This document shows positions 1-38,984 of a DNA stretch of 38,984 nucleotides, piece after piece. Location: the NCBI GenBank assembly GCA_016933985.1, contig JAFGTU010000087.1, positions 1-38,984 on the forward strand, read 5' to 3'. The notes beneath the pieces are model-generated. The model had not been told where the DNA came from, made no database searches, and saw only the letters and a list, made by a program, of their open reading frames with translations. The stretch comes from Sedimentisphaerales bacterium. GTDB taxonomy: Bacteria; Planctomycetota; Phycisphaerae; Sedimentisphaerales; Anaerobacaceae. Positions within the stretch are counted from its first letter, which is position 1. Each line of letters starts with the position of its first letter. Position numbers and translations under genes: made by a program.

Positions 1-1
1 C

Positions 2-418
2 GCCAAAGACCACGGCGTCCCCTCCGGCGTCGGCGCACACGACCTGCGAGCCGTCGTCGAGTGCGAAAAGAACGGCATACCCAGCGACTTCTACATCAAG
101 ACCTTCCATCACCACAACTACGCCTCCGGCCCCAGGCCCGACCAGTTGAAGGCCCCCTACTCCGAGATTCCCGGCTACTGGTGCAAGGACCCGGCCGAGA
201 CAATCGAGGTTATGAAGAATGTCGCCAAGCCCTGGATCGCATTCAAGGTAATGGCCGCAGGCGCAATACCGCCCAAGGACGCCTTCAAATACGTCTTCGA
301 AAACGGCGCCGACCACACCCTCGCAGGGATGTTCGATTTCGAGATCGCCGAGGATGTGAAGATCGTCAATGATATTCTAAGCAACCTCAATAACAGGGCC
401 CGCCCGTGGCGAAGTTAG
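2..418 (+). CDS. TIM-barrel-like conserved protein, C-terminal part
   Basis: The reading frame is open from the window edge to a TAG at 416-418, so this is the last ~138 residues of a gene starting upstream; the track's ATG at 146 is internal. Visible stretches are GVGAHDLRAVVE, DFYIKTFHHHNY, KPWIAFKVMAAGAI and NGADHTLAGMFDFEIAEDV. Alternating strand/helix blocks with AAGAI and GADHTLAGMFD near the end resemble the last strands of a TIM barrel, as in a conserved planctomycete family of unknown role I recall but cannot name. Neither substrate nor reaction can be assigned. The last 13 bases overlap the kinase gene downstream, indicating co-translation. Confidence 0.7.
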   Translation, partial: AKDHGVPSGVGAHDLRAVVECEKNGIPSDFYIKTFHHHNYASGPRPDQLKAPYSEIPGYWCKDPAETIEVMKNVAKPWIAFKVMAAGAIPPKDAFKYVFENGADHTLAGMFDFEIAEDVKIVNDILSNLNNRARPWRS

Positions 419-837
419 CGCCGGATAAACCGCAAGACCACGCACAACAATTCACGGTTCGGGGCCGAGTGCGAAGCTTCAGGTATGCAATCCGTGGCCT
501 TGGCTCGATGCTCAAGAGCCAGCACAACGCCTGGCTCCACGCCGTCGCCACTATTCTCGTCGTGTTCCTCGGCCTGATGTTTGGGCTTTCGGACCCTGAA
601 TGGTGTTGGCTGGTCCTCGCCGTTATGGCGGTCTGGACCGCTGAAGCCCTGAATACCGCTCTGGAGTTCCTCGCCGACGTCGCATCCCCGGAGTTTCATC
701 CCCTCGTCGGAAAGGCCAAGGACGTTGCCGCCGGCGCCGTCCTAATCTCAGCCATAGGCTCCGCCGCAATCGGCCTGCTCGTCCTCGGCCCCCACGCCCT
801 GAGATTCCTAAACGACATCTTCGCCCCCATCAAATAG
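406..837 (+). CDS. dgkA: Diacylglycerol/undecaprenol kinase (DgkA family)
   Basis: Small integral membrane lipid kinase, which in this family phosphorylates diacylglycerol or undecaprenol with ATP at the inner membrane. At 143 residues it is about 20 longer than E. coli DgkA, the excess being a charged N-terminal tail. Signatures are an amphipathic SFRYAIRGL start, three hydrophobic segments (about residues 46-62, 66-82 and 107-128), the catalytic EALNTALE helix near residue 80, and KDVAAGAVL near 103. The start is GTG at 406, overlapping the preceding gene by 13 bases, so the pair is probably one transcript. Whether the substrate is diacylglycerol or undecaprenol cannot be told; Gram-positive-type enzymes with similar motifs use undecaprenol. 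Confidence 0.88.
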   Translation: MAKLAPDKPQDHAQQFTVRGRVRSFRYAIRGLGSMLKSQHNAWLHAVATILVVFLGLMFGLSDPEWCWLVLAVMAVWTAEALNTALEFLADVASPEFHPLVGKAKDVAAGAVLISAIGSAAIGLLVLGPHALRFLNDIFAPIK

Positions 838-866
838 AACGAGGCAAAGACACCGATGGCAAAAGC

Positions 867-1022
867 TCATACATCCAGTTGCATCATTCGATATGCGTCA
901 ATTATGTTTTCCTTCAGCTCTTTCAGGGTCTTGCCCTGGCTAAAGACGCCCGGAATCTCCTTGAGCTTTCCGACAAACCATCCGTCGTCCTGCCAGTATT
1001 CAAGAGTAAAGAATCTCTTCAT
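867..1022 (-). CDS. Orphan HicB-like protein (UPF0150 fold), short
   Basis: The track ORF starts at 1076, but the internal ATG at 1022 has a ribosome binding site (GAAAGGGG, 6 bases upstream) and gives 51 residues beginning MKRFFTLEYWQDDGWFVGKL. The pattern of two strands, then IPGVFSQGKTLKELKENI, is that of HicB-like antitoxins with a partial RNase H fold. HicB antitoxins usually carry a C-terminal DNA-binding domain and sit beside a HicA toxin. Here neither is present: the protein stops shortly after the helix and no HicA-like frame is seen on either side. It may be a solitary HicB-fold protein or a decayed antitoxin. Confidence 0.7.
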   Translation of the reverse strand: MKRFFTLEYWQDDGWFVGKLKEIPGVFSQGKTLKELKENIIDAYRMMQLDV

Positions 1023-1110
1023 TTTTGGCCCCTTTCGGTTCTGTAGAAAAAGAGCTCGATACGTCATAAACATCATCGGCTGCTGTTATCCGGATGTTCT
1101 CGTGGCATAA

Positions 1111-1139
1111 ATTCTACCAGAATTCGCTTTCAGACGCAA
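1111..1139 (-). promoter_or_regulatory. Candidate sigma70 promoter for the HicB-like gene
   Basis: On the minus strand TTGCGT, a 17-base spacer and TAGAAT lie about 90 bases upstream of the 1022 start codon. Spacing is ideal and the -10 is one base from consensus. Assigned by eye only. Confidence 0.4.
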
Positions 1140-1173
1140 ACAAAAAAGGCCGCGACTTTATCGCCCACGGCCC

Positions 1174-1213
1174 TTCAATTCTCAATTCTTAATTCTGCAT
1201 TCTACATTCTCTT
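1174..1213. repeat. Degenerate AATTCT tandem repeat
   Basis: A run of variants of the hexamer-like unit AATTCT (AATTCTC, AATTCTT, AATTCTGC, ATTCTAC) between two gene relics. It is one of several low-complexity intergenic elements in the window. Confidence 0.55.
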
Positions 1214-1222
1214 CCGCCTTCT

Positions 1223-1399
1223 CAAGACCTGCTCAAACAAGCCGACTTCGCCCCACCCTCAACAATCGCCCGCGAAAAACAAACCAACATCTTCCTCCGA
1301 GCCAACACCCCCCAAATCAAAAAAGCCCTCGCAATACCAACCGCCTCAGACGCAGAAGCCTTCGCAGAACTCCGCCGTCGAAAAAACATCTTCGGCTAA
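1223..1399 (+). pseudogene. C-terminal relic of an unidentified coding sequence
   Basis: A frame without usable start runs QDLLKQADFAPPSTI to ELRRRKNIFG and a TAA at 1397-1399, about 58 codons. Third positions are strongly C/A biased in the same style as real genes here, so it probably was coding. Upstream, the frame enters the AATTCT repeat, so the 5' part appears lost or replaced. The family is not recognised. It could be chance, since it is short. Confidence 0.3.
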
Positions 1400-1412
1400 A
1401 CACCGCCCCCTC

Positions 1413-1440
1413 CGTCATGCCGAGCGAAGTCGAGGCATCT
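1413..1440. repeat. GTCATGCCGAGCGAAG-type interspersed repeat
   Basis: The string TCATGCCGAGCGAAGTCGAG followed by GCATCT is a well-known style of short intergenic repeat found in many environmental bacterial genomes. Only a partial copy is present. Confidence 0.4.
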
Positions 1441-1914
1441 ATTAGAACTACCCCGCAAAGCGGACACATCCGCTTCGATCTCAAACCTTCTCCGGCGCAA
1501 GCAAGTACCTCAAATCTCCCAAAACACGACGCCACAAAGATGAAAAACGACTGACTAACTAAAAAAATGTGCCGCAGAATCAGCGTTTTTCAGCCAATAT
1601 GTAGGTTTCGGCAGAAATATTTAGATTCTCGGAATTTTTTGCTTGCTCTGCGCATTGCGTGTGTATAAAATGCGCGTACAGTTGGGACCTTGCCTACCCT
1701 GAATATGGGCAAGGTAGTACAAAAAAGTAAATACTAATAGTTGTTCTTGTAATTGATGTGTTCCATGTTCAGGGCATGGTGGCTGGCAGTATCACGGCTT
1801 GCCCAAGTGGTTAGGACATCATACGCAGGAACGCACTTGCGGGAGCCACGACTATGATCGTGTATCTCTTTGTGCGTTCGTGCCGTTGGCTCCCCGGAAG
1901 GGTAGTCAACGGGC
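1441..1914. other. Non-coding stretch with one hairpin
   Basis: No convincing gene. The main feature is an 8-bp perfect stem at 1687-1694/1708-1715 (ACCTTGCC/GGCAAGGT, 13-base loop) followed by AGTACAAAAAA. A TATAAAAT box at about 1663-1670 has no well-spaced -35. A shorter dyad, ACGA...TCGT, lies near 1848-1861. Role unknown. Confidence 0.4.
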
Positions 1915-2337
1915 ATGGACGGAGCCGCCGAAAAACATAATGGCAATTGGCCGGAAGCAGCGAAGACCACTGTGGATGGTGCGCGAGCGCATCCGACGTA
2001 TGATTTCTATGAACAGGGAGTCAAGCGAGTTACCTGGCTCACGGCAGTTTTTGCAGCCATTCAGAAAGGAAATGGCGGCCATGCCGTGGCAATCGTGGCC
2101 ATTCTCACGCTGTGTAAAATCGCATGCGATTTGGTCAAAAACAAAGCTGATGGTGTTGATCTCCTGACGCTCATCGGCTGCCTTGTAATTGCAGCGATGA
2201 TTTCCACAATTGGCCTGTTTGCAACGTTCTGGGCTGGAAAAGGGTATCATGCCGAGAATACCGAAGAAGACGAAAGTGATACGACTGAACTTGGAGCTGG
2301 CAGAGAAGGTTCGAGCCAGAATGGAGCAGCTCCGTGA
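1915..2337 (+). CDS. Small membrane protein, unknown function
   Basis: A 140-residue frame with a GGAAGG stretch about 15 bases before the ATG. Residues 1-38 are polar; two or three hydrophobic segments follow (VTWLTAVFAAI, HAVAIVAILTLCKIA, LLTLIGCLVIAAMISTIGLFATF); the tail after residue ~112 is acidic. The last 89 bases overlap the ribbon-helix-helix gene in another frame, which is unusually long for an operonic overlap. Therefore either the tail is poorly conserved or this frame is not real. No family recognised. Confidence 0.4.
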   Translation: MDGAAEKHNGNWPEAAKTTVDGARAHPTYDFYEQGVKRVTWLTAVFAAIQKGNGGHAVAIVAILTLCKIACDLVKNKADGVDLLTLIGCLVIAAMISTIGLFATFWAGKGYHAENTEEDESDTTELGAGREGSSQNGAAP

Positions 2338-2476
2338 TGAGACAGGAGCCCACAGCTTGACGGAAGTAGTCAGCAAATCCCTCGCCGTCTATGATTATGT
2401 CTGGTCGCAGAAAAAAAGTGGGGCCAAAGTCGTCATTCAAGATTCCCAAGGCACGCGAGAGCTTGTAATTCTGTGA
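2249..2476 (+). CDS. Ribbon-helix-helix (Arc/MetJ-type) small regulator
   Basis: The ATG at 2249 is preferred over the track start at 2210 because AAAAGGG lies 5 bases upstream and the protein then begins MPRIPKKTKVIRLNLELAEKV, the usual layout of an RHH protein: basic tail, one strand (KVIRLNL), helix (ELAEKVRARMEQLRDETG), helix (SLTEVVSKSLAVYDYVW). The remaining ~25 residues (AKVVIQDSQGTRELVIL) form a strand pair often seen in planctomycete RHH proteins. Total 75 residues. RHH dimers bind operator DNA and many are antitoxins; no toxin-like partner is seen next to it. It follows the small membrane protein and may be co-transcribed. Confidence 0.7.
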   Translation: MPRIPKKTKVIRLNLELAEKVRARMEQLRDETGAHSLTEVVSKSLAVYDYVWSQKKSGAKVVIQDSQGTRELVIL

Positions 2477-2499
2477 TCTGAAAGCCCGAACCCGCCTTG

Positions 2500-2526
2500 C
2501 TTCGGCTACTTCAATCGTCGCCGAAG
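2500..2526 (+). terminator. Weak hairpin after the RHH gene
   Basis: Stem CTTCGGC/GCCGAAG with a 13-base loop, 24 bases after the RHH stop. There is no U-run, so intrinsic termination is doubtful. Confidence 0.25.
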
Positions 2527-2720
2527 ACTATTCGCACTAAACCTCTTGAAGAATCCCGAATCTCACGCGATCCTCTTGATTGACTGCCCGCCCCTTTTCC
2601 TCAAGAAGCCTTCTTTTCTCATTCCCCGCACTTCTCCCCATCAGCCTCCACCTGCTCATCCTCACCATCCAGAAAAATAGTGTGAATCTGCGTCAATCCG
2701 TGTCTAAAACGAAAATTCAC

Positions 2721-2749
2721 TTGAAATCAAACACCTAATATGATATAAT
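2721..2749 (+). promoter_or_regulatory. Consensus-like sigma70 promoter without an evident gene
   Basis: TTGAAA, a 17-base spacer and a perfect TATAAT. Transcription would run rightward into repeat-derived sequence and then antisense into the ThuA-DUF1080 gene. The nearest ATG (2788, preceded by AAGAAGG) opens a long frame that is judged spurious. Confidence 0.6.
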
Positions 2750-2830
2750 ACTCACCAAACTAAATAAGCAATAAGAAGGCTCGAACCATGCCCGAATCAA
2801 CAGTAAATAATCAACCTGTCCTGACCTTGG

Positions 2831-2860
2831 CCTGCCCTGAGCATCGTCGAAGGGTCGAAC
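2831..2860. repeat. GCCCTGAGC-type interspersed repeat
   Basis: CCTGCCCTGAGCATCGTCGA followed by AGGGTCGAAC matches the style of short palindromic intergenic repeats common in environmental genomes. It sits inside the leader following the 2721 promoter. Confidence 0.4.
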
Positions 2861-2982
2861 GGATCATCAATACTAAACCTGCCCCGCCCAATCTGCCGAT
2901 TCCCGCTTCGCCTATGTCTCCCATCTTCCTACAATCCTATTCTCTCCGCGTTCTCGGCGATCTCTGCGGTAATAGAGCAATT

Positions 2983-3175
2983 ATGCAAAACAAACCCAAT
3001 TTCAAAATAGGCAAAATAGCCCTAAACCCTTACCCCAAAAAGCATTATGACAAAATTTCCCCCCTCCGCCCCCGCCAAAACAAACCCAATCAAACCCAAT
3101 TGATCGCGCCGAAGCTTCAGGCAAAACCGGATTCCCCCGCAATACGCAACACGCAATCCGCAATACGAAATCAAC
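2983..3175. repeat. Planctomycete-type interspersed repeat block
   Basis: Contains CAAAACAAACCCAAT twice (near 2986 and 3077), an AAACCCTTACCCCAAAAAGC segment and a CGCAATACGCAACACGCAAT-like tract ending just before the stop of the minus-strand gene. When translated it gives junk such as NKPNFKIGKIALNPYPKK and, on the other strand, VLRIACCVLR, which I recall as recurrent spurious peptides in planctomycete assemblies. That recollection is from memory, not a search. The rest of 2477-3177 holds no gene. Confidence 0.5.
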
Positions 3176-3177
3176 CC

Positions 3178-4731
3178 TCAGAACTGCCGGATGCGGATAT
3201 CCTTGAACTGGACCATCATGTCGGGGCCCTGGTGGACCTGCAGGGCGAGCTTGCCGCTGGCCGGCATCCGCGGGTCGCTGTCTTCGAGCTCGCACATGAC
3301 CACGTCGTTGATTTTGAGCACGACGTGGCCGCCCTCGGCGATAACCGTATAGTCGTTCCACTGCTTGTCCTTGACACCCTTGAGCAGCTCAGCCGGGTCC
3401 CCGACGCTGCCGACGACATCTCTTTTACCATCCTTATCGATGACCACCTTCTGCCCGCGCTCGGCCAGGACCTCCCGGAGCGTATATTCCATTATCACTC
3501 CCGTCCAGCGGTTGTCGGCGGAGAAATCCGCCTGCGGGCCGATCAGCGCCTCGTTTTCCATTCCCATCCGCTCCCGGCTTCTGTAATAGATCCCCGAATT
3601 GCCGCTCTCCAGCCTGAACTTCAGCCGCAGCTCGAAATCCTTCACGTCCCCGCCCGCCCAGATCAGAAACGTATTCTCCGAAACCCGGCTCTCTGGCGTT
3701 GTCTGACCCGTGATTGTCCCATCTTTGACGGTCCATATCCGCGGATTGCCGCGCCAGCCGGTCAAATTCCTGCCGTTGAACAGCCTCTCGAATCCCGCCT
3801 CGACCCCGACTTTGGCGCTCGGCGTCGTATCCGCCTCCAAATCGCTTGTCGCGAACTGTATCCCGTCCAGATAGAAACGCAGAATCGCCTTGTTCCACCA
3901 AATCTCTGTCCTGTGCCCGAACTCGCTGTAGAAAACTCGCCCCTTGCCGTACTGCTTGATCCACGCCAGGGCGAAATCATCGTCCTTGCGATGAATCCAC
4001 GGCACCGTCATATTGGTCTTCTTCGTATCGAGCGACAGCAATACCCGCAGGTTCTTCCGCGAATACGGGTCGGCGTACTGAAACACCTCCTCGGCTATGC
4101 GAAAATCCTTACCGTCGAACGCCGCCAGCAGCCGATTTCCCGGCTCCTCCAGCTTCACGCCCACCTCCTCGTTCCACGGATGCCCCCAATACGCCGCACC
4201 GAGCATATCGAGGAATTCCGGCCAATGAGTATTGCCCCCGACTGCGTGATGATACGCAACAATCCCGCCGCCTCCCGATACCCAATCCAGAAGGCTCTTG
4301 CGAAGCAGCTTTTCGACAGCGTCGATATCGTCGCCGTATTTCCTGAATTTCTGCATGTCCCGCTCGGTCGGGCGAATCCAGGGCCCGTTGCTGTTGTTCA
4401 TTATGATAGCGTCGAGCTCCGCCAGGTTCTCGGGCAGGTACATCGCCACGTCGTCGCTGACTACCGGCTCGAATGCCCCCGTCCTCTCGCCGAGCAGCTT
4501 CATCGCATACTCGGCCTGCGGAATCGAATAGCCCTTGTGCGGCGACTGCTCCATAAAGGGCGTGTTCCATATCAGCACGCGCCGGTTCTTTTTCGGCGCA
4601 ACGCTCGCTGTCTCAGGTATTGCCGCCTCTATCTGCTCGGCCTGCTGCTTGGTCACCTGGGCTATCGAAGAAGCAGCCGGTGCAAGCACCGCCGCCAACA
4701 GAGTTATTCGCACAAAACGCATGGCAAGCAT
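3178..4731 (-). CDS. Secreted ThuA-DUF1080 protein (3-keto-glycoside hydrolase-like)
   Basis: A two-domain exported protein of 517 residues. A Sec-type signal (RFVRITLLAAVLAPAASSIAQ) occupies the first ~25 residues. Residues ~48-295 read as a ThuA domain: RRVLIWNTPF at the start, YHHAVGGNTHWPEF in the middle and GRVFYSEFGHR at the end. Residues ~312-517 are DUF1080 (PF06439): GFERLFNGRNLTGWRG, GTITGQTTPES, FELRLKFRLESGNSGIYYRS, and closing LALQVHQGPDMMVQFKDIRIR. Members of the DUF1080 family cleave 3-keto-glycosides, and a Gfo/Idh/MocA dehydrogenase able to make them lies just upstream, separated by 150 bases. The start could also be the Met three codons in. Likely last gene of the saccharide module. 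Confidence 0.88.
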   Translation of the reverse strand: MLAMRFVRITLLAAVLAPAASSIAQVTKQQAEQIEAAIPETASVAPKKNRRVLIWNTPFMEQSPHKGYSIPQAEYAMKLLGERTGAFEPVVSDDVAMYLPENLAELDAIIMNNSNGPWIRPTERDMQKFRKYGDDIDAVEKLLRKSLLDWVSGGGGIVAYHHAVGGNTHWPEFLDMLGAAYWGHPWNEEVGVKLEEPGNRLLAAFDGKDFRIAEEVFQYADPYSRKNLRVLLSLDTKKTNMTVPWIHRKDDDFALAWIKQYGKGRVFYSEFGHRTEIWWNKAILRFYLDGIQFATSDLEADTTPSAKVGVEAGFERLFNGRNLTGWRGNPRIWTVKDGTITGQTTPESRVSENTFLIWAGGDVKDFELRLKFRLESGNSGIYYRSRERMGMENEALIGPQADFSADNRWTGVIMEYTLREVLAERGQKVVIDKDGKRDVVGSVGDPAELLKGVKDKQWNDYTVIAEGGHVVLKINDVVMCELEDSDPRMPASGKLALQVHQGPDMMVQFKDIRIRQF

Positions 4732-4881
4732 CGTGATGGTCCTCCACTATGCTGTTTTGAACTTGGGATTTATGACATTCGATATTGTTTAGTATTTCGG
4801 ATTTCCACCGTAAGGTGTCCTGTGGAGTGCTTCCGGCGCAAGCCGTCCTGTGGAGGATTTCTTTCAAATCCCTCCAGCGAT

Positions 4882-6279
4882 TTACAAAGACCAGCCCTCT
4901 CTGTATTCGCGCCACAGTGCGCCGTCTGCCTTATCGTTATTCACGACCTTCATCTTGACCGGATCGAACTCTATCTTGCCCTCGACCTGCGTGGCCACGT
5001 TGCCCAGGAGGACGAATTCAGCGAGAGGGTCGGCGTAGTTGAAGTTGGACATCGCCGCCGGTCCGCCCTTGCAGGCATCGGCCCATTCTCTCTCGTGCCC
5101 TCGCGAGCGAGGCAGGGTCGGCTCGGGCTTCGCAAACCCCTCGAATCTCTCTTTCGGGAGCAGCGAATACGAGGCATTGTGGCCGGTCGAATGCAGCATT
5201 CCCTTGCTGCCGATGAGCAGGCATCCGGCGTGGTCGGCCCATTTCTTCTCGCCGGCGTCACCCCAATCGAGCTGCCGGCCCATCATCTCCTCTATCTTGC
5301 CACGCGGCCCCGGCGCCCGGCCGCCGCCGTTATACCAGTTGATTTGCACGGGCGGCATACTGCCGCGGGCGGGGACATCGTAGCGGATAATCTCGGTCTT
5401 GGGGAAGGTAGCCTTGTGATAACCAGAGACTTCGGCTTCGAGAGTAATCAGGCCCTTGCTCGCTTCTTCGCCGCCGCTCGCCTTGTCCGGCCAGAGGGTA
5501 TCAATCCTGAGGCCCTTGAAGACGACGTTCATCGTATGCGAGGCCCAGTTGCCCAGGTTGCCGGTGGCGAAGTCACGCCAGCTATGCCACTCGATCCAGC
5601 GCGAGTTGTAAGGCCGATATTTGGCCGGCCCCAGCCACAGGTCCCAATGCAGGTACTCCGGTATCGGATGCTCGTCCGTCGGTATCGGCCGCTCACCTGC
5701 CCCTCCGCCCGTATTCCATACGTGCACCTCCTTAACCTCTCCGATCCCCCCGGCCTGGATAATCTCGACCGCCTCGCGAAAAGCGCCGCTGGCCGTGCCC
5801 TGATTGCCCATCTGCGTCGCGACCTTGTGCTTGTCCGCAAGCTCGCGCAGGCGACGCGCCTCGAAGAGTTCGTGCGTCAGCGGCTTCTCGCACAGCACGC
5901 CCTTGCCCATCTTCATCGCCGTCGCCGAGATTACAGCGTGAGTATTGTCCGGCACGGCGACGGTGACCGCGTCGATCTCTTTGTCCATCTCATCGAGCAT
6001 CTTGCGGAAATCGTTGTACTTCTTCGCCTTCGGCATCGATGCAAACGCCCGCGAGGCCTTGTACTCGTTCACGTCGCACATCGCCACGACGTTTTCGCCG
6101 ATATTCGGTATCGCACCGACAAACCAGTCCCCTCGCCCGGCCACTCCCACCAGAGCAACGTTGAGCTTCTCATTCGCCCCATACGTGCGAACCGACTGAC
6201 TGCTGCCGAGTATTACCAGCCCGGCCCCGCCAATGGCCGTATCCTTCAAGAATATCCGACGATTCATTCGCGCCTTCAT
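4882..6279 (-). CDS. Tat-exported Gfo/Idh/MocA oxidoreductase
   Basis: NAD(P)-dependent sugar dehydrogenase family, 465 residues. The N-terminus MKARMNRRIFLKDTAIGGAG carries a twin-arginine signal (NRRIFLKD), implying export folded with its cofactor. The Rossmann fold follows (LNVALVGVAGRGDW, then VVAMCDVNE); the family motif GKGVLCEKPLTHELFEARRL is at ~133-152, and the C-terminal domain contains VHVWNTGGGAGERP and WHSWRDFATGNLGNWASHTMN. AAAGGGG lies upstream of the 6279 ATG; the Met at 6267 is an alternative start. It lies 32 bases downstream of the glycosidase-like gene and probably shares its transcript. Such exported enzymes are proposed to oxidise glycosides at C3 before DUF1080-type cleavage, which the next gene supplies; the substrate itself is unknown. 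Confidence 0.9.
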   Translation of the reverse strand: MKARMNRRIFLKDTAIGGAGLVILGSSQSVRTYGANEKLNVALVGVAGRGDWFVGAIPNIGENVVAMCDVNEYKASRAFASMPKAKKYNDFRKMLDEMDKEIDAVTVAVPDNTHAVISATAMKMGKGVLCEKPLTHELFEARRLRELADKHKVATQMGNQGTASGAFREAVEIIQAGGIGEVKEVHVWNTGGGAGERPIPTDEHPIPEYLHWDLWLGPAKYRPYNSRWIEWHSWRDFATGNLGNWASHTMNVVFKGLRIDTLWPDKASGGEEASKGLITLEAEVSGYHKATFPKTEIIRYDVPARGSMPPVQINWYNGGGRAPGPRGKIEEMMGRQLDWGDAGEKKWADHAGCLLIGSKGMLHSTGHNASYSLLPKERFEGFAKPEPTLPRSRGHEREWADACKGGPAAMSNFNYADPLAEFVLLGNVATQVEGKIEFDPVKMKVVNNDKADGALWREYREGWSL

Positions 6280-6311
6280 AATTTCTCGCCCCTTTCATTT
6301 TTCAGGACATT

Positions 6312-8222
6312 CTACTTCGGCACAAGTCGAAACGCCAGGACAGGCCGGCCCGCTTCGGAAAAATCCCCTCGAAGCTTTATCCATCCCTCCGCCGGCTTCT
6401 TGGCGCCAACGCGAATCGGCAAATGCTTGCGCCCCATAGGCTCGATCTCAATCTCAATTCGCCCCGGTATAAGTCGCCATCCGTCGGGCGCATGCTCGAG
6501 GCTTACAGTCCCGGCCACCGCATCATCACCAAAATTGTACGCAAAGACATCGAGTTCTACTTCGTCCTTCAAATCGACCTTATGGGCCTGCTTACCGAGG
6601 TCCGTCGCGCTCTGCGGCATTTGGAGCTGCAGCACGACCGGCGATGCGCCGCTTTGCCGAAATGCCGAGCCATGCAGCGGAGCCTCCAGCGACAATGCCG
6701 CGGCCTTGCCTTGCGGGAGAATAACGAACAGCGGAGCGGATTCTATGCTCTCCGGAATGTCCTTGCCCAGGGGCCGACCCAAATAATCATAAACGACCTC
6801 GACAGATACCCCTTCAGGAAGCCGCCATGTCGTCGCTTTATCAGCCCAGACTATCAGCACATCCCGGCTCTTGCCGTCGGGCTGAGAGCCGAATGCGTAA
6901 ACCTGCACCGAAGCCTCATCGCCACTTGTCATTCGACCCAAACACTTCGCCCCGGCCAAAAAACGCCCCACCCCCGCCAGGGCAACGTAGCCCGGTCGTG
7001 GTGTCTGGTCGTCTCGAAGCAGTCCGAATTGAATGTTCCGCTCGGCGTAATTGCCGAGAATGAAGAAGAAGTGCCTCTCGACCCCGGCAAACAAACTGCT
7101 CGCATACGACCGCGCGAGAAATCTCGCCTGCTCAAGCTCGTCGGCCTGGGATAGCTCATTGCCCGGCCCGCCGCTCTTCCACGGCAGCGGGACGCCGCAC
7201 TCGGTAATCCATATCGGCCTGCCGCACGACGCCTCGCGAGCCGGCGAAAATTCCCCGGCGTAGTCCTTAGGCTTGCTGTACGAATGAATATTGTAAGTCT
7301 CGAAATAGGGCCAGCTCTCGTTTTCGATCACGCCCTGGGCATGCAGCTCGCTGCCGGACCCGGCATAGACATTCCAGCAGACGGTGACATTGGGATTGCC
7401 CGCCTTGAAGGCGAGATACGCCGCCTTTTGGTGCGAGCACATCTCGTCGATGGTATGCCCGCCGAATACGTCGATATTCCCCTCATTCCAGGGCTCCCAC
7501 GCAAGCACCCGGCCTTCGTACCGCTTAGACATAGTCTTGCAGAATTTGTAGAGGATGCGCAGGTCCCTGGTGAACCGCCCGGTTCCGCGCTTGTCGTCAA
7601 GCTGCTTATCGACGGCCCAGCCTGGGCTGTCGTGAAATACCTGGAGCAGTTTCAGTCCGTACCTGGCCTGCAGCGACGCGGCCGAATCATACGTCGTATT
7701 CTCCGCAAACTCATCCGGCCCTCTATGAATGCCATTCCAGCTCAGCCGATCACGAATCCAGTTCGCGCCCGCCAGCGCAGCCAATTGGGCGAATCGCCCC
7801 TGCCGGGTCGCATCGCCATTTGCAAACCACGCTGTCGCCGAATCGACGCATATCGGCGAATCTTGCGGCGTCGGCTCGGCCAGACGCGCCAAGACCGCAG
7901 CCGTGGTCCACCCGACAACTGCTCCCCCATCGTCGAGAAACTCAATCCGATACCACCCGATGCCGGGATCGCCAAGCTTGATATTGTCGCTATCTATCTG
8001 TCCTTGTCCGACAATGCTCCCCCGGTCGTCCATTGCCCGCCAGCGAACCGGCTTGGGCGAGAGATTCTCATCGACCTTTGCACTAACCTCCTGGCCCGCC
8101 ACGAATATGTTGCCCGGATGGTCCTCAGCGGGCATAGGAATTTGACGAGCAGTCGCTAACGGGCAGGAGAGAATCAAGCCCAGCGTTGTTGCCACGATAA
8201 TCAAAGTGTTTCGTCTTTTCAT
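6312..8222 (-). CDS. Secreted clan GH-A-like glycoside hydrolase
   Basis: A 636-residue exported protein with a Sec signal (NTLIIVATTLGLILSCPLATA). Residues ~30-115 look like a beta-sandwich; ~125-440 a TIM-barrel glycosidase with candidate acid/base Glu in AWEPWNEGN (near 245) and candidate nucleophile Glu in IWITECG (near 345), the arrangement of clan GH-A enzymes such as GH39 and GH5. The C-terminal ~200 residues form beta-rich accessory domains including a NEW3-like stretch (VELDVFAYNFGDDAVAGTVSLE). GAGGACCGAC precedes the ATG. Exact GH family and substrate cannot be named. As first gene of the minus-strand module it probably frees or trims the sugar handled by the dehydrogenase and DUF1080 protein. 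Confidence 0.82.
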   Translation of the reverse strand: MKRRNTLIIVATTLGLILSCPLATARQIPMPAEDHPGNIFVAGQEVSAKVDENLSPKPVRWRAMDDRGSIVGQGQIDSDNIKLGDPGIGWYRIEFLDDGGAVVGWTTAAVLARLAEPTPQDSPICVDSATAWFANGDATRQGRFAQLAALAGANWIRDRLSWNGIHRGPDEFAENTTYDSAASLQARYGLKLLQVFHDSPGWAVDKQLDDKRGTGRFTRDLRILYKFCKTMSKRYEGRVLAWEPWNEGNIDVFGGHTIDEMCSHQKAAYLAFKAGNPNVTVCWNVYAGSGSELHAQGVIENESWPYFETYNIHSYSKPKDYAGEFSPAREASCGRPIWITECGVPLPWKSGGPGNELSQADELEQARFLARSYASSLFAGVERHFFFILGNYAERNIQFGLLRDDQTPRPGYVALAGVGRFLAGAKCLGRMTSGDEASVQVYAFGSQPDGKSRDVLIVWADKATTWRLPEGVSVEVVYDYLGRPLGKDIPESIESAPLFVILPQGKAAALSLEAPLHGSAFRQSGASPVVLQLQMPQSATDLGKQAHKVDLKDEVELDVFAYNFGDDAVAGTVSLEHAPDGWRLIPGRIEIEIEPMGRKHLPIRVGAKKPAEGWIKLRGDFSEAGRPVLAFRLVPK

Positions 8223-8297
8223 GTCGGTCCTCGAAAGCAGGTTATGAAAACAGTCCGGTTACGACCTATGAATTCAGTATCCTAAAGGAGAATCTGA

Positions 8298-8381
8298 ATG
8301 CTAATTGCCCTTAGGCTAACAGAACAGGCACAACTTAGCAAGAAGGAGGTCGTGGGAGCCAAGCCGAATGCGGGACATTAA
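8298..8381 (+). CDS. Possible 27-residue micropeptide
   Basis: A short frame (MLIALRLTEQ to KPNAGH) has a strong AAAGGAG seven bases before its ATG, in an otherwise gene-free stretch divergent from the glycosidase gene. Nothing else supports it: no family is recognised and no clear promoter lies upstream. It may be chance. Confidence 0.2.
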   Translation: MLIALRLTEQAQLSKKEVVGAKPNAGH

Positions 8382-8452
8382 GCGGATTTGAGGAATGGTA
8401 TCGGTCGATTCTCATTCAGCCTGCGAATTCATTCCTTGCGCGGTGGCGCAGC

Positions 8453-8471
8453 ATCCGTCTTTCAGACGGAT
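8453..8471. other. Perfect hairpin downstream of hpf
   Basis: ATCCGTCT/AGACGGAT, 8-bp stem with a 3-base loop, 57 bases beyond the hpf stop on the minus strand. No U-tail on either strand, so it may be a transcript-end stabiliser or a rho-independent terminator remnant. Confidence 0.35.
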
Positions 8472-8527
8472 ACACCCTCTGCACGTTTACACGGTATCGT
8501 ATCTATTACAATTCGGAAATCGACGTG

Positions 8528-8875
8528 CTAAGCGTGTGTCTTGACCTCTCCTCGCTGGCGTTGAACGAGCTCTTCTATGCGGCGGTCTGCTATGTTGAAG
8601 GCCTCGCGCAGGACATTTGGCAGGGGGTCGTGCAAATTACCCTGTGTGGAGGTATGCTTAACGACCAGCTCGTGCCCGGGCGGGACTGCCATGTCTATGT
8701 TTATGCGGAAGGGACTTCCTGTTTTCTGGTGTCGGTTGGTTATCTCGACCGTCACGCGACAACTAATCATATAGCTGCAGATTCTTTCAAGCTTGGCGAT
8801 CTTCTCATGAATCAAGCTCTCGATGGCTTCTGTCTTTTGAACGCCTTTGAAAGTTATTTGAATCGGTCCTTGCAT
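8528..8875 (-). CDS. hpf: Ribosome hibernation promoting factor (HPF/RaiA, S30AE)
   Basis: 115 residues with the beta-alpha-beta-beta-beta-alpha pattern of the S30AE family: PIQITFKGVQKTEAIESLIHEKIAKLERI, then SCRVTVEITNRHQ, FRINIDMAVPPGHELVVKH, and the final helix LREAFNIADRRIEEL. These proteins bind the 30S decoding centre and inactivate ribosomes in stress or stationary phase; older annotations call them sigma54 modulation proteins. This is the short form with no C-terminal dimerisation domain. The ATG at 8875 has GGAG eight bases upstream. An unusual hairpin lies 63-111 bases upstream of the start (separate entry). Confidence 0.9.
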   Translation of the reverse strand: MQGPIQITFKGVQKTEAIESLIHEKIAKLERICSYMISCRVTVEITNRHQKTGSPFRINIDMAVPPGHELVVKHTSTQGNLHDPLPNVLREAFNIADRRIEELVQRQRGEVKTHA

Positions 8876-8937
8876 AGCTTATACTCCATCGTGCCCGAAG
8901 CGGTCCCGGTCAACTTACGGGTCGTCTTGCAGCGCGA

Positions 8938-8986
8938 ATCCGAGTTGGATTAAGGAGGAGGTGAAGAACCGAATTCCAACTCGGAT
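8938..8986 (-). promoter_or_regulatory. 12-bp perfect inverted repeat in the hpf leader region
   Basis: ATCCGAGTTGGA and TCCAACTCGGAT are separated by 25 bases. Read in the hpf direction the loop contains CACCTCCTCCTTA, close to the anti-Shine-Dalgarno end of 16S rRNA; read in the other direction it is AAGGAGGAGGTG. It may be a leader hairpin or an operator. Confidence 0.5.
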
Positions 8987-9151
8987 CTGCAACAAGGCCG
9001 GGTTATCAAGTCTCAAGCGGAGTATCGCTTCAGGCTGCAAACCGGCGCCGCCGTACAAGAAGAGCGGCGGGTGTTTCCGTTGCGCCCGCTATACGGGTCA
9101 CAAGAGCCGCCCCCGCTCTATTTTCAAGCGGCACAGGTCTTACTATTATGC

Positions 9152-9307
9152 TTATTCTGTCTTCTTCGCCTCTTCCGGGGCATTTTCGCTTTTCCCCGGT
9201 ACGGTCAGCTCTTTCTTGCAGTTGGGGCAGACGCCTTTTTTCCCTGCGAAATCACTTCCGACATTCAGCGATATCTTACAGTGAGGACATGTGAACTTTA
9301 TCAGCAT
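9152..9307 (-). CDS. 51-residue double-CxxC zinc-ribbon protein (missed by ORF track)
   Basis: The minus-strand frame begins ATG at 9307 with AAAGGAG eight bases upstream and ends TAA at 9152-9154. It reads MLIKFTCPHCKISLNV, then AGKKGVCPNCKKELTVP and a charged tail ending EEAKKTE. Two CPxC knuckles 18 residues apart make a zinc ribbon of a type common as a stand-alone or N-terminal module in planctomycete proteins (FxCPxC...AGKxxxCPxC). It fell below the track's length cut-off. It lies between the receiver-like gene and hpf in the same orientation. Role unknown; nucleic-acid or protein binding is typical of the fold. Confidence 0.75.
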   Translation of the reverse strand: MLIKFTCPHCKISLNVGSDFAGKKGVCPNCKKELTVPGKSENAPEEAKKTE

Positions 9308-9461
9308 TTCTTAAACTCCTTTCTTTTGACAATGTTTTACCTCAATGACGCCGAGGCGATCTAATTAGGAGCGACTTGCGAGTTGATATTCCCACTTAGG
9401 ATGAGCCGGAGCTGCATAATCTCTGCTTACATGACGTCCAAAGGCAGCAATAGTGGGTCAA

Positions 9462-9854
9462 TCAATCTTGGAGACGGGGCGGGGGGGCTCTGGTCTCATT
9501 CTGTTGGTCCATTCCAATGAGTTTTTTGGCGAGGTCGTTGCCGTCTTCCACCGCATTCAAAATCGCCGTGCGGCTCTGTTTTGCTATTTTGCGGTCGATC
9601 TTGTCGGGTCCGGATCCCAAAACGATAACGGGGACCTGCTGGTCTATGTCTCTTACGTTAAGGATAAATTCCAGAACATCGGCCTGGGTAAAATTTCGGT
9701 CCACCAGAACTACGTTGAATTGATGGCGCCGGAGTTTTTCGAGAGAATGTCGCATACTTCCCCATACCTGCGGCGTAAAGCCACAACGCGAAAGAGCCTC
9801 TTCCAACTCTCTGTGGGCATGGTTTCCTAATACCAGGACATTTCGCGGCTTCAT
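9462..9854 (-). CDS. Receiver-like (pseudo-receiver) domain protein
   Basis: 130 residues with the alternating pattern of a response-regulator receiver: NVLVLGNHAHRELEEALSRC, FNVVLVDRNFTQADVLEFI and QVPVIVLGSG. The Asp in VLVDRNF is at the phospho-acceptor position, but the acidic pair that binds Mg2+ at the end of strand 1 is replaced by GNH, and the strand-4 Thr/Ser appears to be Gly, so phosphorylation is doubtful. No output domain is attached. Its start lies 3 bases after the DnaJ-zinc-finger gene's stop, so the two are translated together from the sigma54 transcript. Most likely a protein-interaction module. Confidence 0.65.
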   Translation of the reverse strand: MKPRNVLVLGNHAHRELEEALSRCGFTPQVWGSMRHSLEKLRRHQFNVVLVDRNFTQADVLEFILNVRDIDQQVPVIVLGSGPDKIDRKIAKQSRTAILNAVEDGNDLAKKLIGMDQQNETRAPPPRLQD

Positions 9855-9857
9855 GGC

Positions 9858-10883
9858 TCAGTTCCTATATCGTTTTTCTTCAATCTTTTTCGCTTTGCGA
9901 GTCTTTTTTGAAAATAGCTTTTCTGCTGTCTCGTTTAGGAGCTTATGCTCCAAATATGTCCCTTTGAACTGCGGATCCGAATCCAGCAGTGCGCCGAGAA
10001 AATTCGTCCGTGCCACCGCGAGCTTGTGTGCGTTCGATCCTTTTGGGTAGCTGTCAATCGAGAGACTGGATGCTCCAAGCATGGCCTTTACAGTCGCCGT
10101 GAGCCGTTTCTCGCTTTTTCGGGCGATCCGCACAGCCTCGTTGGCGATTCTGGTGATCCGGCCTTTGAGATTTCGAGGCGCGTTGACGTAATCCCTGGTA
10201 ACACCGACCGCCGTTTCAAGCACGCTGATTTCTCTGTTCAGGGCAAATAAAAGGTCTGCGCGCTTATGGAATGCTCGAACCGCGGATTGTGCCGAGGGCA
10301 TAGGTAGTTGTATCAGTCTCAGAAGCCTCTTCTCGGCATTTTGGATTCGGACGGCGAAAACCGCCAGCCTCAGTCCCAAGGGTATGAAGTCAACGGAAGC
10401 CAAGCCCGTGCCGCCGCAGAAGTCGCAAGGGATACGACCCAAGCCAAGACATGATTCACAGACGAACTCATTTTCGAGTCGTCCGCCGTCGTTACAGTTG
10501 TCACACTCCAGCAAGCCGCTTTTACAATTGAAACAAGGCAGGGTTGCCAGAGCTACAACGAGTCTCGTAGCAGCTGCTTTGCCTATCGTACCTACAAGCC
10601 ATTTCAGAGTGTGCTCATTTTCCGGGAATAGGTTCCGAGCCTGGTCTTTAAGGAACAATCGCAACACCTTGTCACGATCGCCCGACCTCAAAGCCTCCAG
10701 GACGGACTCCAAGGCTTTCTTTTGTTCTTCAGTCAAGCTATCGTTCGATGAGTCTTCTATATTCACGGGATCACTCGATATGAGCTGGCGGTTCACTTGT
10801 GCTCCCCGGGCTTTGCAAGGATTGGGGGCATCTTCACAAACAAGAGATTCTGAACTACACGATGCCAATTCCATACGAGACAT
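9858..10883 (-). CDS. DnaJ-type cysteine-rich domain protein, unknown role
   Basis: 341 residues with four CxxC knuckles between ~115 and 160: CFNCKSG, CDNCNDGG, CESCLGLG and CDFCGGTG, the layout of the DnaJ/Hsp40 zinc-finger domain that folds as two zinc centres. No J-domain (HPD motif) and no DnaJ C-terminal substrate domain are present. The N-terminal ~90 residues are acidic and polar; the C-terminal ~170 are helical and basic, ending KKTRKAKKIEEKRYRN. The ATG lies three bases after the stop of the HTH gene, so it is second in the operon. A zinc-dependent chaperone-like or nucleic-acid-binding scaffold is possible; no function can be assigned. Confidence 0.7.
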   Translation of the reverse strand: MSRMELASCSSESLVCEDAPNPCKARGAQVNRQLISSDPVNIEDSSNDSLTEEQKKALESVLEALRSGDRDKVLRLFLKDQARNLFPENEHTLKWLVGTIGKAAATRLVVALATLPCFNCKSGLLECDNCNDGGRLENEFVCESCLGLGRIPCDFCGGTGLASVDFIPLGLRLAVFAVRIQNAEKRLLRLIQLPMPSAQSAVRAFHKRADLLFALNREISVLETAVGVTRDYVNAPRNLKGRITRIANEAVRIARKSEKRLTATVKAMLGASSLSIDSYPKGSNAHKLAVARTNFLGALLDSDPQFKGTYLEHKLLNETAEKLFSKKTRKAKKIEEKRYRN

Positions 10884-10885
10884 TT

Positions 10886-11095
10886 CTACGTCCTATCGAA
10901 GCGAGCATTTCGCTGCACTTGCGTTATACCCAGAGCGCGAGCTGCAATCCTAATGCTGGCTACACTTCTTCCCATCGCTCTGGAAAGCTCTTTCAGACTT
11001 TTCTTACAAAAATTCTTTCTCAGAAATTGGATTTCCTCGGGCTCCCAACGTTTTCTTGTAGTTTTGGCACTGTTGCTCATAGTCAATCGTATCAT
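10886..11095 (-). CDS. Small SANT/Myb-like helix-turn-helix protein
   Basis: 69 residues (or 64 from the ATG at 11080). The core KRWEPEEIQFLRKNF, SLKELSRAMGRSVASIRIAARALGI resembles a SANT/Myb-like or GcrA-like DNA-binding unit: a Trp-led first helix, then a helix-turn-helix ending in a GRS turn. Neither start has a good ribosome binding site; GGA directly precedes the first. It is the first gene after the sigma54 promoter, with an expected leader of about 46 or 61 bases. Could be an autoregulator or a partner of the downstream proteins. Confidence 0.65.
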   Translation of the reverse strand: MIRLTMSNSAKTTRKRWEPEEIQFLRKNFCKKSLKELSRAMGRSVASIRIAARALGITQVQRNARFDRT

Positions 11096-11150
11096 TCCAT
11101 ACGTGTTAAAATGACAGGTTGCGTTTAAGTACTATACCATTAGTTAATTT

Positions 11151-11169
11151 AAGCAATTCCCATGCCAAG
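11151..11169 (-). promoter_or_regulatory. Sigma54 (-24/-12) promoter
   Basis: Minus-strand sequence CTTGGCATGGGAATTGCTT matches the consensus YTGGCACGRNNNTTGCW at all positions but one, with the GG and GC dinucleotides 12 bases apart as required. The predicted transcription start is near 11141, upstream of the HTH start codon. An NtrC-type activator gene lies immediately upstream. Confidence 0.8.
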
Positions 11170-11271
11170 AGGTTCTTTTGCACTATAATCCTTGTTTTTG
11201 GGGCTTCTGTTGGGATTTGGGATTTCTTTTTATCGCGTCAGCCTTCTGCCGGGCTCTATATCCGCCACGGG

Positions 11272-11331
11272 GTGTGCACAATCGGTACACTATGCTGGAA
11301 AAAGGACTTTTGCCGGCACGAATCGGCACAC
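11272..11331 (-). promoter_or_regulatory. Two repeated upstream sites, likely activator (UAS) binding
   Basis: GTGTGCACAATCGGTACAC (11272-11290) and the related TGCCGGCACGAATCGGCACAC-like site (11311-11331) share GCAC(G)AATCGGYACAC. Their centres are about 41 bases apart, four helical turns, and lie 110-180 bases upstream of the sigma54 promoter, the usual distance for enhancer-binding proteins. Confidence 0.5.
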
Positions 11332-11362
11332 GTCCGTCAATTTTACGGGGAAGTGATATCGC

Positions 11363-12739
11363 TTACTTGATATTGTGCCTTCGCAGCTTGTTGTATAAGG
11401 CTCGACGGCTGATGCCCAACAAGTCGGCGGCTTGCTTGCGGTTGTTGTCTGTTGCGGCAAGTGCGCGAACGACCATTTCCCGTTCCACTTCGTTCAGAGG
11501 CGTGCCAAGTTCGAAAGTCACTTTTGTGGGGATACGCTTGCCGGGCCTGAAACGGGGAGGAAGATGGCTCGGCAGCAGCACTTCGCCTTCGCATACCAAG
11601 ACTGAGCGCTGGATCACATTCTTAAGCTCGCGCACATTGCCCGGCCAATCGTACACCTCCAGCAGGCTGATGCATTCCGGAGCAATTCCCAAGATGCTCT
11701 TTTGGAACGATTCATTGAACCGTTTTAGAAACTCGTCAATCAGTAGCACAATGTCCCCTCCTCGTTCTCGAAGCGGGGGCATGACAATGCGGAAGACATC
11801 AAGACGGTAGTACAGATCCTTGCGAAAAATACCTTGCTGGACAAGGTTGGGGAGATTCTGGTTGGATGCCGCAACCAGCCGGGCATCGGTCGAGATGGTC
11901 GTCTTTCCTCCGAGTCGATGGAATTTCTTGTGCTCGATCAATCGGAGCAGGCTTACCTGCACTTTTTGGTCAACCGTTGATATCTCGTCTAAGAAGATAG
12001 TTCCGTCCCGGGCCTCTTCAAACTTGCCTTCACGTCGCGTCAGAGCTCCGGTAAATGCCCCCTTTTCGTGACCGAATAGTTCACTGCCCACAAGCTCCGA
12101 GGGCAAAGCTCCCAGGTTGACAGCGACGTATGGGCCGTTGTTGCGTTCACTTTGTTTGTGTATGGCCTGCGCGGCGAGGTCCTTACCGGTGCCTGTTTCG
12201 CCCATAAGCAGGATAGGGATGTCGGTAGCCGCGGCCTGTCTGATCTGTCTGTACACCGTTTGCATGACTTCGGATTGACCGATGAATTCCTCGAATCGCA
12301 CCGTCCGTCTCTTGGTTTCCAAGAATAGATTCGTGCCATATACGGGGCGCTTCTCAAGAGCAGTCATAATCAGGAGCTTGAGTTCCTTATCGCTTATCGG
12401 GAGCTTGGCATATTGGTAGGTGCCAGCTTTAAGGGCCGACATCGCAGTTCCAATGTCACCCGGTTCAACCAGGAAAAGAATCTGGGTCATCGGGCTGTTT
12501 GCCGTGATGACCTCCAGCATCTGTAGCCCATCCGTCCGGTCCTGCTCGAATGAGGCGCTGGTCACAATCAATATGTCGTATGGGCTTGATTCGAACTTCT
12601 CAAGGACCCGGTCGATACTTGGCTCCAGATGCACGTCCGCGCTATTGTCTTTGAACAGGGTTCTGAGCCGGGCTGCGAGATCGCTTGAATTATCAACGGC
12701 GATAATGCGAATCTTCTCTTGTCTGGAATCTGTTTTCAT
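11363..12739 (-). CDS. Sigma54-dependent activator with degenerate receiver (NtrC family)
   Basis: 458 residues in the order receiver (~8-125), AAA+ (~150-385), Fis-type HTH (~415-458). The AAA+ part is complete: Walker A GETGTGKD, sigma54-contact loop KGAFTGAL, Walker B GTIFLDEI and arginine region FRKDLYYRLDVF. The HTH is RKQAADLLGISRRALYNKLRR. The receiver is abnormal: where the phospho-acceptor Asp should stand the sequence is ILIVTSAS, and the first acidic pair is DN, although a Lys-Pro-like KLP remains. Activation is therefore probably not by a histidine kinase, and none is nearby. Its start is 10 bases after mscS, so it ends the trehalose operon; the sigma54 promoter just downstream is the obvious target. 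Confidence 0.92.
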   Translation of the reverse strand: MKTDSRQEKIRIIAVDNSSDLAARLRTLFKDNSADVHLEPSIDRVLEKFESSPYDILIVTSASFEQDRTDGLQMLEVITANSPMTQILFLVEPGDIGTAMSALKAGTYQYAKLPISDKELKLLIMTALEKRPVYGTNLFLETKRRTVRFEEFIGQSEVMQTVYRQIRQAAATDIPILLMGETGTGKDLAAQAIHKQSERNNGPYVAVNLGALPSELVGSELFGHEKGAFTGALTRREGKFEEARDGTIFLDEISTVDQKVQVSLLRLIEHKKFHRLGGKTTISTDARLVAASNQNLPNLVQQGIFRKDLYYRLDVFRIVMPPLRERGGDIVLLIDEFLKRFNESFQKSILGIAPECISLLEVYDWPGNVRELKNVIQRSVLVCEGEVLLPSHLPPRFRPGKRIPTKVTFELGTPLNEVEREMVVRALAATDNNRKQAADLLGISRRALYNKLRRHNIK

Positions 12740-12749
12740 CGCAAATCTT

Positions 12750-13862
12750 TTACTTCTTCCTGCCTCGCCTGTTGTTGGGGGCCGCGTTATCCTGCGGAGA
12801 AGGGCTCTCTTCCGGGGGATGCAGGTCGGCCCTAACGCGTGGCAGCGCCTGCGGGTATTTGGTCTTGATGAAATCGATCAGTTTCTCTCTGACTTCACAG
12901 CGCAGGGTCCAGGCCGCCGAGGCGTCCGCGGCGCTCATCAAAGCTCTAAGCTCCATTGTTCGGTCTGAGGCGTTGGTGACCTGCAGCGTGCAGACCTTGC
13001 CGTCCCAGTGTTCTGATTTTTTCAGCATGTTGCCAAGTTCCTCTCTAATTGCCTCGACAGGCACCGTGTAGTCGGTATATACAAAAACGGTCCCGAGTAT
13101 GTCCGCGGAGGTCCGTGTCCAGTTCTGAAACGGCTTTTCGATAAAATAGGTTATGGGCACGATGAGACGCCTCAGATCCCATATCTTGACGACAACGTAG
13201 CTCAGCGTTATCTCCTCGATGCGGCCCCATTCGTTTTCGACTATTACGACGTCGTCAACCCGGATAGGCTGGGTAATCGCTATCTGAATGCCGGCGATGA
13301 ACGTGGCTATCGTCCGCTGAGCGGCCATGCCTACTACGATGCCGACCACTCCGGCGGAGGCCAGAATTGTCGTCCCGAGCTGCCGGACCCTGTCGAATGT
13401 CATAAGCATCGTTCCGAAGGCCAGGATGCATACAACAACGATGACGATACGCTTCAAGACTCTGAATTGCGTGTGGATCTTTCGCGCCTTCAAGTTGTCT
13501 TTTACGCCCACATCGAAACGGGCTACGACATAATCTTCCAGGACATAAGTCATTCGGATTAGGAGCCAGGCGACAAGACCTATCAAGAGCAGGGCAATCA
13601 CATGCTCGGCTACCTCAGGCACGTGGGGCTTCATATTGGGCAGTTTCCCGACCACACGCACCACAAGAACGATGACTATCCACTGCAACGGCCTGTAGCA
13701 GTGGTTAACGACCGCGTTGTCCAGGGCTGCCCTTGTATGTTTGGTCAGGTGGCGGACGATCCTGAATACGAGATAGTGGCCCGCCACTCCGACAAGAAAC
13801 GCTATTCCATACAGCCAGATCAACGGCTGCAGGCCCGCTATGTCTGCTAACATTCTTCCCAT
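12750..13862 (-). CDS. mscS: MscS-family small-conductance mechanosensitive channel
   Basis: The ATG at 13862 is chosen because GGGGG lies 7 bases upstream and the protein then begins MGRMLADIAGLQPLIWLYGIAF directly in the first membrane helix; the track start adds 20 unneeded residues. 370 residues with four or five membrane segments. The pore-lining helix is LGTTILASAGVVGIVVGMAAQRTIATFIAGI, followed by the MscS beta domain (ITQPIRVDDVVIVENEWGRIEEI, IVPITYFIEKPFQNWT) and a cytoplasmic alpha/beta domain. Such channels release solutes on hypo-osmotic shock. Its place after two trehalose-synthesis genes makes functional sense: accumulate trehalose under high osmolarity, vent it on downshift. 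Confidence 0.9.
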   Translation of the reverse strand: MGRMLADIAGLQPLIWLYGIAFLVGVAGHYLVFRIVRHLTKHTRAALDNAVVNHCYRPLQWIVIVLVVRVVGKLPNMKPHVPEVAEHVIALLLIGLVAWLLIRMTYVLEDYVVARFDVGVKDNLKARKIHTQFRVLKRIVIVVVCILAFGTMLMTFDRVRQLGTTILASAGVVGIVVGMAAQRTIATFIAGIQIAITQPIRVDDVVIVENEWGRIEEITLSYVVVKIWDLRRLIVPITYFIEKPFQNWTRTSADILGTVFVYTDYTVPVEAIREELGNMLKKSEHWDGKVCTLQVTNASDRTMELRALMSAADASAAWTLRCEVREKLIDFIKTKYPQALPRVRADLHPPEESPSPQDNAAPNNRRGRKK

Positions 13863-13975
13863 ATCGAGTCCCCCTGACCAAAGACACAACAATGCACCCT
13901 CCGACGCGGCTGCAAAAGCCAATTACTACGAATCCCGGTGTTTTCCAAAAACTGCATGGTCTTGCGCCTCCCGAT

Positions 13976-15187
13976 TCACCCGTTCATTATCGAGTTCAGC
14001 ATGTACAGATAATCTGAGAGCAGCCGGGTGATAAGGAACTCTTTTCTGACCTTTTCTCTGGCCTTCTCGCCTACGGCTTTGGCCTTATCAGGGTTTTGCA
14101 GAATATCGATGATGCGCTCTGCAAATCCTTCGTTATCCTGGGGCTCGACGAGAAAGCCGCTTCGTCCGTCGTCAATCTGATAAGGTATTCCGCCTACATT
14201 CGAGGCAACGACCGGCGTGCCTTTCCACAAAGCCTCCGTCACGCAGAGGCAAAAACCTTCTCTTATGGACTTCTGTATTATCACGCTGGAGAATCTTTGG
14301 ACGGAATTGACCAGCGTTTCATTATTGCCCACTACGAAAACGATATCTTTAGAGTTGACGAGTTTGTTTGCCTTGCGCTGGACTTTTCTGTACATCTGCA
14401 GGCCTTCGGGGTCGTCACTGGCCACATTGTAGCAGAAGACCAGCCTGCAATCGACCTTCTCCTTCACCCGTTTGAACACATCAATAACGCCCTCCGGGTC
14501 CTTCCACGGATCCAGCCTGGAGACCTGGGCAATAACAGGCTTGTCGGTCGGGATGCCGGCTTTCTCAATGTACTCAAGCATTGTCTTCTCAGAGATATCC
14601 CTGTTCTTCTCACTGAGCGGGTTGATTGCAGGGAACATCAGCCGCTGGTCAACCGGCAAGTCCTCTTTGAAGTACTTCTCGCTCGACATAACCACCTGGT
14701 CGTACTTCAGCAGGAACCCTTTGAGGAAGTCCCACAATCCATCGTGCGGATTGGTCAGGTCGATGTGGCATCGCCATATCCACGGCTGACGCTTGCGGTA
14801 AGCCCTTATCAAGGAGAGCGGCTGAGGGTCATGGACTATTACGCAGTCATGCTGAAGGTGCGTGAACCGCGAGAAATTGTCGTTCACCTGCAAATATGTC
14901 TGCTTCTTCTTCTCGGTCAGATTCAGATCGGCCCCCTGTAGGGCGTTGTGAAAACTCTTGGTGATCTCGAAGAACTCCTGACTTCCGTGGAGTATCCTCC
15001 AGCCGGCGTTAATCCCGACGTCATTCATCAACTGCACAAGGGAATACAGGATTTCGGCAACGCCGCCGCCCTGGTACGTGGCGTTTACGTGAACAATATG
15101 CTTTCCGTAGAGGCCTTTGGCCCTGTTGTAAATCTCGGCTAATCTTGTATCGGGTACGATGTGGCGGAAGTCTTCAAGCCGTATCAT
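13976..15187 (-). CDS. treT: Trehalose synthase TreT-type glycosyltransferase (GT4)
   Basis: 403 residues of a GT-B retaining glycosyltransferase. Signature stretches are HIVHVNATYQGGGVAEIL at the start, VIVHDPQPL, WIWRCHIDLT, VSRLDPWKDP in the C-terminal Rossmann domain, the SIREGFCLCVTEALWKGTPVV nucleotide-sugar motif and GGIPYQIDDG. These are typical of TreT, which joins NDP-glucose and glucose to make trehalose; the family also includes clock-like archaeal homologues. Its start overlaps the end of otsAB by 14 bases, so the two are translationally coupled. Which nucleotide sugar is used cannot be told. Confidence 0.88.
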   Translation of the reverse strand: MIRLEDFRHIVPDTRLAEIYNRAKGLYGKHIVHVNATYQGGGVAEILYSLVQLMNDVGINAGWRILHGSQEFFEITKSFHNALQGADLNLTEKKKQTYLQVNDNFSRFTHLQHDCVIVHDPQPLSLIRAYRKRQPWIWRCHIDLTNPHDGLWDFLKGFLLKYDQVVMSSEKYFKEDLPVDQRLMFPAINPLSEKNRDISEKTMLEYIEKAGIPTDKPVIAQVSRLDPWKDPEGVIDVFKRVKEKVDCRLVFCYNVASDDPEGLQMYRKVQRKANKLVNSKDIVFVVGNNETLVNSVQRFSSVIIQKSIREGFCLCVTEALWKGTPVVASNVGGIPYQIDDGRSGFLVEPQDNEGFAERIIDILQNPDKAKAVGEKAREKVRKEFLITRLLSDYLYMLNSIMNG

Positions 15188-17387
15188 TCGAGCCTCCTGA
15201 TAGTCTGTTGAGTAACATTCTGATATCTTCTACGTTATCGACGTTGAATCTTGCCTTCGATGCGACAAATCCCACTCGCACGGAGTATGCCTCATCGGGA
15301 AGCACGCTGAACATCTCTTCATCGGTATAATCATCGCCCGCCGCCAGAATGAAGTCCCAGTCTCGACTTCTCGCCCAGTGTTCGGCGGCCAGCCCCTTGT
15401 TGACAACCTGGCTTTTGACCTCCAGTATCTTGCTGCCCTCAAAAACGCCGACATCGAGATTCGCGGTGAGGTTGAGAAGGGCGGCCTTTAGCTCCTGGAC
15501 TCTGACGTAGGCAAGCTCCGGATTCGCCCTTCGGTAATGCCAGACCAATGAAAAATCCTTCTCTTCCACGGTCGCTCCCGCGGTGCGGTCGGTGTAAAGA
15601 TCGAGGATGGGCCTGATGCTTTTCTTCCAGGTCATCTCGAAGGGCGCCTGGCTATGCCAATTTCGCCCTTCGTCCCTAATCCATCCCCCATGCTCAGCAA
15701 CCAGTCCGCTGCCAAGGTCGCCCAGCCAGTTTTCCAAAGTAGTCTTATCACGCCCGCTGATGATGACCACCGTATTTCTTGGATCGCCTGACAAACGCCG
15801 CAGCAGGTCAACGATCTCATCGTCCGGCCCCGCCTCTGCAGGTTTGCCTTTGAAGCCGACGAGCGTGCCGTCGTAATCAAGCAGAAACAATCGCTTGTTG
15901 CTCTTGTGATAATCTTCGGCCAACTTCTCTCTCGTTGAACCGGAAAGGCGTTTCGCGAACATCTGTTCCTGGGTCTTTTTTATACCGCATAGAGCGCCCA
16001 GAAAATCCTGGCTCCAGCGCGAGACGCTGTAGCGCCGCAGCCTTTCCTGCATGACTTTGTTTCGTTCAAGTTGCTCGGCCGGCGGCATCTCCAGAGCCTT
16101 CTTGATGGCTCTCACAATCGCACCTTTGTCGCAAGAATTGACTACCAGCGATTCCCCAAGCTCACTTGCGGCGCCGGTCATTTCACTCAAAACCAGCACG
16201 CCGGGTTTATCCCCCTTCGCCGCAATGAACTCCTTCGCTATAAGGTTCATGCCGTCTCGCAAAGGCGTCACTAATGCCACGTCCGAAACGTTGTAAAGGG
16301 CAGTCAATTCCACAAAAGGCAGGGACCGATACAAGTACCACACAGGTATATACCCCATCGTTCCGTATTCGCCGTTAATCCTTCCAACCAACTGCTCAAG
16401 CCTGCTCCTCATCTCCTTGTAGTCCTCGACGCCCGTTCTCGTCGGCACCGCCACCATAATCAGAGTGACTGCGCCTCTGTATTGCGGATTTTCCGAGAGA
16501 AACAGGTCGAATGCTTCCAGCCGCTCGATGATTCCTTTAGAGTAGTCCAGCCTGTCGATCGACAAAATTATCTTTCGATCCTCAAGCCTCTTTCGTATCT
16601 TGTTCGCTTCCTTTGCAACGTCGGGCTCTTCGATTGCCCGCTCGTACTTTTCATAATCAATACCCATTGGGAAGGCATCGACCTTGATAACACGCCTGTC
16701 AACCTTGACGTTTCCCAGGGTGTGTTCCAGCCCGGTGATTCGCGAGACGCTGCTGAGAAAGTGCCTGACGTAGTCATACGTGTGAAAACCTATTAGGTCC
16801 GCTCCCAGCAGCCCTCTTAGTATCTGCTCGCGCCACGGCAGAAGGCGAAAGAGCTCGAATGACGGCCACGGTATGTGAAGAAAGAATCCGATCTCCAGGT
16901 CAGGCATCCTCTGCCGTAGAAGCTCGGGAAGCAGCATTAGCTGGTAATCATGCACCCATACACAATCCCCTGATGCGGCGATCTTCATCACCTCATCACA
17001 AAATGCCTCGTTCACCTGCCTGTAGATCTTCCAGAACCGCGACTCATAAACGGCGCGCCTTGGAAAATAGTGAAACAGAGGCCAGATAGTCCTGTTACAG
17101 AACCCCTGATAATATTCCTCCATTTGCTTTCTTGAGATAAACACCGGATGACAGTTTTCAGCGGCGAGCCGCTCTATGATCTTATCCTTCTCCTCGGCTT
17201 TGAGCTTCTCATTCGCCACGCCGGGCCAGCCCACCCAGATCCGCTCACTTGACTGCGGCAGTGATGACAGGCCCACCGCAAGTCCGCCCGGACTTGGGCG
17301 AAAATACACGTCTCCCGTCTTCCTTATCGTGTCAAGCGGCAATCTGTTAGCAACCACAACCAGGCGTCCCAATTTACCGTCCTCCAT
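15174..17387 (-). CDS. otsAB: Bifunctional trehalose-6-phosphate synthase/phosphatase
   Basis: From the ATG at 17387 the protein is 737 residues and begins MEDGKLGRLVVVANRLPL, the normal N-terminus of this family; the track start at 17570 adds 61 non-conserved residues. The synthase half (GT20, ~1-470) shows SPGGLAVGL, VWVHDYQLMLLPELL, FFLHIPWPS, IDRLDYSKGI and TPLRDGMNLIAKEF. The phosphatase half (HAD, ~495-735) shows LLDYDGTLVGF, VIISGRD, AEHGGW and GDDYTDEEMF. It makes trehalose-6-phosphate from UDP-glucose and glucose-6-phosphate, then dephosphorylates it. The ribosome site is weak. First gene of the minus-strand operon otsAB-treT-mscS-activator. Confidence 0.93.
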   Translation of the reverse strand: MEDGKLGRLVVVANRLPLDTIRKTGDVYFRPSPGGLAVGLSSLPQSSERIWVGWPGVANEKLKAEEKDKIIERLAAENCHPVFISRKQMEEYYQGFCNRTIWPLFHYFPRRAVYESRFWKIYRQVNEAFCDEVMKIAASGDCVWVHDYQLMLLPELLRQRMPDLEIGFFLHIPWPSFELFRLLPWREQILRGLLGADLIGFHTYDYVRHFLSSVSRITGLEHTLGNVKVDRRVIKVDAFPMGIDYEKYERAIEEPDVAKEANKIRKRLEDRKIILSIDRLDYSKGIIERLEAFDLFLSENPQYRGAVTLIMVAVPTRTGVEDYKEMRSRLEQLVGRINGEYGTMGYIPVWYLYRSLPFVELTALYNVSDVALVTPLRDGMNLIAKEFIAAKGDKPGVLVLSEMTGAASELGESLVVNSCDKGAIVRAIKKALEMPPAEQLERNKVMQERLRRYSVSRWSQDFLGALCGIKKTQEQMFAKRLSGSTREKLAEDYHKSNKRLFLLDYDGTLVGFKGKPAEAGPDDEIVDLLRRLSGDPRNTVVIISGRDKTTLENWLGDLGSGLVAEHGGWIRDEGRNWHSQAPFEMTWKKSIRPILDLYTDRTAGATVEEKDFSLVWHYRRANPELAYVRVQELKAALLNLTANLDVGVFEGSKILEVKSQVVNKGLAAEHWARSRDWDFILAAGDDYTDEEMFSVLPDEAYSVRVGFVASKARFNVDNVEDIRMLLNRLSGGSNDTA

Positions 17388-17496
17388 CAGAGTTGATAAT
17401 ATGACTGCAACCAGACAGGACGAGCGGGCGCAGAAAGGGCAAATTTGACACTGCGATGCTTGTTTTTCCTTGCTGAAATACCATTGTTCTATGCTA

Positions 17497-17524
17497 AGTT
17501 TACCGCATCCTCGCAAGATTGCAA
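17497..17524 (-). promoter_or_regulatory. Candidate sigma70 promoter of the otsAB operon
   Basis: Minus-strand TTGCAA, 16-base spacer, TAAACT, giving a leader of about 100 bases before otsAB. Sub-optimal spacing and -10; assigned by eye. Confidence 0.35.
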
Positions 17525-17678
17525 GTTCATTGGCAAATACTAAACAAGGACCTTGAATAATCCCGCCCAATCGGGTATTCTTACAATTCAGAAATGGCAG
17601 GGTTGTCGATCCCTTGCGGCCGCTCAGCGGCAGTTATGTGCGTTCTGTCAACTGAAGGAAGGAAAGGTAAAGAACAAG

Positions 17679-18962
17679 ATGAACTATCTGAGAAGAATTA
17701 CTATCGTTGTCTCTATGGTTTTAATGATATGTTCGACGGTCGTTACGGCGGACTGGCCCCAGTTTCGAGGGCCCGCTCGCAACGGCCAGTCTCCCGAGAC
17801 CGGGCTGATGAAGAAATGGCCCGAGGGCGGACCGAAGGAATTATGGTCATTCGAGGGCCTGGGGCAGGGCTACGCCTCCGTCTCCGTCGCGGACGGCATC
17901 GTTTACACAACCGGCATGGTTGGCTCGGACGGAATACTCTTCGCCTTCGACCTCAACGGGAATCTTAAATGGAAGTTCAACTACGGAGCCGAGTGGAAGG
18001 GCGACCGCCCTGGAACCCGCACTACCCCCACCATCGACGGCGACCGACTCTACCTGATGAGCGGAATGGGACGAATCGACTGCCGCAACGCAAAAACCGG
18101 TGAGCCGATCTGGCATATAGACACCCTTGAGAAATTCAAAGGCAAGAACATCGATTGGGGAATCGCCGAATCCATCCTCATCGAAAACGAAAAGGCCATC
18201 TGCACGCCCGGCGGCCAGGATGCAAGCGTTGTCGCCCTCAACAAGATGACCGGGGAGACTATCTGGACAAGCAAGGGCCTAAGTGAGCCTTCGGCCTATT
18301 GCTCTCCGGCCGTCATAGACAGAGGAGCCAATCGCATCATCCTGACGATGGTTAAGCAGTCGGTCGTCGGTATCGATATGAAGACGGGCAAGGTCTATTG
18401 GCAGATACCCAATAAGGTCAGATACGACATAAGCGCGGTGACTCCGGCATACGAGAACGGGATGATGTACTTCACTAACGGGTACCGCCACGGCGGGCAC
18501 ATGTTCGAACTCTCCGCCGATGGAACAAGCGTGGAAAAGAAGTGGGATGAGAAATCGCTCGACGTCCACCACGGCGGCGTCGTACTAATCGACGGCAATA
18601 TCCACGGCGCCAGCACCGGCGGGACCTGGATCTGCATTGAGCTGGCAACCGGAGAGGTCAAATTCACCGACAAACTCGTAGGCAAGGGCTCGGTCATCTA
18701 CGTGGACGGCATGCTCTACTGCTACGGAGAAAGGGACGGCGATGTCGGCTTGGTAAAGATCAATCCGGCAGGCTACGAAATGGTCAGCTCCTTCAGAATT
18801 ACAAAAGGCTCTAAGGAGCATTGGGCACACCCGGCCATCTCCGACGGTCGCCTCTATATCCGCCACGGCGACGCTCTTATGTGCTACGACATCAAGGCCA
18901 CATCCTACTCCAGGACCACGGAGGAGGAATTGCCTTCAGAAGCATCAGGATCAGAATCCTGA
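17679..18962 (+). CDS. Exported PQQ-like beta-propeller protein
   Basis: The ATG at 17679 is preferred: GGAAAGG lies upstream and the product starts with a clear Sec signal (MNYLRRITIVVSMVLMICSTVVTA) followed at once by DWPQFRGPARNGQSPE, the usual beginning of planctomycete quinoprotein-like propellers. 427 residues hold repeated blades of the form DGIVYTTG...LFAFDLNGNLKWKF, DGDRLYLMSG and NGMMYFTNGY. No haem or enzymatic motif is seen. These propellers commonly act as scaffolds or periplasmic binding proteins; true PQQ binding is not established. It is divergent from otsAB and convergent with the following membrane protein gene. Confidence 0.85.
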   Translation: MNYLRRITIVVSMVLMICSTVVTADWPQFRGPARNGQSPETGLMKKWPEGGPKELWSFEGLGQGYASVSVADGIVYTTGMVGSDGILFAFDLNGNLKWKFNYGAEWKGDRPGTRTTPTIDGDRLYLMSGMGRIDCRNAKTGEPIWHIDTLEKFKGKNIDWGIAESILIENEKAICTPGGQDASVVALNKMTGETIWTSKGLSEPSAYCSPAVIDRGANRIILTMVKQSVVGIDMKTGKVYWQIPNKVRYDISAVTPAYENGMMYFTNGYRHGGHMFELSADGTSVEKKWDEKSLDVHHGGVVLIDGNIHGASTGGTWICIELATGEVKFTDKLVGKGSVIYVDGMLYCYGERDGDVGLVKINPAGYEMVSSFRITKGSKEHWAHPAISDGRLYIRHGDALMCYDIKATSYSRTTEEELPSEASGSES

Positions 18963-18985
18963 AAGACTGACCTCTGAGTCGAACG

Positions 18986-19669
18986 TCATATCTCCCACTC
19001 TTTTGAGCTTTTGACGAATTTATGCTGCGCGATGAGGCCTACCAGCAGAGGGACCATAAGCGCCACCGGCAATACCCACCGCACGTTTGTAACGGCATTT
19101 TCCAGCGTGACTTTTGCCGGGGCATACCGGTATAAAAGGGCCAGCCCGCCCGTCAGCACAAGCGCTCCGCCGCCCATGCTCGTAAAAAGTATCACGGCGA
19201 TTCTGAAAACGATAAATGAGATCATACCCCCGCCGACCATCCCTATAAGGGCGCCCGCAAGTATGTATCTCGGATCAAGACCGATTGCGTACCATATCCC
19301 CGCTGTGAATATCGCGCCCGCGAAGGCGCCCAACAAACCGACCGCCCATCGCATCAAAGGCACTGAGAGAATCGCGAGCGTCAGCATCCCTACAACACCC
19401 CCGGCGAACCGGTTGTTAATTCCCTGCACCCTGACCGCCAATTCCATTCCAGCTACAAGACCCAAAAGCGCAAAACTGATCACAACCAGCACCTTGAACA
19501 CTCGCCAGCCGTAGAAGAGCCATACCACCCCGAATGAAATGAACATGAATGCCTCGAGCTGCCCCAGCCCTATGGCGTGCTTCCAGAACATCTCAATCAG
19601 AGCAACATTGCCCTCGCTGCCTGAGCTTGTCGTCTCTGCCGACTGGGCGAGTATGCCAAACCAATCCAT
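18986..19669 (-). CDS. Multi-spanning membrane protein (TMEM198/DUF4203-like)
   Basis: 227 residues with about seven hydrophobic segments: AFMFISFGVVWLFYGWRVFKVLVVISFALLGLVAG, ViGMLTLAILSVPL-type helices, ISFIVFRIAVILFTSMGGG and a final VLPVALMVPLLVGLIA. The Gly-rich second helix after GWRVFKVL recalls the DUF4203/TMEM198 family, whose function is unknown. A similar but divergent protein is encoded directly upstream in the same direction, and the two may form a hetero-complex. Family call is tentative. Confidence 0.65.
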   Translation of the reverse strand: MDWFGILAQSAETTSSGSEGNVALIEMFWKHAIGLGQLEAFMFISFGVVWLFYGWRVFKVLVVISFALLGLVAGMELAVRVQGINNRFAGGVVGMLTLAILSVPLMRWAVGLLGAFAGAIFTAGIWYAIGLDPRYILAGALIGMVGGGMISFIVFRIAVILFTSMGGGALVLTGGLALLYRYAPAKVTLENAVTNVRWVLPVALMVPLLVGLIAQHKFVKSSKEWEI

Positions 19670-19744
19670 TATCCTATCTCCTAAATTTTTTCCAATTCTG
19701 CGGCCATAAGCCGGTCCGGTCTCTTGTAGCGCCTTTGACGTCGG

Positions 19745-20545
19745 CTATGCAGTCCGCCAGTTTCCCTTTGCGGACGCTGATTCGTCGCCGCCTTTGCCGC
19801 CCTCTTCGGCCTTTTCGGATTCTTCTTTCTTCTGTTTACAGAATATTAACTGTTCAACGGCCCCGAAAGCCGCCATCGCCGTGAATACAATAGCATAAAA
19901 GGGCGGTTCGTGAAAGATGCCGCTAATCGCACCGCTGCCTTTCTGCAAAAGCAGCAGGATCATCCCTGCAAAGATAAACGCCGTTCCCAGTACTGCGAAG
20001 CATAAAGCCGAAGCAGCGCGCCTGAACCGAAAGCCGCCTGCCGCACCGGCCGCCGCCACTGCCGCCAGTATCGCCCGCTTATAGCCCGGCATCTGCGAAT
20101 ACACCAGTCTGACACTCGCGTCGAACTCAATTGAATAGGACTTCATAAGACGCGCGCTCTGTCCCCAGCTCAACGTATCATTTTGCTTTGCCGGCGTTGC
20201 CGCAGCCCCGGCTTCGCCAAGATAAGGCCCCGCCAGCAGGCAGAAGCCGATAGCAGATGACAATACTCCCGCCAATACCGCTATGAAGAGCCTTTGGAAT
20301 GCCGCCGCCCCTGCTGCAGCGATACCCGCAAAGGCCGCCGTCAGGAGAGGACTCAGTCCGAAAACAAAAAAACCGAGCAAGACCCCGCTCAGCCCGCCGG
20401 CGATGCCGAGCAGCCAATTCCGAAAGCCGACCCCGCCGAGCCATACAAATAACCCGATAACAAGTGCTGCGATGCCCGGACCGATCAAAACCAGCGGACT
20501 CAACCGCCCACATGCCTGCTCGAAACTCTGCAAAGTATCTACCAT
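19745..20545 (-). CDS. Multi-spanning membrane protein, partner of preceding gene
   Basis: The ATG at 20545 (GAGGTG two bases upstream) gives 266 residues starting MVDTLQSFEQACGRLSPLVLIGPG; the track start at 20629 is less likely. About seven hydrophobic segments, including IAALVIGLFVWLGGVGFRNWLLGIAGGLSGVLLGFFVFG, which shares the R-NWLLG/RVFKVL helix arrangement with the neighbour. A periplasmic or cytoplasmic loop (~120-175) is followed by AILAAVAAAGAAGGFRFRRA and a charged tail with KQKKEESEKAEEGGKGG. Function unknown; probably the first gene of a two-gene membrane unit. Confidence 0.65.
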   Translation of the reverse strand: MVDTLQSFEQACGRLSPLVLIGPGIAALVIGLFVWLGGVGFRNWLLGIAGGLSGVLLGFFVFGLSPLLTAAFAGIAAAGAAAFQRLFIAVLAGVLSSAIGFCLLAGPYLGEAGAAATPAKQNDTLSWGQSARLMKSYSIEFDASVRLVYSQMPGYKRAILAAVAAAGAAGGFRFRRAASALCFAVLGTAFIFAGMILLLLQKGSGAISGIFHEPPFYAIVFTAMAAFGAVEQLIFCKQKKEESEKAEEGGKGGDESASAKGNWRTA

Positions 20546-20747
20546 TGCACCTCGTATCCGCCTGCTTATGCGGCAAAATGTTGCGCAAAACTCAAGCCTG
20601 CCGCACACCGCCCTGATAGCGGTTGGCACGCACGGATACTAACCTCTGTTATCGGCCTTTTCGTGCCGTTTCCGTTAGATACCCTCGTTTTCCGCAGATA
20701 ATAAGCCCCCCGGCGCCTCCCTGCTGAGAAGGAAATCAATTCAAAAA

Positions 20748-20831
20748 TGCGGATGAGAGGAGTCGAACCTCCACGAGCTTAAGCCCACAGGCACCTGAAG
20801 CCTGCGCGTCTGCCAATTCCGCCACATCCGC
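20748..20831 (-). tRNA. tRNA-Leu (anticodon CAG)
   Basis: The minus strand folds as a long-variable-arm tRNA of 84 bases: acceptor GCGGATG/CATCCGC, D-arm with GGCGGAATTGGCAGAC, anticodon stem CAGGC-TTCAGGT-GCCTG with CAG at the anticodon, a variable stem, and GGAGGTTCGACTCCTC as T-arm. CCA is not encoded. Confidence 0.95.
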
Positions 20832-21003
20832 GGAAAGAACGGATTATGAACATTTTCCCGGCCATAGTCAAGTATTTTCGCCCAAATCTTTGCCGCTTGC
20901 CACTAACCCCCACGATTCAGCCAAAGTGCAAAGCCTGTATTTCCGATGAATTTGCAGGGGCGCATACGCGCTCTGTAAAAAGGACTTCAAAAACGCTTTT
21001 CAT

Positions 21004-21031
21004 TTGCGTCTAAGGGGTTTTGGTGTATAGT
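21004..21031 (+). promoter_or_regulatory. Candidate promoter for the pilB gene
   Basis: TTGCGT, 16-base spacer, TATAGT, leaving a leader of roughly 155 bases before the chosen start. The 20832-21194 stretch holds no other evident gene. Confidence 0.4.
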
Positions 21032-21194
21032 TTAGATAATACTGCCGGTGTTAATACGCGGCCCGGAGAATGGGGGCAAAGGGATTTCACTCATCTCGAA
21101 CCGTTATACCCTTTGTATAGTTACGCGCCGCCATTTCCCTATGGCAGAAAGCGAAAAACGGATGAACAGCACAGTCAAAGATGGAGGCGAGCGA

Positions 21195-22958
21195 ATGGGC
21201 TCTCCACAAAGCAGCTTGGATTTCTCTGAGGCAGGCGCAAATCGTCTCTTCGGCGAGCTGCTCGTCTCGAAAGGGCTGCTCACCGAGGAAGAGCTGGCCG
21301 AGGTCCTCGATGCCCAGAAGCAGCAGGGCGGACGCCTCGGCGAGATTCTCCTTCGCTTGAACTTCCTCGGCGATGTGGACGTTACTCACGCCCTCGCGGA
21401 ACACCTCTCGATGGACTACGTCGGCCTCGAAGACATAAACACCATAGATATGAGCGTCGCGCGCAGCCTGCCCGAAAGCATCGCAAGGAGATTCTGCCTC
21501 GTCGCTTTTGGCGAGGAAGACAACAAGACACTCGTTGCAATGGCCGACCCACTGGACATTATCGCAATAGACACCGTCACGCTCAAGATGAAGAGGCAGG
21601 TCAAGACGCTAATCAGCTCGCCCAGGGAAATCCGCAGGGCGATCGGGCTGATTTACCACGGCTCCGACATTGAGGAGCAGCAGCTTCGCGACCTCGTCGA
21701 GGTTGAGGTCGGACCTGATATTGGCGACGGCGACGCCCTGCTCGAAGAAATTAACGGGCCGGACATCAGCGGTGAAATGGAGGCCTCGAAGGCCCCCGTC
21801 ATTCGTTTCGTTGACCTGCTCCTGAGCCAGGCCGTCAAGAGCAGGGCAAGCGATATTCACATCGAGCCGCAGGAAACCTCAACCGTCGTGAGGATGCGAA
21901 TCGACGGCGTTCTGCGCAGCATGGTCCCGCCCGCCAAGAAGATGCAGGCCGCCGTTATCGCCAGGATAAAAATACTCTCGCAGATGGATATTGCCGAGCG
22001 CCGCCTCCCCCAGGATGGAAGATTCAAGATAAAGGCATCCGGCAGAGATATAGACGTCCGCGTCTCCGTGATTCCAACCATTTACGGCGAAAAGGTCGTG
22101 ATGAGAATACTCGATGCCGCCGGCGTCAACCATAACGTTGACCAGCTCGGCTTCGAGCCGGACGCACTCAAAGAGTTCAAATCCATGCTCGCAAGGCCAC
22201 ACGGAATAATAATCGTAACAGGCCCGACCGGGAGCGGAAAGAGCACCACCCTCTACTCCGCTTTGAACTACCTCAAAGACCCCACAAAGAACATAACAAC
22301 CGTCGAAGACCCCGTCGAGTATCGCCTCTCAGGCATCAACCAGATTCAGGTCAAGCCGGAAATCGAGCTCGACTTTGCACTATGCCTCCGAGCAATTCTT
22401 AGGCAGGACCCCGACATAGTCCTGATTGGTGAAATCCGCGACAAGGAGACCGTCGAAATTGCGATAAAGGCCTCCCTGACGGGCCACCTGGTCCTCAGCA
22501 CCTTCCACACAAACGATGCCCCCAGCGCGATAAGCAGGCTCGTTTACATGGGGATCGAGCGATACCTGCTCGCATCCAGCCTGAATATGGTCATCGCCCA
22601 GAGGCTTGTCAGGAGGATATGCGACCGCTGCAAAGAGCCTGTCAGGCTCGGCGACGAATTGCTCAAGAGCCTCAGAATAAGCCCCGAGCAGGCCGCCGAC
22701 GCCGTATTCTACCACGGCAGAGGATGCAAAAGCTGTGGAGGAACGGGCTACCTCGGCAGGCTCCCCGTCTTCGAGTTTCTACTTGTGGATAACGAGATGG
22801 CCGAAATGATTGTCGCCGGACGCACCGAGGCGCAGATTCGCGCAGCCTCCCGCAAAAAAGGGCACGGCGGGCTGCTCGATAGCGGCGTCAGCAAGATGCT
22901 GCAGGGCTTGACGACCGCCGAGGAGGTCATGAGCGTTACTTTTGCCGAAAAGGGCTGA
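21195..22958 (+). CDS. pilB: Type IV pilus / type II secretion assembly ATPase (PilB/GspE)
   Basis: The ATG at 21195 is chosen because GGAGG lies 7 bases upstream; the track start at 21048 adds 49 unconserved residues. 587 residues. Residues ~15-165 form a MshEN/T2SSE_N domain (LFGELLVSKGLLTEEELAEVL, then GRLGEILLRLNFLGD), a type that can bind c-di-GMP. The motor domain carries Walker A GPTGSGKSTT, Asp/Glu region IHIEPQETS, Walker B LIGEIRDKETVE and His box LSTFHTNDAPS. A zinc-binding tetracysteine follows (CDRCK ... CKSCGGTGY). It powers pilin extraction and fibre assembly from the cytoplasm. First gene of the locus; no PilT-type retraction ATPase lies in the window. Confidence 0.93.
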   Translation: MGSPQSSLDFSEAGANRLFGELLVSKGLLTEEELAEVLDAQKQQGGRLGEILLRLNFLGDVDVTHALAEHLSMDYVGLEDINTIDMSVARSLPESIARRFCLVAFGEEDNKTLVAMADPLDIIAIDTVTLKMKRQVKTLISSPREIRRAIGLIYHGSDIEEQQLRDLVEVEVGPDIGDGDALLEEINGPDISGEMEASKAPVIRFVDLLLSQAVKSRASDIHIEPQETSTVVRMRIDGVLRSMVPPAKKMQAAVIARIKILSQMDIAERRLPQDGRFKIKASGRDIDVRVSVIPTIYGEKVVMRILDAAGVNHNVDQLGFEPDALKEFKSMLARPHGIIIVTGPTGSGKSTTLYSALNYLKDPTKNITTVEDPVEYRLSGINQIQVKPEIELDFALCLRAILRQDPDIVLIGEIRDKETVEIAIKASLTGHLVLSTFHTNDAPSAISRLVYMGIERYLLASSLNMVIAQRLVRRICDRCKEPVRLGDELLKSLRISPEQAADAVFYHGRGCKSCGGTGYLGRLPVFEFLLVDNEMAEMIVAGRTEAQIRAASRKKGHGGLLDSGVSKMLQGLTTAEEVMSVTFAEKG

Positions 22959-23129
22959 CCTTGAGATCCCCGCTCGAAGGCATTTTTGCCGGGCCAACGC
23001 ACTTTTGGCTAAACTCAGCGTTGTTCGGAGCCGATGTTTCGTGCGGTGATTGGTCGGGACAAAAGGGGGCCGGCGCGCTCCCGGAAGACCATCCTGTGGA
23101 ATAATAGAATTTAGATTCTGGTCCGGTAA

Positions 23130-24341
23130 ATGAGAAACTACAGGTATATTGCAAGAGACACAAGGGGCGTTCGCAGGGAGGGATTCACCCAGGCCATCTC
23201 CTCGAATGATGTCCTCGGCTGGCTTCGTGACCAGGGCTGCACCCCCATCAGCGTCAACGAGATCACCGTCAGCAGCGAGATGGCCCGGACCAAGTCGCAC
23301 CGCGGAAGGATCAAGTCCGCCGACCTGGCCGCCCTCTCCTGGCAGTTGACTACCATGCTCGAGGGCGGAATACCTCTAATCACCGCCCTGGATACCACGG
23401 CAGAGGATATCGAGCAGGTCGGCCTGCGAAAGGTCCTCGAGGATATCTCCTCCAAGATCAAACGGGGAACGCCCTTTTCCGAGTGTGCCGCGGAGTACCC
23501 GAGGGTATTCAACGACCTCTGCTGCGCGCTAATCTTAGCCGGCGAGACCAGCGGAAACCTCGCCGCCGCACTCAGGAAGCTCGCCGAATACTTCGAGAAC
23601 CGCGATAAGATCATCAAAAAGGTCAAGGGCGCCGTGGCGTATCCCATCTTCGTATTCGGGTTCATCGTCCTGATTGTCATATTCATAATGGCCTTTATAA
23701 TCCCGCGATTCCGCATAATATTCAAGCAGATAGGCGGGAACCTGCCCGCCTTCACGCGGGGCTTTATGGCCTTCTACGACACCGTGCGATTCAACCTGCA
23801 CTATATCTCCGGCGGCGTGATCCTTTTCGTTATCGCCCTTATACTCTTCAACAAGACCAAGACCGGCCATTACCTCTTCAGCAGGCTGGTGCTGCGTATT
23901 CCCCTCTTCGGCAAGCTCTTCCAGCAGCTCTTCTTAGTTACCTTCTGCAGGACGATGGCGACGCTCCTGGCCGCCGGCGTATCCGTACTCGAGGTACTCG
24001 ATATCCTCGCCGGCCTGAGCGGCAACGACGTTATAAAGGCCGCCGTTGTGCGAACAAAGCAGCAGATAGTCGAGGGATTGAATATCTCGCTGAGCGTCGC
24101 CGCATCCGGGTTCTTCCCCAATATGGTCGTAAAAATGATTCAGGTCGGCGAGGAAAGCGGCTCAATGCCGATGGTCCTCGAAAGGACCGCGGACCACTAC
24201 GAGCGGAAGATCGAGGCAATGATTACGGCGATGATGGCCCTGCTCGAGCCGGTTATGATTATAACGGTTGGAGCGATTGTATTGGTTGTAGTCCTCGCCC
24301 TCTACCTGCCCATATTCACCATGTCCGATATGGCGAAATAG
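23130..24341 (+). CDS. pilC: Inner-membrane platform protein (PilC/GspF)
   Basis: 403 residues, standard length. N-terminus MRNYRYIARDTRGVRREGF and SADLAALSWQLTTMLEGGIPL begin the two GspF cytoplasmic domains; three membrane segments are at ~170-195 (YPIFVFGFIVLIVIFIMAFIIPRF), ~222-240 and ~372-395 (MIITVGAIVLVVVLALYLPIF). The second repeat opens FCRTMATLLAAGVSVLEVLDI. It anchors the ATPase and receives pilins. It lies 171 bases after pilB; that gap holds no gene or clear signal. The ribosome site is weak (GGTCCGGTAA). Confidence 0.93.
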   Translation: MRNYRYIARDTRGVRREGFTQAISSNDVLGWLRDQGCTPISVNEITVSSEMARTKSHRGRIKSADLAALSWQLTTMLEGGIPLITALDTTAEDIEQVGLRKVLEDISSKIKRGTPFSECAAEYPRVFNDLCCALILAGETSGNLAAALRKLAEYFENRDKIIKKVKGAVAYPIFVFGFIVLIVIFIMAFIIPRFRIIFKQIGGNLPAFTRGFMAFYDTVRFNLHYISGGVILFVIALILFNKTKTGHYLFSRLVLRIPLFGKLFQQLFLVTFCRTMATLLAAGVSVLEVLDILAGLSGNDVIKAAVVRTKQQIVEGLNISLSVAASGFFPNMVVKMIQVGEESGSMPMVLERTADHYERKIEAMITAMMALLEPVMIITVGAIVLVVVLALYLPIFTMSDMAK

Positions 24342-24349
24342 ATTTAGAA

Positions 24350-24630
24350 GCCACAAAGCCACAGAAATATTAGCCACGAAGGCACTAAGGTACGAAGGGC
24401 CAGTGAGATATAAGCCACAAAGGCACAAAGGCAACTATTGCTGTTTCTTTGTGTCTTCGTGCCTTAGTGGCAAAGGACAAAGACAATTATTTCTGTTTCT
24501 TTGTGTCTTTGTGCCTTCGTGGCTAATTAGCCCGCTCAAAAAAATGAAAAAATCTAATTCTTTTTCTTTGTGCCTTTGTGCCTTCGTGGCTATTTAGCCC
24601 CTGAAAAAAAAATGAAAAAATCTGATTTTA
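24350..24630. repeat. Cluster of GCCACGAAGGCAC / TTTGTGCCTTCGTGGC repeats
   Basis: At least five copies of a ~25-base unit in both orientations: GCCACGAAGGCACTAAGG and GCCACAAAGGCACAAAGG forward, then three copies of TTTCTTTGTG(T/C)CTT(C/T)GTGCCTT(C/A)GTGGC reversed, so long hairpins are possible. The last two copies are followed by near-identical AAAAATGAAAAAATCT tracts. The element is of a type seen between genes in many environmental genomes. It fills the gap between pilC and the pilin promoter. Confidence 0.75.
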
Positions 24631-24634
24631 GCCC

Positions 24635-24664
24635 TTGACTTGTTTGGTCGATAAATGTTAAGAT
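24635..24664 (+). promoter_or_regulatory. Sigma70 promoter of the major pilin gene
   Basis: TTGACT, 18-base spacer, TAAGAT, about 75 bases before the pilin start, which has AGGAG. This separates pilin transcription from pilBC. Confidence 0.55.
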
Positions 24665-24737
24665 AGGCCGTCTGGGTAAACTACGCTGGTTAGACAACAC
24701 AGGCAATTACAGACACTTTTATTTTAGGAGACTTAGA

Positions 24738-25163
24738 ATGAAAAGCAGAAAAGGTTTCACACTGATCGAGCTGATGGTCGTAGTTCTGATCGTCGGAATT
24801 CTGGCCGCAGTGGCCATTCCAATCCTTCGCGGTAGAATCGACGCCGCTAAGTGGTCCGAAGGAAAGGCAATGCTCGGCACCATCGCAACCGCGATTAGGG
24901 CGTATCATGCCGAACACGGGACAACCGGGACCGCACCGACGACTCTGGACGTTGGAGTTACGGGCTTAGGTTTTGACGTTGCAGGCGGGGACCTGGACGG
25001 GACGTACTTCTCCGCTGGTGATTTCGCCCTGACCGCCGTAACAATGGACCCCTTGACTTTCACAATCACGTGCACAGCAGGCGGCGGCGGTGGTTCCGGT
25101 GAGCCCCCGACCACTCCTGCGAGTTATACTCTGAATGAGTTGGGGACCTTCGGCGCGCTGTAA
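24738..25163 (+). CDS. Type IV pilin-like protein (probable major pilin)
   Basis: 141 residues with a short leader MKSRKG, then FTLIELMVVVLIVGILAAVAIP, the class III prepilin cleavage and assembly helix with Glu5. The globular part begins AAKWSEGKAMLGTIATAIRAYH and ends in a Gly/Pro-rich GGGGGSGEPP linker and SYTLNELGTFGAL. It has its own promoter upstream and a strong terminator downstream, which is the pattern expected for a highly expressed fibre subunit. A paralogue is encoded at 25809-26246. Prepilin peptidase is not in the window. Confidence 0.9.
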   Translation: MKSRKGFTLIELMVVVLIVGILAAVAIPILRGRIDAAKWSEGKAMLGTIATAIRAYHAEHGTTGTAPTTLDVGVTGLGFDVAGGDLDGTYFSAGDFALTAVTMDPLTFTITCTAGGGGGSGEPPTTPASYTLNELGTFGAL

Positions 25164-25183
25164 AGGACGGATCGCGTTCTGTT

Positions 25184-25240
25184 CTATTGTTTACACGTGT
25201 GTACAATAGCGGGGGCCTTTTGAAGAGGCCCCCGCTTTTC
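25184..25240 (+). terminator. Rho-independent terminator after the pilin gene
   Basis: GCGGGGGCC/GGCCCCCGC (9-bp perfect stem, 25209-25235) with TTTTCTC tail. It is preceded immediately by a second dyad, CTATTGT...ACAATAG (25184-25209), with an inner ACACGTGT. Confidence 0.88.
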
Positions 25241-25274
25241 TCAAATCCGTCGTAGTTTTTCCGGGGAGGAAGGT

Positions 25275-25757
25275 ATGGCCTTGAGTCAATCTAAATCCCG
25301 TGCCGGCATTACCCTGATAGAGGTTATGTCGGCAATTGTCATAATCGCGATTGCCGTCTTGGGGGCATCGGCCTACAGGTACTACTCGACTCTCGATGGT
25401 CGAAAGGCCGTTCTGCAGAGCACGGCGGCCCGCGTCGCCCTGCTGCTCAATGAGAACTGGCGAGGCCGGGGCTACGACCATATTACCGATTTCGACCCCG
25501 TCTCCAACCTCAGTTTGGATATGGCAATCGCCCCCTCGGGCATCGGCCCGGATTACGCAACGGGATTCACCGCCTTAGGGCAATATGAAATTACCGTCAA
25601 CGACTCGCGCTTCTGGGCGGCACTTTCATACAGGACCGATTCGGCAGACCTGCGGACCCTCAATACGGTCATCGCCTGGGCCGAGCGCCCGAACGACGCC
25701 GGCGGGGTTATTTCCATGCCCAGGACGTTCAGGCTGACGACGTTCGTGACGCAATAA
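25275..25757 (+). CDS. PilV-like minor prepilin
   Basis: 160 residues. Prepilin motif AGITLIEVMSAIVIIAIAVLGASAYRYYS, with Gly-1 and Glu5 in place and a basic leader MALSQSKSRAG. The remainder (TAARVALLLNENWRGRGYDHI, then YEITVNDSRFWAALSY) resembles PilV/minor pseudopilins, which initiate or tip fibres. GGGGAGGAAGGT precedes the ATG. It starts 35 bases after the pilin terminator, so it depends on read-through or an unseen promoter. Confidence 0.8.
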   Translation: MALSQSKSRAGITLIEVMSAIVIIAIAVLGASAYRYYSTLDGRKAVLQSTAARVALLLNENWRGRGYDHITDFDPVSNLSLDMAIAPSGIGPDYATGFTALGQYEITVNDSRFWAALSYRTDSADLRTLNTVIAWAERPNDAGGVISMPRTFRLTTFVTQ

Positions 25758-25788
25758 TTAGTTTTGAGTTTTGAGTTTAAGTTTTGAG
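25756..25788. repeat. GTTTTGAGTTTTGAG intergenic repeat, copy 1
   Basis: AATTAGTTTTGAGTTTTGAG then TTTAAGTTTTGAG, directly after the PilV-like stop. A near-identical copy follows the next pilin gene (26250-26284), so the repeats bracket that gene. Confidence 0.65.
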
Positions 25789-25808
25789 CTGGGCCTGATA
25801 TCGAGGTT

Positions 25809-26246
25809 ATGACAAACAACAGGCGTACATATCGCTTCGGGTTTACACTGATCGAGCTGATGGTCGTCATCCTTATAGTGGCGATCCTTGCCGCTTCCGC
25901 CATTGCGCGCTATCGCGGTCGAGTCGATGCGGTGAGGTGGTCGGAGGGAAAGGTGATGCTCGGAACGATTGCGACGGCATTGCGGGCATACGCCGGCGAG
26001 AAGGGATGGAACGGGGCGAACCCTACGGATATATTCGGCAGCGGGCAGACGGAGCTTGGCTTTGAGCCGGGCGACCTGACGGGGCGTTATTTCGCCGACG
26101 GCGATTTCCAGATCGACGCGGTGAATATCAACGCGCAGCCCGTTACGTTTACAATCAGGTGCACGGCGGGCACAGGCATCGAGCCGCCCACCATCCCTTC
26201 GGGATATACGTTGGACCAGAGCGGCCATTTTGCCGCAATACCGTGA
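25809..26246 (+). CDS. Second type IV pilin-like protein, paralogue of the 24738 pilin
   Basis: 145 residues: leader MTNNRRTYRFG, helix FTLIELMVVILIVAILAASAIARYRG, then AVRWSEGKVMLGTIATALRAYAGE. It aligns end to end with the first pilin (WSEGKxMLGTIATAxRAY; FTIxCTAG; PPTxPxxYTLxxxGxFxA), so the two are a duplication. It lacks an own obvious promoter or terminator, suggesting lower expression as an alternative or minor subunit. Confidence 0.87.
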   Translation: MTNNRRTYRFGFTLIELMVVILIVAILAASAIARYRGRVDAVRWSEGKVMLGTIATALRAYAGEKGWNGANPTDIFGSGQTELGFEPGDLTGRYFADGDFQIDAVNINAQPVTFTIRCTAGTGIEPPTIPSGYTLDQSGHFAAIP

Positions 26247-26249
26247 GAG

Positions 26250-26284
26250 AATTAGTCTTGAGTTTTGAGGTTTAAGTTTTGAGT
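26250..26284. repeat. GTTTTGAGTTTTGAG intergenic repeat, copy 2
   Basis: AATTAGTCTTGAGTTTTGAG then GTTTAAGTTTTGAG, immediately downstream of the second pilin gene; differs from copy 1 by one substitution and one inserted base over the shared part. Confidence 0.65.
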
Positions 26285-26308
26285 TATACTTGGGGGGCTT
26301 GAGGCGTC

Positions 26309-26851
26309 GTGATACAGAATAAACGAATATTTCGATCAGGTGCGCGGCGTGCGGGATTCACCATCACCGAGCTGATGGTCACGGTGGTTATCGCGGTCAT
26401 CGTGCTCTTTGCCATTGGCGTGGTCATAGCCGACAGCGTTCGCGGGTGGCAGAAGACATACGATCAGGTCTATGCCGACGTGCGGACCGACAGCTACGTC
26501 GTCAGGGCGGCCTTCGACGGGATTGTCCGCAAGGCCGTCGGCTACATGCACCAGGTCGATCCCGCAGGGACCTGGCTCGAGGTCTATTATTACTCCAACA
26601 ACTACGCCCCTCAAATTGACCGTTATGCGCGCATCTTCTATGCCAGCGGGATGCTGATGGTTGACTACGGGACTTATACCCTGGGCGCGAACCCGCCCAC
26701 GTCGAGCCTGAGGACCGATATCATCTGCGAGAACGTGTCCTCGTGCGTCTTCAGGGACGACGGCCGCTCGGCACAGATGATCCTGACCTTAGACGACGGC
26801 TCCCAGAGCGTTGAAGTAACAACCTCGGCCGTCATGCACAACGGATCATAA
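26309..26851 (+). CDS. PilW/GspJ-like minor prepilin
   Basis: 180 residues from a GTG start. The leader is basic (MIQNKRIFRSGARRAG), then FTITELMVTVVIAVIVLFAIGVVIADSVRGWQ with Glu at position 5, a prepilin helix. The rest (VRTDSYVVRAAFDGIVRKAV; LRTDIICENVSSCVFRDDGRSAQMILTLDDG) has the layout of PilW/GspJ proteins. No family certainty beyond the N-terminus. The 200 bases after it contain the first copy of an 80-bp direct repeat. Confidence 0.8.
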   Translation: MIQNKRIFRSGARRAGFTITELMVTVVIAVIVLFAIGVVIADSVRGWQKTYDQVYADVRTDSYVVRAAFDGIVRKAVGYMHQVDPAGTWLEVYYYSNNYAPQIDRYARIFYASGMLMVDYGTYTLGANPPTSSLRTDIICENVSSCVFRDDGRSAQMILTLDDGSQSVEVTTSAVMHNGS

Positions 26852-26921
26852 CCCGCAGCGATATTCTTTCATTGTGAGGGAGCGACCAAATCCATAAATG
26901 GGGGTGGTGCTGTTATGCATT

Positions 26922-27001
26922 CGGCCAAAGAAGGCCCTCGAATCAGCCGATAAAACCTCTGTTCGCAGTTAACGGCAAATTGGAAAAACCAAAATCAGCA
27001 G
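26922..27001 (+). repeat. 80-bp imperfect direct repeat, copy A
   Basis: Identical to 28560-28590 for the first 31 bases (CGGCCAAAGAAGGCCCTCGA...), then diverging without gaps; by my count 14 mismatches in 80. Positions equivalent to the downstream gene's GGAGG and ATG read GAAAA and ATC here. Confidence 0.85.
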
Positions 27002-27051
27002 TCGGCTTTGGCGAGGCGCATTTGAGCCTGTTAAGAAGCAGCACAGCAGCG

Positions 27052-28635
27052 ATGTCATACGCAGTCCCGGCAACGGCCCTTGCCCTGGTGCTGTTGCCGC
27101 AACTGGTCTTGTATTCCCATATTACGGACGATGCCTACATCAGCTTTCGATATGCGGATCGCCTGGCCTCCGGGCAGGGGCTAACATTCAATCCGGGCCA
27201 GAGGGTCGAGGGATTCTCGAATCCGCTGTGGACGCTCTTGATAGCTGGGGCGGTCTGCCTGACCCCGTTTTCCGCACCCGAAATCGCAAGATTCCTGGGA
27301 GTCGTCTGTTCGCTGCTCACTGTTATCTGCGCGTGGCGGATCCTCAGCAAAGACCAGATAGACCCGGGCGCACGCATCGCAAACTTCGCCCTGTTCTGTG
27401 CGATGCTCCTGTCCAACCCGGGATTTCATGTCTATGCGACGGCCGGGCTTGAAGGACCGCTCCTGATGTTTCTGCTCACGGTGGGTGTGGCCCTGTCTCT
27501 GAAAGAGGCCGGTGCGTGGCGCTGCCTCGCTGGTTTTGCCTTTGGTCTTGCAAGTATAACCAGGCCGGAAGGACTCCTCTACGGCCTCTTATGGTTTGCC
27601 TTCACGTTTAAGCTCAGGTCAAGCGCCGCATGGTCCCCGCGTCGTGAATTGGCGCGCTTGGCGTGCCTGCTGCTGCCCTGGCTGGCGTACGAGCTGTTCA
27701 GATGGCTTTACTTCGGCGCATTTCTGCCGAATACCTTCGCCGCCAAACCCCCGGGAGTATTTGGCGGCGATACGCTCGCAGTGCGGTACTTATGGCCCTG
27801 GGTTATGTCGTTGGGAGGTCTTCTCGCTCTATCCCCGCTGCTCCTGCTGCGAGTTGATTATTCCAGGCAAAGCAAGGTATTGTTCAGGGCCTCTGCCGGG
27901 CCATTAATTGCAGCAGCGCTCTTCGCCATGTATGCCCGCGGCGACTGGATGCCGTTCGGGAGATTTGTCGTCCCTGTCTGGCCGCTAATCTGCCTGGCTG
28001 TAGCTGCCTGGCTTCACTCGGCTATCGAGACACTCAAAGGAAATTCCTTTCTCAGATTCCCGGGGGCGGCAAAGTGTATAGTGGCATTGATGCTCGTACT
28101 CACATCCATGCTGACCTGGGCCGATCCACTCATCGAATACATAGACAACAAAGGCATAAACATGTTGATGAGAGGGCATGACCAGATTGCAGCAGGTCAA
28201 TGGCTCTCGGAAAACGTCAGAGAAGGGACCACCGTGGCGACCATACGATTAGGCGGGATCAGCTACGCCGCGCCGGACTTAGTATTCTGGGACCTGAACG
28301 GACTCACCGACAAAGAGCAGGCTGTATTTGTCTCTCAGGGCAGACCAGGCGGCCCCCGAAGCGACCCCATCCTCAATCGATTTCCGCAAATACTCGCAAT
28401 GGTCGAGTATGCCGGATCACAAGGCCCCAAAGCAGTGGCCGATATCCGCAAATGGATAGATGAGCACTACTCGTACATCCGTTCCGTTCCTCAGGGCAGG
28501 AGCGGCGCGTTTGACTTATGGATATTGAAGCGCTGCCCGGATGTTATGAAGCAGGCAACCGGCCAAAGAAGGCCCTCGAATCAGCCGATAGAACCTGTGC
28601 CGACAATTAACGGTAATTTGGGAGGACGAAAATGA
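27052..28635 (+). CDS. GT-C fold membrane glycosyltransferase
   Basis: The track begins at a TTG (26980) inside repeat copy A; the ATG at 27052 is preferred, giving 527 residues that begin MSYAVPATALALVLLPQLVLY, the first membrane helix. Then comes ITDDAYISFRYADRLASGQGL and FNPGQRVEGFSNPLWTLL, the pattern of GT-C glycosyltransferases related to arabinofuranosyl/mannosyl transferases, where an Asp in the first loop (DDAY) is catalytic. About nine to eleven further helices and a soluble C-terminal part follow. These enzymes use polyprenyl-phosphate sugars at the outer face of the membrane. The last ~20 residues are encoded by repeat copy B; the stop overlaps the next start (ATGA). Its place in a pilus locus suggests modification of pilins, but that is inference. 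Confidence 0.85.
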   Translation: MSYAVPATALALVLLPQLVLYSHITDDAYISFRYADRLASGQGLTFNPGQRVEGFSNPLWTLLIAGAVCLTPFSAPEIARFLGVVCSLLTVICAWRILSKDQIDPGARIANFALFCAMLLSNPGFHVYATAGLEGPLLMFLLTVGVALSLKEAGAWRCLAGFAFGLASITRPEGLLYGLLWFAFTFKLRSSAAWSPRRELARLACLLLPWLAYELFRWLYFGAFLPNTFAAKPPGVFGGDTLAVRYLWPWVMSLGGLLALSPLLLLRVDYSRQSKVLFRASAGPLIAAALFAMYARGDWMPFGRFVVPVWPLICLAVAAWLHSAIETLKGNSFLRFPGAAKCIVALMLVLTSMLTWADPLIEYIDNKGINMLMRGHDQIAAGQWLSENVREGTTVATIRLGGISYAAPDLVFWDLNGLTDKEQAVFVSQGRPGGPRSDPILNRFPQILAMVEYAGSQGPKAVADIRKWIDEHYSYIRSVPQGRSGAFDLWILKRCPDVMKQATGQRRPSNQPIEPVPTINGNLGGRK

Positions 28636-28639
28636 GCAG
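28560..28639 (+). repeat. 80-bp imperfect direct repeat, copy B
   Basis: Contains the end of the GT-C gene and the GGAGG ribosome site plus ATG (28632) of the following PilX-like gene. Copy A lies 1638 bases upstream. Confidence 0.85.
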
Positions 28640-29924
28640 AAGAACGTTTCGACAGGCGAACAAAAAGGGCTCTATCCTGGCCTTAGTTGTTATTGTTATT
28701 GTGTTTCTTTCGGTGATTGGCGTGGGCATGCTGCAATGCGGGCTCCAGGCCCGCGTCTATGCCGCCCGGCAGGCAAATGAGATCGCCGCCCAGGTCGCCG
28801 CCGACGCAGGCCTGGAGAGGGCGGTCTGGCAGTTGAATCAGAATGTCCAGGCCAAATACTCCGCCGAGACGCTGCCGAAGCAGGCCGACCTCCTCCTGGC
28901 CAATTCCCAGGCAACCTACAGCTACGAAATAGCAATCCCGAACGCAGGCACGCTCGACCTTGCCGGCGACGCCCAAAGCCTTCAATTAGTTGACCCCTTC
29001 ACCGTCAGGCTCTCTTCCGCACAGAGATACACAATCAGGTCCGTCGGAAAATCCGGAAGCGCCCAAAAGGTGTTATACGGGACCGTCAGATTAAAGGGCC
29101 TCTTCGACAGCGCGATTCTTTCAAAAGGCAAAATATCGCTGATGCCGAATACATTGATAAGCGGCTACAACTCAGCCGACCCGACAGATACCGATATAGA
29201 CGTTGCGATCGGAACAATTAGCACCCTTGACGATAGCATTACCCTAGGCCCCGGAAGCGTCGTTGAGGGCGACGTCTTCGTCGGCCTCGGCGGCAATCCC
29301 CTGGACGTTATCGGCGCCGGAGGAACAATTAACGGCCAGAAGTACGCCTTGACCGAGACGATTCAGTTCCCCGTCATAACCATCCCCCTATTGGCGGACT
29401 ACGGAACAGTCATCACCGCCAAGGGCGAGACGCTGAAGCTCACCCCAGCCGATAACGGGACATACAACGAGATTAAGCTCTCATCGCAGGCGGGCATACC
29501 CGGCCGGCTCGAAATAAACGGCAGCGTTGTCCTGCATCTCACGGGCGACATTAATCTCGGAAACGACGCAGAGATCGTCATAAAAAACGGCTCATCCCTG
29601 GTCCTCTACGCCGACAGCGATATATCCACCGGCAACTCGGCGGGATTTGTCAATGAAAACACGCCTCCCCAGACGCTCAAGGTATTCGCCACAGGCGAAG
29701 ACCCACAGGACTTCGAGCTCAAGGCAAAGAGCAGCGTCTTCGGCGAGGTGTATGCGCCAAATGCCGATATCGAGCTCTACCCCAACGCGGAATTGTACGG
29801 GGCGATTGTGGGCAACAGCGTTTCGATAAAAAGCGGCGGGACCTTCATGTACGATGAAGCCCTCCGGAACGTCGAGCCGGAAGATGAAGGCGCCCGCTTC
29901 ACAATCGAAAGATGGTGGGAGTAG
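28632..29924 (+). CDS. Large PilX-like pilus protein, paralogue 1
   Basis: 430 residues. Basic start MSRRTFRQANKKGS, one membrane helix ILALVVIVIVFLSVIGVGML, then ARVYAARQANEIAAQVAADAGLERAVW, the pattern of PilX N-terminal domains. Residues ~155-430 are strand-rich with regularly spaced turns (SVVEGDVFVGLGGNPLDVIG; GSVVLHLTGDINLG; GEVYAPNADIELYPNAELYGAIVG), suggesting a right-handed beta-helix. It ends YDEALRNVEPEDEGARFTIERWWE, nearly the same as the end of the protein at 30237-31589. PilX-like proteins act in pilus priming; the beta-helix implies a surface tip. ATGA overlap with the preceding gene. Confidence 0.82.
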   Translation: MSRRTFRQANKKGSILALVVIVIVFLSVIGVGMLQCGLQARVYAARQANEIAAQVAADAGLERAVWQLNQNVQAKYSAETLPKQADLLLANSQATYSYEIAIPNAGTLDLAGDAQSLQLVDPFTVRLSSAQRYTIRSVGKSGSAQKVLYGTVRLKGLFDSAILSKGKISLMPNTLISGYNSADPTDTDIDVAIGTISTLDDSITLGPGSVVEGDVFVGLGGNPLDVIGAGGTINGQKYALTETIQFPVITIPLLADYGTVITAKGETLKLTPADNGTYNEIKLSSQAGIPGRLEINGSVVLHLTGDINLGNDAEIVIKNGSSLVLYADSDISTGNSAGFVNENTPPQTLKVFATGEDPQDFELKAKSSVFGEVYAPNADIELYPNAELYGAIVGNSVSIKSGGTFMYDEALRNVEPEDEGARFTIERWWE

Positions 29925-29950
29925 CACCCCTTTCCTGCCCGAAATCGGAC

Positions 29951-30049
29951 GTGCCGATCGGCACTGAATCGGCGTTGCCCCCGGCAGAATCCCTCCTCTT
30001 AGGCCCAATCAGGCGGTTTTTGAGACGTTTTTTCGTTCAATCCGCCTGA
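29951..30049. promoter_or_regulatory. Palindrome and large hairpin between PilX-like genes
   Basis: GTGCCGATCGGCAC at 29951-29964 is a perfect 14-base palindrome. A hairpin with 8-bp outer stem TCAGGCGG/CCGCCTGA (30009-30016, 30042-30049) and an inner TTGA/TCAA-type stem follows. No U-run on the plus strand, so it may be a terminator of another class or a regulatory site. Confidence 0.45.
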
Positions 30050-30075
30050 AAATCCCTCTCCGGGCCACAATTTTC

Positions 30076-30104
30076 TTGACATTTTGCAGCCAATCGGCTA
30101 TACT
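30076..30104 (+). promoter_or_regulatory. Consensus sigma70 promoter for PilX-like paralogue 2
   Basis: Perfect TTGACA, 17-base spacer, TATACT. The expected leader of ~126 bases contains two tight hairpins, GCGGCT/AGCCGC (30164-30178) and GCGGA/TCCGC (30195-30207), before AAGGGG and the ATG. Confidence 0.8.
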
Positions 30105-30236
30105 AACAGGTTCAAGGATGGTGGTGAGAAGGCATCGTTGGTGCTTTCCCTCCTCGTGCGCTCGCGGCTGGAAGCCGCCTCTTTCTGTATTCGGGCGGAT
30201 AGTCCGCACAAGACATCTTGTAAGGGGATAGCCAAA

Positions 30237-31589
30237 ATGGCAAGAAAGCGCTTCTCAAAATCAGCGAAGTCGGCCTCCGTAATGGCATTGGTGCTCTTCG
30301 CCATTGTGCTGCTGCTCTTGAGCGGGATCGGGGTACTGAGTATCGGCCAGACCAGCCGCATCTTCTCCATACGCGACGCTGCAGAAGTCTCGGCACGCTC
30401 GGCGGCAGACGCCGGAATCTCAAAGGCCCTCTCGACAATGAACACCCGGCTCAAGGCCGGAACCTGGACCGACAACACGTGGATATGGGAGTTTCTAAAG
30501 ACGCTGCCCAATTCCAATGGTTCGCAATACAGCTACTTTGTGTACAAGCCGAATAAAATCTACGGAGATGTGATGCCGACCGGCGACGATGCCTTGATAG
30601 ATTTTGTTATCGCGGCATCAGCAGAAAAGAACGATTACCTGATCACCTCACTCGGCAGATACAACACCGCTCGAAAGGTTATCTATGCGACGGCGAGGCT
30701 GAAAGGATGCGGCGATAGCTGCATCATCGTTCGCGACAGTGTGACGCTGAAGGCCGGCACCACCGTTGACGGACGCGACTCGAGAGACGCGTCGGTCGAT
30801 GGGACGGCTGAAGTCGGAACCATCAGCACCCTTCCGGACAAGGTCACTTTGAACAACGGCGTATATATAGACGGGAATGTTCAGGTCGGCTTGGACGGCG
30901 ATCCTGCCGTCGTCGTAAAAGACCTCGGCGCTACCGTCACAGGAATGATGTACCCCCTACCTGAGGAGCCGGAGTTTCCTTACATATATCCGCCCGCACT
31001 GCCCGACTATCGTCCGAACGCGTTAGAGGCAAAGGGCACGGAGTTGCATATCACCGCGGCCAATAACGGCACGTACAGCATGATCGATCTCGCGAGCACG
31101 GGATTAGGCCCGGGAGAAATCCCCAGGACAGGCAGACTGATAGTGGATAGCGGGGACGTGGTGCTGCACCTGACCAACACCGGCAACAAGAATTCAATTT
31201 CCATGGGTGTCAACTGCGAGATTGTCATAATGCCCGGGGCGACCCTCAATCTCTACGTGGACGGGAATATTGTCGCGGGCAACAGCATGGGATTCAACAA
31301 TATGGGCACACCGCCTGACTTGAAAATCTGGGGTACATGGACGGAAACCACCCCGACCAATACTTTCTGTCAACAATGGGACTTGAAAGCCAAGAGCGAG
31401 TATTTCGGCCAGATCTACGCCCCTGCCGCCGAAGTCACGGTCAATAACGGAAGCGTTATATACGGGTCGTTTACAGCGTACCAATTTACTACGATGAACA
31501 GCGGCACCATTTATTACGATGCCGCGCTGCGCGACGTTGATCCCGACGATCAGGGCGTCCGCTTTGAGCTCAGACGCTGGTACGAGTAG
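30237..31589 (+). CDS. Large PilX-like pilus protein, paralogue 2
   Basis: The ATG at 30237 is used rather than the track start at 30084: AAGGGG lies upstream and the product begins MARKRFSKSAKSASVMALVLFAIVLLLLSGIGVL, one membrane helix. 450 residues. RSAADAGISKALSTMN matches PilX N-termini; from ~170 onward it aligns with paralogue 1 (GTISTLPDKVTL, VQVGLDGDPAVVV, FPYIYPPALPDY, GDVVLHLTN, DLKAKSEYFGQIYAP) and ends YDAALRDVDPDDQGVRFELRRWYE. The shared beta-rich block and terminus mark an old duplication. It has its own promoter and leader. Confidence 0.82.
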   Translation: MARKRFSKSAKSASVMALVLFAIVLLLLSGIGVLSIGQTSRIFSIRDAAEVSARSAADAGISKALSTMNTRLKAGTWTDNTWIWEFLKTLPNSNGSQYSYFVYKPNKIYGDVMPTGDDALIDFVIAASAEKNDYLITSLGRYNTARKVIYATARLKGCGDSCIIVRDSVTLKAGTTVDGRDSRDASVDGTAEVGTISTLPDKVTLNNGVYIDGNVQVGLDGDPAVVVKDLGATVTGMMYPLPEEPEFPYIYPPALPDYRPNALEAKGTELHITAANNGTYSMIDLASTGLGPGEIPRTGRLIVDSGDVVLHLTNTGNKNSISMGVNCEIVIMPGATLNLYVDGNIVAGNSMGFNNMGTPPDLKIWGTWTETTPTNTFCQQWDLKAKSEYFGQIYAPAAEVTVNNGSVIYGSFTAYQFTTMNSGTIYYDAALRDVDPDDQGVRFELRRWYE

Positions 31590-31903
31590 CAACAACCGAA
31601 TAGACCGGGCAGCCAAACCACCTCTATAACGCCCGATAATTCTCCGCGCCATCCCTGAGCTTGTCGCCCCTGCCTTACCTGCCGATGCCGCGCAAGGCGG
31701 TCAAGTCACCACCGAGACACAATATGCCGGGGGCCAAGCCCTGTTTTTCGGACATTCATGGCCCCGCAGCTTTCCATTCCCCGTGTAATACCCCCGATTT
31801 GGATAATTGTCATTTCCAAGTGAAATAGCGCGGCGATTGAGTCGATAGCTATTTGCGAATATCGCTTAAGCAAGCAGATAAGCATCTTTAAGGCGAACAA
31901 CTT
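31590..31903. other. Gap before pilM, no gene seen
   Basis: 314 bases with no supported frame. A GCCGGGGGCCAAGCCC-like GC-rich patch and a short TTGGAT...TTTAAG AT-rich lead-in to pilM are visible. No well-spaced sigma70 or sigma54 promoter could be picked with confidence. Confidence 0.4.
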
Positions 31904-32980
31904 ATGGACCTGGGTTGGAAACAGTCATTCAAACTTCAGCGCGAGGTGAAGTCGGTCCTCGGACTGGATGTCGGTCTGTCCTCAATTAAGGCAGTCAGCC
32001 TGCGCAAGGACAACGGCCGATATACCGTGACTGCCTGCGGTATGGCACAAATTCCTGCGAATGGAGACGACGAGAACCGCCGAAAAAAATTGGCCAATAT
32101 CAGCAGGACAGTTCGAGAGTGCCTCGATATGAGCGGAGTCAAATCCACCTTTGCCGTCTGCGGGGTCAGCGGCCCGGAGGTCGCCGTGCGCGACTTCGGC
32201 TTCCCAGCTATACCCCAGGAGGAGGTTGACGGCGCCGTGCTGCTCGAAGCCTCGCAGGTCTGCCCCTTCAATACCGAAGACAGCGCCGTTGATTATCAGG
32301 TGATATCAAAAAGTAATGACAATATTCGAGGAATACTCGTTGCCGCAACAAACGCCTTGATAAAAAGCAAGGTGTATCTCGTAAGCGAAGCCTCTCTCAA
32401 CTGCGTTTTAATGGATGTTGACGGGCTGGCCCTGCTCAACTGCTTCAGGCAGATCGAGCCTCCGGTATCGGGCCAGGCAACTGCCATTCTCAATGTCGGC
32501 GGCTCATATACGAATCTGGCCATCGTCAGCGACGACGGCTGGCCCTTTGTCCGGGATATGATCTCAGTCGGCGACGACATCGTCAAGAAAATGGCCGCCG
32601 AAAAGAACCTGCCGGTCGCGACCGTCAGGCAAATGCTCTCCGGCAACGCCGAAATAGGCCGATCCGACTATCTCGAAAGCCTCGAACGGGCCAGCAAGAA
32701 ACTCGTCGCTGATGTCGTCGAAACCCTCCGATACTACGATACACAAAAGAAAGCTGAACCGCTCGAAAAAATGTTTGTCTGCGGAGATCTTGCCCTCGCC
32801 GACGGGTTCATTGATGTCTTGAACAAGCAGCTTCCTGTTGAGACTGTCTTGTGGAACCCGTTCGACAAGATGGAATTCGATACGGGACGTAACCACAAGG
32901 GAATGTTGCAGAAAAACCTGCTCAAAAAAAGCGGCCCTGCGATGGCGATTGCAGCGGGCCTCGCAATGAGGACGATTTGA
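31904..32980 (+). CDS. pilM: PilM-like cytoplasmic actin-fold ATPase of the pilus
   Basis: 358 residues. Actin-like ATPase signature: phosphate 1 VLGLDVGLSSIKAVSL at ~17-32, phosphate 2 AILNVGGSYTNLAIVSDDGWPFVRDMISVGDDIVK at ~200-235, adenosine motif MFVCGDLALADGFIDVL near 290. The PilM-specific stretch SQVCPFNTEDSAVDYQVI also fits. PilM forms a cytoplasmic ring and binds the N-terminus of PilN. The pilN ATG lies one base after its stop, so the genes are one transcript. Confidence 0.92.
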   Translation: MDLGWKQSFKLQREVKSVLGLDVGLSSIKAVSLRKDNGRYTVTACGMAQIPANGDDENRRKKLANISRTVRECLDMSGVKSTFAVCGVSGPEVAVRDFGFPAIPQEEVDGAVLLEASQVCPFNTEDSAVDYQVISKSNDNIRGILVAATNALIKSKVYLVSEASLNCVLMDVDGLALLNCFRQIEPPVSGQATAILNVGGSYTNLAIVSDDGWPFVRDMISVGDDIVKKMAAEKNLPVATVRQMLSGNAEIGRSDYLESLERASKKLVADVVETLRYYDTQKKAEPLEKMFVCGDLALADGFIDVLNKQLPVETVLWNPFDKMEFDTGRNHKGMLQKNLLKKSGPAMAIAAGLAMRTI

Positions 32981-32981
32981 T

Positions 32982-33623
32982 ATGTTTACTATAGACTTGC
33001 TAAAAGGAACGGGCCTTCCCGAAAAAGGAAGAGCACAAAATATGGCTGTCGTTGCCGTCGCCAGCGGCGCGCCCGTTGTGGCGGCAATAGTAATGTTCGG
33101 ACTCTACCTCCACGGCAGAATCGATCGGGCCATTCAGGCCGCGGAAATAGACAGGTGGCAGGCGAAGACGGCTAAATTAGCCGACGCCCTAAACGCCCAA
33201 AAAGAGCTGGAAGGCAATAAGGCTGCTTATATTGCGTCCCTGGGGGAAATCGGGCACGCTATGGGCCGCCATACTCAATGGTCGCCCATCTTGACCACGG
33301 TAGTGAGTAACATGCCTGAATCCGTCGTTTTGACTGCCCTTGAGGTCAGGAAGCAGGTCGTAAGAATAAATGTCCCTCAAAAAGGCGATCCCACAAAAAC
33401 AAGGGATATTTCTGTTCCCGTGCCGACGCTCAGGTTGAATATTGCGGCGATGCCCCAGTCCGACGCCGATGAAGACGTCAGAAATTTCCGCAGCAGGCTG
33501 CTCGCCTCGGATTTGCTCGCGCCCAGACTGGATAACATAACAGTCTCACAAAAAGCCGATCAGTTTAACAAGCTCGATGTCGTCTCTTACGAGATAAACT
33601 GCCTCTTCAAACCACAATTGTAA
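32982..33623 (+). CDS. pilN: PilN-like inner-membrane alignment protein
   Basis: 213 residues: short N-terminus MFTIDLLKGTGLPEKGR with the leucine-rich start (NLL-like) that binds PilM, one membrane helix AVASGAPVVAAIVMFGLYL at ~24-42, a coiled coil (RIDRAIQAAEIDRWQAKTAKLADALNAQKEL), then an alpha/beta ferredoxin-like domain (WSPILTTVVSNMPESVVLTALEV). This is typical PilN architecture. It pairs with PilO in the periplasm. Confidence 0.87.
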   Translation: MFTIDLLKGTGLPEKGRAQNMAVVAVASGAPVVAAIVMFGLYLHGRIDRAIQAAEIDRWQAKTAKLADALNAQKELEGNKAAYIASLGEIGHAMGRHTQWSPILTTVVSNMPESVVLTALEVRKQVVRINVPQKGDPTKTRDISVPVPTLRLNIAAMPQSDADEDVRNFRSRLLASDLLAPRLDNITVSQKADQFNKLDVVSYEINCLFKPQL

Positions 33624-33633
33624 CGGGCCTTAT

Positions 33634-34194
33634 ATGAAGTCTAATAAAAAGAAATACTACACGACAATTGGTCTGATATGGGTTGCTTGTGCCATCCTCC
33701 TTTTCTTCGTCTATCTGCTTGTCCTGCGACCGCAGAATGAAAAAAGAGAGAACCTGGCCGATCAACTGATTAACGAGAAAAAGGCTTACGATGTCGCAGT
33801 CAAAGCCCAGGAGCAGGAAACTCAGAACGTCCTGAAAACTCAAATTCAGGACCTGCAGACAAAATTGAAAATCTTTGCCATAGATTCCGGCGAATCGGCG
33901 AATTTGACTTTTGATATCAGTCAGTTGGCTTCTCAACACCAGATCGAAGCTTTCAGCATCAAAAACCGCGACGCTCGAAATGCATCGGATAGCTCCGAAT
34001 TCACCCACTTGGGTGAGGACTACTTTGATGTCGGTTTTGTCTCCGGCTTTAACCAGTTCGCAGCCTTTCTCTCCGCACTGGAAAGGCACGAGCCGACCTT
34101 ACTGGTTGACGAGTTCGCAATAACCCGCTCCGAAGAATCCGACCAGGGCCATAGCGCCAAGCTGAACCTGGCCGTTCTCGTTGTCAAGAAATAG
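33634..34194 (+). CDS. pilO: PilO-like inner-membrane alignment protein
   Basis: 186 residues: membrane helix TTIGLIWVACAILLFFVYLLVL at ~10-31, a coiled coil with NEKRENLADQLINEKKAYDVAVKAQEQ, and a C-terminal alpha/beta domain (ANLTFDISQLASQHQIEAFSI; YFDVGFVSGFNQFAAFLSALERHEPTLLVDEFAI). It follows pilN by 10 bases and forms the usual PilN-PilO heterodimer that links PilM to the secretin via PilP. Confidence 0.85.
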   Translation: MKSNKKKYYTTIGLIWVACAILLFFVYLLVLRPQNEKRENLADQLINEKKAYDVAVKAQEQETQNVLKTQIQDLQTKLKIFAIDSGESANLTFDISQLASQHQIEAFSIKNRDARNASDSSEFTHLGEDYFDVGFVSGFNQFAAFLSALERHEPTLLVDEFAITRSEESDQGHSAKLNLAVLVVKK

Positions 34195-34245
34195 GTAATT
34201 GGTCCTGGCTCATGAGGTCATGTAATAACCTCACGAGACGTAAAT

Positions 34246-35100
34246 ATGAGAACAATAGCAATTGCAAATCAGAAGGGCGGATGTGGCAAAACGACCACCG
34301 CTGTTAATCTGGCCGGAGCCCTGGCCATGCTGGGTAACCGCACCCTGCTCGTTGATCTCGATCCCCAGGCGCATTCAACGCTCGCATTTGGCTTTGGCCC
34401 CGATAATCTTGACAGGACCATTTACCACGCTATTACAAAAACAGACCTGCCCGTGTGCAGAGCACAAATACCGATTTCAAAGGCCGTGCTCAAAACAAGC
34501 ATCGAAACCTTGAATCTCGTGCCGAGCAATATTCTGCTCTCCGGCATCGAATTCGAGCTCGCTAAACTCCCTGCCAGAGAATACGTTCTGACCCAGAAGC
34601 TCGGAAGTCTCGCCGACAATTACGATATATGCATTATTGATTGTTCCCCGTCGCTCAGCCTGCTTACCTTGAACGCGCTGGTTGCCGCAAACGATATCGT
34701 TGTGCCCGTCCAGACGCAATACTATGCCCTCGAAGGACTAAAGCAGCTGCTCGAAACGATAGACATCGTCAGAGAGAGATTCAATCCCAATCTCGCCGAA
34801 TTCGGCATTCTCCTTACTTTTGTTGAAAGAAGAACCGCTTTGAGCAGGCAGATACAGTGCCAGATGCGAGAGTTCTTCGGGGATCTTGTCTTTGATACGG
34901 TTATTCACCGAACTACCAGACTTGCCGAGGCCCCCAGCGCCGGAGAGCCCGTCTTGACCTACGATCCGAAAAGCAAGGGTGCGCTTGAATACACGGCCTT
35001 GGCACACGAAATAATGGCAAAAAAAATATCCGGCCACACGACGCTTTCACAGCAGTTCGAGCACGCAAAGGCGATTCTGCCTGCATTGGCTGGCTCGTGA
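34246..35100 (+). CDS. ParA/MinD-type ATPase, first of a tandem pair
   Basis: 284 residues. Deviant Walker A with signature Lys (NQKGGCGKTTTAVNLA) at the start, switch LLVDLDPQAHST, Walker B ICIIDCSPSLSLLTLNAL, and the ParA family tail RTTRLAEAPSAGEPVLTYDPKSKGALEY. These ATPases dimerise on DNA or membrane to position cargo such as plasmids, chemosensory arrays or secretion machines. No ParB gene is near. It is 51 bases after pilO and 54 before a close paralogue. The C-terminal tail (KKISGHTTLSQQFEHAKAILPALA) differs from that of the second copy. Confidence 0.9.
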   Translation: MRTIAIANQKGGCGKTTTAVNLAGALAMLGNRTLLVDLDPQAHSTLAFGFGPDNLDRTIYHAITKTDLPVCRAQIPISKAVLKTSIETLNLVPSNILLSGIEFELAKLPAREYVLTQKLGSLADNYDICIIDCSPSLSLLTLNALVAANDIVVPVQTQYYALEGLKQLLETIDIVRERFNPNLAEFGILLTFVERRTALSRQIQCQMREFFGDLVFDTVIHRTTRLAEAPSAGEPVLTYDPKSKGALEYTALAHEIMAKKISGHTTLSQQFEHAKAILPALAGS

Positions 35101-35154
35101 AACACTTTGATTCGCAAGAACAAATCCTCGATACGAGTGTGAGGTATAAAAAAG

Positions 35155-36012
35155 ATGAGAATAATAGCAATAGCTAATCAAAAAGGCGGCTGTGGAAAGA
35201 CCACCACCGCCGTCAATCTCGCAGCCGCTATTGCACATAGAGGCCTCCGAACGCTTATTGTCGATCTCGACCCTCAGGCGCACTCAACTATCGGACTCGG
35301 GCTCAATCCCGACAGGCTCACAAAAACCCTTCACGATGTCCTCACAAACCCTCAGACGGACTTCATGCAGGTCATAGCCGACACAAATATAGAAACACTC
35401 AAACTCGCCCCCTGCAATATCCTCCTTGCCGGCGCCGAGCTTGAGCTGACACTCGTTTTCGGAAGGGAGTTTGTCCTCGGAGAAAAGCTCACCCAGGTTA
35501 GCGATCAGTTCGACGTCTGTATTATCGACTGTCCGCCCTCGCTTGGAATGTTGACCCTCAACGCCCTGGTCGCCAGCACCGACATCGTGGTGCCCGTTCA
35601 GGCCCACTACTACGCGATGGAAGGCCTCAAGCAGCTTCTCGAAACCGTCAGTATTATCAGGGAGCGGTTCCACCCCTGCAGCGTCAGGATACTCGGCCTG
35701 CTACTTACCTTCGTCGAGCACAGGACGACCTTGAGCAAACAGGTGCAGAACCAGATGAGGGAATTCTTCGGAGACCTCGTATTTAAGACAGTCGTGCACA
35801 GGACCGTCAGACTGGCCGAAGCACCCAGTGCCGGCGAGTCTGTTATCACTTACGACCCAAGAGGCACCGGCGCTACCGAATACTTGGCCCTGGCCGATGA
35901 GATACTCAACGGAACCACACGCGCCGCACAGGAGGAGGATAAGCAAGATACGGAGGACGATGATACCCAGGCTGAACAAGCCAAGGAGACAGAATATGGC
36001 GGACAAGAATAG
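35155..36012 (+). CDS. ParA/MinD-type ATPase, second of a tandem pair
   Basis: 285 residues. Same motifs as its neighbour: NQKGGCGKTTTAVNLA, LIVDLDPQAHST, VCIIDCPPSLGMLTLNAL and RTVRLAEAPSAGESVITYDPRGTGATEYLAL, and alignable almost end to end, marking a tandem duplication. It differs in an acidic, low-complexity tail (EEDKQDTEDDDTQAEQAKETE). The gene for the PilP/GspC-like protein begins inside its last 17 bases. Its ribosome site is GTGTGAGGTATAAAAAAG, with GAGG. Confidence 0.9.
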   Translation: MRIIAIANQKGGCGKTTTAVNLAAAIAHRGLRTLIVDLDPQAHSTIGLGLNPDRLTKTLHDVLTNPQTDFMQVIADTNIETLKLAPCNILLAGAELELTLVFGREFVLGEKLTQVSDQFDVCIIDCPPSLGMLTLNALVASTDIVVPVQAHYYAMEGLKQLLETVSIIRERFHPCSVRILGLLLTFVEHRTTLSKQVQNQMREFFGDLVFKTVVHRTVRLAEAPSAGESVITYDPRGTGATEYLALADEILNGTTRAAQEEDKQDTEDDDTQAEQAKETEYGGQE

Positions 36013-36799
36013 TAAGAAAAAATCAGGACTGCACAAAGAGATATCGTCGATTTTCGATGGCGTTCCGGTGCCGAGCGACCGCACCGCGGCCAAACCGCAC
36101 ACCGGTCCCGAACAGGGCCAGACCGGCTTCGATAGCCCCAGGCCACCGGTCAGGCCGCCGCAGAATCCCCAGATACCAGGCTCCTATCAGCAATTAAGAC
36201 CCGGGGCGCCTGCGCAGCCGAGGACAACAGAGGCTGCCGGGTCCGCGGGGCCGTTGCAGCAGGTTGTCAAGAAGCTCTTCGCCACAACGCCCGGTGTGAG
36301 CCCCGGCAGGCAGAAGGCCGCCGTGCTGCTGGTGCCGGTATTGTTCCTCGTCCTCGTTTTTCTGCTTTCAAGGGCATTCGATATATCTCTCTTCAAAGCC
36401 AAGAAAACTGTGCCGCCTAAGCCGGCTGTCCCTGCCGTGACGGTTTCAACAGCCGAGATTGCCTGGCAGAAGCCAGATCCTTACCCAGTCGGACTTCGAG
36501 ACCCCATGAAGCTTACCGACGAAATGGCCGCACGGATAAACGCCGAGGCCCAAGCGAAAATCGATGCCGCGAAACAGATCCAGGCAAATATAGACACCAC
36601 AGAATTACAAGCAAACGGTGCAGGCGAATTGTCCGTAAAAGGAATTCTTTTCAGCGACGACAACCCCTCTGCCGTGATCGGAACGCGAATAGCGCACGTC
36701 GGCGACATTATAGCCGGCGCGACAATAACGAAAATTAACAAGAAGGACGTCGAATTTGAAAAGGACGGTCAAACCTGGACGCAGACCATCGAACCCTAA
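35996..36799 (+). CDS. PilP/GspC-like periplasmic coupling protein
   Basis: The ATG at 35996 has AAGGAG 7 bases upstream and gives 267 residues; the track start at 35828 lies inside the ParA gene. Layout: basic, Pro-rich cytoplasmic N-terminus (residues 1-100, with PQNPQIPGSYQQLRPGAPAQP), one membrane helix AAVLLVPVLFLVLVFLLSRAF, linker and a C-terminal homology region (LSVKGILFSDDNPSAVIGTRIAHVGDII; VEFEKDGQTWTQTI). This is the GspC/PilP pattern that joins the inner-membrane ring to the secretin. Long cytoplasmic part is unusual for PilP, closer to GspC. Confidence 0.75.
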   Translation: MADKNSKKKSGLHKEISSIFDGVPVPSDRTAAKPHTGPEQGQTGFDSPRPPVRPPQNPQIPGSYQQLRPGAPAQPRTTEAAGSAGPLQQVVKKLFATTPGVSPGRQKAAVLLVPVLFLVLVFLLSRAFDISLFKAKKTVPPKPAVPAVTVSTAEIAWQKPDPYPVGLRDPMKLTDEMAARINAEAQAKIDAAKQIQANIDTTELQANGAGELSVKGILFSDDNPSAVIGTRIAHVGDIIAGATITKINKKDVEFEKDGQTWTQTIEP

Positions 36800-36821
36800 A
36801 GGTCCGACTTAAACGAGCCGG

Positions 36822-36928
36822 GAGCGAAAGCTTGCCCCTTAGGAGGCTGGCCCCTTATGGGGCGACCGGGTAGTACAAAATATGAAAGAAAACGGGTGTC
36901 GGCCTCCTCATAGGGGGGAAGGCCCCCC
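36822..36928 (+). promoter_or_regulatory. Structured leader candidate upstream of the secretin gene
   Basis: In order: AGC-GAAA-GCT mini-hairpin (36823-36832); outer stem AGGAGGC/GCCTCCT (36841-36847 with 36902-36908) enclosing GCCCC-TTAT-GGGGC (36850-36863); then GGGGGG-AAGG-CCCCCC (36913-36928). A second GCCCC copy at 36833-36837 could pair with the same GGGGC, giving an alternative fold. No known riboswitch class was recognised. Confidence 0.5.
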
Positions 36929-36979
36929 AACGCCATGTGCTGTAGGTTAAACGTTATAAGTTAGAAGGAAGGAAACATT

Positions 36980-38677
36980 ATGAATAGCATAACATCCAAA
37001 TCCGTGACGCGAATGTCTCTCATTCTCTGTGCGATTTTTTGCCTGTGCGGCAATACGGCATTGGCCGCTGGCGCCGGCGATGCCCCGGCGGACAACGCCG
37101 CGCCTGAAGTCTCCATCGCAGTCTCCGGTGCGCCAAGTCCGCTCGCGAACCGCCTGAAAAAGACCATCAGCATAGAGTTCAGAAAAACCGCCATCGAGGA
37201 CGTTCTGAGAATAGTCGCCGACCAGGCCGACGTCGATATCGTCAAAAGCCCAAAGGTCGAAGGAGATGTAACCGTCACGCTAACCGACGTCCCCCTCGAA
37301 GAGGCCCTCAACAACATCCTCTCCGTACATGGATTCACCTACGTCATCAGCGAGAATATGATAAGAGTGATAACCAATGAGGAGCAGGTCGAGAAGCCGG
37401 AAGTGCTGTTCACCGAGACTTTTGAGATAGTCTATGCCGACTTCGATGAAGTGGTGAAGGCCCTGGAGAAATTCAAGTCCGCCAAGGGTTCCGTATCCGC
37501 TATCAAGGGAACACGCCACGTAATCGTCACCGATACCGAGACCAAGGTTAGAGATATCAAGGCATTTATCGAGAAAATCGACGTAATGACAAAGCAGGTC
37601 CTCGTCGAAGTGAGGATCTACGACATAACCAGCGAGGAGACCTTCGACCTCGGAGTCAACTGGCACGCAGGACGTAATACCCCCATCACAACAATTGAAG
37701 AGACAGACACCCTTACAAATACCACTGAGGTTATCGATGTTGGTGATACTGGCCCGACTTCCACTACGACGAATACACGAACCCAGACTTACAACAACCT
37801 TGTTGACCCGCTAAACCCAACTGCAGACGCTACAACCAATACGATCGCAACAACCTCCGGAACCGCAGGAACCACGAGCGACAAGACAACGCTTAAATCG
37901 GAGGACAAAACAATCAAAACGACGGCCGGGACGTGGCTGAGCGACACATACGCCAAGAGCAAGCCGTTTCTCGGGGGCCAATTCGATAAGACCGACGGTG
38001 GGACCCTGACCTTTGGGATTCTCAATGATTCCGTTGATTTACAGCTCTCATTAAGTATGCTGCATAAGCAAATAGGCGCGAAGCTCCTTGCAAATCCCCG
38101 GATTCTCGTACTCGACAATGAGACGGCGAAAATTGACATTGTCTCCGAAATTCCCTATCAGAAGCTTAATCAGGGCGGAGGCAACCAGCAGAGCTTCGGA
38201 ACAACCGAATTCAAGGATGTTGGTGTTTTGCTTGAGGTTACTCCATATATTGCTGAACGCGATAAGATGATTAGGCTAAAATTAAAGCCGTCATTCAGCG
38301 TACAGACCGACAGCGTCCTCGTCGGGGACCCCTCTGCCGGCGTACTATATCCCCAGCCCGTCATCGATAAGCGCGAGGCCGAGACAGTCTTGCTGATTAA
38401 GGACGGCGTAACAGTCGTCATGGGCGGCCTGCGAAAAAGCGAAGTCACCCTGGATATTCGTAAAGTCCCCCTCCTCGGCGACCTGCCCCTGCTAAAACAG
38501 TTGTTCAGGTCTGAATCCGAGTCAACCACCACCAGCGAGATCATCGTCTTCATAACCCCCCACATCATCGAAGTGCCGGTTATGACCAATCAAGAGATGG
38601 ATGTCTATGAAGTAACGAAGTTCAATACCCCCGAGCCTGTTTACACCAGAGCAGAGAAGAAGAGCAAGAAGAAATAA
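36980..38677 (+). CDS. pilQ: Secretin (PilQ/GspD family)
   Basis: 565 residues. Signal peptide SLILCAIFCLCGNTALAA at ~12-30. An STN-like domain at ~55-115 (ISIEFRKTAIEDVLRIVADQADVDIV, LTDVPLEEALNNILSVHGFTYVISENMIRVI), an N-domain at ~130-200 (VYADFDEVVKALEKFKS; HVIVTDTETKVRDIKAFIEKID), then the secretin domain to ~540 with LLANPRILVLDNETAKIDIVSEIPYQ, the GVLLEVTPYI strand, and the terminal VPLLGDLPLLKQLFRS motif. Between ~235 and 315 there is an unusual Thr-rich insertion (TSTTTNTRTQT, TTSGTAGTTSDKTT). It is the outer-membrane pore; the locus ends here. Confidence 0.93.
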   Translation: MNSITSKSVTRMSLILCAIFCLCGNTALAAGAGDAPADNAAPEVSIAVSGAPSPLANRLKKTISIEFRKTAIEDVLRIVADQADVDIVKSPKVEGDVTVTLTDVPLEEALNNILSVHGFTYVISENMIRVITNEEQVEKPEVLFTETFEIVYADFDEVVKALEKFKSAKGSVSAIKGTRHVIVTDTETKVRDIKAFIEKIDVMTKQVLVEVRIYDITSEETFDLGVNWHAGRNTPITTIEETDTLTNTTEVIDVGDTGPTSTTTNTRTQTYNNLVDPLNPTADATTNTIATTSGTAGTTSDKTTLKSEDKTIKTTAGTWLSDTYAKSKPFLGGQFDKTDGGTLTFGILNDSVDLQLSLSMLHKQIGAKLLANPRILVLDNETAKIDIVSEIPYQKLNQGGGNQQSFGTTEFKDVGVLLEVTPYIAERDKMIRLKLKPSFSVQTDSVLVGDPSAGVLYPQPVIDKREAETVLLIKDGVTVVMGGLRKSEVTLDIRKVPLLGDLPLLKQLFRSESESTTTSEIIVFITPHIIEVPVMTNQEMDVYEVTKFNTPEPVYTRAEKKSKKK

Positions 38678-38799
38678 GCCATTCGTCGATTATCCACGGC
38701 AGGCGGCGCGGCGTTCCGCAGCCGCTCGATAGTAGCACCACGTTTCATAAGTCTCGCTACTATAGCGTAATGAGATTGCTTCGTCGGCCCTAAGGGCCT

Positions 38800-38841
38800 C
38801 CTCGCAATGACAATTTAAGACCTCGAAGTGTCATTGCGAGG
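38800..38841. repeat. CCTCGCAATGACA inverted repeat
   Basis: 13-base perfect arms CCTCGCAATGACA and TGTCATTGCGAGG, 16-base loop, preceded by GAGATTGCTTCGTCGG. It is the style of interspersed repeat common in many bacterial genomes. It could also work as a transcript end for the secretin gene. Confidence 0.7.
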
Positions 38842-38856
38842 CCCCGTGCTCATCTG

Positions 38857-38927
38857 CCCTCCGTCCTCCGCCTTCTGCCCTCCGTCGTCCGTCCTCCGTC
38901 GCCTGTCTTCTGTCTCCTGTATCCTGG
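38857..38927. repeat. CCGTCCTCCGCCTTCTG-type pyrimidine tandem repeat
   Basis: Degenerate tandem of CTCCGTC/CTTCTGTC units over about 70 bases, between the inverted repeat and the next gene's end. The rest of 38678-38927 shows no gene. Confidence 0.6.
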
Positions 38928-38984
38928 CTACTTCAATTCGACGGACCAGTATGCGTGGTCGAGGAATTGCTTCCAGGAGCGGTA
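38928..38984 (-). CDS. C-terminal fragment of an unidentified gene
   Basis: From the right edge the minus strand reads YRSWKQFLDHAYWSVELK and stops at TAG (38928-38930). Too short to identify; it is convergent with the secretin gene. Confidence 0.4.
   Translation of the reverse strand, partial: YRSWKQFLDHAYWSVELK

Follow-up and report, generated by a model that had tools for sequence, protein, structure and literature searches.

An AftB-like glycosyltransferase gene in a planctomycete pilus operon: very probable insertion with duplication of an 80-nt target

The window, by which we mean the whole 38,984-nt stretch of Sedimentisphaerales DNA analysed here (contig JAFGTU010000087.1), carries a pilus operon in which the genes for a PilW-like minor pilin and a PilX-like protein are separated by a gene for a putative membrane glycosyltransferase of the GT-C type, and the latter is bracketed by two copies of an 80-nt direct repeat. 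The window genome (G000) is compared below with two genomes of the same genus, G034, a Sedimentisphaerales MAG (Phycisphaerae, Planctomycetota), and G035. The features of the locus, worded according to the reading that we favour, are as follows.

26309..26851, + strand: PilW-like minor pilin gene, the upstream neighbour; its orthologues adjoin pilX in G034 (56%) and G035 (59%)
26852..26993, + strand: probable ancestral pilW-pilX spacer, which runs for 142 nt between the pilW stop and the dead pilX start (ATC, 26994-26996); the G035 spacer is nearly as long (139 nt) and resembles it significantly in sequence
26922..27001, + strand: copy A of the repeat, probably the end of the old spacer and the pilX start, with decayed ribosome site (GGAAAAA) and start (ATC)
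27002..28559, + strand: probable inserted segment (1558 nt), comprising the GT-C gene together with its ribosome-binding site but lacking the native stop; delimited by the extent of similarity to the G034 orthologue
27022..28635, + strand: AftB-like GT-C membrane glycosyltransferase gene (predicted), 537 aa, TTG start after GCGAGG; the start aligns with the ATG of the G034 orthologue
28558..28635, + strand: 3' end of the GT-C gene, apparently repeat-derived, consisting of about 25 codons (TGQRRPSNQPIEPVPTINGNLGGRK) plus TGA; four relatives lack it, and disorder is predicted for the encoded residues
28560..28639, + strand: copy B of the repeat, which carries the functional ribosome site (GGGAGGA) and start codon of pilX
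28632..29924, + strand: PilX-like gene (DUF7305 / ice-binding-like adhesive domain); its 68% orthologue directly follows pilW in G035

The ATG of pilX overlaps the TGA of the GT-C gene (ATGA), and the open reading frame of the latter, when delimited mechanically, begins earlier, at a TTG at 26980. Alignment of the two repeat copies requires no gaps and yields 66 identical positions out of 80; the leading 31 positions (26922-26952 and 28560-28590) are the same in both, all 14 differences fall within the remaining 49 nt, and the similarity ends abruptly at both edges. An earlier note on this DNA had described the ungapped repeat, its 31 identical leading bases and its roughly 14 mismatches, with the GT-C gene as the only gene between the copies, and this description is accurate, as is its observation that copy A has GAAAA and ATC at the positions of GGAGG and ATG in copy B: in the wider context, GGAAAAA and ATC stand against the GGGAGGA and ATG of the PilX-like gene. 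By chance alone, about 1e-10 exact 31-mer repeats would be expected in a sequence as long as the window, and a search of the whole 4.4-Mb assembly identifies the 80-nt pair as the sole copies; a 30-nt partial match on contig C286 (E 0.07) was inspected and looks like chance. A search of 88 further genomes of the family for the 31-mer, with up to 3 mismatches allowed, gave no hit. Compared to an even spread of the 14 changes, the clean first 31 nt have a P of 4.5e-4 (0.0066 for any run of at least 31), and their identity may reflect either constraint or gene conversion at a later time.

The GT-C product scores above the cut-off in no Pfam or NCBIfam family, the nearest being Glyco_transf_22 and AftB (family NF041481), the latter with 36.7 of 1050 bits and thus far under the curated cut-off. 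A profile search of the PDB nevertheless yields a match to AftB with an E of 9e-14, and an AlphaFold2 model of modest confidence (mean pLDDT 60) also has AftB as its best match among solved structures, followed by the oligosaccharyltransferases (STT3), ArnT and PglB, all of these matches, that to AftB included, having E values of about 1e-5. AftB, the terminal beta-(1->2)-arabinofuranosyltransferase of Mycobacterium (PDB 9dlf/9dlh), is hence the best match both in sequence and in fold, and the two proteins have an aspartate pair in common: the DD at residues 36-37 aligns with that of AftB in such a way that D37 corresponds to D62, which is essential in the mycobacterial enzyme (PMC12041299). 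With a multi-helix membrane domain and an aspartate in the first outer loop, both of which define the superfamily, the product is, as modelled, an AftB-like GT-C glycosyltransferase.

The gene is rare in the order and in the phylum as sampled. Within the order the GT-C gene occurs in 2 of 161 genomes, those of the window and of G034, and in the latter it lies outside the pilus operon, flanked by a metallo-beta-lactamase-type gene and a long coiled-coil gene, with glycan-type genes a few genes away. A broader profile with a looser threshold detects it in five of 392 genomes sampled across the phylum, the window's own included. In the DNA examined around the GT-C gene at 13 related loci, no homologue of the pilus proteins of the window was found.

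Residues 4-516 of the product align with the G034 orthologue at 68% identity, and this alignment locates both junctions. On the left, the likeness to the G034 gene starts just past copy A and includes the ribosome site (GAGGTGAAT-ATG in G034, GAGGCGCAT-TTG in the window); on the right, it stops just before copy B, cutting the native C-terminus a few codons before the stop. The native C-termini of four relatives end near the point where the repeat-derived tail of the window protein begins, and this tail (residues 513-537) has a pLDDT below 50 and is predicted to be disordered. As judged from these comparisons, the native last codons of the GT-C gene are lost, and about 25 codons and a TGA are now read from copy B; the earlier note had recognised that the end of the gene was taken from the repeat and had put it slightly too short, at about 20 codons.

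The same site in relatives is empty. In G035, pilV, pilW and pilX are consecutive with a pilW-pilX spacer of 139 nt, and in G034 pilA, pilV, pilW and pilX follow one another with a spacer of about 66 or 117 nt depending on the choice of the pilX start; in other genomes of the family the gap is at most about 200 nt wherever both ends are readable. In the window, the dead ATC of copy A lies 142 nt beyond the pilW stop. The earlier note had named a single-copy empty site as the arrangement expected of an insertion, and this is what the two same-genus genomes provide, both joining pilW directly to pilX and G035 holding a single copy in its spacer; the opposite outcome that it had envisaged, with the GT-C gene at this position in all relatives, is contradicted by its absence from the pilus operon of every relative checked. 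When the G035 spacer is compared with copy A, 0-3 of 1000 shuffled sequences reach the observed score (z 4.8 for simple shuffles, 3.6 for dinucleotide ones), and the likeness resides mostly in the pilX-proximal 3' 49 nt (z 4.1). By this match, the 3' 49 nt of the repeat derive from the target and not from the donor. The similarity of the first 31 nt to the G035 spacer is not significant, and a derivation of these from the DNA downstream of the G034 GT-C gene is unconvincing (43 of 2000 shuffles, among about 20 tests); the target origin of this part of the repeat thus rests on the length of the spacer. Likewise, the G034 spacer alone shows no significant similarity to the repeat, while the adjacency of pilW and pilX there is clear. 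The G035 spacer (L015, 1362-1500) also contains a GC-rich inverted repeat (GCCCGCCTGCGGCGGGC) that is not seen in the spacer of the window.

Taken together, the empty sites in the congeners, the location of the G034 orthologue outside the operon, the presence of a decayed pilX start in copy A and of a functional one in copy B, and the tail read from the repeat make it very probable, as far as sequence comparison can tell, that the GT-C gene was inserted into the pilW-pilX spacer with a target duplication of 80 nt. After the split from G035, the gene would have entered the spacer accompanied by its ribosome-binding site but lacking its final few codons and the stop, and 80 nt of target, consisting of the spacer end and the first pilX codons, would have been doubled. 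Copy A would then represent the old spacer with the decayed pilX ribosome site and start, and copy B would provide the functioning start of pilX, which may now be translated partly by coupling from the GT-C gene. The suggestion that the original pilX start had been duplicated and had subsequently decayed in copy A gains support from the spacer lengths, 139 nt in G035 against 142 nt to the dead ATC.

A target duplication of 80 nt that comes without transposase, terminal repeats or attC is best explained either by template switching or by tandem duplication and deletion. In the first case, to which we assign about an even chance among the mechanisms considered, replication would have switched away from the operon at the pilX start, proceeded along the GT-C gene and then switched back to a point 80 nt upstream of where it had departed; such a course can double a target stretch of any length and needs no transposase. 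Template switching is known from E. coli, where it produces complex joints with short microhomology and, likewise with no transposase involved, fuses unrelated sequences and doubles stretches nearby (PMC3161906); it was, however, observed in the laboratory, whereas the event in the window is deduced from a single fixed natural product. Template switching leaves no diagnostic mark, and the 5-nt AGCAG found near both ends of the insert is within chance expectation.

The second case is the strongest of the rival explanations, though we regard it as unlikely. The GT-C gene would once have been located downstream of pilX; a tandem duplication would have joined its 3' end to the spacer, and the first pilX would then have been lost from just past its start to the ribosome site of the GT-C gene, leaving the order repeat, GT-C, repeat, pilX. 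Ordinary events would in this way account for both junctions, for the missing native stop and for the arbitrary length of the repeat, and PilX-type genes are indeed multiplied in these operons. The scheme nevertheless requires two precise events plus the loss of the original GT-C gene, and within the DNA examined neither congener has a GT-C gene downstream of pilX.

Insertion as the cargo of a mobile element (transposon, integron or plasmid), with the 80 nt as a target duplication, a recombination site or crossover homology, is improbable. It would suit the direct repeats that bracket the gene and the patchy distribution, but the insert contains the GT-C gene only and no transposase or integrase gene, the longest end-to-end inverted match is 6 nt, and neither copy has an attC consensus (RYYYAAC or GTTRRRY); the genome contains no further copy of the repeat, the 3' part of which matches the target in G035. 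A length of 80 nt moreover far exceeds that of usual target duplications. Codon use, a comparison that the earlier note had called for, is typical of the window and speaks against a foreign origin, the codon divergence of the GT-C gene being 0.049, among the three lowest of 26 genes, at a GC content of 0.568. The notion of a cargo insertion of a glycosyltransferase into a pilus operon therefore survives as regards the insertion, to which the empty sites testify, and lacks support as regards the cargo, given the ordinary codons and the lack of transposase, terminal repeats and attC.

The GT-C genes of the window genome and G034 are conserved (dN 0.22, dS about 1.3, pS 0.62), and their pS is close to that of PilW (0.63) and somewhat lower than that of PilC, PilM and ParA (0.68-0.74). 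With its ordinary codon use, and with an orthologue divergence in or just below the range of the pilus genes, the sequence data fit the relocation or copying of a GT-C gene already resident in the genus as well as or better than a cargo; transfer of the gene between congeners may instead have occurred. The metallo-beta-lactamase-type gene that flanks the G034 gene gives only weak matches (about 22%) in G000 and G035, so that no empty donor site is demonstrable there, and at completeness values of 83% for the window genome and 86% for G035 a second GT-C copy in the former or a GT-C gene elsewhere in the latter could be missed.

That the arrangement is ancestral, with the GT-C gene lost from the operon in G034 and G035, for example by recombination between the repeats, is very improbable. 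Such recombination would leave a single copy, and the gene is present in G034, the more distant congener: dS from the window genome is 0.93 (G035) and 1.89 (G034) for PilC, and 0.85 and 1.81, respectively, for PilM, placing G035 nearer. An insertion would still be needed to explain the repeat itself, however, family genomes beyond the genus also lack the GT-C gene at this site, and the repeat copies are far less diverged than the split between G000 and G035. They differ at 14 of 80 positions (0.175; about 0.20 with Jukes-Cantor correction, and about 0.36 over the 3' 49 nt), an estimate that constraint on copy B renders rough as a measure of age, against a G000-G035 dS of 0.85-1.1; being well under the synonymous divergence, the value indicates that the insertion is probably younger than the split. 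Least probable of all is that the repeats are two independently conserved regulatory elements before two operon genes, without any insertion: each copy immediately precedes a gene, the 31-nt block is the same in both and GGCC-AAAGAA-GGCC could form a hairpin, but an Rfam search of window and insert returned only a tRNA above the gathering score, a folding z of only -0.4 to -1.2 argues against a structured element, copy A keeps a dead pilX start position, and the absence of the element from the 88 other family genomes runs counter to the independent conservation that the earlier note had considered.

The operon and its surroundings have further features of their own. A second PilA-like pilin gene, pilA2 (25809-26246), has 61% amino acid identity to pilA1 (24738-25163), and neither the G034 nor the G035 operon has a separate counterpart. 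It is not a recent copy, as the dS between it and pilA1 (1.7) matches the depth of the genus, and a parallel recent insertion was rejected for it. It is flanked by AGTTTTGAG-type repeats (25756-25785 and 26250-26279); simple repeats like AGTTTTGAG occur scattered through the genomes of G000 and G035, and G034 yielded none. Three diverged copies of a TTTCTTTGTGTCTTTGTGCCTTCGTGGC-type repeat lie upstream of pilA1 (24436-24619). Outside the operon, at 11363-17570, two trehalose-synthesis genes (TreT-like and an OtsA-OtsB fusion) lie beside genes for a mechanosensitive channel and a sigma-54 activator, a grouping reminiscent of an osmotic-stress cluster. Two genes in the PilX position encode DUF7305 domains, 28632-29924 (with the ice-binding-like adhesive domain) and 30237-31589, and their relatives are multiplied in many genomes of the family; these genes suggest pilus-associated adhesins.

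By analogy, the GT-C enzyme would move a sugar from a polyprenyl-phosphate donor at the outer face of the membrane, perhaps to the co-expressed pilins or adhesins, a role to which we give slightly less than an even chance. The analogue is TfpW of Pseudomonas aeruginosa group IV, a GT-C enzyme likewise encoded among pilin genes, which attaches D-arabinofuranose to pilins and confers protection from pilus-specific phages (PMC11841053). The likeness is one of context; unlike tfpW, the window gene lies between minor-pilin genes after an insertion, and a D-arabinose route was not found. The DprE1-type oxidase family PF04030 has no match in the three congener genomes, which are 83-93% complete, while the C. 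glutamicum control was detected, and this, together with the family score far below the cut-off, also sets the enzyme apart from AftB. D-arabinose as the transferred sugar is consequently doubtful, and the sugar is probably different from that of TfpW. An AftB-like GT-C gene in the pilus operon of an uncultured planctomycete nonetheless offers a testable hint of pilin or adhesin glycosylation, which seems to be unstudied in this group.

Operons grow by the insertion of genes, as comparative genomics has established, and the intermediate steps of such gains are rarely visible. Here, as in other cases of operon growth by insertion, a gene has apparently been gained inside an existing operon with overlapping stop and start; in contrast to the usual cases, the target duplication reveals how the neighbour kept its start and the new gene acquired its stop. 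The locus and its relatives still display the former start and the present one, the stop donated to the new gene and the unoccupied sites, and the event can be ordered relative to a species split. We tentatively propose that the locus may exemplify gene capture in one step and without a transposase, whereby the duplication would preserve the downstream start and copy B would supply a stop, a 25-residue tail from formerly non-coding DNA and the stop-start overlap. If common, such one-step capture would offer operons a general way of acquiring genes that are translationally coupled.
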